Of a stretch of DNA of 42,903 nucleotides, positions 1-42,903 are shown piece by piece. Made by a program: the position numbers and the translations under genes. How positions within the stretch are numbered: the stretch's first letter is position 1; each line of letters opens with the position of its first letter. The notes under the pieces were generated by a model, which was given only the letters and a program-made list of their open reading frames with translations, made no database searches and was not told the DNA's origin. Location: assembly GCA_024638625.1 (NCBI GenBank), contig JAHEJY010000008.1, positions 1-42,903 of the forward strand, read 5' to 3'. This DNA comes from Actinomycetes bacterium (GTDB taxonomy: Bacteria; Actinomycetota; Acidimicrobiia; Spongiisociales; SHLN01).

Positions 1-1011
1 GAGACCGGTCCCATCGAAGAACACCACATCACGCGTCGCAGCGTTGGCATCTTCGACATTGACCACATGGGTCAGGTCGCGGTGGCCGGGCCCGATGCAC
101 TCGCATTTCTCGAGCACATGGTGACCAGCAATATCGGCGAGCTCTTGGCCGGCCAATCGCGATACGGTCTCCTGCTGCGCGAGAACGGAGGCGTCGTCGA
201 CGATGTATTCGTCTATCGGCTCGACGACCATTACATGATCGTCATCAATGCCGACAATCGCGAAAAGGACATTGCTCACCTCCGTCGTCACGCAGAAGCC
301 TTTGACGTCGTCCTCGAGGATCGATCCGACGAGACATACATGTTGGCGGTGCAGGGACCCCGTGCAATCGAGCTTCTCGAGAAACTGACGGACCACAATA
401 TCTCTGAGATCGACCGGTTTGCGGCCGCGAATGTCGAACTTGTCGGGGTACCCACGGTGGTTGGACGAACCGGCTACACCGGCGAAGACGGTGTCGAGCT
501 CTACTTTGGCGACGAACATGCTCATCATGTCTGGACCTCACTCCTGGAAGCGGGATCCGAACACGACATCGAGACGGCGCCGATCGGCCTGGCCGCCCGT
601 GACAGCCTCCGTTTCGAACCGGGGTTCGCTCTGTACGGCCACGAGATCTCCGACGACATCAACCCGCTGGAGGCACGCCTGGCCTGGGCCATCGATTTCG
701 ACAAGGACTTCGTCGGTAAAGAGGCGCTCGAGCGTATCCAGGAGGAAGGAGTGACCAGGAAACTGATCACGTTCGTCCTCGAGGACAAGGGCGTCCCGCG
801 GGAGGGGTATCCGGTTCTGAATATGGATGGTGACCGGATCGGTCGGGTTGTCTCGGGCATGTATGCCCCGACCGCCGACGTTTATGCCGGCAACGCACTT
901 GTCGATGCGGCCTATTCAGGAGTCGATACACCGATCCAGATTGACATAAGAAACAAACCAAAGGCGGCGGTCGTCGTGAAGCGCCCCCTGTATCGTCCGG
1001 CATATCGCTAG
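1..1011 (+). CDS. gcvT: Aminomethyltransferase, glycine cleavage T-protein (5' partial)
   Basis: T-protein of the glycine cleavage system. It transfers the methylene carbon of aminomethyl-lipoyl-GcvH to tetrahydrofolate and releases ammonia. The reading frame is open from base 1: the codons before the ORF-track ATG at 67 encode a typical GcvT stretch (VGIFDIDHMGQ), so the true start lies upstream of the window and the ATG at 67 is internal. Visible motifs include GYTGEDGVELYF and the C-terminal barrel region (VVSGMYAP). About 336 residues are present, so only a few tens are missing. It is followed after 16 bases by gcvH, which has a strong ribosome binding site (AGGAGGAG). The family call is secure. 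Confidence 0.95.
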   Translation, partial: ETGPIEEHHITRRSVGIFDIDHMGQVAVAGPDALAFLEHMVTSNIGELLAGQSRYGLLLRENGGVVDDVFVYRLDDHYMIVINADNREKDIAHLRRHAEAFDVVLEDRSDETYMLAVQGPRAIELLEKLTDHNISEIDRFAAANVELVGVPTVVGRTGYTGEDGVELYFGDEHAHHVWTSLLEAGSEHDIETAPIGLAARDSLRFEPGFALYGHEISDDINPLEARLAWAIDFDKDFVGKEALERIQEEGVTRKLITFVLEDKGVPREGYPVLNMDGDRIGRVVSGMYAPTADVYAGNALVDAAYSGVDTPIQIDIRNKPKAAVVVKRPLYRPAYR

Positions 1012-1027
1012 CCAGGAGGAGGAGACC

Positions 1028-1411
1028 ATGGAACTCGACCAAAACGCCAGATACGCCGAGACCCACGAATGGGCGCGGCTGGAGGACGACCTGGTGGTGG
1101 TAGGCATCAGTGACCATGCCCAGGACAGCATGAGCGACATCGTCTATGTAGAACTACCCGAGATGGGCGACACCCTCGAAAAGGGTGAAGAATTCGGTGT
1201 CGTTGAATCGGCAAAAGCGGTAAGCGATGTATACATGCCGGTGGGTGGCGAGATAATCGAAGTCAACACCGGCCTGGACGCGAACCCCGAGAAGGTGAAC
1301 ATATCTCCTTACGGAGACGGTTGGATGATCAAGATCCGCCCGGATGACCCGGGCCAGCTAGACAGCCTGATGAGTCCGGAGGCATACGAATCTCATGCCA
1401 AAGAGGCGTGA
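1028..1411 (+). CDS. gcvH: Glycine cleavage system H protein
   Basis: Lipoyl carrier protein of the glycine cleavage complex. It shuttles the aminomethyl group from GcvP to GcvT and then to the dihydrolipoamide dehydrogenase. The 127-residue length is normal for the family. The lipoylation site is Lys63 in the context ESAKAVSDVY, and the N-terminal HEW motif is present. The start is fixed by AGGAGGAGACC just ahead of the ATG. It sits between gcvT and gcvP with short spacers, so the three genes are probably one transcript. No gcvL (lpd) is nearby; E3 must be encoded elsewhere, as is common. Confidence 0.97.
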   Translation: MELDQNARYAETHEWARLEDDLVVVGISDHAQDSMSDIVYVELPEMGDTLEKGEEFGVVESAKAVSDVYMPVGGEIIEVNTGLDANPEKVNISPYGDGWMIKIRPDDPGQLDSLMSPEAYESHAKEA

Positions 1412-1423
1412 AAGGAACAGCGG

Positions 1424-4222
1424 ATGAGCGCATTCGTCGATAGGCACGTAGGCCCCCGTCCGGGCGACGTCGAAACCATGCTTGGCATAGTCGGTGCTTC
1501 GTCCTTGGAAGAGCTCATCGGACAAACCATCCCGGCTGGCATTCGGCTGAAGGGCGAACTGGATCTACCGGAAGCGATGAGCGAATCTGAGGTTCTTGAT
1601 CATTTGTCTGACCTGGCCGGACTGAACCATGTGCAAAGGTCGTTCATCGGTATGGGTTACTACGACACGATCACCCCTACCGTCATTCTCCGCAACATCC
1701 TCGAGGATCCGGGTTGGTACACGGCATACACCCCGTATCAGGCAGAAGTCGCTCAGGGCCGTCTCGAGGCGCTTCTGAATTTCCAGACCATGGTCGCGGA
1801 CCTGACCGGACTCGACATCGCCAATGCATCATTGCTGGACGAGGCGACGGCAGCTGCCGAAGCCATGACCCTCGCCCGCCGGGTTCAGCCACGCAAATCG
1901 ACCGCCAATACCTTCTTTGTATCCGAGCTCTGCCATCCGCAAACGGTCGAAGTCGTCCGTACCCGCGCACGGCCCCTCGGGTATGACATCGTGGTCGGCG
2001 ACCACGCCACTTTCGACTTCACAGGCGATGTGTTCGGCGGATTGATCCAGTATCCCGCCACCGATGGATCGATTCGCGACTACGAAACCTTCACAGCATC
2101 GGCCCACGAGGTTGGTGCGATCGTAATTGTGGCCACGGATCTTCTCTCGCTGACCCTGTTGACCCCCCCGGGCGAATGGGGGGCTGATGTAGCCGTCGGA
2201 AACAGCCAACGATTCGGCGTGCCGATGGGGTTTGGTGGGCCACACGCCGCCTTCATGGCGATCCACGAAGACCATGTCAGATCGTTGCCAGGCCGGTTGA
2301 TAAGCGTGTCCAAAGACACTGAAGACGAACCGGCCCTGCGTATGGCACTCCAGACCAGAGAGCAGCACATTCGTCGTGACGCCGCCACGTCAAACATCTG
2401 TACCGCGCAGGTTCTACTGGCGGTGGTTGCATCGATGTATGCGGTTTATCACGGGCCGGACGGGCTCCGAGAGATCGCCCGGACAGTCCACGAACGCACG
2501 GTCAGGTTGGCTGCCGGTCTGGCAGCCACGGGCTACGAGCTCGGTTCAGAGCATTTCTTTGACACAATCACCATCTCAACAGATCAGGCCATCGAAGGGA
2601 TCCAGGCAGCGGCCGAACACGGAATGAACCTCCGTCTCATAGACGAAGAAACCGTTGGGATTTCCCTGGATGAGGCGACGACCGAAGACGACGTCGACGA
2701 ACTTCTCGCACTCTTCGGGGCCGAGGATCCCGATGACGTCGGATCACGTATCCCCCCGGCTCTGGAGCGGACGACGGACTTCATGACCCATCCGGTATTC
2801 CGGTCATACCAATCCGAGACAGAAATGCTGAGGTATATCAACCGTCTCAGAGCAAAGGATCTTTCTCTCGTTCATTCGATGATCCCCCTTGGCTCCTGCA
2901 CGATGAAGCTGAACGCAACCTCGGAAATGATCCCCATCACGTGGTCGGGGTTCGGGCGCATGCACCCGTTCGCTCCAGGCGACCAAAGCGAGGGCTACGA
3001 GATCTTGTTCTCCCATCTCGAGGAGTGGTTGGCAGAGATCACGGGGTTCGCCGGGGTTTCGCTGCAACCGAACGCCGGGTCGCAGGGCGAGTATGCAGGC
3101 TTGCTGGCTATTCGGCGCTTCCACGAGTCCCTGGGCGAAGGACACCGGACCATCTGTCTGATTCCGGCCTCAGCCCATGGGACCAACCCGGCCAGCGCCG
3201 TCATGGCAGGAATGGAAGTCGTCGTGGTGGCAACCGACGACGACGGCAACGTCGACCTGGGCGACTTGAAAACCAAAGCCGTGGAGTACTCGGACCGCCT
3301 GGGTGCTCTCATGATCACATACCCGAGTACCCACGGAGTGTTCGAAACAACAATCGTCCAGATTTGCGAAATCGTTCACGAAAACGGCGGCCAGGTCTAC
3401 CTCGACGGTGCCAATATGAATGCCCAGGTTGGCCTCAGCAGGCCCGGTGATTTTGGTGCTGACGTCTGCCATCTGAATCTGCACAAAACGTTCTGCATCC
3501 CCCATGGCGGCGGCGGGCCCGGGGTGGGTCCCATCGGCGTCGTCGAACACCTGATTCCGTTCCTGCCGGGTGATCCGCTGGAGCGGGGTTCCGGGGCGGT
3601 GGCAGCAGCCCGTTGGGGGAGCGCCTCGATTCTTCCCATCTCCTATGCGTATATCGCGATGATGGGGGCCGATGGGTTGAAGAGGGCTAGCGAGCTGGCA
3701 ATTCTGAACGCCAACTACATCGCAGCGCGCCTCGAAGAGCACTTCCCCGTGTTGTATCGAGGGGCCGAGCAACGGGTCGCCCACGAGTGCATTATCGACG
3801 TCCGACCTCTGAAACAGGTGGCCTCCGCAGAGGACATCGCCAAACGACTGATGGATTATGGATTTCACGCCCCGACCATGTCCTGGCCGGTCCCCGGCAC
3901 CCTGATGATCGAGCCGACCGAGTCGGAATCGCTAGCCGAAATCGACCGTTTTTGTGACTCCATGATTTCCATTCGTGAAGAGATCCGGCAAATCGAGGAC
4001 GGACAGGCCGACCCGGAGGACAATGTCTTGCACAACGCACCCCACACCGCAGCACAGGTCACGAGCGACGCATGGAGCCACCCCTATTCGCGTCGACAAG
4101 CGGCCTATCCGGCGCCGTGGCTGGCCGGCTCCAAATTCTGGCCGGCGGTGAGCAGGATTGACAACGCGTTTGGTGACCGCAACCTGTTCTGCGAATGCGT
4201 GCCGGTTGAGGCCTACCGATAG
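1424..4222 (+). CDS. gcvP: Glycine dehydrogenase (decarboxylating), P-protein
   Basis: PLP-dependent glycine decarboxylase of the cleavage system, in the fused form that carries both the GcvPA-like N-terminal half and the GcvPB-like C-terminal half (932 residues, slightly shorter than the usual ~950). The N-terminus [14 protein letters not shown] is characteristic. The PLP Schiff-base lysine is Lys688 in [16 protein letters not shown], and the glycine-rich stretch after it is intact. The ATG follows AAGGA and lies 12 bases after gcvH. The gcvT-H-P order indicates one-carbon supply to folate or glycine catabolism. I see no glycine riboswitch, but the operon start is outside the window. Confidence 0.97.
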
Positions 4223-4287
4223 CGAACAAGCGCCCGAAGTGCTCTCGAGCTGCTTGGATGGATTGGAATGCGACAAGGGAGGCCACT

Positions 4288-4635
4288 ATGTCGGAAAATT
4301 TCGAAGGATCCCGGAACATGATGATCAAGGTTCGGGAACTTCTCACGGTCGAACGCATCGTCGGTGAACCGATTCGTGAGGGGGGCGTGACCATGATCCC
4401 GGTTGTTTCGATACGGGGTGCAGGCGGCTTCGGTGGAGGCCGGGGCACCAGCTCAGATAATGAGTCGGGTTACGGAGAAGGCGGCGGGTTCGCAATCAAT
4501 GGCCGATCCGTAGGAATGTACGTCCTCAAAGACGGCTCTCTGGAGTGGCAGCCCGCTATCGACTACACGCGTATGTTCGTCGTGAGCTGTGCGGCCATCG
4601 TTGCGATCTCGTTGCTCAGGTGGCTCAGGGATTGA
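4288..4635 (+). CDS. GerW/YtfJ-like protein with C-terminal membrane segment
   Basis: A 115-residue protein resembling the GerW (YtfJ) family, known from spore germination in Firmicutes but widespread in non-sporulating actinobacteria, where its role is unclear. Visible features: an early segment VRELLTVERIVGEPI, a core VTMIPVVSIRGAGGFGGG, a glycine/serine-rich loop, a conserved-looking GGGFAINGRSVGMYV strand, and a C-terminal hydrophobic helix (MFVVSCAAIVAISLLRWL) that should anchor it in the membrane. I start it at the ATG at 4288 rather than the ORF-track 4258, because AAGGGAGG lies just upstream. It is 65 bases from gcvP on the same strand and may be cotranscribed. The family assignment is by pattern only. 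Confidence 0.75.
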   Translation: MSENFEGSRNMMIKVRELLTVERIVGEPIREGGVTMIPVVSIRGAGGFGGGRGTSSDNESGYGEGGGFAINGRSVGMYVLKDGSLEWQPAIDYTRMFVVSCAAIVAISLLRWLRD

Positions 4636-4660
4636 CACGAGCCCATCGGAAGGAGAGCCG

Positions 4661-5047
4661 GTGAAGACAGGTGGCTGCCTTTGTGGAGGCGTTCGGTATC
4701 AGACGACGGGTCACCTACGCGACATCACGATGTGTCATTGCAACATGTGTCGAACCCAGACCGGGCTCTACTACGCCGCAACAGAATCTGCGCTCGATGA
4801 TTTTGAGCTGACGTCCCAGGAGAGCCTGGCCTGGTACGTCTCTTCAGAGTGGGCGCAGCGGGGCTTCTGCGATCGCTGCGGGACGGCGCTGTTCTGGCGA
4901 GCGAACGATGGCGATGCGATCAGCATTCTCGTCGGCAGCTTCGACGAGGATCCCGAACTCGTGGTCGGCAAGCAGATCTTCACGAAATACAAGGGCAAGT
5001 TCTACGACCTCATCGAGGGCGTCCCCACGCTCGACGAGGGCCGATGA
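4661..5047 (+). CDS. GFA-family (CENP-V fold) zinc protein
   Basis: About 128 residues with the cysteine layout of the GFA/CENP-V fold: GGCLCGGVRY at the N-terminus, then CHCNMCR, and FCDRCGTALFW near residue 70. These cysteines bind structural and catalytic zinc in the family. Members were named for glutathione-dependent formaldehyde activation, but most, including this one, have no established substrate. The start is GTG at 4661, preceded by AAGGAGA; the ORF-track start at 4589 would overlap the previous gene and has no ribosome binding site. It is on the same strand as the gcv genes, and a formaldehyde or one-carbon link is conceivable but unproven. Confidence 0.85.
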   Translation: MKTGGCLCGGVRYQTTGHLRDITMCHCNMCRTQTGLYYAATESALDDFELTSQESLAWYVSSEWAQRGFCDRCGTALFWRANDGDAISILVGSFDEDPELVVGKQIFTKYKGKFYDLIEGVPTLDEGR

Positions 5048-5070
5048 CGATTTCCCAGGATTTCAAAAAC

Positions 5071-5092
5071 CTATCGCGATATATCGCGATAG
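5071..5092. promoter_or_regulatory. Perfect 22-bp palindrome, likely PadR operator
   Basis: CTATCGCGATATATCGCGAT followed by AG reads identically on both strands. It lies 60 bases ahead of the padR start and just upstream of a TATACT (5097-5102) that could serve as a -10 box, so a bound dimer would cover the -35/spacer region. TATCGCGATA-type sites are the kind expected for PadR regulators, most simply for autorepression. The palindrome is seen directly; the binding protein is inferred. Confidence 0.75.
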
Positions 5093-5151
5093 TTCGTATA
5101 CTCTGAACCTGAGAGCTTGCAATGCTGCAAGCGTCACCGAAGGGAGCACAG

Positions 5152-5775
5152 ATGCCGGCTTATGCACAGCATCCAGAGTGGGATATCGCCCAGTTCATAA
5201 GAGAAGTCATCGATGCAGCAGGAAGGGTGAACATGTCCGGCCAGTGGCAGAACAAAGGCCGCCGGAGGGGGATGTTCGGCCCCGGGTGGGTCATGGGCGG
5301 CCCTGCTGGACCTGGCCCCTGGGGCGCCGGCCCCAAAGTCGGACGTGGCGACGTCCGACTCGCCATCTTGTTTTTGCTCGCCGAAGAGCCCATGCATGGA
5401 TATCAGATGATGCAGGAACTCTCGGAGCGGAGCGGAGGCATGTGGCGGCCCAGCCCTGGCTCTGTCTATCCAACCCTGCAACAACTCGAGGATGAGGGGC
5501 TCATCGAAGCTCAAGAGACGGCAGGAAAGAGGGTGTTCGCGCTGACCGATAGCGGCCGCGATTATCTCGAGAACCAGGATGAACCAGCCCCGTGGGAACA
5601 GTTCCATGCAGGTTCCCACGACCACTTCGTCGGGCTGAGGGATGCGGCGTTCCAGCTTGGGGCCGCTCTCATTCAAGTGGCTACGACAGGTGACGAGAAC
5701 CAGGTTGCCGCCGCAAAAGACATCGTTGCCGATGCGAAGTCGAAAGTGTACGAGATCCTGAAGGACAACGGTTAG
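5152..5775 (+). CDS. PadR family transcriptional regulator
   Basis: A 207-residue winged-helix regulator. An N-terminal glycine/proline-rich stretch (MFGPGWVMGGPAGPGP) precedes the PadR domain, which shows the signature MHGYQMMQELSER followed by SPGSVYPTLQQLEDEGLIEA and a wing KRVFALTDSGR. The C-terminal part is helical and probably dimerises. I choose ATG 5152, with GAAGGGAG upstream, over the ORF-track ATG at 5122. The perfect palindrome at 5071-5092 suggests autoregulation. No adjacent transporter or enzyme is an obvious second target; the next gene is convergent and their stop codons overlap. The ligand is unknown. Confidence 0.93.
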   Translation: MPAYAQHPEWDIAQFIREVIDAAGRVNMSGQWQNKGRRRGMFGPGWVMGGPAGPGPWGAGPKVGRGDVRLAILFLLAEEPMHGYQMMQELSERSGGMWRPSPGSVYPTLQQLEDEGLIEAQETAGKRVFALTDSGRDYLENQDEPAPWEQFHAGSHDHFVGLRDAAFQLGAALIQVATTGDENQVAAAKDIVADAKSKVYEILKDNG

Positions 5776-6332
5776 GCCGCAGCCGCCACAGCCAGACGCC
5801 TGGCAGCGACCATAGGGGCTGCCAGCTCAATCGTCATACCGTCTGCGGCGGTAATCCGGATCAGGCTTCCGTCGAGAAACCAGCCGTCCTCGATGACGAG
5901 CGCAGCCGGGTCGAGAAAGGTCCTGGTCTGTCTCTTCGAGCCGACAGCTCCCACCAGACTCACGCTGCCGCTCCCCTGTAGAACAACAATGGGGTGTAAG
6001 AGCCAGACACCCGATTCACGCTGTACTGCCACCCACCGGGATAGAGCCTGCACGCCGGTCGGCAGCACCACAACGAGAAACAACAGAAGTACCCGGGTCA
6101 CGCCGCTTGCTGTCGCAACCCCACTCGTCACGGCGAACCCGATGATTGCCAAGAAGGTAAGCAGGAGGCTGAACGTGACCTTGTAGTGCCGGAAACCACC
6201 GCGGGCGACAGCGGGTGACCACGCGACTACATCCGAGAAATCGACTGCGAGCCGGTTATTGCCTTGCTGCGGCGTCACGCCGCAGAGGGCTAGCGAAGAG
6301 AGCCATTCCACTCGATGTCTTCGGCACGACAT
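5772..6332 (-). CDS. Hypothetical membrane protein (two helices)
   Basis: I do not recognise this 186-residue protein. It has two adjacent hydrophobic helices (VTFSLLLTFLAIIGFAVTSG and VLLLFLVVVLPTGVQAL) preceded by about 45 residues, and a C-terminal soluble part of short beta-like strands (VWLLHPIVVLQG, IRITAADGMTIELAAPM), somewhat like a membrane-anchored PH-type module. The start is uncertain: the ATG at 6332 has no ribosome binding site, and an internal GTG near residue 19 is possible. It begins 12 bases after the hydrolase stop codon, so it is probably the last gene of the metY-metX operon. Its stop codon overlaps that of the convergent padR. Confidence 0.7.
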   Translation of the reverse strand: MSCRRHRVEWLSSLALCGVTPQQGNNRLAVDFSDVVAWSPAVARGGFRHYKVTFSLLLTFLAIIGFAVTSGVATASGVTRVLLLFLVVVLPTGVQALSRWVAVQRESGVWLLHPIVVLQGSGSVSLVGAVGSKRQTRTFLDPAALVIEDGWFLDGSLIRITAADGMTIELAAPMVAARRLAVAAAA

Positions 6333-6344
6333 CGAAAAACACGA

Positions 6345-7157
6345 CTAACGATCCAACCACTCGCCGACCGCATCGAGCAGCGCCTCTGGTGCATCTTCCA
6401 TGATCAAATGACCGGCTCCCTCGATGACCTCTAGCGATGAACCAGCGATCAAACCAGCGAGCTTCTCGCCGTGAGCTACCGGGAGCCATGCGTCTGCTGA
6501 GCCCCAAATGATCTTGGTCGGTACCGCAATCTCGTGGTATCGATGCTCAACTTCGTCCGTGAAGGCCTCATCGGCCTGAGCAATTTGGCGATAAAAGGCC
6601 GCCTGACCGATTGCGCCCCGCCAGGGCGCGATAAGCGGATCGAGGACTTCCGGGGCCAGACCGACTCCGCTTGCTCCTTGAATATATTCGGCCACGAGGG
6701 CCTCATGGAGACGTTCCGGGAGCTGCTCAAACACCTCAGAGTTCGTCCCCACCAATCGGAAAAAGGGAGAGCCCCACGGCCGAATCGCGACGACGTCTAT
6801 CAAGCACATCGAAGAAAGGGCAACCGTGTCGAGCACATGAGATCGGAGCGCAACGGCACCACCGATGTCATGGGCAACAATGTCAGGCGACGACAGGCCC
6901 CAGTTCCGTGTCAAGGCCGTGAGGATGGTGCTTTGGACGGCCAACGAAACATCTGCAGCCGGCATGTCGGACTGACCGTATCCCAGCATGTCCCAAACAA
7001 ACACAGTGTGGTCATTGGCCAGCTTCTCGATCGCTCGCCGCCACACAAAACTCGACCACGGTGTCCCGTGGCACAGCACAACGGGTGAACCTTGACCGTA
7101 CCGTCCCCACCTGACAGCGTGTCCGTTCCAATCGTATGACTCCGGCAGGTCGACCAT
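6345..7157 (-). CDS. Alpha/beta hydrolase with Asp nucleophile (dehalogenase/epoxide hydrolase-like)
   Basis: A 270-residue alpha/beta hydrolase. The nucleophile elbow reads AHDIGG, placing Asp97 rather than serine at the catalytic position; this is the pattern of haloalkane and fluoroacetate dehalogenases and epoxide hydrolases, which form an alkyl-enzyme ester. The oxyanion-hole strand is LCHGTPWSS, the acid is probably in WGSADAWLP and the general base is His in GAGHLIMED. I start it at the ATG at 7157 (MVDLPESYDW), because the ORF-track start at 7307 runs deep into the upstream kinase gene. It lies 8 bases after udk. Substrate unknown; its place in a methionine operon does not predict one. 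Confidence 0.88.
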   Translation of the reverse strand: MVDLPESYDWNGHAVRWGRYGQGSPVVLCHGTPWSSFVWRRAIEKLANDHTVFVWDMLGYGQSDMPAADVSLAVQSTILTALTRNWGLSSPDIVAHDIGGAVALRSHVLDTVALSSMCLIDVVAIRPWGSPFFRLVGTNSEVFEQLPERLHEALVAEYIQGASGVGLAPEVLDPLIAPWRGAIGQAAFYRQIAQADEAFTDEVEHRYHEIAVPTKIIWGSADAWLPVAHGEKLAGLIAGSSLEVIEGAGHLIMEDAPEALLDAVGEWLDR

Positions 7158-7165
7158 AACCCGCT

Positions 7166-7804
7166 TCAGGCTCGAGAAACGTCGCGGATCATGCGAATGA
7201 CGGTTCCGACGCCGGCCTCGCTGTATCCATCGGGCAGAATCAAGTCGGCGTAGCGCTTCGACGGTTCCACGAATTGAAGATGCATTGGTCTCACCATGGT
7301 CTCCCATTGGTTGAGCACGGTTTCGACCGTCCGGCCACGATCGGCGACATCACGTCGCAGGCGCCGCATGAGACGAACGTCCGATTCGGTATCGACGAAG
7401 ATTTTAAGATCCATCTGGTTTCTCAAGAGCTGATCGGACAGCACGAGAATCCCCTCGAGCACCACCACTGGCTTCGCGTCGAGAACCGTGACCGCATCTG
7501 TCCGTACATGGTGCGCAAAGTCATACACCGGAACGTCGACGCTCTTTCCCGACTTCAGTGCGGAGAGGTGCTCGATCAACAGCTCGGTCTCCAGGGAGTC
7601 GGGATGATCGAAGTTGACTTTGATCCGTTCCTCGAAGGCGATATCCGTCAGATCCCGATAGTAGGCATCGTGCGCCACCCAGCCGACCTGCTGTGGATTC
7701 AAAGCATCGATGATCGCCTCGGCCACCGTTGTCTTGCCAGATCCCGAGCCACCGGCGACGCCAACGATGACCGACCTACCGGACGGCGGCCATTCCGGCA
7801 TCAC
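7166..7804 (-). CDS. udk: Uridine kinase
   Basis: P-loop kinase of the uridine kinase/phosphoribulokinase family that phosphorylates uridine and cytidine to UMP and CMP in pyrimidine salvage. Walker A is GGSGSGKT (residues 18-25). It continues with WVAHDAYYRDLTD, FDHPDSLETELL, the substrate-region VPVYDFAHHVRTD and VVLEGILVL, all typical. At 212 residues it matches the family. The start is GTG 7804 or ATG 7801; either way it overlaps the metX stop codon, so translation is probably coupled. In a methionine operon it may simply be a passenger gene. Confidence 0.92.
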   Translation of the reverse strand: MMPEWPPSGRSVIVGVAGGSGSGKTTVAEAIIDALNPQQVGWVAHDAYYRDLTDIAFEERIKVNFDHPDSLETELLIEHLSALKSGKSVDVPVYDFAHHVRTDAVTVLDAKPVVVLEGILVLSDQLLRNQMDLKIFVDTESDVRLMRRLRRDVADRGRTVETVLNQWETMVRPMHLQFVEPSKRYADLILPDGYSEAGVGTVIRMIRDVSRA

Positions 7805-8937
7805 GGCCTGCTCAAGAATTCTCGGAGGTACGGGGTGTAGAGGGGGGCATCGAGCAGAAACGAATCATGGCCCTTATCTGATGAGATGTGGACCTGCTCG
7901 GCGCTCACTCCGGCTTCGGCCAAGGTACCCACCATCTTGTCTTGTTCTTCGGGGTAGAAACAAACGTCGCTGTCCACCGTGAAGACGAGGAATCGCTGGT
8001 CCTTACAACTGCGGAGAAGTTCGATCTCATCGATTGCGTCGACCGGCCCGAGCAAGTCGAAAGTCTCCCAGGCGTCGATGATGCGTAAGAACGTGTTGGC
8101 GTCGAAGCGCTTGATGAACTTCTGTCCCTGGTGCCACATATAGGACTCGACGGGGTATTCGATATGAACGTGCTCGGGAAGATCGACGGTCGGAACGATC
8201 TCGCGACGCGCCCGGTATTCCATACCCTTTAGAGACACGAACGTCTTGTGCTGAATCATCCGTGCCAGAGCAAGACCCTTATCCGGAGATGGCCCGTCGT
8301 AATAATCACCTCCGTTGAAGTGCTCGTCATTGACGATGGCCGTGATTTGTTCGAAATTGTGGAGGTGCTGGAGTGACGTGACCTCGATTCCTGAAGCAAT
8401 CGGAATGACCCGATCTACCCGATCGGGATATCGGGTCGCGAGGCTGAGGCACATGTAGCCGCCGACGGAACCGCCGGTTACTGCATGGAGTTTCTCGATA
8501 CCCAGATGATCCAGCACACGCATCTGGACGTCGACCATGTCGCACAAGCTCACCCTTGGAAACGAGCTCCCGTAGCGCCTCCCGGTTTCAGGATTGATGG
8601 ATGAAGGTCCGGTCGATCCGTAGCACCCTCCAACGAAGTTGATGGCAATCACGGCAAAATCGTTGGTATCCAGGGCTCGACCAGGGCCTATGAACGAGTC
8701 CCACCACCCACGCTGGCATTCCTCGTTCCATCGGTAGGCACCTTCGACGGATTCGGTGAAGCCGGCGGCATGGTGGCTGCCGGTCAAGGCATGAAAGATG
8801 AGAATCGCGTTGCTTTTATCCTGGTTGAGCTCACCGTACATCTCGTAGGCGTTGGTCACAGACGGAAGCGTTGCTCCGCTGCGCAACGTCACGGGACCGT
8901 CGATCGTATGGAAACGGGTTTCGGTTGGCATCAGCAT
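7801..8937 (-). CDS. metX: Homoserine O-acetyltransferase (MetX family)
   Basis: Alpha/beta-hydrolase-fold acyltransferase that activates homoserine, giving O-acetylhomoserine for direct sulfhydrylation by MetY. It has 378 residues. Motifs: HALTGSHHAAG, GPGRALDTNDFAVIAIN, the loop GCYGSTGPSSINP, the nucleophile Ser157 in GGSVGG, the Asp in VDSDVCFYPEEQ and the His in SDKGHDSF. The family also contains O-succinyltransferases, and I cannot settle acyl donor specificity by eye. The start could be 8937 or 8931; neither has a good ribosome binding site. It lies downstream of metY in the same operon, with one hydrolase gene between them. Confidence 0.94.
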   Translation of the reverse strand: MLMPTETRFHTIDGPVTLRSGATLPSVTNAYEMYGELNQDKSNAILIFHALTGSHHAAGFTESVEGAYRWNEECQRGWWDSFIGPGRALDTNDFAVIAINFVGGCYGSTGPSSINPETGRRYGSSFPRVSLCDMVDVQMRVLDHLGIEKLHAVTGGSVGGYMCLSLATRYPDRVDRVIPIASGIEVTSLQHLHNFEQITAIVNDEHFNGGDYYDGPSPDKGLALARMIQHKTFVSLKGMEYRARREIVPTVDLPEHVHIEYPVESYMWHQGQKFIKRFDANTFLRIIDAWETFDLLGPVDAIDEIELLRSCKDQRFLVFTVDSDVCFYPEEQDKMVGTLAEAGVSAEQVHISSDKGHDSFLLDAPLYTPYLREFLSRP

Positions 8938-8978
8938 GCGTGCGAAATACTTACTTGTTGACCTTCAAAAGGCAACCT

Positions 8979-9767
8979 TCACGCTTCTATGAAAGATCGG
9001 AGGATCGCAAGGGTTTCATTGGGGGCCTCCAACATCATCATGTGGCCGGCCCCGTCGATTACTTCGAACCGGGCATCCCGTATCGAGTCCGCCAGTTCCT
9101 TGCTCGCCTTGAGTGGGGTCATCCTGTCTTTCGATCCTGCGATGACGAGCGTGGGAACCGAGACGGCGGCCGCGGCATCAGGTCCGCCGTCGTACTCGTT
9201 GCATGCAACGAGATCCTGGCCGAGAACACCCGGGGGCGAGCGTTCCAACAGCTTGAGACCACCGCCCGTCATCCAGACTCCGGCTCCAGGGTGACCGCCC
9301 AGGTGGGCCGGCTTTCCGAACCCCCAGGCTGTGATGAGATCGAACGCCTTTTGATCCTCCGCCTGCGCTGCCTCCAGGAGCTCTGGGTGTACCGGCAGCC
9401 GCAACGCAGCGCCGGTGAGCACGAGCCGGTCGACCACGTTCGAATTCCCGAGCTCAAGGCCGATGAGCGAGCCCATGCTGTGACCGATCACGGTCGCCCG
9501 TTTGAGGCCAGCCGCCCCGATCAGATTCTCGACGGTTTCGGCAGAATGCTGAATGGTCTCGCCGACCGGCCCCGGTGAGCGTCCGTGACCTGGCAGATCG
9601 ACCACAAGGACCGCAAACCCATGGTGGCTGAAATACCGGGCTTGCATCTGCCATACCGTTCGATCAAACCCGGATCCATGCAAAAAGACGATCCCCGGCA
9701 GCGACGGCTCGAAGGGCCGACCAGCAGTAGATGCGTCGATCAATCGGCCATCGACCTCAATGATCAT
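8979..9767 (-). CDS. Alpha/beta hydrolase between metY and metX
   Basis: A 262-residue serine hydrolase of the alpha/beta fold. Oxyanion-hole segment FLHGSGFDRT, nucleophile Ser97 in GHSMGS, acid Asp in AGSKDRMTP and base His in GAGHMMMLE form a complete triad. It begins 10 bases after metY and ends 41 bases before metX, so it belongs to the methionine operon. The sequence does not reveal a substrate. By position it might act on an acylated intermediate or an ester by-product, but that is only a guess from context. Confidence 0.9.
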   Translation of the reverse strand: MIIEVDGRLIDASTAGRPFEPSLPGIVFLHGSGFDRTVWQMQARYFSHHGFAVLVVDLPGHGRSPGPVGETIQHSAETVENLIGAAGLKRATVIGHSMGSLIGLELGNSNVVDRLVLTGAALRLPVHPELLEAAQAEDQKAFDLITAWGFGKPAHLGGHPGAGVWMTGGGLKLLERSPPGVLGQDLVACNEYDGGPDAAAAVSVPTLVIAGSKDRMTPLKASKELADSIRDARFEVIDGAGHMMMLEAPNETLAILRSFIEA

Positions 9768-9777
9768 CGCAACAAGG

Positions 9778-11073
9778 TCATCGCTGCGAGGCGCGGAGCG
9801 CCCTTCGGAGGTCGTCGACCAGGTCCGACGGGTCTTCCAGCCCGACAGAGATGCGGATCAATTCTTCACCGATTCCGGCCCGCTTCAACGATTCGGCATC
9901 CATCGTCTGATGTGTGGTCGATCCCGGGTGGATGATGAGAGACTTGGCGTCGCCGACGTTGGCAAGATGTGAGAACAGCTGGAGCGACTCGATGAATGTG
10001 CGGCCGGCAGCGCGACCACCTTTGATACCGAATGAGAAGATGGCACCACAGCCTCGAGGGAACATCTTCCTGGCGCGCTCGTGATCGGGATGATCCCTCA
10101 GCTCGGGGTAGCTCACCCATTCGACCTCGGGTGCTTCCGTCAGGAACTGCACGATCGCCCGTGTGTTCGATACGTGACGCTCCATGCGAAGAGGAAGAGT
10201 TTCCAGGCCCTGGAGCAAATAGAAGGAATTGGCCGGGCTGATCGCGGGCCCGAAATCCCGGAGGCCCTCCACCCGAGCGCGGGTAATGAACGCGGCGGGG
10301 CCGAACTCTTCGGCGAAGCGCAAGCCGTGGTAGCTCTCATAGGGCTCGGTGAGGGTTGGGAACCGCCCGGAATCTTCCCAATCAAAGGTTCCGCCATCTA
10401 TCAGAACCCCACCGAGGGCGATGCCGTGGCCACCTATGAACTTGGTAGCCGAGTGGTAAACCAGATCCGCACCCCATTCAATGGGCCTGAACAAATACGG
10501 AGTAGCGAATGTGCTGTCGACGAGCAAAGGGATACCGCGTTCATGGGCAATGGCGGCAACCGCCGGCATGTCCATGATGTCGAGACCGGGATTACCGAGT
10601 GACTCGCCAAAGACCAGCCTGGTCTTGTCGGTTATGGCGTCGGCAAATCCGGTGGTGTCGCCGGGTTTGACGAAGGTGGTCGAGATGTTGGCGAACCGGG
10701 GAAGGGTGTGCGCGAGCAGATTGTGGCTGCCACCATAGAGAGCTGCGGAGGCCACAATGTGCTCGCCGGAGCTGACCAGCGTTGCGATCGCGACATGCAA
10801 GGCCGCCATTCCTGAAGCAGTGGCAAGTGCCCCGACCCCACCCTCGAGGGCGGCGACGCGCTCTTCAAAGACCGATGTAGTCGGGTTCGAGAGTCGCGTG
10901 TAAATGTGACCTGCCCGCTCCAGGTTGAAGAGGCCGGCGGCGTGATCCGTGTCTTCAAACATGAAAGAGGTCGACTGGTAGATCGGGACGGCGCGAGCCC
11001 CTGTTGCCGGATCGGGTCGTTGTCCCGCATGAAGGGCAAGCGTGTCGAACTCATAGAAATCTGGCTCAACCAT
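9778..11073 (-). CDS. metY: O-acetylhomoserine aminocarboxypropyltransferase (sulfhydrylase)
   Basis: PLP-dependent Cys/Met metabolism enzyme that makes homocysteine from O-acetylhomoserine and sulfide. The 431-residue length and the N-terminus (TLALHAGQRPDPATGARAVPIYQSTSF) are typical of MetY rather than the shorter MetB/MetC proteins. The PLP lysine is Lys211 in HSATKFIGGHG; YTRLSNPTTSVFEERVAALEGG and ATASGMAAL are also family motifs. It is the first gene of a minus-strand operon that includes metX. Only 35 bases separate it from the upstream yceI gene, too short for a SAM riboswitch, so it may be transcribed with yceI or from a promoter within it. Confidence 0.95.
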   Translation of the reverse strand: MVEPDFYEFDTLALHAGQRPDPATGARAVPIYQSTSFMFEDTDHAAGLFNLERAGHIYTRLSNPTTSVFEERVAALEGGVGALATASGMAALHVAIATLVSSGEHIVASAALYGGSHNLLAHTLPRFANISTTFVKPGDTTGFADAITDKTRLVFGESLGNPGLDIMDMPAVAAIAHERGIPLLVDSTFATPYLFRPIEWGADLVYHSATKFIGGHGIALGGVLIDGGTFDWEDSGRFPTLTEPYESYHGLRFAEEFGPAAFITRARVEGLRDFGPAISPANSFYLLQGLETLPLRMERHVSNTRAIVQFLTEAPEVEWVSYPELRDHPDHERARKMFPRGCGAIFSFGIKGGRAAGRTFIESLQLFSHLANVGDAKSLIIHPGSTTHQTMDAESLKRAGIGEELIRISVGLEDPSDLVDDLRRALRASQR

Positions 11074-11108
11074 GTGCCGAGGTTACTCCCGATTCAGGGG
11101 CGCAAGAG

Positions 11109-11852
11109 CTAGGCCTTTGCCACGAAGTCGAGTTCCAGCACGATCTCCTCGGTGATATTGGCCACCTGGGCAGGTGCTTGGATACTGATCCCGAACTGGG
11201 ATTGCGTGACGGTCGTGGACGCCAGTCCCGTGACGGTATCAGCATCTGTCATCACCGCATCGACATCGAACACAACGGGCGAAGTGACATCCTTGACGGT
11301 GAGGTCCCCTTCGATTGAAAATACAAAGGCCTCGCCGACCTCCACCGACCCGGGCAAGCCAGAAACCAACGTCGGCACGAACGTCGAGAACTCGAACTCG
11401 TCCTGAGCTGAATCGAGAATATTTCCCCGGATCGCCCGATCCCGAAAACCATTCCCCGTCGAGAGGGTGCGGACGTTGATGACGATGGTCCCGACAGCGG
11501 CAGTCGAGAGATCATCAGGGTCAGCAGAAATCTCGCCGGCAACTTCGGTCGTGGTTCCGATCACATCAATACGGCTGCCACTGAGATCCTCTTGCAGAAT
11601 GAAGCGGGCTTCCGACTCACCTGGAATGATGGAGAATACGCGCGATCCCTCGCCGACAGCGGTTTCGCCGGTCGGGCTTTCGGCGGGTTCTTCCGGTTCC
11701 GGAGTTGCCGCGATGGTCGTGGTCGTTGAGACGGGCGGTGCAGTCACGGGAGCTGAAGCCTCCCCTGAGCCAGATCGGATAAAGAACGCAGCAGCCCCGG
11801 CGATGCCAACAACCAGCACTGCCAGGGCGCTCCACTTCAACACATTCTTCAT
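11109..11852 (-). CDS. YceI family protein, membrane-anchored
   Basis: A 247-residue protein with an N-terminal membrane helix (WSALAVLVVGIAGAAAFFI), a flexible extracellular linker rich in Pro, Thr and Glu (VSTTTTIAATPEPEEPAE), and a YceI beta-barrel domain from about residue 80 to the end. Barrel features include SEARFILQEDLSG, ILDSAQDEFEFSTF and VEGDLTVK-like IEGDLTVKDVTSPV. YceI barrels bind isoprenoids or other long amphiphiles in characterised members; here the ligand is unknown. I use ATG 11852, preceded by GAGGAGAG, instead of the ORF-track start at 11873. It is followed closely by metY. Confidence 0.9.
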   Translation of the reverse strand: MKNVLKWSALAVLVVGIAGAAAFFIRSGSGEASAPVTAPPVSTTTTIAATPEPEEPAESPTGETAVGEGSRVFSIIPGESEARFILQEDLSGSRIDVIGTTTEVAGEISADPDDLSTAAVGTIVINVRTLSTGNGFRDRAIRGNILDSAQDEFEFSTFVPTLVSGLPGSVEVGEAFVFSIEGDLTVKDVTSPVVFDVDAVMTDADTVTGLASTTVTQSQFGISIQAPAQVANITEEIVLELDFVAKA

Positions 11853-11941
11853 CGATACTCTCCTCATCATCATGGTGTGAACTCATCGGAAGCTGGCCAT
11901 ACGTTCAGTACGAGCCGTCATAGTCTTGTGGTTCCCTCCGA

Positions 11942-12889
11942 TTAGCGTGGCCTTCGCCCGATGTAGATGGCCGACTGCAAACCCTCGCTCACGGTCACGT
12001 ACTCACCGTCCGACCGCAACCCGAGAGCCTCGCCCTGGGCTTCTCGAGGAGCTTCCAGCCGGCACGGCCTCTGTTCGAGGACCTGTTCCAGGGTCCATCC
12101 CTCCGGCCAGGGATAGCCGATGATATTGAGATAGGTTCGTAGCACAAGTCGATCTGGATTGGCATCGGCAGCAGTCACCCACTCGATAGGCAACAAATCC
12201 AACCTTCCCGAGTATTCGAGTTCGTGAACCGAACCGTCCCACACCTGAGAGACCGGTGCGGCGTAAAACCGGGCACCGCCGTCGGGGTCCTTGGTCACGA
12301 TCACGAGCTGACCTTCCGGGCTCACAAAGAGGCCCTCCGCATCGGTCGCTCCATCGGGATAGGTGAATTCGAGAACGTCGTAGTCCTCGATCGGTCCGGC
12401 ATCTCCCGGATTCGGCTCGGAGAATCGATACACGCGAACGGAGTCTCGTTTTGATTTGTTGTCGCCGATATCGCCGATATAGACAACCCCGTCCGAAATC
12501 GTCATATCCTCCCAATCGCGCGCCTTGGCCCCGGCGAGCTCATGGACGCCGATCGTGTTTCCTTCGAGATCAATCGCGAATATCCTGGGCACATCACCCG
12601 AGTCGTTGTGGACCCACAGAACATCGGGTTCGGTTGATGCGAACGCTATTCCAGAGATCTCGTCGAGCCGATCGTCTGCCACCACGCCGGCCGTGGAGAG
12701 AGAAAACGACATATCACAAACGCCCGGAGCGGTCGTGGTTGTGGTCGACTCGACGGTGGTTTCCATCGCAACGGCAGCCTCCTCAGGTACGTTCGATGGA
12801 TCTACCTGTACGAGAACGTTCCCGCACGCCGCCACGGTCAGCGTTGACACCAATGCGAGTGCCACGCGCGCCGTCAACTTTCGAGCCAT
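11942..12889 (-). CDS. Predicted lipoprotein with beta-propeller-like repeats
   Basis: A 315-residue exported protein. Residues 1-22 form a lipoprotein signal ending in the lipobox VAAC with the modified Cys at 22. A short Thr-rich linker (ESTTTTTAPG) follows, then a domain with repeated motifs such as DEISGIAFAS, PDVLWVHNDSGD, DWEDMTI, VYIGDIGDN and AEGLFVSPEGQLVIVTK. Such strings are characteristic of propeller proteins of the esterase-like or phytase-like type, but I cannot name the exact family. It probably sits on the outer face of the membrane. The downstream yceI start is about 90 bases away on the same strand. Confidence 0.8.
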   Translation of the reverse strand: MARKLTARVALALVSTLTVAACGNVLVQVDPSNVPEEAAVAMETTVESTTTTTAPGVCDMSFSLSTAGVVADDRLDEISGIAFASTEPDVLWVHNDSGDVPRIFAIDLEGNTIGVHELAGAKARDWEDMTISDGVVYIGDIGDNKSKRDSVRVYRFSEPNPGDAGPIEDYDVLEFTYPDGATDAEGLFVSPEGQLVIVTKDPDGGARFYAAPVSQVWDGSVHELEYSGRLDLLPIEWVTAADANPDRLVLRTYLNIIGYPWPEGWTLEQVLEQRPCRLEAPREAQGEALGLRSDGEYVTVSEGLQSAIYIGRRPR

Positions 12890-12991
12890 ACTGCATTCCT
12901 ACCGATGAGAGTCGTGTGACGCTACCAGCGCACGGGAGATGACCCCAAGCCACGGGTATATTTGTTCGGCCCGGACACAAGAGGAGATGCG

Positions 12992-13585
12992 ATGAGTGAA
13001 AACGGTCCTGAGGACTTTGGCAGTGAGGCCGGTTCTGAAGAAGCCGGCTCAGATGCAGCCGAGAAAGCCCGCGAGATCCTCGAACGCATAAAAGGCGACA
13101 GTGACCCGATGTCCGACGAAGCCAGCCCGGTGGCCGACCCACCGGCCCGGGACACCGCGGACCTCGACGTGCCAACTACACCCGTAGCGGATGGGACCGA
13201 CGACGACCAGGGCATGCTGGAAACGGCGGGTGCCGCCGTGACCGGCGCAGTCGGTGGGGTGGCCGCGGCAGCCGAAGGACTGTTCGATCGGGCCAAGGAT
13301 GCCCTCGACGACATCATGGACGGAGATGGCGAGGGAGAGATGCTGGCGCCGGAAACCGGTATCGAACACGTTGTCGGAACCAGCGGAGGCGACGATCAAG
13401 CCCAAACCTCATGGATCGGATGGATGCTGGGTGCAGCCGGTATCGTGCTATTGCTCGCCCTTCTGGTGAGCCAGTGCGCCGATGCTTCCACGCGATCGAG
13501 CATCGAATCGGCCGGCACAAGCGCGGTCGGACAGCTTGGTGTTGCTGCCCTGATGGCAAGAAACCTCTTTTCCGATCAACGGTAG
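12992..13585 (+). CDS. Hypothetical acidic tail-anchored membrane protein
   Basis: A 197-residue protein that I cannot assign to a family. About 135 residues are acidic and low-complexity (Glu/Asp/Ala/Ser-rich, for example GSEEAGSDAAEKAREILERIKG), with an amphipathic Ala/Gly stretch (VTGAVGGVAAAAEGLFDRAKDAL). They are followed by one strong membrane helix near residue 145 (WMLGAAGIVLLLALLVSQC). The start is ATG 12992, with GAGGAG upstream, not the ORF-track 12962. It is divergent from the lipoprotein gene, and a TATATT at 12957-12962 may be part of its promoter. Confidence 0.75.
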   Translation: MSENGPEDFGSEAGSEEAGSDAAEKAREILERIKGDSDPMSDEASPVADPPARDTADLDVPTTPVADGTDDDQGMLETAGAAVTGAVGGVAAAAEGLFDRAKDALDDIMDGDGEGEMLAPETGIEHVVGTSGGDDQAQTSWIGWMLGAAGIVLLLALLVSQCADASTRSSIESAGTSAVGQLGVAALMARNLFSDQR

Positions 13586-13742
13586 GAGCCGACCATCTCT
13601 GGCGGTCTTCACCTGGATTAGTCCTTTAGAAATCTGAGGTCTTGCCGAAATGGGGGGAAGGAAGGGTCTCTGGGCAGGTATCGCCCGCCGACGGAGTCCG
13701 ACCAGGAACGCCACGCCCGCTAGGTGAGGTAGTTCTGACATT

Positions 13743-13778
13743 GAGAGGAGCCCGGGACGCATGGCCCGGGCTTCTCTC
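13743..13778. terminator. Strong hairpin, probable bidirectional terminator
   Basis: GAGAGGAGCCCGGG pairs with CCCGGGCTTCTCTC around an 8-base loop, giving a 14-bp stem with one G-T pair. The flanking T-run is weak (CTCTCTT). It lies between convergent genes, where a shared terminator is expected. A conserved RNA element is the alternative. Confidence 0.6.
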
Positions 13779-13825
13779 TTATTGATGGCATGCGCAGGGT
13801 CGTCGAGCCCCTTTGCGTTCTCATG

Positions 13826-13864
13826 TGGAGTTGCGCAGCAACTCCAAGGAACCCGAAGGGTTCC
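13826..13864. repeat. Two adjacent perfect hairpins
   Basis: TGGAGTTGC-GCA-GCAACTCCA (9-bp stem) is followed one base later by GGAACCC-GAA-GGGTTCC (7-bp stem). Both stems are perfect with 3-base loops. Function unknown; they could be part of a structured RNA or a REP-like unit. Confidence 0.65.
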
Positions 13865-13977
13865 CGATGTCCGGCCACAAGGCGGTAGCTCACGACTCCG
13901 ACCACGGCCTACGTAGACCACCCCGGACGCGCGCCCCGCTCCAACCAAGAGGCGTTAAGCCGCCGGCGGGCAACCGG

Positions 13978-15783
13978 TTAGAAGCTTTCTGGGGGTAGGT
14001 CCATCAGCCAGCCGGTTTCGGTTTCGGCCAGGCGACGGCGATGTTCTATCGAGGGGAGGATGTTTCTGGCGAAGAACTTCGCCGATGCGATCTTGCCCTC
14101 GTAATAGCTCCGGTCCTTCTCGTTGCCTGCTTCCAGTGCGGCGCTCGCAATCTCGGCGTGGCGGATGAGGAGCCACCCTATGACAACTTCGCTCAGGCTC
14201 TCGAGAAGGTGGTTGGTATGGAGACCCGCCTTGTATAACTCGGTCGGGTCGGTCTGGGAGGCCATCGCGTACCCGACCAAGGCCCCGATTTGTCCCTGGG
14301 TGTGCTCGAGAGCCGTGCCCAGCAGTTCTCGCTCGGCGGCGAACTCGTCGGACCCACCTTTGACCAACTCGAGGACTCGCTCGGCCAACTTCGTGACCGT
14401 CCTCCCCTGATCGCGGATGATCTTTCGGAAGAACAGATCCAGACCCTGAATGCCGGTCGTTCCCTCATAGAGCGTGTCGATCTTGGCATCGCGGATGTAC
14501 TGCTCGATCGGGTAATCCTGCAGGAACCCGGATCCACCGAACACCTGCAGCGACTGGGCCAGCAATTCGTAAGCCTTTTCGGACGAATAGCCCTTGACAA
14601 GGGGCAAAAGCAGATCGTCGAGTGCGTCCCATCCATCGTCTTCGGGGAAACGCACCTTCTGATCTTGGACCCATGCCGTGAAATACAGGAGCGCGCGCAT
14701 CCCCTCTACATGCGATTTCTGAAGCATCAGAAGGCGGCGGACGTTCGGGTGCTTGATGATCTCAACCCGGGGCGCTGTCTTATCCGTGGCCTGGGTCAGA
14801 TCGGCCGACTGCACCCGCTCGTTCGCGAATTCCAGAGCGTTCAGGTATCCGGTCGACAACGTTGCGATCGACTTGGTACCGATCAACATGCGGGCCGATT
14901 CGATGACGTGAAACATCTGCCGGATGCCGTCGTGTACTCCTCCAACCAGATAGCCGACCGCCGGTGTGTCGGTCGCGCCAAAAGAGAGTTCACAGGTGGT
15001 AGAGGCCTTCAGGCCCATCTTTTTCTCTACGTTGGTTGCGAAGACACCGTTGCGCTCGCCGAGAGAACCATCTTCGTTGATGAGGAACTTCGGCACAATG
15101 AACATCGAGAGGCCTTTGGTACCTGGGCGAGCTCCTTCCGGTCTCGCAAGTACGAGGTGGATGATGTTGTCGCTGAAGTCCTGCTCGCCCGACGTAATGA
15201 AACGCTTGACCCCTTCGAGGTGGTATACGTCTCCCTCGACATGAATTGCCTTCGTGGTGCCGGCTCCTACATCACTACCGGCATCCGGCTCCGTGAGAAC
15301 CATGGTCCCACCCCAGCGGTTTTCGATCATCGGTTTGACAAAGCGTTCGCGCTGTTCATCCGTTCCCACCAGGTGAAGCACGAGCCCCATGAGGCCTCCG
15401 GAAACGTAGAAATAGGCAGAAGGGTTGGCACCGACCAGCAGTTCCTGAGCAGCCCACCGTAGCGACGGGGGAGCACCGAAGCCTCCGAGCTCGACCGGGT
15501 ACGCGAGCTTGTCCCACCCACCTTCGAAAAAGGCAGCCAGCGAGGCCTTCAGACTCTCGGGAAGTTCAACCTCGTGGTTCTCGAAAACCGGCGGATTCCT
15601 GTCGGCATCCTCGAAACTGGCGGCAAACTCGTTCACCGCCAACCGTTCGACCTCGCGCAGTATGTGGCGGGCGGTCGCGGGATCGACCTGACTGAATTCT
15701 CCAGATCCGTAGTACTCGGCTCCGTCGTTCGCTTCAAAGAGGTTGAATTCGATATCCCGGAGATTCGTCTTGTAGTGCGTCAT
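13978..15783 (-). CDS. Acyl-CoA dehydrogenase (FadE5/DmdC-like, long form)
   Basis: A 601-residue flavoprotein that oxidises acyl-CoA to trans-2-enoyl-CoA. It has the extra N-terminal and C-terminal segments of the long acyl-CoA dehydrogenases (mycobacterial FadE5, DmdC) rather than the ~380-residue short form. Visible: MVLTEPDAGSDVGAGTT (flavin/substrate region), VEKKMGLKASTTCELSF, QVFGGSGFLQDYPIEQYIRDAKI, and LYEGTTGIQ with the probable catalytic Glu. The start at 15783 is supported by AAAGGTGGG. It is divergent from a TetR gene with AT-rich inverted repeats between them, so TetR control is plausible. Chain-length preference cannot be read from the sequence. Confidence 0.93.
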   Translation of the reverse strand: MTHYKTNLRDIEFNLFEANDGAEYYGSGEFSQVDPATARHILREVERLAVNEFAASFEDADRNPPVFENHEVELPESLKASLAAFFEGGWDKLAYPVELGGFGAPPSLRWAAQELLVGANPSAYFYVSGGLMGLVLHLVGTDEQRERFVKPMIENRWGGTMVLTEPDAGSDVGAGTTKAIHVEGDVYHLEGVKRFITSGEQDFSDNIIHLVLARPEGARPGTKGLSMFIVPKFLINEDGSLGERNGVFATNVEKKMGLKASTTCELSFGATDTPAVGYLVGGVHDGIRQMFHVIESARMLIGTKSIATLSTGYLNALEFANERVQSADLTQATDKTAPRVEIIKHPNVRRLLMLQKSHVEGMRALLYFTAWVQDQKVRFPEDDGWDALDDLLLPLVKGYSSEKAYELLAQSLQVFGGSGFLQDYPIEQYIRDAKIDTLYEGTTGIQGLDLFFRKIIRDQGRTVTKLAERVLELVKGGSDEFAAERELLGTALEHTQGQIGALVGYAMASQTDPTELYKAGLHTNHLLESLSEVVIGWLLIRHAEIASAALEAGNEKDRSYYEGKIASAKFFARNILPSIEHRRRLAETETGWLMDLPPESF

Positions 15784-15971
15784 ATCCCACCTTTTTCGAA
15801 CTTCACGGACTTCGTTCGCATCCGCGTTGTGACTGTATTTCGGCTTGATCCAGTTTCACTAGAGGCGATCGATGGTTCTTCTACCTCCGTCACCAGGACC
15901 GGCATCACTGCCTGCATCAGGATCATCGGAAACATCACCAAAACACTCCAGTCAAATTTGAGCATACACTC

Positions 15972-15995
15972 TATTTTGGATTATAACTCAAAATA
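15972..15995. promoter_or_regulatory. Inverted repeat TATTTTG-N10-CAAAATA, candidate TetR operator
   Basis: Seven-base perfect arms separated by 10 bases, in the AT-rich part of the divergent region. Size and symmetry suit a TetR dimer. Which promoter it controls, the dehydrogenase or the TetR-ABC operon, is inferred from position only. Confidence 0.5.
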
Positions 15996-16089
15996 CGGAG
16001 CAGCTATTCCCTCCCACCAGGGGTCGCGAAAACCGGGTTGTTGAATATCTATGGTGAATTGCCGAGCCCGCTCAGCATGCGCGTCGACT

Positions 16090-16107
16090 AGCTTGCTCAG
16101 CCAAGCT
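16090..16107. promoter_or_regulatory. Inverted repeat AGCTTG-N6-CAAGCT ahead of tetR
   Basis: Six-base perfect arms with a 6-base centre, ending 17 bases before the tetR start. It could be an autoregulatory operator. Short enough that chance is not excluded. Confidence 0.35.
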
Positions 16108-16124
16108 CATGTTGGACAGAGCCG

Positions 16125-16679
16125 ATGGCCAGATACAAGGTAGGACTCGAAACCAGGGAGCGGATCCTGGAAGCCACACGAACACTGCTGGCCGATGTCG
16201 GGGTCGAGGGAATAACCCTGAAGGCAATCACGGACCGGGCAGGCGTTCGTGCCGGCTCCTTTTACAACCTGTTCGAGACCAAAGAAGAAGCCGTGTTGAC
16301 GGTCGTCCGCGACGCGATCACGGCCATGGACCCCGGCGACGAAGCCAGCGACACCCTCGAGGATCTGGTCAACGCGTATGTCACATTCTTGACGGAACAG
16401 TCATCGATGGCTCAGGTGTACCTGCAGATCGCCGTCACGACCACCAGCACGAACGAACCCATCCGCAAGCGAATCGCCAAGGGTCAGCAATATCGCGTCG
16501 AACGGTTCACCTCAGCGCTCCTTCGGGACGTTCCACACATCGGCGCAGCCGAAGCGAAAGCGCGTATTGAATCGCTGATTGCGGCCCTCAACGGATTCGG
16601 TATCGCCCGACACATCGATCGCTCCTTCGACCTCCATGGTCACACCAGGCGAATGCTCGAGCTGACAACGGCGCCATGA
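16125..16679 (+). CDS. TetR family transcriptional regulator
   Basis: A 184-residue regulator. The N-terminal helix-turn-helix is clear: TRERILEATRTLLADVG, then ITLKAITDRAGVRAGSFYNLFETKEEAV. The C-terminal ligand-binding region has no recognisable subfamily motif. Its stop codon overlaps the ATG of the ABC ATPase gene (ATGA), so it is the first gene of a translationally coupled TetR-ABC-permease operon. This arrangement is typical of drug or lipid exporters controlled by their own substrate. The ribosome binding site is weak. Confidence 0.92.
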   Translation: MARYKVGLETRERILEATRTLLADVGVEGITLKAITDRAGVRAGSFYNLFETKEEAVLTVVRDAITAMDPGDEASDTLEDLVNAYVTFLTEQSSMAQVYLQIAVTTTSTNEPIRKRIAKGQQYRVERFTSALLRDVPHIGAAEAKARIESLIAALNGFGIARHIDRSFDLHGHTRRMLELTTAP

Positions 16680-17566
16680 GTGCCATCGTCGAAACAAGAG
16701 AATTGACCAAGTTCTACGGCGCCACCCGCGGTGTTGAAAACCTCAATCTCGTGATCCAGCCGGGACAGGTTTTCGGGTTTCTCGGTCCTAACGGAGCAGG
16801 AAAAAGTACGACGTTTCGACTCCTCATGGACTTCATCCGACCCACCAGCGGAACTGCTCGCGTATTTGGCCTCGACGTTCGCGACAACTCGCTCGAGATC
16901 CGAACACGGACCGGGTTCATGCCCGGCGATTTTGCGCTCTACCCGCGCATGACCGGCCATCAAATCATCGAATTCTTCTCGGCCATGCGGAGGGTTGACG
17001 CCGCCTCCGAGGCGCGGGTCTTGGCTGAGCGCCTGGACCTGGATCTCGGGGTGACCGTCCGCAACTATTCGACGGGAAACCGGCAGAAGCTCGGGCTGGT
17101 GCAGGCATTCATGCACAAACCAGAGCTCTTGATGCTCGATGAACCCACTGGTGGTCTCGATCCGATCATCCAGCAGGAGTTCTACGGCATGGTGGCGGAG
17201 GCCGTCAGAGACGGGGCAACTGTGTTTCTCTCGTCGCACGTCCTCCCGGAAGTGGAACGGATCGCTGACCAGGTTGCCATCATCAGAGACGGCGCGCTCG
17301 TGCGGGTCGATGAGGTCGGGGCCTTCAAACGGGAGGCGACCAGAGTGCTGTCTTTCACATTCGCCAAGCCCGTCGACGAGAACGAGTTCACCAACCTGGA
17401 CGGAGTCTCAGACGTCAGAACCGAGGGAAACAGGCTCGTCATAACGAGCAGTGGACCGATTGATCCCATCGTCAAGGCGGCGGCGCGCCACGAGGTGATC
17501 GACCTCGATGCCAACGAGGGCGAGCTCGAGGATGTGTTCCTGGCCTTCTACGAGCAAGAACAATGA
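16676..17566 (+). CDS. ABC transporter ATP-binding protein
   Basis: A 296-residue ABC-2 type ATPase. Walker A is GPNGAGKST, the signature region is YSTGNRQKLGLVQAF (a divergent STGNRQK instead of LSGGQ, common in this exporter family), Walker B is LLMLDEPTGGLDP and the H-loop is SSHVLPE. The C-terminal ~80 residues form the extra domain seen in DrrA/CcmA-type ATPases. It overlaps tetR upstream and the permease downstream by ATGA, so the three proteins are translated together. The exported substrate is not evident; antibiotics or lipids are usual for the class. Confidence 0.94.
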   Translation: MSAIVETRELTKFYGATRGVENLNLVIQPGQVFGFLGPNGAGKSTTFRLLMDFIRPTSGTARVFGLDVRDNSLEIRTRTGFMPGDFALYPRMTGHQIIEFFSAMRRVDAASEARVLAERLDLDLGVTVRNYSTGNRQKLGLVQAFMHKPELLMLDEPTGGLDPIIQQEFYGMVAEAVRDGATVFLSSHVLPEVERIADQVAIIRDGALVRVDEVGAFKREATRVLSFTFAKPVDENEFTNLDGVSDVRTEGNRLVITSSGPIDPIVKAAARHEVIDLDANEGELEDVFLAFYEQEQ

Positions 17567-18378
17567 TCCGTTCTCTCAGCAGCGGTTCCCTCAGCGGAAA
17601 AGGCATCTGGGACCGGCGCAAAACGCTCATGTGGTGGAGCATCGGCATGGCGCTTTATGTGGTGCTCAACGTTGCCTTTTTCCCGTCCCTGCAGGAAGAA
17701 ACCTTCTCCGATGTGTTTGAGTCCGTTCCCGAGGCGATGCTCGCAGCATTCGGCATACAAGATATCGCCGCTCTCAGCACCGGGGTCGGATATGTCAACA
17801 GCCAGCTTTACGACGGCTTCGGGACCATCCTCGTCGCCGCCTGGGCCGTGGCTATCGGTGCTACGACGCTGGCTTCAGAGGAGGATTCAAAAACCATGGA
17901 CATGTTGATGTCACTACCTCTGAGCCGACCACGGGTGGTGCTGGAAAAGTGGATCGCCATGGTGGTGCTGATGATCGCACTGTGCGGCGTCATCTTCGTG
18001 GCGCTGCTCGCTTCGAACCCGATCTGGGAGCTGGATCTCTCCCTGGGCGGGATGGCGTGGGTGAACGTCGGACTGGCGTTGCTCTCGGTGATGTTCGGGA
18101 CTCTGGCGTTGGCCGTGTCGGCAGTGACGGGAAAGAAGGGTCTCGCCATCGGTGTCAGCGGCGGTTTAATGGCATTGTTCTTCTTGCTGTACGGGCTGGG
18201 ATCAGTGGTCGACATCCTCGAATCTGTAAGGGGAGTGTCACCGTTCTATTGGTACCTCAACAGCGTCCCGCTCGCAGGCACAGTCTCGTGGTTGGGCCTG
18301 GGAGGGATGGCGGTCGTGAGCGCAATGTTGCTTCTGGTCGCGGTGTGGGGTTTCAACCGCCGGGATGTCGGCGTTTAG
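17563..18378 (+). CDS. ABC-2 type transporter permease
   Basis: A 271-residue membrane protein with about six helices, including MALYVVLNVAFFPSL, AAWAVAIGATTLAS, WIAMVVLMIALCGVIFVALLAS, VGLALLSVMFGTLALAVSAV, IGVSGGLMALFFLLYGLGS and the last one before the C-terminal FNRRDVGV. The cytoplasmic motif EEDSKTMDMLMSLPLSR is typical of ABC-2 permeases that pair with DrrA-like ATPases. It is coupled to the ATPase gene by ATGA and probably forms a homodimer with it. It is convergent with the histidine kinase, 20 bases apart. Confidence 0.92.
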   Translation: MIRSLSSGSLSGKGIWDRRKTLMWWSIGMALYVVLNVAFFPSLQEETFSDVFESVPEAMLAAFGIQDIAALSTGVGYVNSQLYDGFGTILVAAWAVAIGATTLASEEDSKTMDMLMSLPLSRPRVVLEKWIAMVVLMIALCGVIFVALLASNPIWELDLSLGGMAWVNVGLALLSVMFGTLALAVSAVTGKKGLAIGVSGGLMALFFLLYGLGSVVDILESVRGVSPFYWYLNSVPLAGTVSWLGLGGMAVVSAMLLLVAVWGFNRRDVGV

Positions 18379-18398
18379 AACCTCCCGAAACAGACCTG

Positions 18399-19757
18399 TC
18401 AGGCTGCGTCCTCGTCTTGCGCTCGATAATGAGGGATCTGGAGCGAAAAGACCGTCTCATTCCCATCGCGCGAATAGACAAGGTTCCCACCGATCGCAGT
18501 CGCAAGCTTCTGCGCTACCGCCGTCCCGAGACCGACCGAACCCTCGACCAGCGGCTGATCAGCGTCGTGCACGTAGCGCTCAAACAAGGTTGATAGCCGG
18601 TCTTCGGCCACACCTTCACCGCTGTCCCGAACGTCGATGAAGTAGCCATCGGCTTCGAGCCGGCCAACGACCCTGACCGGCGGCCCGCCGTGGGCTACCG
18701 CATTGGCGATCAGGTTGCGCAAAATGTGCTTTACGGCTTCGGCGTCGGCCGATACCGGCTCCATTGCGCCCTCGATTTCGATGTTCACACCGGTACGCCG
18801 GAATGTGTCGATGCTCTCTGAGACCAACCAGGAGCTCGGAACCGTGGCGGGTATCAAGCCCAGCTGGTCGTCGGCTTTGTCAATCACAAGAAGATCTTCG
18901 ATCATCCTCGTGAGTTTGGCGGCGTCGCCAAGAACCAGGTCGTTGACCTCACTCAGCACGGCGATGTCGAGAGAGTCGGGGTCTTCGAATGAGTCATCGA
19001 CCGCAAGCGTGAATCCCAAAATGCTCGTGAGCGGGGTCTTCAGTTCATGCGAAAGATTGTTGAGAAACTGATCTTTGGTAGCAATGATCGCGCGTTCCCG
19101 CGAAAGCCGCTCCTCGAGACGCGCAGCCTGGAGATCACGTTTCGCAACCAGTCGGTAGAAAAGGAGTGCGGCCATAGGTATCAACAGCGCCACACCCCAG
19201 CTCGTGAGCTGCGCCAGGGTTCCGGCCCACGAACGCTCCGCCGAGATTCTCGAAGCGGCTGCGTCGCGAATGCCGGTCGCTATCTCAACTATCTCCGACA
19301 ATGCCGGCGTCATTTCCCGGCGAGCAAGCTCGATCGCAACGGCCGCATCCGGTTCACCCTCGATCTGAGTGAGTATGCGTTCAACCCTGGTCGGGTCGAG
19401 CAGCGACGCTCCCGCCGGCGACAAGACCCGTAAGTCGTCAACCCGATTGGTCAAAGCGGCTGTGGTCGACCGCAAGTCAGTCGTAGCAACCTCAAAGTCA
19501 GATCCGACATCGAACCCTTGTTCACTGGCGTCACGAAGCAGCAAATAGACACCGAGATTGGCCTGCAAGACCGTCGCCGCCGTATTGACCTGTTGGGAGG
19601 CAACCAGGATGTCGGCATCCATCCCCACCCTCTCGATCTGCACGCTGCGAGCGAACAGTGAGGACGCGAGAACCAGAACACCGATGATTGCGATCGCTGC
19701 ACCGATTGCGGTACCAGGCGTCAAAGGGCGGCGCGGAGGAACCTGTTCCGTTGACAT
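18399..19757 (-). CDS. Sensor histidine kinase (orphan)
   Basis: A 452-residue membrane histidine kinase. TM1 (AIGAAIAIIGVLVLASSLFA) and TM2 (LTSWGVALLIPMAALLFYRL) bracket an extracytoplasmic helical sensor of about 145 residues. Then follow a short coiled linker, the H-box NNLSHELKTPLTSILGF, the N-box LRNLIANAVAHGG, the G1 box VRDSGEGV, the F-box LFERYVH and the G2 box SVGLGTAVAQKLA, so the kinase core looks complete. No response regulator lies within the window, so the partner must be elsewhere. It is divergent from a Thr-rich secreted protein, 71 bases away. The start ATG has no clear ribosome binding site. Confidence 0.93.
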   Translation of the reverse strand: MSTEQVPPRRPLTPGTAIGAAIAIIGVLVLASSLFARSVQIERVGMDADILVASQQVNTAATVLQANLGVYLLLRDASEQGFDVGSDFEVATTDLRSTTAALTNRVDDLRVLSPAGASLLDPTRVERILTQIEGEPDAAVAIELARREMTPALSEIVEIATGIRDAAASRISAERSWAGTLAQLTSWGVALLIPMAALLFYRLVAKRDLQAARLEERLSRERAIIATKDQFLNNLSHELKTPLTSILGFTLAVDDSFEDPDSLDIAVLSEVNDLVLGDAAKLTRMIEDLLVIDKADDQLGLIPATVPSSWLVSESIDTFRRTGVNIEIEGAMEPVSADAEAVKHILRNLIANAVAHGGPPVRVVGRLEADGYFIDVRDSGEGVAEDRLSTLFERYVHDADQPLVEGSVGLGTAVAQKLATAIGGNLVYSRDGNETVFSLQIPHYRAQDEDAA

Positions 19758-19828
19758 ACAACACTGATTCGGCTCGTGGGACGTCTATCTGAAGCTATAG
19801 AAAACCGGCGAATCGCCGATGTCGTGGT

Positions 19829-20776
19829 ATGTCTCGCCGAGCTTCTGGCGGCATCATCGCCGCCTTCGTCCTCGTTGCCCTCTTCAGCGGGCCCACGCAG
19901 TCCTTCGCGGCTGACTGCGCAGAGGTAGTCGAAGAGATCCACGAGGAGCAGCACGAGGCAACGCGCGACTTGGATCGCGAGGTCTCGAAGCTAGATCGAG
20001 ATCTTGGAAAAACGACCGTGCCCAGCGAGGCCAACCAGGAACACCGAGAGGCGCGCGCAGACATCCGTGATATTGCTTCTGAGGCGATCTCCAACTCATC
20101 TGAGGAAGCATCTCAATGCCCCAACGACCAGGACGTCCAAACAGCCCTTGAACGCGCGATCACTGCCATCAGTACGGCCAGGTCGGCCGCCGAGAGCGCC
20201 GCGCAAGTCCTCCTCGACGAATGGCATGCTGCCAACCAGACCACCACCACGACGACTACGACCACCGTGCCACCTCCACCCCCTACCATCGCCGTCCCCA
20301 CTTCGATCGTGACTACCCCGCCTACGACGTCGACAACTGCCGCACCGGCTGCATCTACAACTTCAACCACGATCGCGACTTCGACCACGACCACCGCGGT
20401 CGCCGCAGCCGCACCGCCGACCACCTCCACGACGATCCCCGCGTCGGACCCACCGCCTGCCCCGACCGGTTCCGAGGCGACCGGGTCGATCCCGGTCACC
20501 GCGGCCACGACGTCCGTGACCGTGAGCGCTCAACCGGAGTTGAGTCCCGGGACCGGGGGTTCGGTGACGGGAACCATCGGCGTTGCGCTACGAACCGTTC
20601 TCCCGGCAAATGTCACAATTGCAGTTCTCAGTCCGTTGGTCGTCCTGGAGATGGTGTTCCGGGCGTTCACCGCTGCCGGCACGCAGGTCTTCGTGCCAAG
20701 CGTCTTGCTCACTCTGTTCCTAGGAGCCGTGCTCCGGCGTCGGGATCAAAAAGCGCTGCTCGAGCTCACATCGTGA
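19829..20776 (+). CDS. Secreted Thr/Pro-rich protein with coiled coil and C-terminal membrane helix
   Basis: A 315-residue protein of unknown function with clear modular layout: a signal peptide (IIAAFVLVALFSG, cleavage near SFA-AD, residue 27), a charged coiled-coil region (about 30-135, for example EEIHEEQHEATRDLDREVSK), a long low-complexity linker of Thr, Pro, Ala and Ser (about 138-235, TTTTTTTTTVPPPPP) and a hydrophobic C-terminus ending in LLTLFLGAVLRRRDQK. It looks like a wall-spanning stalk held in the membrane. The linker is a likely site of O-mannosylation. It overlaps the end of the convergent quinone oxidoreductase gene by 11 bases and is divergent from the histidine kinase. Confidence 0.8.
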   Translation: MSRRASGGIIAAFVLVALFSGPTQSFAADCAEVVEEIHEEQHEATRDLDREVSKLDRDLGKTTVPSEANQEHREARADIRDIASEAISNSSEEASQCPNDQDVQTALERAITAISTARSAAESAAQVLLDEWHAANQTTTTTTTTTVPPPPPTIAVPTSIVTTPPTTSTTAAPAASTTSTTIATSTTTTAVAAAAPPTTSTTIPASDPPPAPTGSEATGSIPVTAATTSVTVSAQPELSPGTGGSVTGTIGVALRTVLPANVTIAVLSPLVVLEMVFRAFTAAGTQVFVPSVLLTLFLGAVLRRRDQKALLELTS

Positions 20777-21740
20777 GAACGAGTTTGCCGGTCGCAGTCC
20801 GATCGGAGATTTCTGCGAACGCCCGCTTGACATCGACGAGCGGATAGGTCGCAGAAATCGGCGGTCGGATCTTTCCTGCGTCGATCATCGCCAATATCTC
20901 ACCGAAGTTTTCGGCTGATCGATGCGGCTCCCTCGCCACGAATGCTCCCCAGAACACGCCGACGATGGAGGCACCTTTCAGAAGAGCAAGATTCAGCGCC
21001 AACGAGGGGATGCCCCCGGCTGCGAAACCGACCACCAGGTAGCGACCGCCCCAACCTATCGACCGGAACACAGGCTCCGCCAGGTCTCCTCCGACCGGAT
21101 CGTAGACAACATCAGGACCGGCCCCCGCTGTCAACTCCTTGATGGCCGACCGCACGTCCTCAGTCGAATAATTGATCGTATGGTCGGCCCCGTTCTGGCG
21201 GGCGTATGCGAGCTTGTCGTCGCTGGACGCCGCCGCAATGACCGTGGCACCCATCTCCTTGCCGAGTTGGATCGCAGCCGTGCCGACGCCGCCGGCTGCG
21301 CCGAGCACCAGCAACGTCTCGCCACTCTGAAGGTCAGCCCGCTGTTTGAGGGCGTGGTAGCTGGTTCCATAGATCATGGCGATACCGGCGGCCTGCTCGA
21401 AATCGATACTCTCGGGCATCGGGATCAACCTGGCGGCCGGCACCACGACCTGTTCGGCAAATGCGCCCGTGTCGACCAGAAACATCGCACGATCCCCCAC
21501 CGACCATCCGGTCACGTTTTCACCAACTCCGATCACGCTTCCTGCCCCTTCGACGCCGGCTACGAACGGTGTTTCCGGTTTGAACTGGTACTCCCCCTGG
21601 ATCATCAAAATATCGGGGAAGTTGATGCCGGCCGCCGCCACCCGCAGGAGGACCTCACCGGAGCCCGGCTCTGGCTCCGGGATTTCGGATATCGTGGCGG
21701 TGTCCCAGGGCCCATACTCGGCGACGACGAGTGCATTCAT
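20766..21740 (-). CDS. NADPH:quinone oxidoreductase family protein (zinc-free MDR)
   Basis: A 324-residue medium-chain dehydrogenase/reductase of the quinone oxidoreductase type. Features: MNALVVAEYG start, AAGINFPDILMIQGEYQ, GVEGAGSVIGVGENV, the Rossmann motif LGAAGGVGTAAIQLG, and no structural or catalytic zinc cysteines. Members reduce quinones, enoyl-CoA or other activated alkenes with NADPH. I start it at ATG 21740, which overlaps the MaoC stop by ATGA; the ORF-track start at 21767 lies within maoC. With the MaoC hydratase and the nearby acyl-CoA dehydrogenase, an acyl-CoA role is possible. Confidence 0.92.
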   Translation of the reverse strand: MNALVVAEYGPWDTATISEIPEPEPGSGEVLLRVAAAGINFPDILMIQGEYQFKPETPFVAGVEGAGSVIGVGENVTGWSVGDRAMFLVDTGAFAEQVVVPAARLIPMPESIDFEQAAGIAMIYGTSYHALKQRADLQSGETLLVLGAAGGVGTAAIQLGKEMGATVIAAASSDDKLAYARQNGADHTINYSTEDVRSAIKELTAGAGPDVVYDPVGGDLAEPVFRSIGWGGRYLVVGFAAGGIPSLALNLALLKGASIVGVFWGAFVAREPHRSAENFGEILAMIDAGKIRPPISATYPLVDVKRAFAEISDRTATGKLVLTM

Positions 21741-22201
21741 CGATCCACGACTCCCATCCCGAGCCACTCCGCCACGAGCGCCGGCTTGTCTTTGCCTCGT
21801 ATCTCTACTGTCACCTCGTTCTTGACGAGGAACCGGCCTTCTCCTTTGTTGGTGGCATCCATGACCGTCACGTGCGCTCTGATCCAGCTATCGACCGTGA
21901 CAGGCTCGAGGAAGCGAACCTTGTCGAAGCCATAATTGATCCCCATCGACAAGTGCTCGGGCATCAATACCAGCTCTGAGCACAGGTATGACAGAAGTGA
22001 AAGAGTCAGGAATCCGTGGGCAATGGTCGACCCGAATCGGGTCTTGGCAGCAGCTTCCGGATCGATGTGAATGAACTGGTGATCAAGAGTGACATCCGCG
22101 AAGCTATCGATCCGCTCTTGATCGATATGCAGCCATTCGGAGGGCCCCAATTCGGCTCCAATGTATGTCGGCAGTTCGTCTGCGGGAACCAGTTTTGCCA
22201 T
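21737..22201 (-). CDS. MaoC family (R)-hydratase
   Basis: A 154-residue single hot-dog-fold protein. The hydratase signature is present: FADVTLDHQFIHIDPEAA followed by FGSTIAHGFLTLSLL, where the Asp and His act in hydrating trans-2-enoyl-CoA to (R)-3-hydroxyacyl-CoA. The start at 22201 is preceded by GGAG. It is coupled to the downstream quinone oxidoreductase gene by ATGA and follows the MobA-like gene by 42 bases. The acyl chain preference is unknown. Confidence 0.93.
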   Translation of the reverse strand: MAKLVPADELPTYIGAELGPSEWLHIDQERIDSFADVTLDHQFIHIDPEAAAKTRFGSTIAHGFLTLSLLSYLCSELVLMPEHLSMGINYGFDKVRFLEPVTVDSWIRAHVTVMDATNKGEGRFLVKNEVTVEIRGKDKPALVAEWLGMGVVDR

Positions 22202-22243
22202 CGCTACTCCGGTGTTCGGTTCAGGCGAGCCTACAGATACTGA

Positions 22244-22819
22244 TCAGTCACCCTCCGATGTGTCGAGCCGCCGATAGGCCTCCGGCGTATTCACATCGAG
22301 AGGTTTCCGCGCCCTGGTCCGCACCCGTTCCACTCTGTCATCGGCGATCAGCATTCCGAAGAGGAACTTGTCCGGGGCTGCTGCCGGAAGCGCTTCGATC
22401 AGACCGATCGACAAACCAAAGGGGTGCCCGGGCCCATCGACGTATTCGGTAATGACTCCCCATGATCCCGCTTCGAGAGATGCCCCTACGGCGTCGACTA
22501 CGTCAGGGGAAATGCCCGGCATATCCGAAACGACTACGACGGCCGGTTCCACCAATGCGTCGAGGCCTACCCGGAGCGACGAGTAACTCCCGCTCTCATG
22601 GTGATGGTTTCTGACATACGACGCACAGGATCCCTCCAACGACCGTGCGACCAGGTCGCCGTGCGCACCGACGACAACTACGACACGCTCGGCAGAGGTC
22701 GAGCACGCCACGTCCACAACCCGACGAACCATCGCCGATCCGCCGACTTCCAACAGTTGTTTGGGTCGTCCCATGCGGCGAGCCGAGCCGGCGGCCAGAA
22801 CAACAACTTCAAAGGACAC
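22244..22819 (-). CDS. MobA-like NTP transferase (molybdenum cofactor nucleotidyltransferase type)
   Basis: A 191-residue nucleotidyltransferase. The N-terminal signature VLAAGSARRMGRPKQLLEVGG binds the nucleotide; VVVVSDMPGI carries the metal-binding Asp; GHPFGLS and the C-terminal LDVNTPEAY are typical of the MobA/MocA-like group that attaches CMP or GMP to molybdopterin. It is divergent from a molybdopterin oxidoreductase gene, which supports a role in that cofactor. A 2-phospho-lactate or sugar nucleotidyltransferase is the alternative. The start is GTG 22819; the nearby ATG is out of frame. Confidence 0.85.
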   Translation of the reverse strand: MSFEVVVLAAGSARRMGRPKQLLEVGGSAMVRRVVDVACSTSAERVVVVVGAHGDLVARSLEGSCASYVRNHHHESGSYSSLRVGLDALVEPAVVVVSDMPGISPDVVDAVGASLEAGSWGVITEYVDGPGHPFGLSIGLIEALPAAAPDKFLFGMLIADDRVERVRTRARKPLDVNTPEAYRRLDTSEGD

Positions 22820-22895
22820 CCATCCAGGCTACCGGCGGGTCCGAATACCATGTATCGGGAACCAACTGTGACCGCACGTCGTTGAAACTGCGAAT

Positions 22896-24473
22896 ATGAA
22901 GACCAGAACCAAACTTGCCCTATCCGGTGTGACAGGTGTCGCCGCGTCGCTCGGCTTCGGCGAGCTCATGTCAGGGTTGGTTTCTTCGGTGGCGAGCCCC
23001 ATAACCGCCATCGGAGAACGGCTGATCGATTGGTCACCACCCGCTCTCAAAGATTTCGCCGTTGAGACGTTTGGCACGGCAGACAAACCGGCCCTGCTGA
23101 TCGGTACGGCCATCGTTGCCCTGCTCCTGGGTGGTCTGGTCGGGATCGCGTCGTATCGACGCACTTGGGTGGCCTTCGTGGTGTTTTTCGGCTTTGCAAT
23201 CGTCGGGATCGTGTCAGGTGTTCAATCACCCCTGGTCGATCCCGCCTGGACCACGGTCCTTGGGCTCGCCGGCGGCGCGGTCGGATACAGCACACTCACT
23301 TACCTCCACCGACTGGTCGCATCAGAGAGTCCGGCGGTTCCCGTTTCCGCCGGACTCTCAACCCACATCACCGAACCGGAGGTACCGACCATCGAATCGC
23401 CCGCCGGTTCTTCGCGTAGAGAGTTCCTCACGGCAGCGGGCGGAATCGGAGCAGTCGCAGTCGCTTCGGGAACGCTCGGCCGCTTTGCATTCGGGGGTGG
23501 AGCCAGCATCGATCCGGCTACGCTCGCTGTTCCGGAAGCAGCCGGGACGCTGGCCGCGCCATCCTCGGCAAACATGCTGTCGGTTCCCGGCATCACCCCG
23601 ATCATTGTCCCTAACGACGAGTTCTACCTCATCGACACGGCCTTGACGGTGCCGCGCGTCGATCCTGCTTCGTGGTCTCTCAGTGTTAATGGCATGGTTG
23701 ATACGGAGCTGGAGTTGACGCTCGATGAACTCAAGGCATTCGATTTGATCGAGGAGTATGTCACGATCGCCTGTGTGTCGAATCCCGTAGGCGGACCCTA
23801 CGTAGGAAACGCCAAGTGGACCGGCGTACGCCTCGTCGAGGTGCTCGATCGGGCTGGTGTCCAGAGCGGAGCGACGCAGATCGTAGGAACCTCGGTTGAC
23901 GGATGGACTGCCGGGTTTCCGACTGAAGCCGTCTTTGACGGTCGCGAGCCGCTGATTGCTCTTGCGATGAACGACGAACCGCTTCCGGCGAAACACGGCT
24001 TCCCGGCACGGCTCATCGTCCCGGGCCTCTACGGCTACGTCTCGGCAACGAAATGGCTAAGCGAGATCACCCTGACGACCTGGGAAGGGTTTGACGGCTA
24101 CTGGGTGCCGAGAGGATGGTCGAAAGAAGGCCCGATAAAAACCCAATCCCGCATTGACGTTCCCACCAAGGACGATGTGGTGATAGCCGGAAACGCAACC
24201 GTTGCCGGCATCGCGTGGGCGCCGCTCAAAGGCATACAGAACGTCGAAGTGCGGGTCAACCAGGGCGAATGGATCGAGGCCATCTTGAGCGAGCCCTTGA
24301 GCCAGAAATCCTGGGTGCAGTGGCGAGCGGACGTCCCCGTATCGGCTGGTGAAGCAGTCTTCGAGGTGCGGGCAACAGACGGTGAGGGCTATACCCAGGA
24401 AGAAGACAGGGTTGAACCCCGCCCCGACGGCGCCGAGGGTTTCGATGCAGTCGTTGTGCAAGTGAGCGCCTAG
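22896..24473 (+). CDS. Membrane-anchored molybdopterin-dependent oxidoreductase (sulfite oxidase family)
   Basis: A 525-residue protein. The first ~140 residues form a hydrophobic membrane domain of about four helices (for example ALLIGTAIVALLLGGLVGI and WVAFVVFFGFAIVGIVSG). A twin-arginine motif SRREFLTAAGG at residues 173-183 then leads a second hydrophobic segment. From about 235 the sulfite oxidase/YedY-type Mo-cofactor domain begins, with the probable Mo ligand Cys293 in VTIACVSNPVGG, and the C-terminal dimerisation-like domain follows (VAGIAWAPLKGIQNVEVRV). The catalytic domain is expected outside the membrane. The substrate is not known; the family includes sulfite, protein methionine sulfoxide and nitrate enzymes. 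Confidence 0.92.
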   Translation: MKTRTKLALSGVTGVAASLGFGELMSGLVSSVASPITAIGERLIDWSPPALKDFAVETFGTADKPALLIGTAIVALLLGGLVGIASYRRTWVAFVVFFGFAIVGIVSGVQSPLVDPAWTTVLGLAGGAVGYSTLTYLHRLVASESPAVPVSAGLSTHITEPEVPTIESPAGSSRREFLTAAGGIGAVAVASGTLGRFAFGGGASIDPATLAVPEAAGTLAAPSSANMLSVPGITPIIVPNDEFYLIDTALTVPRVDPASWSLSVNGMVDTELELTLDELKAFDLIEEYVTIACVSNPVGGPYVGNAKWTGVRLVEVLDRAGVQSGATQIVGTSVDGWTAGFPTEAVFDGREPLIALAMNDEPLPAKHGFPARLIVPGLYGYVSATKWLSEITLTTWEGFDGYWVPRGWSKEGPIKTQSRIDVPTKDDVVIAGNATVAGIAWAPLKGIQNVEVRVNQGEWIEAILSEPLSQKSWVQWRADVPVSAGEAVFEVRATDGEGYTQEEDRVEPRPDGAEGFDAVVVQVSA

Positions 24474-24474
24474 C

Positions 24475-25281
24475 TCAGATATCGATCGCCATTCCGACAC
24501 GGGCTGCGTCGGTATCAGGGAAGCGCTTCCGCGCCTCCTCGAGCAACCTGTCGACATCCACATCGGTGCGCTGCGGATCGTGACTCACCAGAATCAGTTG
24601 CGTAACGCCGGCATCCTCGGCCGCCGCCACCGCATCCTCCCACGTCGAATGCCCCCACCCGCGATGGTCGTCATAGTCGTCCGGCGAGTATTGGGCGTCG
24701 TGAATGAGAACATCAGCCCCTCGTGCAAGCTTCGCCAATCGTTCGTCCGAATCCTTCTCGCCGCGTTCCACATCTGTGGCAAACACAACCGAACCCGTCG
24801 GCGTGTCGATCCGGTAGGCGGTCACGCCCTGAGGATGGTGGAGCCGGGCGGCACTGAGAGTGAGGGGTCCGACCTGCCACGGCTCATCGGGAACAGCTAG
24901 ATAGTTCTTGTGGGCAGCGGTGTCGGAGAGGGGCACGGGAAACCACGGTGGCTCAAACGCCCCGGCCACCCCCTCCTCCACTGTGTGCGTTTCCCACGGC
25001 GAACCATAAAAATCGAATGTCACCTCCGGCTCGAACATGGGCGAGAAGAAGGGCAGCCCCATGAGGTGATCCCAGTGATAGTGACTGAGCAACACTGTGA
25101 AGTGCCGATCATCTGATCCGATGTGGTCTTCCAGTCCCCGAAGACCCGTACCGCAGTCCAGGACGAGATGTGAAGTCGGGTCGAGTCGCATCGAGAGACA
25201 TGTGGTCGATCCGCCATACCTATCCATCAAGGGGGAGCCCACCGGAACGGATCCTCGCACCCCATGAAACACGATCTCCAC
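24475..25281 (-). CDS. MBL-fold metallo-hydrolase
   Basis: A 268-residue metallo-beta-lactamase fold protein of the RNase Z-like/cyclic phosphodiesterase-like group. The metal motif HYHWDH is at residues 67-72. The N-terminus FHGVRGSVPVGSPLMDRYGGSTTC is the usual form for this group, and later ligands are likely in VFATDVERG, IHDAQYS and VSHDPQ. The substrate may be a phosphodiester, but this cannot be fixed from sequence. It ends one base from the convergent molybdo-enzyme gene and is divergent from ltrA. Confidence 0.9.
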   Translation of the reverse strand: MEIVFHGVRGSVPVGSPLMDRYGGSTTCLSMRLDPTSHLVLDCGTGLRGLEDHIGSDDRHFTVLLSHYHWDHLMGLPFFSPMFEPEVTFDFYGSPWETHTVEEGVAGAFEPPWFPVPLSDTAAHKNYLAVPDEPWQVGPLTLSAARLHHPQGVTAYRIDTPTGSVVFATDVERGEKDSDERLAKLARGADVLIHDAQYSPDDYDDHRGWGHSTWEDAVAAAEDAGVTQLILVSHDPQRTDVDVDRLLEEARKRFPDTDAARVGMAIDI

Positions 25282-25377
25282 ACGACCTCCTAGGCCCAGA
25301 CGCTACACGCGGACGCAATACGCTGACGGCCAAACCCGGTTAATCTCGACCAAAACCAAAACAATCACGGGGCAACC

Positions 25378-26553
25378 ATGAAGATCGGCTCACTGCGCCC
25401 TCCACGACTGCGCACCGCAGATACGGAGACTGATCGAAGCGCGAGCTGGTTGGAACTCTTCTATGACCTCGTGTTCGTTGTGGCGGTCGCCCGACTGGGG
25501 GGCCGTTTGCTCGATGACCACAGCCTCGCCGGTTTCGTCCCATTCCTGGTGTTTTTCGTGCCGCTGTGGTGGGCGTGGTCCGGCTACACCTTTTACGCAG
25601 ATCGTTATGACACCGATGACCTGGGGCAGCGAAGCCTCGCTGCAGCTCAGATCGTGGCCGTTGCCCTCATGGCTGCGAGTATTTCCGGAGAAACCGACTC
25701 CACCTTTGCTTTCGCGGTCGCATACATCGCTGCACGGTCGATCCTGGTCGTGATGTATATGCGAGCCCGCAGGCACGTTGCCGAGACCCGCAACCTCGTA
25801 TCGGGATACATAGTCGGGCATTCGATCGCCATCGTGGTCTGGCTCGTCTCACTGTTCTTTGACGAACCCATCCGCTTCGCGTTCTGGGGGCTCGGCCTCG
25901 CGATTGATTTCTACACACCGTTCGCGGTACGCAAAATTCAGGCAAAGGTCCCGCTCGATACCTCGCACCTGCCAGAACGGTTCGGGCTCTTCACGATTCT
26001 CGTCTTGGGTGAGTCCATTGCCGCAGTCGTGGCCGGTCTCTCTCACGAGGGCTGGGAAACGCGACCAGTGATCGCGTCTCTGATCGGTATCGTGATTGCC
26101 ACGGCAATGTGGTGGCTCTATTTCGACAATCTGGAGGGTTCGGTAGTGCGCCGTAAAGAGGGTCAACGGACGGCCTGGAAACCGACTGCGTGGATTTACA
26201 GTCATCTTCCGTTGGCATTTGGTCTGACCGCGACGGGGATCGGCCTGGAGTTTCTGGTGACCGACGCCATGGAAGGCGAGCCCCGTTGGATCTTTGTGAT
26301 CGGCATCAGCATCGCACTTGCGGCCATGGGTCTGATTCACATCAGTACCGAGGCCGGTCCCGAGCGCCATGATTCGCTCAAAGCCCGGGTAAGGCTTGGA
26401 AGCGCAGTGTTATTCCTCATCCTGGGAGCCGCCGCCACTGGCCTCGGGCCGATCGAGTTCGGCCTCGTCGCAGCGGCAATCATCCTCGGCCAACTCGTAC
26501 TTGACCTCTACCTCGAGCCAACCAACCAGGTCACGGCCGAGTCACACGCATGA
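25378..26553 (+). CDS. Low temperature requirement A (LtrA) family membrane protein
   Basis: A 391-residue polytopic membrane protein with about ten helices. The N-terminal signature SWLELFYDLVFVVAVARLG and the repeat-like ERFGLFTILVLGESIAAVVAG are those of the LtrA family. The name comes from a Listeria mutant that failed to grow in the cold; the molecular function is still unknown. The ATG at 25378 follows a GGGG-containing leader with only a weak ribosome binding site. It is the first of four same-strand genes. Confidence 0.93.
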   Translation: MKIGSLRPPRLRTADTETDRSASWLELFYDLVFVVAVARLGGRLLDDHSLAGFVPFLVFFVPLWWAWSGYTFYADRYDTDDLGQRSLAAAQIVAVALMAASISGETDSTFAFAVAYIAARSILVVMYMRARRHVAETRNLVSGYIVGHSIAIVVWLVSLFFDEPIRFAFWGLGLAIDFYTPFAVRKIQAKVPLDTSHLPERFGLFTILVLGESIAAVVAGLSHEGWETRPVIASLIGIVIATAMWWLYFDNLEGSVVRRKEGQRTAWKPTAWIYSHLPLAFGLTATGIGLEFLVTDAMEGEPRWIFVIGISIALAAMGLIHISTEAGPERHDSLKARVRLGSAVLFLILGAAATGLGPIEFGLVAAAIILGQLVLDLYLEPTNQVTAESHA

Positions 26554-26569
26554 ACACACCTGGTCCGAT

Positions 26570-26596
26570 TTGACACCACCGGGTGTCGAGTATTCT
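26570..26596 (+). promoter_or_regulatory. Candidate promoter for a leaderless transcript
   Basis: TTGACA at 26570-26575 and TATTCT at 26591-26596, with a short 15-base spacer. Transcription would start near the GTG at 26604, which fits the absence of a ribosome binding site and the frequency of leaderless mRNAs in actinobacteria. The short spacer lowers confidence. Confidence 0.35.
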
Positions 26597-26603
26597 CCAC
26601 ACA

Positions 26604-27578
26604 GTGCATTGGTTGGATCGAGCTGCAGTACGACTGATTGAACGCGGCCCTTCGCGTCTCCGATTCTTCAAGCAAGGCCTCGGAGATCCCGATGAATTGC
26701 AATGGTTCGAAGACCAAGCAGCTACCTCCTGGCCAGTCGCCGATATCGACATTCTGTGGGGACCGTCGACCTTGCGAGGTGGGCCCCGCGGGGGGTACGT
26801 GATCACGGATGGATCTTTCGAAAGCCCATTCTCATTTCTGCCCGAACGCTCCAGACATGCCCGGGTCCGGCGGATCGAACCACCGGAGGGCACCGATCGT
26901 TGTGCAGTGATCCTGGCGGCGTGGAATGACCAGACCTATCGAACCCGAAGCAAGCTGGCAACCAGGTTGGCTGAAATCGGGATCGCCTCCATCATGCTGG
27001 AGAACCCCTACTACGGCGGTCGTCGCCCTACTCCGGAACCATGGCAGTCCATACAGACCGTCGTCGACCTCGCCCGCATGGGGAGAGCGGTCATCGAGGA
27101 GGGCAGGGCGCTTCTGTCGTACGGCCGAACACTCGACTACCGCATGGGAATTACTGGTTATTCCATGGGAGGGGCGCACTCGGCATATGTGGCAACCACG
27201 GTCAAAGACCCTGTCGCGGCAGCGCCGCTGGCCCCGAGCCACTCCCCATCGGCTGTCTTCAATGGAACTGCCCTTGCAGCCGGCGTCGGCCTCACCGACG
27301 ATCGAGACCACGAGCGCTTTCACCGCTACCTTGGTTCGGTTTCGTTGTTGAATTTCGCCGCGCCCCCTCATACCTCGGCGGCCGTCCTGGTCGCCGCTTC
27401 CGACGATGGATATGTACCCGAGGCGTCGGCGCGCGCAATCCACGAACACTGGCCCGGGTCGAAACTCGTGGTCACGGGCGGGGGCCATGCCAGCTTGCTG
27501 ATCGTCCGAAAACCCGTCTTGTTACGAGCCATCAGGGATAGTTTTGACAGGCTGCACGCCCTCGAGAGATCCAGGTAG
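26604..27578 (+). CDS. Alpha/beta hydrolase, ABHD18-like
   Basis: A 324-residue protein resembling the ABHD18 (DUF2048) group of alpha/beta hydrolases. Similar features are the N-terminal LRFFKQGLGDP region, the strand and loop SIMLENPYYGGRRP, and a nucleophile elbow GYSMGG; a possible acid lies in ASDDGYVPE and a base in GGGHAS. I start it at GTG 26604 because of the candidate promoter; the ORF-track GTG at 26583 is in frame and cannot be excluded. Neither has a ribosome binding site. It ends two bases before the next hydrolase, so the pair is probably co-translated. The substrate is unknown. Confidence 0.85.
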   Translation: MHWLDRAAVRLIERGPSRLRFFKQGLGDPDELQWFEDQAATSWPVADIDILWGPSTLRGGPRGGYVITDGSFESPFSFLPERSRHARVRRIEPPEGTDRCAVILAAWNDQTYRTRSKLATRLAEIGIASIMLENPYYGGRRPTPEPWQSIQTVVDLARMGRAVIEEGRALLSYGRTLDYRMGITGYSMGGAHSAYVATTVKDPVAAAPLAPSHSPSAVFNGTALAAGVGLTDDRDHERFHRYLGSVSLLNFAAPPHTSAAVLVAASDDGYVPEASARAIHEHWPGSKLVVTGGGHASLLIVRKPVLLRAIRDSFDRLHALERSR

Positions 27579-27580
27579 CC

Positions 27581-28447
27581 ATGCAATTGAGCATCCGTGG
27601 ACCCGTCCACTACAAGGACTACGGCGGCAAGGGACCTCTCATTCTCCTCATCCACGGTATTGCATCGAGTTCAGCATCCTGGCTGGCACTCGGACCGCTG
27701 CTCACTGATTATGGAAGGGTCCTGGCGATCGATCTACCGGGCTTTGGGCGCTCCGCCCTCAAGGGGCGAAGCGCAGACGTAGAAAGCCAGGCTGACCTCG
27801 TCGCTACTTTCATCGACCGGGTAGCGGATCGGCCCGCCGTGATCGTCGGTAGTTCTCTGGGTGGCTTGATCTCTTTTCTGGTGGCAGCGAGATACCCGGA
27901 GACGGTCGAACGGCTTCTCCCACTCACGCCGGCCGTACCCGGTATCCGTCGAAGCCACCTCGGTGCGAAGAATCTCTTCGGGTTCATGATTCCGACCATT
28001 CCCGGCCTTGGCTCGGCGATCATGAAGTGGGGGAGTTCCAACGTCAGCGCGGAAACCCACGTCGAGTATGCATTGGCGCACGTCACACACGATCCGGACG
28101 GTATCGCTCCCGAAGTGAGAGCCGCCATCGTCAAGGCGACGACCCGCTGGCTGGCCGGTCCCGATTATTCGTCTGCATATATCAGCTCTATGAAGTCGCT
28201 CTACCCTTTTGTGCTCCAGAGCAGGTTCTTTGATGATGAGATACGGGCCATCGGGGCCCCAACCCACATCATTGGTGGTCGCAAGGATCCCGTGGTGTCG
28301 CATAGGAATCTCGAACGGGTGATTGCGGTTCGCCCAGACTGGGAACTCACCCTCCTCGATGACGTGGGCCACGCTCCCCACATCGAAGAACCCGACTGGT
28401 TGGCCGACATCATGCTCGAATGGCTTCGGGCTCCGGCCAACGCGTGA
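27581..28447 (+). CDS. Alpha/beta hydrolase
   Basis: A 288-residue serine hydrolase of the alpha/beta fold. The oxyanion region is LLIHGIASSSASW, the nucleophile is Ser92 in GSSLGG, the acid is probably Asp in GGRKDPV and the base is His in VGHAPHIEEPD; the triad is complete. The cap domain lies between about residues 115 and 210. It follows the ABHD18-like gene by two bases and precedes the proline-racemase-family gene by 18. No substrate-specific motif is visible. Confidence 0.9.
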   Translation: MQLSIRGPVHYKDYGGKGPLILLIHGIASSSASWLALGPLLTDYGRVLAIDLPGFGRSALKGRSADVESQADLVATFIDRVADRPAVIVGSSLGGLISFLVAARYPETVERLLPLTPAVPGIRRSHLGAKNLFGFMIPTIPGLGSAIMKWGSSNVSAETHVEYALAHVTHDPDGIAPEVRAAIVKATTRWLAGPDYSSAYISSMKSLYPFVLQSRFFDDEIRAIGAPTHIIGGRKDPVVSHRNLERVIAVRPDWELTLLDDVGHAPHIEEPDWLADIMLEWLRAPANA

Positions 28448-28465
28448 AGAGCCACTGTCTCTCCT

Positions 28466-29551
28466 GTGGACGATGAGGGGGAACAACCAGCGAGCGCGAT
28501 CCGCGGCCCCATCGAAGTCGTCACCTGTCACGCCGGGGGTGAGGTTGGCGACGTAATCATTGGCGGAGTCGAGCCCCCGCCCGGATCAACCATCTGGGAG
28601 CAGGCAAGATGGATCGCCGCCGATGGCCGGCTGCGCGATTTCGTTTTGAACGAACCAAGAGGCGGCGTGTTTCGGCATGTCAATCTCCTGGTCCCAGCCA
28701 TGCATCCTGATGCCGCCATGGGATTCATCATCATGGAGCCCGAGCACACACCTCCCATGTCCGGCTCAAACGCAATGTGTGTCGCCACCGTGCTGTTGAA
28801 TACCGGGATCGTCGAAATGGTCGAGCCAGAAACCCGGCTCGTGCTCGAAGCCCCCGGCGGTCTGATCGCCATTGTCGCGCGGTGTGGTGATGGAAAGGTT
28901 CAAAGCGTTACGATCGAGAATGTTCCGAGCTTCGCTGTCCAACTCGATGCGCAGCTAGAAGTAGATGGTTTCGGCACTATCACTGTCGACACCGCTTATG
29001 GCGGCGACAGCTTCGTGCTGGTCGATGCCACCGGGATGGGCTTCGACGTGGTCCCCGACGAGGCTCGTGAACTGGCCGAAGTCGGGATGAGGATCACAGA
29101 TGCGGCCAACGAGCAACTGACGTTCCATCATCCGGAGAACCCCGACTGGTCGCACTTTTCGTTTTCTCTCCTGGCAACCCCCCATGCTTTCGACGAAACC
29201 CAGGGCGCGTTCGTGATGCGGAATACGTGCGTGATCGATCCGGGGAAGCTCGATCGTTCACCCACGGGAACCGGGCTCTCGGCCCGAATGGCAGCGCTAC
29301 GGGCCCGGGGAGAAATGCAGGTCGGTGACACCCTGCGCATGTCATCAATCATCGACTCGGTGTTCGTCGGCACGATCAATCGCGACACGACCGTGGGCCA
29401 CACTGCCGCCATCGTGCCATCCGTCTCGGGCCGGGCTTGGATCACAGGAACCGCCCGGTACACCCTCGATCCGTCAGATCCATGGCCCCGCGGATACCGG
29501 CTGGCCGACACCTGGCCGACGCATGCTGTCAGATCCCGCTCATTCGAATAG
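28466..29551 (+). CDS. Proline racemase superfamily protein with Ser/Thr at the catalytic cysteine positions
   Basis: A 361-residue member of the proline racemase superfamily, with the N-terminal [11 protein letters not shown] and C-terminal GTGLSARMA regions. In racemases two cysteines act as acid and base, in MCG(H/S) and SPCGTG contexts. Here the first site is MSGSN (Ser99) and the second SPTGTG (Thr267). Thr at the second site is known from trans-3-hydroxy-L-proline dehydratases, such as human L3HYPDH, and Ser at the first is known in some family members. Dehydration of a hydroxyproline is thus more likely than racemisation. The GTG start has no clear ribosome binding site. The last 23 bases overlap the convergent gene. 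Confidence 0.9.
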
Positions 29552-30383
29552 GCGCGAGTGCGAGCAAGCGTGCGTGGATGTACTCATGGATCACGGCGTG
29601 GACAAAAAGGTCCCTGGGAACGTCACGATTGGTGCGGATCAAGGGATTGAACCCGGGCGGACTCCAGCTCCGGAAGAGGCTGTCCCCCGTCAACTCGGCA
29701 AGGATCGAGAGGATTGATTCGTCTAACTGCAGAGAATGCACCGCTCTCCGGTACTCACCCGACGTGGTCAAGAATGCGAACGCGATATTCATGAAACAAA
29801 GGCCGGTTTCCAGGTCGAGCTGCACCCAGCGACGGCGCTGATCGACAGAGATGTCGCCTACTGCCAACATGGAATAATCGAGCGGGGTAGTCCGGTCGCC
29901 GGGAGGCACCAGAGGAGCGCCGGCCAGCCCGGCCAGAATCTCGTAGAGGTTGAGGTCGTGAACGATGACCGCGTTCTCCTGGAGATCATCGAAGTCGCCC
30001 GGCCGCAAACCGGGCTCGGCCAAGCCGGTGTTCCGGGCGATGAAAGCGAGGATGTTGGTCTCGATGACAAAATGCCGGAGCAGCAGCGAACCGCCCTCGG
30101 CCGAGACAAACCGCGACAAGAACCAGATCCCAAGCCGGTCGAGGAGATTGTGATTGGACCATCCCACGGGCGACAATCGTTTTATCACGAGCACGAGCAC
30201 GACCACCACCCGGCTGATCATGCGGGCAAACGGGCGAAAATACCGATAGCTCCAACGCCGCTGATCCGCTTCCAACATACCGAGCGCGTCCCGGTCGAAA
30301 TGGAATGTGGGATCGCCTCTCAGGGCATCCCAGATCCCGGGGCCGGGCACATCAATGAATGGGCCCGGCCGGGCGCTAGCCAC
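29529..30383 (-). CDS. Unknown protein with His/Glu pairs and HExxH, next to KS-HDO fusion
   Basis: I do not recognise this 284-residue protein. It is mostly helical, with one strong hydrophobic segment ([16 protein letters not shown], residues 55-70) that could anchor it at the membrane. Several His/Glu pairs could bind metal: His104/Glu108 (LRHFVIETN), His142/Glu148 (VHDLNLYE) and, near the C-terminus, His262 with HEYIH at 266-270, which is formally HExxH. These could form a diiron or zinc site. It starts at GTG 30383, 8 bases inside the end of the ketosynthase-HDO gene, so the two are coupled and probably act together. It may be a membrane-bound oxygenase or a protease-like protein; neither is shown. 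Confidence 0.8.
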
Positions 30384-32229
30384 GGTCGACGTCTTCTAAC
30401 TGCAGGGCGTACAACCGTGCCACAACCGTGGCCGTTTGAACGATCGAACGTGCCACGTCAGCTGTCACGACCGGCGATCGAAGAATCTCGAACATCTTCG
30501 CCGTGTGTTCCTCGTCCGCTCCCCCGTGGTATTCGAGAAAGGAAATCTGATCGCTCGTCAGATCGAGTTGATCTTTGAACAGCCCGGCCCATCGGCTGGC
30601 CTTATTGGCGCCGAGACCCTCGATGATGTACATCGCTCCCAGCAGATCGAGCGGGTTCTCCCGACTCGCCTGATTGAACATAAAAGCCGATAGTGCCTCG
30701 GAACCAGGATTCTTGCGGGCCGTCAGGATGTCTTCGATGTCACCGCCGGCCGCAACAAAGTCGCGTTCCAGCATCCGGAAATCTTTTTGCTCCTCGGCTG
30801 CATGGTCGATGAATTCGGCCCGCAAGTCTGTGTGTTCCACCGTCAAATTGGATGCAGCTCTGGTGATCCATCTCGCGCCCTCCATCACCTGCTGTCGGAG
30901 GTTGAGCAACAGATTGCGATAGTCGTCCATGGTCGCTTGCCCGGATTCGATACGACGGACGATCGGCACGTTCGCGAGGTCTTGCTCGAATGCCGCCCAG
31001 ACCAGCGCCAGGTCTTCGAACAGCCTTTGTGACTGCGCTTCTTTCGGCTCCGTTGGACGAGGGGTGGCAGGTGAGCCGGCATCGGCTGTCGAAAACGTCG
31101 TCCGTGGAATGTCGGGCTCGTCGCCATCGACGCATGTGAGGTGGACGAACGACACCGAGAAGCGGCCGGACTCGGGAACCATGAGGAGGACTCGGTCGCC
31201 CGGCCGGAAGCGACCTCCATTGAATGCCTCCTCCAACATCACATAGATGCTGGCCGCGCCGGTATTGCCGCGTTCAGCCAGATTCGTGTACCACTTTTCT
31301 TCGGGAATCATGAGGCCGGCCTCTGTCATCAACCGAACGATGTCTGGTCGGAAGTACTCGGAGCTGTAGTGGATCAATAGATGGTCGATCGCACCTGGAT
31401 CGATGCGACCATCACGGACCAATCCGACGTACTCCTCGACACCGACCGCCACGATCGCGCTGAGAATCGAGGTGTCCTGCCGCAGATTCAACATTCCGTC
31501 GGCATGGGCTCCCGCCGGTGTTGGTTGATCCTGCCACGTCGATCCGGCCAGAACCTGATCGCCGGCATTCACGCCCGCATACATGCAGACATCGAATCGG
31601 TCGGCGTGAGAAACCAGATAGCTCCAATCGAGCCGCAACGACAATCCTGTCGCCCGAGGTCGACCCTCTATGACGACTGCACCTGCACCATCCGACAACA
31701 TCCACCGCAGAAACTCTGCATCAAATCCCGCATGGGATCCGAAGCGGTGGGCCCGCAACGTGCGGCTGACCATCTCTGATCCAACGGCTACCCCAACGGC
31801 ATGGCGTCCCAGCCGGACAGCGTCCTCAACCGCCTGCAACGCGGCGATTCCGGAACAACACACGCCGCCCGCCGACAGGATCTGTTTCGGACCGCCGCCA
31901 AGCCTGCCGTGGACCATCGACGCAAAGCCTGGAACCGGTAGGTCACCCTGAGAAGTGCCGGTGGCCAGCAATCCGACCTCTTCAACGCTTTGGGCGGCAT
32001 TGCGAAGCGCGGCCCGGATGGCCAACTCGGCCAACTCTTCGTTGAGCATCGTGGACTGGCCTTGCCGGTCGAGAGCATAGTGCCGTTTCTCGATACCATT
32101 GGCCGCCAACATCTTTTGCCGGAGCCGGTCAGAGGACCCGGGGATCGTCCCGATGAAACGCTCCAGCTCGTCATTGCCGATCGGGGCGCCAGGGAGATAG
32201 GAACCGACTCCGGTGATGAACGCATCCAT
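30376..32229 (-). CDS. Ketosynthase III fused to a heme-oxygenase-like (HDO) domain
   Basis: A 617-residue two-domain protein. Residues 1-370 are a 3-oxoacyl-ACP synthase III-type condensing enzyme with a full triad: Cys125 (GVCCSG), His287 (LLIHYSS) and Asn322 (RGNTGAAS). After a Pro/Thr-rich linker (about 372-398), residues 400-610 resemble the TenA/heme-oxygenase-like fold used by iron-containing redox enzymes such as UndA. Candidate metal ligands are His476, Glu480 and Asp483 (FIDHAAEEQKDF), Glu537 (YIIEG), and His568, Asp572 and His575 (EYHGGADEEH). I infer that a condensed acyl product is oxidised by the fused domain. The start at 32229 is supported by GGAAAGGA. The product is unknown. 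Confidence 0.9.
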   Translation of the reverse strand: MDAFITGVGSYLPGAPIGNDELERFIGTIPGSSDRLRQKMLAANGIEKRHYALDRQGQSTMLNEELAELAIRAALRNAAQSVEEVGLLATGTSQGDLPVPGFASMVHGRLGGGPKQILSAGGVCCSGIAALQAVEDAVRLGRHAVGVAVGSEMVSRTLRAHRFGSHAGFDAEFLRWMLSDGAGAVVIEGRPRATGLSLRLDWSYLVSHADRFDVCMYAGVNAGDQVLAGSTWQDQPTPAGAHADGMLNLRQDTSILSAIVAVGVEEYVGLVRDGRIDPGAIDHLLIHYSSEYFRPDIVRLMTEAGLMIPEEKWYTNLAERGNTGAASIYVMLEEAFNGGRFRPGDRVLLMVPESGRFSVSFVHLTCVDGDEPDIPRTTFSTADAGSPATPRPTEPKEAQSQRLFEDLALVWAAFEQDLANVPIVRRIESGQATMDDYRNLLLNLRQQVMEGARWITRAASNLTVEHTDLRAEFIDHAAEEQKDFRMLERDFVAAGGDIEDILTARKNPGSEALSAFMFNQASRENPLDLLGAMYIIEGLGANKASRWAGLFKDQLDLTSDQISFLEYHGGADEEHTAKMFEILRSPVVTADVARSIVQTATVVARLYALQLEDVDRG

Positions 32230-32290
32230 CGCTTTTCCTTTCCAACAACCGGTAGGTCATTGGTACCCAGGATCGGCGTACGGGCGCGAT

Positions 32291-32337
32291 TGCACCATCG
32301 GGGAACACCCGGATTCAACGGTGGGGCGGATGGTGCA
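32291..32337. repeat. Inverted repeat in the leader of the KS-HDO gene
   Basis: TGCACCATC and GATGGTGCA are perfect 9-base arms 29 bases apart, in the 131-base gap before the KS-HDO start. It may be an operator or an RNA fold in the leader. Nothing else in this gap is recognisable. Confidence 0.5.
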
Positions 32338-32360
32338 TTCTGCAGCGGCGCGGCCCGGAC

Positions 32361-32963
32361 TCAGCGTTCGAACGTGTCATCCAGAATCTGGCGCAACTTT
32401 CGTTCGCCGGCCCCACCGGCAAACCACCACAAACCCATGCCGAGCGTCAACGCCGTGAGCACCGCCAGCGAAATGGCGTAACCGGCGGTCCAGCCCGCAC
32501 CCGCCTCATTGAGGACGTCTCTTCCAAGAGCGATCCCGGCAACGTAGGTGAGAACCCCGATCGAGGTATAGAAGAACGTCATGAACCCGAACCAGGTTGG
32601 GGCTCGATCGATCGGAATCGTGACGACCTTCGTCGTGTCGAGGGGAAACAGATATGCCTCTTCGAGCTTGTGCGCCACCAACACGTCGCGACCGATTTCA
32701 CGATTGATGAACCGCTCGAGAGAATGGGCATACTGCCTCGCAAAAATGAGATAGGAAGCGTCGAAAGCGGTCTGAGCCGCGCCGATCAGAGCGACGAACG
32801 GAATGGCCAGAAATGCCGCCTCGATCTGCCAGAAGCCGAAGCCGAATAACACGAGGCCGACCACCGTGGTACGGAATATGTCCGTGAAGAACTGCTTGTG
32901 ATAGAGAGCGGTCATGCCCCGCATACGCCCTAGCTGTTGGGCGGCCACGTCGAGCGGATTCAT
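32361..32963 (-). CDS. Hypothetical four-helix membrane protein
   Basis: A 200-residue integral membrane protein with two helical hairpins: TTVVGLVLFGFGFWQI and FLAIPFVALIGAAQTAF first, then FMTFFYTSIGVLTYVAGIAL and GYAISLAVLTALTLGMGLWWF. A charged cytoplasmic loop of about 55 residues lies between (RQYAHSLERFINREIGRDVL). I do not recognise the family. The real start is ATG 32963 (MNPLDVAAQQLG), which overlaps the WD40 stop codon by ATGA; the ORF-track start at 33206 lies deep inside the WD40 gene. Coupling suggests the WD40 protein and this membrane protein form a complex. The KS-HDO gene follows after 131 bases. Confidence 0.8.
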   Translation of the reverse strand: MNPLDVAAQQLGRMRGMTALYHKQFFTDIFRTTVVGLVLFGFGFWQIEAAFLAIPFVALIGAAQTAFDASYLIFARQYAHSLERFINREIGRDVLVAHKLEEAYLFPLDTTKVVTIPIDRAPTWFGFMTFFYTSIGVLTYVAGIALGRDVLNEAGAGWTAGYAISLAVLTALTLGMGLWWFAGGAGERKLRQILDDTFER

Positions 32964-33814
32964 CGGAAATCGGTCGGCCAGAGACGCAGCGTACCATCGG
33001 TGCAGACCGCACCCAGGCGGGAACCATCGGGGGAGTACTCCATCGCGTACACGTCGCCGCCGCCAACTTCGCGAGTTCCGACTATCGACCCGTTCCGATT
33101 GAGGGTGACGATGCTTCCTTCGCTCGCCACGGCCATAATGGATCCGCCAGGAGCGACTGCCAGTGGTCCGAACCCACCGACGGGAACCGCCTCCTCTAGT
33201 GTCCATGACCCGGTATCCCAGATTCTGATCACACCTTCGGCACCCAGCGTGAACAGCTGCAGCCCAGAGGTCGAGAACGCAACCGAACCAACTGCTCGTT
33301 CATGACCCTGCAGCCGCTTCGGAGTCCCCTTGATGAGGTCGAACACGAGGATTTCTCCGCCGTGCCCGGCGGCTGCCAGCATGGTGCCGTCAGCCGAAAG
33401 GTCGACCGTGGTCATGCGACCACCGAGACCCTCGACCTTGACCGATTTTCCCGGCTCGGTGAACACGAGTACGGTTCCATCGTCGGAGGCCGTGACGATT
33501 GGGCTTCCATCGGCGTGGGCAGCCACAGCACCGACCCGATCACTGTGTCCGAAGAGCTCAAAGCGGAGATCCAAATCCGGCAGGGCCCAAACCCGAACCT
33601 CCGAGTTACTCGATACCGTGACAACTTCGCGGCCAAGGGATGTGAACGCCGCTCCGTTTATCGCCGCCTGATGGGCGCGAACTTCAACGACCTTGTTGCC
33701 CGTCCCCGGATCCCACAGTCTCAGGTACCCATCCATGCCGGCGGTTGCGACGCGCGACGAATCCGGTGACCAGTCGATGGCGGCCGCAAAACCGCTGTGT
33801 GCCTCAACGATCAC
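32960..33814 (-). CDS. WD40 repeat protein
   Basis: A 284-residue protein that is almost entirely WD40-like repeats, about six or seven blades. Blade ends include YLRLWDP, EVRVWAL, GTVLVFTEP, EILVFDL, VIRIWDT and TLRLWPT; the GH dipeptide of the repeat appears as GHSDRV and GHERAV. No signal peptide or extra domain is seen, so it is probably a cytoplasmic scaffold. It starts at GTG 33814, 12 bases after the SDR stop codon, and its stop overlaps the membrane protein start. A bare WD40 propeller of this length between an SDR and a membrane protein is unusual. Confidence 0.88.
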   Translation of the reverse strand: MIVEAHSGFAAAIDWSPDSSRVATAGMDGYLRLWDPGTGNKVVEVRAHQAAINGAAFTSLGREVVTVSSNSEVRVWALPDLDLRFELFGHSDRVGAVAAHADGSPIVTASDDGTVLVFTEPGKSVKVEGLGGRMTTVDLSADGTMLAAAGHGGEILVFDLIKGTPKRLQGHERAVGSVAFSTSGLQLFTLGAEGVIRIWDTGSWTLEEAVPVGGFGPLAVAPGGSIMAVASEGSIVTLNRNGSIVGTREVGGGDVYAMEYSPDGSRLGAVCTDGTLRLWPTDFR

Positions 33815-33826
33815 AGCCGCGGTCCA

Positions 33827-34681
33827 TCACGATTCCTCCAGGAACGCATCGTCCAGGAATATATCGGTTTGTAGTTTTGCATTCGGGCCGAACTGGTACT
33901 GCCCAAAATCGACCACACCTTCTTCTCGCAGAACGTCTTCGTCAATGAAGAAATTACCCGTGGTATCTGCTGCGTCCCGCGTGAAAATAGCGTGGGCGGC
34001 GTCGGCGACGATTGAGGGACGCCGGGTCATCGACATGGCAGCATCTCCGCCGAGAAGATTCTGAACGGCCGCAGTGGCAATCGTGGTCCTCGGCCAAAGA
34101 CTGTTGACCCCCACGCCATCGGCACGAAACTCCTCCGCCATTCCGAGCGTGCACATGCTCATCCCATACTTGGCGATCGTATAGGCGACATGGCTTCTGA
34201 ACCAGGCCGGGTTCAAGTTCAGTGGTGGAGACATGGTCAAGATATGGGGGTTTGCGGATTCTTTCAGGAACGGCAAGCAGGCCTTCGACACGACGAACGT
34301 GCCGCGCGTGTTGATATCTTGCATGAGGTCGTATCGTTTCATATCGAGGTCGAGCGTGCCCGAGAGGTTTATCGCCGAAGCATTGTTGACGAGAATGTCG
34401 ATGCCACCGAACTGCTCGACGGTCTGTCTGACGGCACTCACGACAATTTCATCGTCGCGAATATCACCGACCAGCGGAAGTGCAGAACCACCGGCTTCTT
34501 CGATATCGGCTGCTGCCGTGTAAACGGTGCCCTCCAGGCGGGGATGAGGTTCAGCCGTCTTGGCAACGAAAGCCACATTGACCCCGTCCTGCGCCGCCCG
34601 AGTAGCGATAGCCAATCCGATGCCGCGACTGGCACCCGTGATGAAGATTGTGGTTTCCGGACTCAGCTTTCGGTCAGTCAT
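33827..34681 (-). CDS. Short-chain dehydrogenase/reductase, HSDL2-like
   Basis: A 284-residue SDR. Cofactor motif TGASRGIG at 15-22, NNAS at 99-102, and the catalytic residues Ser151, Tyr167 and Lys171 (YTIAK). The string HILTMSPPLNLNPAWF and the later LWPRTTIATAAVQNLLGG are characteristic of the HSDL2 subgroup, peroxisomal in eukaryotes and of unsettled substrate in bacteria. It is the first gene of the minus-strand WD40-membrane protein-KS operon. It could reduce a 3-keto product of the ketosynthase, but this is inference. The region upstream is the long non-coding stretch before the sigma factor gene. Confidence 0.92.
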   Translation of the reverse strand: MTDRKLSPETTIFITGASRGIGLAIATRAAQDGVNVAFVAKTAEPHPRLEGTVYTAAADIEEAGGSALPLVGDIRDDEIVVSAVRQTVEQFGGIDILVNNASAINLSGTLDLDMKRYDLMQDINTRGTFVVSKACLPFLKESANPHILTMSPPLNLNPAWFRSHVAYTIAKYGMSMCTLGMAEEFRADGVGVNSLWPRTTIATAAVQNLLGGDAAMSMTRRPSIVADAAHAIFTRDAADTTGNFFIDEDVLREEGVVDFGQYQFGPNAKLQTDIFLDDAFLEES

Positions 34682-35017
34682 TTTTCAACTCCATTTTGTC
34701 ACGTCGACAGCCGATACTTGCTCTATACCTCACGAAGCAGCGAGGATGCGAAAAGAAGGCCTTGACCGAAGCCATCGTTGGCACCAAACTAAGGCACCTG
34801 GACGTGTGGTGGTGTCTTCGATGTGGTGCGCCAGCCAAGTGACTGTCTCGGGCCTGGCATATTTTGGCCGAGCATCCTGGTTTTGGCCTCCCGGTTTTGC
34901 GAAGCCTGGTTTGAGCCTATCGCTCGAGCATATGGATGAGCGATCGGAACCTTTTTGGGGATCCCGACGTCTAAGAAACATAAGGCGACGAACGCGAGCT
35001 GAGCTGGTTATTGACAA

Positions 35018-35049
35018 TTCGGTCGGATCCAGGAATAGATCCGACCGAA
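35018..35049. repeat. Perfect 12-bp inverted repeat upstream of sigma factor
   Basis: TTCGGTCGGATC and GATCCGACCGAA flank an 8-base loop (CAGGAATA). A TTGACA lies directly upstream (35011-35016) and a TATTAT at 35059-35064. It could be an operator in a promoter region or an RNA hairpin/terminator; no clean T-run follows. Confidence 0.65.
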
Positions 35050-35246
35050 CATCTGTTCTATTATTGCGTGCATTGAGCCACCGCCGGGATACGCAAGGAG
35101 ATGCGATCCCCGAGAGTGGCGGCACCATGAACGTCGACATGAAAGACGTCGGCTGTGGGACCTGCATCAGGCCCCTGCGGACTAAAGAGCGGATTGATAC
35201 CCGCCGTCGCTGCATGCGACCGTCTTCCGGCGGACCGCATGAGGCG

Positions 35247-35282
35247 CATACGGGTCGCAGAGACCATACGGGTCGCAGAGAC
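35247..35282. repeat. Tandem 18-base direct repeat (two copies)
   Basis: CATACGGGTCGCAGAGAC occurs twice with no spacer. Two perfect copies in non-coding DNA could be recent slippage or paired protein-binding sites. Not seen elsewhere in the window. Confidence 0.75.
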
Positions 35283-35454
35283 ACTGCGGCCCACAGGAAA
35301 CCCTCAGATTTATCAGTGACACTCAGACCAACCAGCCATCCATACAGCTTTTGGCAACGAACCAATCATCACCAGCAACCAACTACTGAAATACCCGCAC
35401 TAAAGAAAATTTCCAGATAGGTCGAATGATCGGCGTGTCTGGAGAGGAGGCAGA

Positions 35455-36411
35455 ATGGCAGCACCACGAGCGGTGCGTCCAAATCCCGTAATCGATGAAC
35501 GGGGACGACTGACTACCGATCTGGTGAGTCAGTATTTATCCGCGATCGGTGACTATGACCTGTTGACGGCCGACCAGGAAGTCGAGCTGGCCCAGGCCAT
35601 CGAAGCGGGAGACGCCGCACAAAAGCAACTAGACAAACAAAAAGTATCGACTCAACGACGCGAACAACTCAAACGACAGGTGCGGCTCGGCAATCGAGCG
35701 AAGGACACGTTCTTGAATGCGAACCTTCGTCTCGTGGTCTCCAACGCCCGCCGGTATGCAAATGCCAACGGACTGGACTTTCTGGACCTCGTCCAGGAAG
35801 GGAACCTCGGCTTGATCAGGGCCGTAGAAAAGTTCGATTGGCGAAAGGGATTCAAGTTCTCGACCTATGCCACCTGGTGGATTCGTCAAGCGATCACCCG
35901 GGCGATTGCACAGCAATCACGGACAGTTCGGATTCCCGTCCATCTGCACGACACAGTTGGAACCGTTCGTCGCACACAGGCTTCGATGAAGGCAGACCTC
36001 GGCCGCGACCCCACTGCTGAGGAGCTGGCTGAAGAGACCGGCCTCGAACTCGAGAAAGTCAAAATGGCGCTCGAGGTCTCGGACACGGTTTCACTCGACA
36101 CCCCGGTAGGCGAAGACGGCGACGCATTCCTGGGCGATTTCATCCAGGATGCCGCCGCCGAAAATCCGCAGCAAGTTGCCGTGGTTTCGGAGGTCACCGA
36201 TGCACTCATGGGTTCGATCGACAAGCTACCGGAGCGCGAGGCCAAGATCTTGACGCTCCGCTATGGACTGGCCGACGGCCGTCCCTGGCCGCTCAAAGAG
36301 GTCGCAGCCGAGGTCGGACTCACACCCGACCGGGTTCGCCAGCTCGAGCGCAGCTCGATCGCCCGGATCCGTGAGGACACGGACTGGACCGAGGACCCCC
36401 GCAGCAACTAG
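35455..36411 (+). CDS. RNA polymerase sigma factor, group 2 sigma-70 (SigB/HrdB-like)
   Basis: A 318-residue primary-like sigma factor without the long region 1.1. Region 1.2 is [27 protein letters not shown]; region 2 is [34 protein letters not shown] and [22 protein letters not shown]; region 3 starts with [10 protein letters not shown]; region 4.2 is [19 protein letters not shown]. All parts needed to read -10 and -35 boxes are present. The length fits alternative, non-essential group 2 factors rather than the housekeeping RpoD. Strong ribosome binding site; its own terminator follows. No anti-sigma factor is adjacent. Confidence 0.92.
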
Positions 36412-36443
36412 CGCACGCTCGAACACCTGCAACTGATACGAGT

Positions 36444-36475
36444 AAGAAGTGGCAGCCTCGCGGCTGCCACTTCTT
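36444..36475 (+). terminator. Intrinsic terminator after sigma factor gene
   Basis: AAGAAGTGGCAGCC and GGCTGCCACTTCTT form a perfect 14-bp stem with a TCGC loop, followed by T-rich sequence and located 33 bases after the sigma stop codon. The A and T tracts inside the stem would let it work in both directions. Confidence 0.88.
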
Positions 36476-36538
36476 TATGGTCCCGCCACCAGGGGATGAA
36501 TGCCCGCGTATGCTGGGGAATCGGCCTGAAGGACCCTT

Positions 36539-37168
36539 GTGCGCGGGATCGATCTGTTCCTCAACCTGGCCTACGTCACATATGTCGTTGCCCCGGCCAT
36601 CAAGAACGAGTTGTGGTTACGCATACTTCTGGCGATCAACGCGATCGCATTCTCGATCTGGGGGACACTGATAGGCAACGGTTCGGTGATCTTCTGGAAC
36701 GTACTTTTCGCAACAGTCAGCGCCTTCGCCATCGTGCGGCTGCTCAGAGAGCGCAGAATTGTCGTCTTGCCACCGGACGTCGAGTCGGTCCGTGACAGCT
36801 TGTTCCCCGCGGTTTCTAATCGCGACTTTCTCTTGTTCTGGAGTCTGGGCGAGACTCAACGGATCACCGATGGGAGCCTCACAGTTGAGGGTCAACCGGT
36901 AGCCCGGCTGTTCCTCCTCGTGAATGGTGCGGCCTCGGTGCGTATAAGGGACGAGGAAGTCGCTCAACTAGGAGCCCATCAATTTGTTGGCGAAATGGCA
37001 TTCGTCACCAGCCAGCCTGCATCTGCAAGCGTGCGGATTACGCAGCCCACCAGCGTTCACTCCTGGGCATTTTCTGACCTGGAAACCCTCAACTCCTTAG
37101 AACCCCGCTTGGTGGCCCCACTATTGAGAACCGTGAACCGTGATCTGGCAGAAAAGCTGCGTGTGTGA
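36539..37168 (+). CDS. Popeye-like membrane protein with cyclic nucleotide-binding-like domain
   Basis: A 209-residue protein arranged like the Popeye (POPDC) family: an N-terminal membrane domain of about three helices (LAYVTYVVAPAI, WLRILLAINAIAFSIWGTLI, VIFWNVLFATVSAFAIVRLL) and a cytoplasmic beta-roll domain from about residue 85. Popeye-like points are IFWNVLFA, the roll segments FLLVNGAASVRI and FVGEMAFVT, the Trp in SVHSWAF and the end VNRDLAEKL. The roll lacks the canonical CRP-type phosphate-binding cassette, so any nucleotide binding would be atypical, as in animal Popeye proteins. It starts at GTG 36539 after GAAGGA. Function in bacteria is unknown. Confidence 0.78.
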   Translation: MRGIDLFLNLAYVTYVVAPAIKNELWLRILLAINAIAFSIWGTLIGNGSVIFWNVLFATVSAFAIVRLLRERRIVVLPPDVESVRDSLFPAVSNRDFLLFWSLGETQRITDGSLTVEGQPVARLFLLVNGAASVRIRDEEVAQLGAHQFVGEMAFVTSQPASASVRITQPTSVHSWAFSDLETLNSLEPRLVAPLLRTVNRDLAEKLRV

Positions 37169-37198
37169 TCCGAAGACGTCCGGCTAGCCTGATCTTTC

Positions 37199-37531
37199 GT
37201 GCGCACGATCTTGTTCGTTCACTGGAATGCCGGCGAGGCAGCCGAACTCATCAAGCCACTACTGCGTCGTTGGGCTGTCGAGGTCGAATGCGACGATGGG
37301 GCCGCGGTATGGCGGAAAGTCAAAGAATCGGCCCCCCGTACGGTGGTGATCTCCCTCGATCGTCTACCTTCGCACGGTCGTCAGACGGCTCTTTCCATCC
37401 GAAACCCATCGTTGCCCCTGATCTTCGTCGGGGGCGAGCCCGACACGGTCAAGAACTTGAAACAAGAGATTCCAGAAGCGGTTTTCACCAGCCACAGCGA
37501 GCTGTCGAAGGTACTCGCCGGCCTCGGCTAG
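37199..37531 (+). CDS. Small degenerate receiver-like protein
   Basis: A 110-residue single-domain protein with the beta/alpha alternation of a response regulator receiver: strands ILFVHW, VEVECDD, TVVISLD, PLIFVGG and AVFTSH. The paired acidic residues after strand 1 are missing and the loop after SLD is one residue short compared with receivers, so phosphorylation is doubtful. The GTG start has no ribosome binding site. It lies 30 bases after the Popeye-like gene on the same strand and may work with it. The receiver call is by pattern only. Confidence 0.6.
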   Translation: MRTILFVHWNAGEAAELIKPLLRRWAVEVECDDGAAVWRKVKESAPRTVVISLDRLPSHGRQTALSIRNPSLPLIFVGGEPDTVKNLKQEIPEAVFTSHSELSKVLAGLG

Positions 37532-37548
37532 CTGTCCGTCTCCTTGGC

Positions 37549-37929
37549 TCACTCGGGGATTTGTTCAACCCGTTTGGCAGGATCAACGGTCGTGGTGCGC
37601 TCAGCCGCCCGCAACTCCGACCTGAGATCGTGTATTCGCTGATCCTGTTCGAGAATCCGGTTCGCCATGTCGAGTTCCGATGCGCTCTTCTCGCGAAGTC
37701 TCGACTCGGCCTCAATCTCTTTGATACGAAGCTGATGCCGGTGGGTCATCAAGGCCATACCGACCCCGGCACCTACGATCGTGATCAACACGAGGCCTAC
37801 GATCACCAGCGCAATGGCACTGTCTGCCACAGCGATGATCGGAATCGAAAGACCCATCGCGGCCGGCAACAGCCAGATGAAATCGCCAGGGCTGGATTCC
37901 TTCTCGTCTTCTTTGCGGGACCTCGCCAT
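37549..37929 (-). CDS. Hypothetical small membrane protein with coiled coil
   Basis: A 126-residue protein: two hydrophobic helices near the N-terminus (FIWLLPAAMGLSIPIIAVADS and IALVIVGLVLITIVGAGVGMAL) followed by a charged coiled coil (IKEIEAESRLREKSASELDMANRILEQD by pattern, residues about 68-115). I do not recognise the family. The layout recalls small scaffold proteins of envelope stress systems, but there is no sequence motif to support that. It follows the NUDIX gene by 14 bases on the same strand. Confidence 0.7.
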   Translation of the reverse strand: MARSRKEDEKESSPGDFIWLLPAAMGLSIPIIAVADSAIALVIVGLVLITIVGAGVGMALMTHRHQLRIKEIEAESRLREKSASELDMANRILEQDQRIHDLRSELRAAERTTTVDPAKRVEQIPE

Positions 37930-37943
37930 TCGACGATCCTACA

Positions 37944-38717
37944 TCAAACGGTTTCGGGACCTTCAAACGAATCATGGTCCACCGCGAGGCCGCCTTCGAA
38001 CGGAACGATGCGGGGCAGGATGGGACCAGGGTTGCGTCCCCGGGCGTCCCGGATCACGGTTTCGACGCTAGGAAACTGGGCGAGGTCCACGAGATTGCGA
38101 CGAGTGGGAAGGATTATCTGCACGTCGCCCCGCTCAGCCGCCACCAGCGCTTCGCCGGGACGCATCCACTGCGAGTCGGTCGTTTCGACGTCATCATGTT
38201 CTGCAACCTGGCCTACCGGGACCTCGGCAACGAAGAACCGGGTATCGAATCGCTTCGGGAGGCCTTCGGGTGTGATCCACCATGACCACCAATGAAGCTG
38301 ACCGAGTTCGAGTACGAGATCGTTTTCGTGCAACCACGGTCGCCAGTCGGCCGTATCGCCCCTACTGGCCATGCGAGATCGCAATGCCTGTGTGTCTTCA
38401 CTGGCGACGAAGCCGGGATCGATTGGTTCGCCGGCCCGGGTCGCCAGCAGCACGCCGGCCTCCTCGAACGTCTCGCGCACGGCGGCGATATACAGCGAGA
38501 GCACCATTTCGGGTGATGAACGGAACCGATCGGCTTCCCCGTCCGGATCGATCCCGGACCACGATTCAAGCTCCACATCCGACTCGTCCACCTTTCCACC
38601 GGGGAACACGAATGCGCCTCCGACGAAGTCTGACTCGATATGGCGTTCCAGCATGAACACTTCTAGCGCTGCCTGCTCGTCGCGCAACAGCAGCACGGTG
38701 GCGGCGTCGTGGATCAT
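37944..38717 (-). CDS. NUDIX hydrolase (NUDT19-like, long insert)
   Basis: A 257-residue NUDIX protein. The box is split: the FPGGKVDESD part is separated from AAVRETFEEAGVLL by an insert of roughly 27 residues. This layout is found in the NUDT19-like group, which includes CoA diphosphatases. The metal-binding REXXEEXG core is intact. I start it at ATG 38717 (MIHDAATVLLLRD); the ORF-track start at 38780 extends into the upstream gene. It lies 13 bases after the ThDP enzyme gene, and a CoA-linked substrate would fit if that enzyme is an acyl-CoA lyase. Confidence 0.88.
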   Translation of the reverse strand: MIHDAATVLLLRDEQAALEVFMLERHIESDFVGGAFVFPGGKVDESDVELESWSGIDPDGEADRFRSSPEMVLSLYIAAVRETFEEAGVLLATRAGEPIDPGFVASEDTQALRSRMASRGDTADWRPWLHENDLVLELGQLHWWSWWITPEGLPKRFDTRFFVAEVPVGQVAEHDDVETTDSQWMRPGEALVAAERGDVQIILPTRRNLVDLAQFPSVETVIRDARGRNPGPILPRIVPFEGGLAVDHDSFEGPETV

Positions 38718-38730
38718 GAACCCCGGGTCG

Positions 38731-40353
38731 TCACTGCGAGTAATTAGACGACATGCGGATCGACTCCTCGAGATGCACATTCACCAACGCAGGCAACCCG
38801 CTCGCCTCGGCCCGTTCGAGCGCAGGGCGGATTTCTTTCGCGGTGGTGACCAGCTCTCCGTAGCCTCCCATGGACTCCACGACCGAGTGGTATGGCCGTC
38901 GGCCGAGGTCGGTGGCCACCACCCGATCGGGGTAGAACGAACGATGAAACGTCTTGATGTTGTTCCAGACACCGTCGTTTCCGACCACGCCGATGATGGG
39001 CAACCCGAGCCGCACAAACGTGTCGTACTCCATGCCGTTGAAGCCGAACCCTCCGTCGCCAAAGACGATGCCTACCCGAGCTTCGGGGTGAACGACCTTG
39101 GCGGCGAGTGCATAACCGGGTCCGGTGCCCAATGATCCAAACGGTCCGGGATCCAAGACACGCCCGGGTTGCGAGATCTGCAGCCACCGCGCGGTAGTCG
39201 AAACGATGTCGCCACCATCGACCGCCACGATCGCATCCGGTCCGAAAAACCCGGCTACTTCGCGTCCGAAAGCCTGGGGTGGCACGAGATCGGATTCGGT
39301 GTCTGCCTCATCTTGAGCCCGGGCTCGCAGGTCGGCTTCGGCCTGTTGCAGGTCGCCGGCGAACTGGCCAATCGGCCTCCCTTCCGGCAGGTGATAGAGC
39401 AGGTCCTCAACGACCCGGATCGGGTCGGCTGTCACTCCGACCTCGGCCGGCCGATTCCACCCGATTCTCGTCTCATCGGCGTCGACGTGGATGACTGTCG
39501 CCTCTCGACCGATCTTGCTGCCGTAGCCAGTTCGAAAATCCCAATCGACACCGAGCGCAAACACGACGTCGGCGCCGGCAAACGCGGCCGATCGAGTGCG
39601 GTTGCCCAGGAGGGGATGATCGTGCGGTAAAGCCCCGCGGGCGGCTCCATTCAGATAGGTCGGTGCCTGGAGACGGTCCGCCAAATCGATCAGCACGTGG
39701 GCGTTAACGGGGCGGATCCCGCTGCCGGCAAACACCACGACCTTGTCGGATGCGATGAGGCGGGCCGCGATGTCCTCGAGAACCGAGATCGGGGCCCCTA
39801 TGGGATCCGGTCGGTAGAACCGGGGCCAGTCGATGTGGTCCTCGTCCACGACATCCGCCTGAACGTCGAGGGGAACGTCGAGGAACACCGGACCGCCACG
39901 GCCGCTGAATGCATGTCTTGACGCCGTCGCGATGTAGTCGGCCAGCCGATTGGTCTCCCAGGCGGTTGCCGCCCACCTCGTGACCGAAGCCACCGCTTTG
40001 GGGTGGTCCATCTCCTGGAGACCACCTTTCAACTCCTGGCGAATCGGATGGCGCCCTCCGAGGAGGAGCATCGGACTCGAGGCGTGGAGTGCGGTGGCCA
40101 GCGCGGTCACGGAATCGGTCACTCCCGGGCCGGCGGTCACCGCGGCAACCCCTAAACGACCGGTCAGCCGGGTGTATGCCTCGGCCGCGTGGCCGGCGGC
40201 CTGCTCGTGACGGACGTCCACCACCCGAATTCCTTCGGAGACACAGCCATCAAGAATCGGCACGATGTGTCCACCTGTCAGCGTGAACAGGGTATCAACC
40301 CCCTCCTGTCGAAGAGCACGGGCAATCACCTGTCCACCGTGGATTTTTGGCAT
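38731..40353 (-). CDS. Thiamine diphosphate enzyme, acetolactate synthase-like
   Basis: A 540-residue ThDP-dependent enzyme with the three usual domains. The catalytic Glu50 lies in VRHEQAAGHAAEAYTR, the central domain follows from about 190, and the ThDP/Mg motif is GDGGFGFNGMEYDT...GNDGVWNN. It resembles acetolactate synthase large subunits and the oxalyl-CoA decarboxylase/2-hydroxyacyl-CoA lyase group. No small regulatory subunit (ilvN) or other branched-chain gene is nearby, so a biosynthetic ALS role is doubtful. It is the first gene of a minus-strand set with NUDIX and the small membrane protein. A hairpin lies in its leader. Confidence 0.88.
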   Translation of the reverse strand: MPKIHGGQVIARALRQEGVDTLFTLTGGHIVPILDGCVSEGIRVVDVRHEQAAGHAAEAYTRLTGRLGVAAVTAGPGVTDSVTALATALHASSPMLLLGGRHPIRQELKGGLQEMDHPKAVASVTRWAATAWETNRLADYIATASRHAFSGRGGPVFLDVPLDVQADVVDEDHIDWPRFYRPDPIGAPISVLEDIAARLIASDKVVVFAGSGIRPVNAHVLIDLADRLQAPTYLNGAARGALPHDHPLLGNRTRSAAFAGADVVFALGVDWDFRTGYGSKIGREATVIHVDADETRIGWNRPAEVGVTADPIRVVEDLLYHLPEGRPIGQFAGDLQQAEADLRARAQDEADTESDLVPPQAFGREVAGFFGPDAIVAVDGGDIVSTTARWLQISQPGRVLDPGPFGSLGTGPGYALAAKVVHPEARVGIVFGDGGFGFNGMEYDTFVRLGLPIIGVVGNDGVWNNIKTFHRSFYPDRVVATDLGRRPYHSVVESMGGYGELVTTAKEIRPALERAEASGLPALVNVHLEESIRMSSNYSQ

Positions 40354-40373
40354 GTGGCAACAGTAATGCCCGG

Positions 40374-40422
40374 GGCACAGCTGGGTCCGGGAGGGTAATT
40401 CCGCCGGATCCGAGCTGGTGCC
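40374..40422. repeat. Long imperfect hairpin between divergent genes
   Basis: GGCAC, AGCT and GGGTCCGG pair with CCGGATCC, AGCT and GTGCC, with two single-base bulges and a 13-base loop, for 17 paired bases. It lies in the leader of the ThDP gene (minus) and ahead of the surface protein (plus). It could be an attenuator, an operator or a divergent terminator. Confidence 0.55.
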
Positions 40423-40513
40423 GCCTCAAAGGAGTAAAGAAGCCGCCCAATACGGCCGAATCATCACCTGTGGATGGAGGCAGGGGTCGCAGCACGTCAG
40501 GAACGGCTTATCC

Positions 40514-42903
40514 ATGCGTAGAACGTTCGGACATATCCTTCTTTTGCTCGGCCTCGTCCTCTACACCCTCGTCCCCGTAGACGCAGCGGCGGTCGAGATC
40601 CCCACCCCTTCTTCGACAGCCTTCCAACAAACCACCGGGCGCGACGCCGGCCTCAATATTGGTGACTGGTACACCAATGCCGCCGGCGGAGACACCATCC
40701 ATCACATCGACGTCGAAGTCGGCTGCAATTGGCCTGCCACGACTCCGGTGACGATTGCAGTGTTCGATCCGGAAATCAATGTGGGCTATGGGACCGTGGC
40801 ACCCTATGCCATTGACGAGGTTCGCGGTACCGCCGATACCACTCGTTTTCAGCTCCGCAACCCGAGCGGTGGCATCCTTGTTCCCTGGAGAAGCTTCACC
40901 TCGACCAACGGGTCGGACGGCCGGTGGGTCGAGATGCTGACGTTTCGCCCTAGTGATCTGCCCGCGGCAGATCGGTGTGGTACGTTCGTCCTCGAATCGG
41001 AAGTCAGCGACGGCAATCCGGCAACCCCCGAAGACGACGACAACTCCTGGCGGCTGCGCGCCAATCACGATCCTGATTGCGGGATCACACCCGGAACATG
41101 TTCGGTGGTAGGGGCTGCGTCCTCCAACCTGATGTCGGACGGGGACGAAATCGACAACCCGGATGGCCTGGCGGGGACGGGTGATGAGTTGGCGATCGGA
41201 TATACGCGCGCTTCCCAGCAGCACGGCGGCGCCGGTACAACGTGTCAGGATTACTGGTTCTTCGACGACGGTTCGAGCGGACCAACGTTCAGCGTGCGCA
41301 ACTTCGACATGGACGGCAGCGGCTCGATCACCTATTTCCCGCCGTCGGGAAGCCCGGCTTCGATAGCCGGTTCGGTGTCGGCGAACGCTGCCTGGGCATC
41401 AAACACCCTCAACACGGATCTCGGATGGTGGCGGACAGCTGTGTGTATCAACAGTGGAAACCAATACATCTTTGATGGTATCGCCGGCCGGACCGTCTAT
41501 TTTGCAACCCCTCCCGCCGAACCCAGCGTGAGTATCACGAAGGATGACGGAGTTGCCAACGCGTTGGCAGGAGATGAACTCACCTGGACCCTTCTCTTCC
41601 AGAATGACTCGATTCAGGGTTCGGGCGGCGCACCGGCATTCAACGTCACAATCACCGACACCCTGCCCGCAGGCACCACATTCTCAGATTGTTCGATATC
41701 TCCTCCGTTGACGGGTTCGTGCAGCGAGAGCGGAGGAGTGGTCAGCTTTTCGATCGATCAAAGCCTCAACGGGCAGGGAGGTGCGGCGCCAACCGGAGGA
41801 ACCGCATCGGTAACTGCGAAGGTGGACGACCTCACGGCCGGAACGTTGACGAACAGCACAACGATCAGGTATATGGACCCTTTCCTGATCGAGATGATTC
41901 CGGACAGCGACACAGACGACACGACCGTCAGCCCGTCAATCGGAGATCTTGTGTGGGACGACTTAGATGGCGACGGTATTCAGGATTCCGGAGAGCCGGG
42001 AATCGACGGAATTGTTGTCACTCTCTGGAATGCGGGCCAGACCACGGTTCTCGACACCGTCACAACCTCCGGTGGCGGCCGGTATAACTTCTCTGGCGTA
42101 AGTCCAGGCGACTACGTCATCGAGTTCGCCCAGCCCTCCGGTCTGATTCCAACCCGGACCAACGTCGGGCCCGATGGAACTGACTCTGACGCCGACCGAT
42201 CCTCCTTGACTGCCCCGGTGACCCTCGGTGCCTCGGCGAGCGATAGCTCCATCGACGCAGGATTCGTGGCACCCGGCACCATCGGCGATCTGGTCTGGGA
42301 GGATGAAAACGGAAATGGCGCGGTCGACGGCGCCGAGTCCGGGCTGGCGGGTGTGAACGTTCGGCTCTACAGCCCTGGACCCGACACGACGCTCGGAACT
42401 CCTGACGATGTGCTCGAAGCCACGATCACAACGGGGGGCACAGGCAATTACCTGTTCCCCGATCTTCTGACCGGTGGCTACCGGGTCGAAGTAGATGAAA
42501 CGTCACTGCCAGCAGGCGTCGATACCAACACCACCGGCAACCAGCCGCTCGACCTCACCCTGGCGGCAAGCGAGGACTATGTAGCTGCCGACTTCGGCTA
42601 CCGGCGCAGCGCCATCGTGGTCATCGAGACGTACACGAATGGAATCGAGGCCGATACGGCTCCGGGTCCGTATCTCCCGGTTGGATCCAGTGTTACCTGG
42701 ACCTACGAAGTCAGCAATCCGGGTCTGGTACCGCTCACGGGTCTCGTGGTCAGCGACGACGGCGGTGCCATACCTCTGTATCAGTCCGGAGATTCCAACG
42801 CCAACAACGAGCTCGATCCCGGAGAGGTCTGGATCTACGACGCAAGCGGCACCGTGTCAGCGGGCGCGTTCGCCCATAGTGGCTCGGTGGTCGCCGGCCA
42901 GAC
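40514..42903 (+). CDS. Large secreted surface protein with SdrD B-like repeats (3' partial)
   Basis: Open from ATG 40514 to the window edge, 796 codons without a stop; it is absent from the ORF track for that reason. A signal peptide (HILLLLGLVLYTLVPVDAAA) is followed by a ~300-residue Cys-containing domain I do not recognise. Next come a DUF11-like module near residue 337 (VSITKDDGVANALAGDEL, TDTLPAGTTF) and two SdrD B-like/Cna B-type repeats at about 476 and 589, each opening with IGDLVW(D/E)D and a calcium-loop-like DxDxDG or DENGNG segment. A further DUF11-like module starts near 700. It is probably a long cell-surface adhesin or matrix protein; the anchor would be beyond the window. Confidence 0.9.
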   Translation, partial: MRRTFGHILLLLGLVLYTLVPVDAAAVEIPTPSSTAFQQTTGRDAGLNIGDWYTNAAGGDTIHHIDVEVGCNWPATTPVTIAVFDPEINVGYGTVAPYAIDEVRGTADTTRFQLRNPSGGILVPWRSFTSTNGSDGRWVEMLTFRPSDLPAADRCGTFVLESEVSDGNPATPEDDDNSWRLRANHDPDCGITPGTCSVVGAASSNLMSDGDEIDNPDGLAGTGDELAIGYTRASQQHGGAGTTCQDYWFFDDGSSGPTFSVRNFDMDGSGSITYFPPSGSPASIAGSVSANAAWASNTLNTDLGWWRTAVCINSGNQYIFDGIAGRTVYFATPPAEPSVSITKDDGVANALAGDELTWTLLFQNDSIQGSGGAPAFNVTITDTLPAGTTFSDCSISPPLTGSCSESGGVVSFSIDQSLNGQGGAAPTGGTASVTAKVDDLTAGTLTNSTTIRYMDPFLIEMIPDSDTDDTTVSPSIGDLVWDDLDGDGIQDSGEPGIDGIVVTLWNAGQTTVLDTVTTSGGGRYNFSGVSPGDYVIEFAQPSGLIPTRTNVGPDGTDSDADRSSLTAPVTLGASASDSSIDAGFVAPGTIGDLVWEDENGNGAVDGAESGLAGVNVRLYSPGPDTTLGTPDDVLEATITTGGTGNYLFPDLLTGGYRVEVDETSLPAGVDTNTTGNQPLDLTLAASEDYVAADFGYRRSAIVVIETYTNGIEADTAPGPYLPVGSSVTWTYEVSNPGLVPLTGLVVSDDGGAIPLYQSGDSNANNELDPGEVWIYDASGTVSAGAFAHSGSVVAGQ

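Follow-up and report, generated by a model that had tools for sequence, protein, structure and literature searches.

Which of the five genes that run in series on the minus strand of the window (the whole 42,903-nucleotide stretch of DNA from an Actinomycetes bacterium analyzed here) act together, and what would they make? The first-pass annotation had put all five forward as one candidate undescribed pathway, arranged in two blocks. The five ORFs are indeed present where it had placed them, and the two blocks are real, since the membrane protein gene and the gene that encodes a ketosynthase (KS) fused to an HDO domain lie 131 bp apart. The first block comprises an SDR oxidoreductase of the PRK08278 subfamily (33827..34681, minus strand; NF006133, 447.8 bits, cut-off 250), a WD40 beta-propeller protein (32960..33814, minus strand; PF00400) and a membrane protein of about 200 aa that matches no Pfam family (32361..32963, minus strand). 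The start listed for the membrane protein, 33206, lies too far upstream; with the true ATG at 32963, the gene overlaps the WD40 stop in an ATGA. The second block consists of the KS-HDO gene (30376..32229, minus strand, 617 aa, ATG start), whose stop overlaps by 8 bp with the gene of a 284-aa DUF6999 protein (29529..30383, minus strand, GTG start). We refer to these two genes as the cassette. The window genes that were compared with a same-genus genome are under purifying selection (dN/dS of 0.02-0.10, with dS near saturation), and a sigma-70 promoter scan, which is uninformative for the host phylum, returned no sites.

Several other features of the window were recorded. A trans-3-hydroxy-L-proline dehydratase gene (NF047722, 568.4 bits, above cut-off) lies at 28466-29551 on the opposite strand, and such a gene also adjoins the cassette in the same-genus genome G001. 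A strong inverted repeat of 12 pairs (TTCGGTCGGATC...GATCCGACCGAA, 35018-35049) is found upstream of a sigma-factor-like gene (35455-36411), and the ORF at 36539-37168 encodes a membrane protein with a cyclic-nucleotide-binding domain and a match above cut-off to PF04831 (Popeye, POPDC1-3), a family known best from animals.

To define the conserved unit, we used the A1 alignment to scan a species-level collection of genomes; of the 563 confirmed relatives obtained in this way, which may include ordinary KS genes, we kept the best 80. In these best 80 of 563, KS and HDO are in one frame at every locus (80/80), and in 77 the next gene downstream is DUF6999, encoded on the same strand and in most cases within 200 bp. 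The three remaining genomes (L086, L101 and L102) carry DUF6999 elsewhere, near a contig end in L086 and L101, as expected of a broken assembly. Because the loci were ranked by similarity to a fused query, this set favors fusions, a bias that a search seeded with DUF6999 only avoids. The latter search found DUF6999 in 3 of 297 genomes of Actinomycetota, in 6 of 247 genomes of the class of Aureibaculum (Bacteroidota) and in 41 of 242 genomes (17%) of the class of Microseira (Cyanobacteriota). An HDO lies within 1.5 kb at 37 of 39 DUF6999-seeded loci, that is 3/3 in Actinomycetota (read separately, and including the window itself), 6/6 in Bacteroidota and 28/30 in Cyanobacteriota. The exceptions are L131/L156, where KS-HDO is found 3.4 kb upstream of DUF6999 with four genes between, and G768, where the HDO is on another contig. 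Presence and absence profiles agree with this linkage: HDO occurs in 39 of 40 DUF6999-positive genomes and in none of 39 DUF6999-negative ones, the single miss being a genome that carries a mere fragment of DUF6999, and cassette genomes nearly always contain one DUF6999. The cassette is present in at least six phyla (Actinomycetota, Cyanobacteriota, Bacillota, Bacteroidota, Myxococcota and Pseudomonadota). It is sporadic locally, since among the 59 genomes surrounding that of the window only G001 and G048, the latter from another family of the same order, also have the fusion. One of the 80 loci, a cassette with a stop inside KS, is on a contig labelled Euryarchaeota from an archaeal MAG (L037, 3441-5357), which could be misbinned or carry a pseudogene.

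Linkage of the fusion to the 284-residue protein across genera, which the first-pass annotation had proposed as its test, is thus strong, and since it holds across genera it supports these two genes as an undescribed biosynthetic module. We consider it very probable that KS-HDO and DUF6999 form one functional module. Further evidence comes from lineages in which the fusion is divided. In Pseudoalteromonas sp. THAF3, KS, HDO and DUF6999 are three genes in unchanged order, and the same split but adjacent and ordered arrangement is found in two actinomycete genomes (L029 and L030) and in the cyanobacteria L153 and L154; two other cyanobacteria, L127 and L128, are probably split likewise. In the KS tree, L029 and L030 fall inside a group of fused Glycomyces sequences (group support 100/100), and this nesting indicates that a fusion was split there while its parts stayed adjacent. 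Cyanobacteria, Bacteroidota, Paenibacillaceae and most Actinomycetota each form a group of their own, suggesting old, mostly vertical inheritance, in a tree where several deep forks are unresolved and some long branches (StlD, Streptomyces and the split cyanobacterial KS) are placed with little certainty. Adjacency by itself does not prove one pathway, and with mostly vertical inheritance inside phyla the two genes might be linked for regulatory or ancestral reasons without a common product. We regard this as highly improbable, given that presence and absence are matched across genomes, that adjacency is kept after gene splitting and that the tight downstream order is held across phyla.

The other three genes of the window do not share this history. 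Homologues of the WD40 and membrane proteins were found only in G001, which is also the only genome with a copy of the SDR beside the cassette (90% identical), and none of the three was found beside the cassette in G048, whose KS-HDO is 72% identical, or at the other loci. A pathway of five genes is thus unsupported, as the SDR, WD40 and membrane protein adjoin the cassette only within the genus, and what stands of that proposal is the KS-HDO/DUF6999 pair. For the same reason the suggestion that the WD40 propeller serves as a scaffold finds no support. One could still imagine the full block as one pathway or complex, in which the SDR serves as ketoreductase, the WD40 protein as scaffold and the membrane protein for anchoring or export, on the basis of the shared strand, the tight spacing and the order kept in G001, but the 131-bp gap ahead of KS-HDO, the absence of the three genes beside the cassette in G048 and elsewhere, and the free variation of surrounding genes between lineages make it very unlikely.

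We looked at the neighboring genes in other lineages. Among 117 neighbors there is no universal third partner; two-component regulators and FA_hydroxylase are the commonest Pfam families, each limited to certain lineages. In Bacteroidota, an FA_hydroxylase gene (PF04116) lies directly ahead of KS-HDO at seven loci and at the whole-genome locus G868, where the two genes share 4 bp at the KS start, this assignment being Pfam-checked for some of the loci and made by similarity for others. A PF04116-PAP2 fusion precedes KS-HDO in Polyangiaceae, one Paenibacillus has a PF04116 gene after the cassette on the other strand, and Glycomyces and its kin have a sensor kinase and a regulator upstream. In the cyanobacterium G795 (L156, 7641-12816), genes for a CDP-alcohol phosphotransferase, CdsA-like and PlsC-like proteins and a methyltransferase lie between KS-HDO and DUF6999; these names are given from sequence appearance, and only the CDP-alcohol phosphotransferase has a family match, which is under that family's cut-off. 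These phospholipid-type genes are possibly a clue to a lipid, and the neighboring genes as a whole point weakly to membrane lipids. No ACP or acyl-activating gene was found linked to the cassette.

The KS domain (residues 1-370; 31120..32229, minus strand) has a Pfam match to the KAS III C-terminal family and is most similar, among solved structures, to StlD (PDB 5gk0, E 4.5e-68), a ketosynthase known from Photorhabdus stilbene synthesis. In a search where StlD matches at E 3e-67, the matches to FabH-type chains are much weaker (best E 4.4e-14), and further KAS III chains, presumably OleA, match at E of about 1e-4. The StlD/DarB model NF005293 gives 355.9 bits, under its cut-off of 450, and NF053539 gives 314.2 bits, under its cut-off of 550, whereas a true DarB reaches 568.6 and 654.4 bits, respectively. 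Of the KAS III triad described in the first-pass annotation as Cys125, His287 and Asn322, the histidine and the asparagine stand and the nucleophile is Cys124: C124, H287 and N322 are invariant in 40 relatives and align with the StlD triad, while relatives have Cys, Ala, Ser or Gly at position 125. Glu152 was considered as a StlD-specific residue and discarded, as ordinary KAS III sequences have it too. By its sequence, the domain belongs to the StlD/DarB superfamily of KAS III ketosynthases. It shares with the StlD/DarB enzymes of the dialkylresorcinol, stilbene and flexirubin pathways the KAS III fold, the Cys-His-Asn triad, the FLRWMLSDGAGA and PESGRF blocks and 35-37% identity to StlD and DarB; it differs from them in scoring under both curated cut-offs and in being fused to an HDO. 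With these scores, the ring chemistry that we ascribe to KS is drawn from homology.

This kinship bears on the product that had been proposed earlier, a linear lipid or hydrocarbon for which an ordinary or OleA-like condensation by KS would be followed by alkene formation or decarboxylation of the chain by the HDO. HDO enzymes such as UndA do decarboxylate fatty acids (PMC11363339), and FA_hydroxylase genes neighbor the cassette in some lineages. Nevertheless, KS is far nearer to StlD than to FabH-type or presumed OleA chains and carries the C-terminal blocks of StlD/DarB, and we hold a linear product to be improbable; nothing specific favors the terminal alkene that an UndA-like reaction would give. 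A membrane or lipid product in the wider sense is plausible, in view of the dialkylresorcinol/stilbene type of the KS, the FA_hydroxylase of Bacteroidota and the phospholipid-type genes of the one cyanobacterium.

The HDO domain (residues 403-617; 30376..31023, minus strand) matches PF14518 (E 3.9e-12, 46.8 bits against a gathering score of 28.9) and the heme-oxygenase-fold protein of PDB 3dde (E 1e-8). A structure model of KS-HDO from the single sequence has a pLDDT of 36, too low to be usable; the HDO fold is supported by the homology to 3dde. Seven residues, H476, E480, D483, E537, H568, D572 and H575, are invariant in 129 HDO domains from the fetched loci, some of which overlap within a genome; E465, tried as the helix-1 metal ligand, is unconserved, and E480, D483 and H476 are conserved instead. 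Characterized HDOs bind their metal through the pattern E-H-E-H-(D/E)-H (PMC11363339), which in MboA corresponds to Glu86, His89, Glu143, His172, Asp176 and His181 (PMC13185094). The cassette pattern, E480-D483-E537-H568-D572-H575, departs from it in that the second ligand is Asp rather than His. This position is His in the free-standing HDO relatives L158 and L159, which also have Tyr in place of H476, one turn ahead of E480. A carboxylate at 483 is chemically reasonable, since His89 of MboA can be replaced at the iron by the adjacent Asp90 (PMC13185094), and since ligand motifs vary within the HDO family the cassette domain is a variant that still belongs to the fold family. From the sequence, we infer a nearly complete metal site that is variant and clade-specific. 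Hence the HDO-like ligands noted at first pass hold in that the domain is real and the six expected positions are filled, but in a variant pattern, and without the usual helix-1 His, metal binding and any UndA-like chemistry may differ.

Compared with the HDO enzymes UndA, BesC, SznF and MboA, the domain shares PF14518, the helix-2 Glu537, the helix-3 H-x3-D-x2-H and a Glu (E480) that aligns with that of E-x2-H; it differs in the Asp483 that takes the place of the E-x2-H His, in the extra invariant His476 and in its fusion to a ketosynthase. Some of the closest free-standing homologues from the plasmid collection, at 22-25% identity, belong to Alteromonas and Pantoea plasmid operons (L158, 205-4755; L159, 358-4514), in which genes for a protein annotated as "thermostable hemolysin", an AMP-ligase, an HDO, an SDR and a TPR protein are found. 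These operons have the canonical E-x2-H and an acyl ligase instead of KS, and no DUF6999 is adjacent. In a Pseudoalteromonas locus (L160), the AMP-ligase and the HDO are fused.

The 284-residue product of the second gene, described earlier as a His/Glu-rich protein, is a full-length member of DUF6999 (PF22523, E 9e-67, 225.4 bits against a gathering score of 27). The Pfam family is without an assigned function, and its member here is tied to KS-HDO. A 77-row alignment shows the invariant residues R103, H104, F114, N118, L126, P128, H142, D143, Y147, D190, S217 and D221. Each of the 76 rows that extend far enough also has H262 and E267, and no cysteine is conserved. The AlphaFold2 model is all-helical (pLDDT 91.4, pTM 0.89), with one long hydrophobic helix at about residues 44-70. 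Compared with the PDB, this fold has no match with E < 0.7, so that it has no solved relative there, and a viral fold library gave no match. We also considered DUF6999 as a distant HDO and rejected this, as the HDOs in the PDB fold list (PolF, BesC) all have E >= 1 and profile comparison gave 0.2% probability. The control genome of Caulobacter vibrioides, a well-studied laboratory species and hence a convenient genetic model, has a DUF6999 above cut-off. We found no paper in the open literature that mentions DUF6999.

What, then, could the cassette make? StlD/DarB reportedly condenses a beta-ketoacyl thioester with an enoyl thioester to give a cyclohexanedione carboxylic acid (Fuchs et al. 2013). 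By analogy, KS would condense two thioesters from fatty-acid metabolism, one beta-ketoacyl and the other alpha,beta-unsaturated acyl, through Michael addition and then Claisen ring closure, into a 2,5-dialkylcyclohexane-1,3-dione-4-carboxylic acid. With O2 and iron, the HDO would carry out an UndA-like oxidative decarboxylation, removing CO2 from C4 and hydrogen from C5, and the resulting ring alkene would be a 2,5-dialkylresorcinol in its keto form. In known dialkylresorcinol synthesis, DarB is the DAR-cyclase and DarA the DAR-aromatase (PMC3949708). UndA catalyzes the oxidative decarboxylation of fatty acids (PMC11363339). In the cassette, the HDO would take over the role that DarA has as a separate aromatase. 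DUF6999, with its hydrophobic helix and invariant His, Asp and Glu, may act as a partner at the membrane, finishing or modifying the lipid or delivering it, and tailoring genes such as the FA_hydroxylase of Bacteroidota would be added in some lineages. That KS makes the substrate of the HDO and that the product is a ring-type lipid appears likely. The exact dialkylresorcinol route, KS then HDO, is a tentative proposal by analogy, to which we give somewhat less than an even chance, and as a whole a two-gene cassette for a resorcinol-type route with DUF6999 as partner is our best explanation, itself held a little short of even confidence.

The distribution of DarA bears on this scheme. A DarA homologue was found in 2 of 23 cassette genomes, in neither case beside the cassette, and is missing from the other 21; none was found in the incomplete assembly of the window's genome. 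The cassette thus differs from the DarAB pathway in that most of its genomes have no DarA aromatase, and it has DUF6999 where StlD/DarB pathways have the DarA/DarC set. The fusion of KS to HDO together with the absence of DarA from 21 of 23 genomes fits a decarboxylative aromatization. However, Aureibaculum (L166, G352, 597-3606) has both a genuine DarAB cluster of flexirubin type and the cassette, which therefore does not merely replace DarAB there, and the two systems probably make different products there, distinct either in chain type or through later action of DUF6999 and FA_hydroxylase. A Streptomyces plasmid (L026, 7721-17131) carries a cluster with an ACP, a StlD/DarB-like KS without HDO, a FAD oxidoreductase, SCP2, FabF, a P450 and an F420 oxidoreductase, which looks like another resorcinol/cyclohexanedione-type cluster.

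The Aureibaculum case, by implying a different product, also speaks for a reading in which the HDO and DUF6999 turn the cyclohexanedione or other condensation product of KS into something other than a resorcinol, such as a ring lipid that is hydroxylated or resembles a quinone, or a product of ring cleavage. DUF6999 would then be a new helical metal enzyme, the second of the cassette. Chemistry past simple aromatization is likewise suggested by the variant motif of the HDO and by the obligate DUF6999 with its invariant His, Asp and Glu. Yet the metal site of DUF6999 is a candidate one and the DUF6999 profile does not match that of HDO, and we regard this reading as rather unlikely. The broadest form of the resorcinol-type proposal is a pan-bacterial, undescribed lipid pathway in which a one-chain dialkylresorcinol-type synthase, whose variant HDO, in place of DarA, oxidizes the ring product of KS within the same chain, is followed by DUF6999 as a new helical, possibly metal-binding, membrane-acting family; in this full form we find it doubtful.

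Taken together, these results show that the two-gene core is real and conserved; we found no description of it in the open literature. The enzyme classes are known, and what is new is their combination, the variant HDO motif and the role of DUF6999; no paper in the open literature joins an HDO with a resorcinol and a ketosynthase. The cassette gives DUF6999 its first functional context and points to a new use of HDO enzymes, acting with a variant metal site on the product of a ketosynthase in the same chain. Fixed as a pair across at least six phyla, KS-HDO and DUF6999 probably make a shared lipid-like compound that is not yet described.

Follow-up and report, generated by a model that had tools for sequence, protein, structure and literature searches.

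A Popeye-like membrane protein family of bacteria and uncultured phages with an arginine-less cyclic-nucleotide-binding domain

Results

The gene and its domain matches

The window (the whole stretch of DNA analysed, 42,903 nucleotides) contains an open reading frame at exactly 36539-37168 on the + strand, which starts with GTG and encodes a protein of 209 aa. The preliminary description of this DNA had placed a gene at just these coordinates, and comparison of the frame with its orthologue at locus L034 (79% identical) revealed purifying selection (pN 0.136 vs a saturated pS of 0.75). On the basis of the reading frame, the Pfam matches, the AlphaFold2 model and this selection, the product is described here as a POPDC-like protein with three predicted transmembrane helices and a non-canonical cyclic-nucleotide-binding domain (CNBD). 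A sigma-70 factor of the RpoD/SigB type (318 aa, 35455-36411, + strand, assigned by Pfam) lies upstream and a receiver-like protein (110 aa, 37199-37531, + strand) downstream; both had been named as neighbours and both are present.

The full-length protein matched the PF04831 (POPDC1-3) model with 31.2 bits (E 2.8e-7, residues 12-207; curated cut-off 28.1) and PF00027 (cNMP_binding) with 33.9 bits (residues 115-181; curated cut-off 27.5). When the protein was cut in two, the transmembrane half (residues 1-85) gave 27.5 bits on PF04831 (E 3.8e-6, cut-off 28.1) and no other convincing match, and the other half matched PF00027 and not PF04831. The same split of four divergent relatives had a like outcome for both halves, with 28.0-30.0 bits for their transmembrane halves on PF04831; the exception was L006, where this half additionally matched PF10688 (Imp-YgjV) above the cut-off of that family. 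Since the PF04831 match resides in the transmembrane half alone, the Popeye assignment does not depend on the generic match of the CNBD. The PF04831 model scored here may itself contain bacterial sequences. No unrelated family matched the protein better than Popeye; the only comparable match was PF00027, the fold superfamily which contains the Popeye domains.

Predicted structure and membrane topology

The AlphaFold2 model, obtained with an alignment of 33 relatives, had a pLDDT of 92.7. It consists of helices 2-20, 24-45 and 48-72, followed by short helices, a beta-roll (105-177) and C-terminal helices (178-208), and thus bears out the three N-terminal helices and the beta-roll described earlier. 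According to the model and the hydropathy, and for the second and third also the alignment, the first three helices are predicted to span the membrane: helix 1 (aa 2-20, 36542-36598, + strand), helix 2 (aa 24-45, 36608-36673, + strand), which starts at a conserved (K/R)(D/N)xLWLR motif, and helix 3 (aa 48-72, 36680-36754, + strand), with the conserved W53/N54 and RLLRERR at its end. The CNBD beta-roll (aa 105-177, 36851-37069, + strand) was assigned by AlphaFold2, Foldseek and PF00027, and the top list of the Foldseek search of the PDB was made up entirely of CNBD proteins (3gyd, MloK1, PKG, PKA-R, CRP; best E 3.9e-9). The last strand contains Trp176 (37064-37066, + strand), the Trp noted in the preliminary description; it is conserved in 123 of the 127 members which have a residue there. 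The C-terminal helix (aa 189-209, 37103-37165, + strand; AlphaFold2), with RDLAEKLRV at its end, is expected from other CNBDs to serve as the ligand lid or dimer helix.

Since the loop before helix 2 is charged and RLLRERR follows helix 3, the positive-inside rule would place the CNBD in the cytoplasm and the N-terminus of the three-helix bundle is probably outside. POPDC proteins follow the N-out, C-in plan too.

A profile of the transmembrane part alone found nothing significant among the PDB sequences, and no POPDC structure. Fold matches in BFVD prompted consideration of a PnuC/SemiSWEET-like membrane bundle, which was dropped because a comparison of profiles gave no match to PnuC (P 0.14). 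YgjV-type inner-membrane proteins (PF10688) have a similar three-helix module and differ in lacking a CNBD. Comparison of the POPDC-like profile with YgjV-like proteins of Acidimicrobiia (P 2.4e-4, probability 43%) is suggestive of a relation between the two membrane modules. In two Acidimicrobiia loci (L187:1096-1770 and L188:1486-2097) the YgjV-like module is fused to a different soluble domain; judged from the suggestive profile match, it may be a shared membrane anchor.

The pocket lacks the phosphate-binding arginine

The phosphate-binding cassette of the window protein, FVGEMAFVTSQPASASV (aa 149-165, 36983-37033, + strand), is non-canonical in the 129-member alignment: Glu152 is kept and Ala161 occupies the place of the Arg that binds the cAMP phosphate. 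This Arg (PKA RI-alpha Arg209 position) was present in 0/129 family members, the position being occupied by Ala (122), Thr (5) or Pro (2) and never by Arg or Lys; the members come partly from related phages, so that the counts do not represent independent events, and nonetheless the Arg-less pattern extends across phyla. Among ordinary CNBDs used as controls the Arg was kept in 30 of 32, a set coming nearly all from the same class and comprising 34 partial matches minus two fragments of the POPDC-like family. A Gly of the beta2-beta3 loop, which co-evolves with the phosphate Arg in cAMP binders (PMC2246266), was found in 0/130 POPDC-like members vs 25/32 control CNBDs.

The Glu of the GE pair was detected in 129/129 members, the Phe at +3 likewise, and so was the whole pattern GEM.F; the window protein has GEMAF and PASASV where POPDC has DSPE and FQVT. 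Few parts of the protein are as well conserved as the cassette core F(V/I)GEM(S/A)F, which suggests that the pocket is retained. Since the phosphate Arg is absent from all 129 members, plain cAMP binding is not to be assumed. The cAMP binding of animal Popeye proteins, mentioned in the preliminary description, can not simply be transferred to this family, DSPE and FQVT being absent as well.

Distribution of the family in bacteria

In the phylum, 3 of 297 genomes had a PF04831 match (E <= 0.001), as against none of the 14 control genomes. Full-length relatives in the class occurred in two other sampled genomes, G527 (65% identity) and G114 (38%), and the same-genus genome G706 (locus L177, matching L034) carries a relative at 79% identity. 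Scanning of 84,980 species genomes yielded 43 loci, a count which is too low because two strict peptide patterns were used; most were in metagenome-assembled genomes. These loci belong to Planctomycetes, Bacteriovoracaceae, Alpha- and Betaproteobacteria, Myxococcota, Nitrospinota, Ignavibacteria/Kapaibacteria, Acidobacteria and Acidimicrobiia. In a Bdellovibrionota order 14 of 129 genomes had one PF04831 match each. The family is distributed patchily, and every genome checked had a single full-length copy. PF04831 was matched by 31 of the 33 diverse aligned members (E <= 1), the stronger ones reaching 51-59 bits, and the membrane and CNBD parts remain joined across phyla and phages. In two Acidobacteria loci (L053:5539-6447 and L075:5365-6354) a different membrane domain, with DUF417/DoxX-like matches in the alignment scan, is apparently joined to an arginine-less CNBD.

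Members in uncultured phages

At least 103 uncultured viral contigs with the POPDC-like family could be found in the IMG/VR scan (L079-L158, e.g. L154:4941-5591). The viral genes examined had 29-35% GC and the five proteins tested scored 51-57 bits on PF04831. These contigs carry phage genes, i.e. a GH108 endolysin, a peptide deformylase, the DNA polymerase III alpha subunit and a weak late-sigma match, and a T4-type Gp23 capsid gene was present on 4 of 12 viral contigs tested (E about 1e-75). Judged by their make-up and sample names, the contigs are presumably mostly marine. The family had no match among the isolate phages of INPHARED and none in PHROGs, and the fold library includes a phage entry under the name 'Popeye protein conserved region'. 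In the tree, a quick one with long branches, the phage sequences grouped together next to Bacteriovoracaceae, the two jointly being supported by an SH-aLRT of 98, and the Acidimicrobiia group with the window protein was placed apart from them. As many uncultured phages, some of them T4-like, carry the gene, its product may be a membrane signalling protein of phages that has not been described before.

On some of the phage contigs the POPDC-like gene stands immediately before the GH108 endolysin gene, as in L154:4941-6067, where it is directly upstream; this neighbour cluster was found in 7 contigs, and with such an arrangement one may ask whether the protein takes part in lysis.

Gene neighbourhood

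The gap between the sigma gene and the POPDC-like reading frame contains a terminator-like hairpin (36444-36475, + strand; 14-bp stem, U-rich 3' side, -28.6 kcal/mol, z -6.1). Its arms, AAGAAGTGGCAGCC and GGCTGCCACTTCTT, are near-symmetrical; the hairpin is missing from the output of a simple terminator scan, and L034 has an equivalent one. Since a hairpin of the terminator type separates the two genes, the sigma factor is probably transcribed apart from the POPDC-like gene, and it probably lies outside the POPDC-like system. As a functional partner the sigma factor was rejected, because the hairpin intervenes both in the window and in L034 and the setting is absent in other lineages; the different conservation within the genus (99.4% identity in L034 for the sigma factor vs 79% for the POPDC-like protein) also disfavours it. 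The link to the sigma factor suggested before was not supported, the setting being seen only within the genus.

The downstream gene belongs to no Pfam family. The model of its product had a pLDDT of 92.0 and a receiver fold (best Foldseek match 3eul, E 8e-5), in agreement with the receiver-like character ascribed to it. Where a phospho-Asp would be expected, four residues before Pro57, it has however Leu53, which does not vary among seven relatives, and it lacks the N-terminal acidic pair, therefore the product is a pseudo-receiver. It is a possible co-transcribed partner. The gene order of the POPDC-like protein and the pseudo-receiver is retained in L034/L170 only, and the relatives of the pseudo-receiver in other Acidimicrobiia occur in genomes without a POPDC-like gene.

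In a sister lineage (L035:1-2777) a class III cyclase of 687 aa is encoded 42 bp downstream of the POPDC-like gene on the same strand; judged by eye its catalytic motifs appear intact, and it has a membrane N-terminus. In L055 another possible cyclase is encoded about 4 kb from the POPDC-like gene. Class III nucleotidyl cyclases were present in 13/13 family-bearing genomes tested vs 5/14 controls, and the genome of the window encodes six of these enzymes; such cyclases are common among bacteria. Neighbours in other lineages include a topoisomerase, a CBS protein, a multihaem cytochrome-like protein and TauE. In four Bacteriovoracaceae loci (L041, L052, L055, L062) the POPDC-like gene is located directly before a topoisomerase I-type gene (723-732 aa), sometimes overlapping it. 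No conserved operon was found across the lineages, the neighbours being lineage-specific, and since they vary in this way the gene context names no output.

Discussion

The window protein resembles the animal POPDC1-3 proteins in that three predicted transmembrane helices are followed by a domain of CNBD fold from which the canonical phosphate-binding Arg is missing. POPDC1-3 possess an extracellular N-terminus of 20-40 residues which carries glycosylation sites, their C-terminal tail is variable, and their affinity for cAMP is about 100 nM. The window protein differs in lacking the glycosylated N-terminal extension and in having almost no C-terminal tail; in the AlphaFold2 model its first helix begins at residue 2 and the last one ends at about residue 208 of 209. 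The hosts are likewise different, being bacteria and phages. By eye, the bacterial F(V/I)GEM(S/A)F would stand at the place of the POPDC F(L/I)DSPE(W/F), with the same flanking aromatics. In animal POPDC the canonical cassette is absent and F(L/I)DSPE(W/F) and FQVT are used instead (PMC6562197, PMC5872366), whereas the bacterial family lacks DSPE and FQVT and retains the canonical ribose Glu. Since these motifs are missing, we regard the family as Popeye-like, a variant distinct from the POPDC1-3 proteins. Thus the Popeye-like assignment made earlier is upheld by the curated PF04831 match above the cut-off, which is due to the transmembrane half, and by the wide bacterial family, and it does not extend to the hallmark motifs of POPDC.

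With the canonical CNBDs (CRP, MloK1, PKA-R, PKG) the family shares the fold, the PF00027 match and the cassette Glu for the ribose 2'-OH. It differs from them in the absence of the phosphate Arg and of the beta2-beta3 Gly coupled to it, and the protein has no DNA-binding, channel or kinase domain.

Taking these features together, we consider it likely that the protein is a bacterial Popeye-like membrane sensor, which responds to a nucleotide-like ligand via a non-canonical pocket. The class III cyclases in all 13 family-bearing genomes tested and the adjoining cyclase gene in L035 speak for such a sensor, whereas the restriction of this neighbour to one lineage and the wide occurrence of class III cyclases in bacteria speak against it. 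The three-helix bundle, with its N-terminus probably outside, would anchor the cytoplasmic CNBD, and the protein is probably dimeric. The CNBD would take a small nucleotide-like ligand by the non-canonical cassette, in which the invariant Glu could still grip the ribose 2'-OH, and no Arg would be available for a cyclic phosphate. Since the Glu is kept and the Arg is absent, the ligand would be either a cyclic nucleotide held otherwise, as in animal POPDC, or an uncharged relative, e.g. a nucleoside. Ligand binding might shift the C-terminal helix and in this way alter the membrane packing or the contact with a partner, the signal being passed on through the C-terminal helix or the membrane bundle.

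Three other explanations are each unlikely in our judgement. The protein could be a membrane-tethered receptor of a purine nucleoside and not of a cyclic nucleotide, like the inosine-binding trypanosomatid PKA regulatory subunits. In these the same Arg is lost in favour of polar residues, the first Glu is kept and nucleosides are bound with nanomolar affinity (PMC10959531); the replacement of Arg by Ala, Thr or Pro and the retention of the first Glu in all our members is a similar pattern, and trypanosomatid-type PKAR chains were among the better PDB matches of the family profile, 6flo being the T. brucei PKAR (PMC10959531). However, the second Glu, which serves the ribose 3'/5' OH (PKARI-alpha position Ala202), is Ser or Ala in 129/129 members, thus the known nucleoside signature is incomplete, and the POPDC-like family is membrane-anchored, which is a further difference from PKAR.

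It is similarly improbable that an ordinary CNBD was equipped with an unrelated three-helix anchor, the membrane resemblance to Popeye being convergent or compositional. The transmembrane half of the window protein is near the cut-off (27.5 vs 28.1), and the double match of the L006 membrane half to PF04831 and PF10688 would also fit such a coincidence. On the other hand, PF04831 matches are rare in the genomes searched (3/297 in the phylum, 0/14 controls, 14/129 in the Bdellovibrionota order), the stronger members reach 51-59 bits, and the membrane part accompanies the CNBD part across phyla and phages.

An equally doubtful explanation is that of a ligand-free scaffold, in which the CNBD fold would have been retained for protein contacts alone. 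It would account for the fact that no member keeps the phosphate Arg, and there are several CNBD families whose non-canonical cassettes serve different ligands or functions (PMC2246266), but the strong conservation of the cassette core speaks against it.

Finally, a defence-type membrane effector opened by the cyclic nucleotide of a neighbouring cyclase, similar to Pycsar PycTM (receptors in the membrane which cyclic pyrimidines activate; PMC11224242), is very unlikely: the broad CNBD type is the same, PycTIR profiles find the CNBD part, and in L035 the membrane-CNBD gene is followed by a class III cyclase matching PycC profiles, but no cyclase adjoins the window gene or the gene of any other family locus examined, L035 being the sole lineage with an adjacent one, the phosphate Arg is lost, the gene is carried by T4-like phages, unlike an abortive-infection effector, and the PADLOC matches fall in the CNBD only, the one exception being a KwaA match at chance level (E 0.068), with no transmembrane-effector model matched (PADLOC may hold no PycTM model).

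The reviews (PMC6562197, PMC5872366, PMC4918794) regard the Popeye domain as exclusive to POPDC proteins and trace it back to animals and some protozoa; to them its cAMP site is unique and arose independently, CRP of bacteria being the closest relative. In the open-licence papers searched nothing was found on bacterial or phage Popeye proteins, and the POPDC reviews contain no bacterial members. Since the Pfam model already recognises these proteins, automatic annotation may label some of them as POPDC-domain proteins. As a tentative proposal, for which we would claim only a modest chance, the Popeye architecture of a three-helix bundle plus an arginine-less CNBD could be prokaryotic in origin, animal POPDC having descended from the bacterial/phage family, and T4-like marine phages could use the protein to read or interfere with the nucleotide signalling of the host or, beside the endolysin, to time lysis.

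POPDC mutations lead to heart-rhythm and muscle disease. The bacterial relative has the same membrane-plus-CNBD plan in a compact protein of 209 residues, which makes it a simpler structural target and a candidate ancestor, and it offers a direct test of which ligand is bound by an arginine-less CNBD. The bacterial family may thus help to explain the origin and the ligands of the Popeye proteins.
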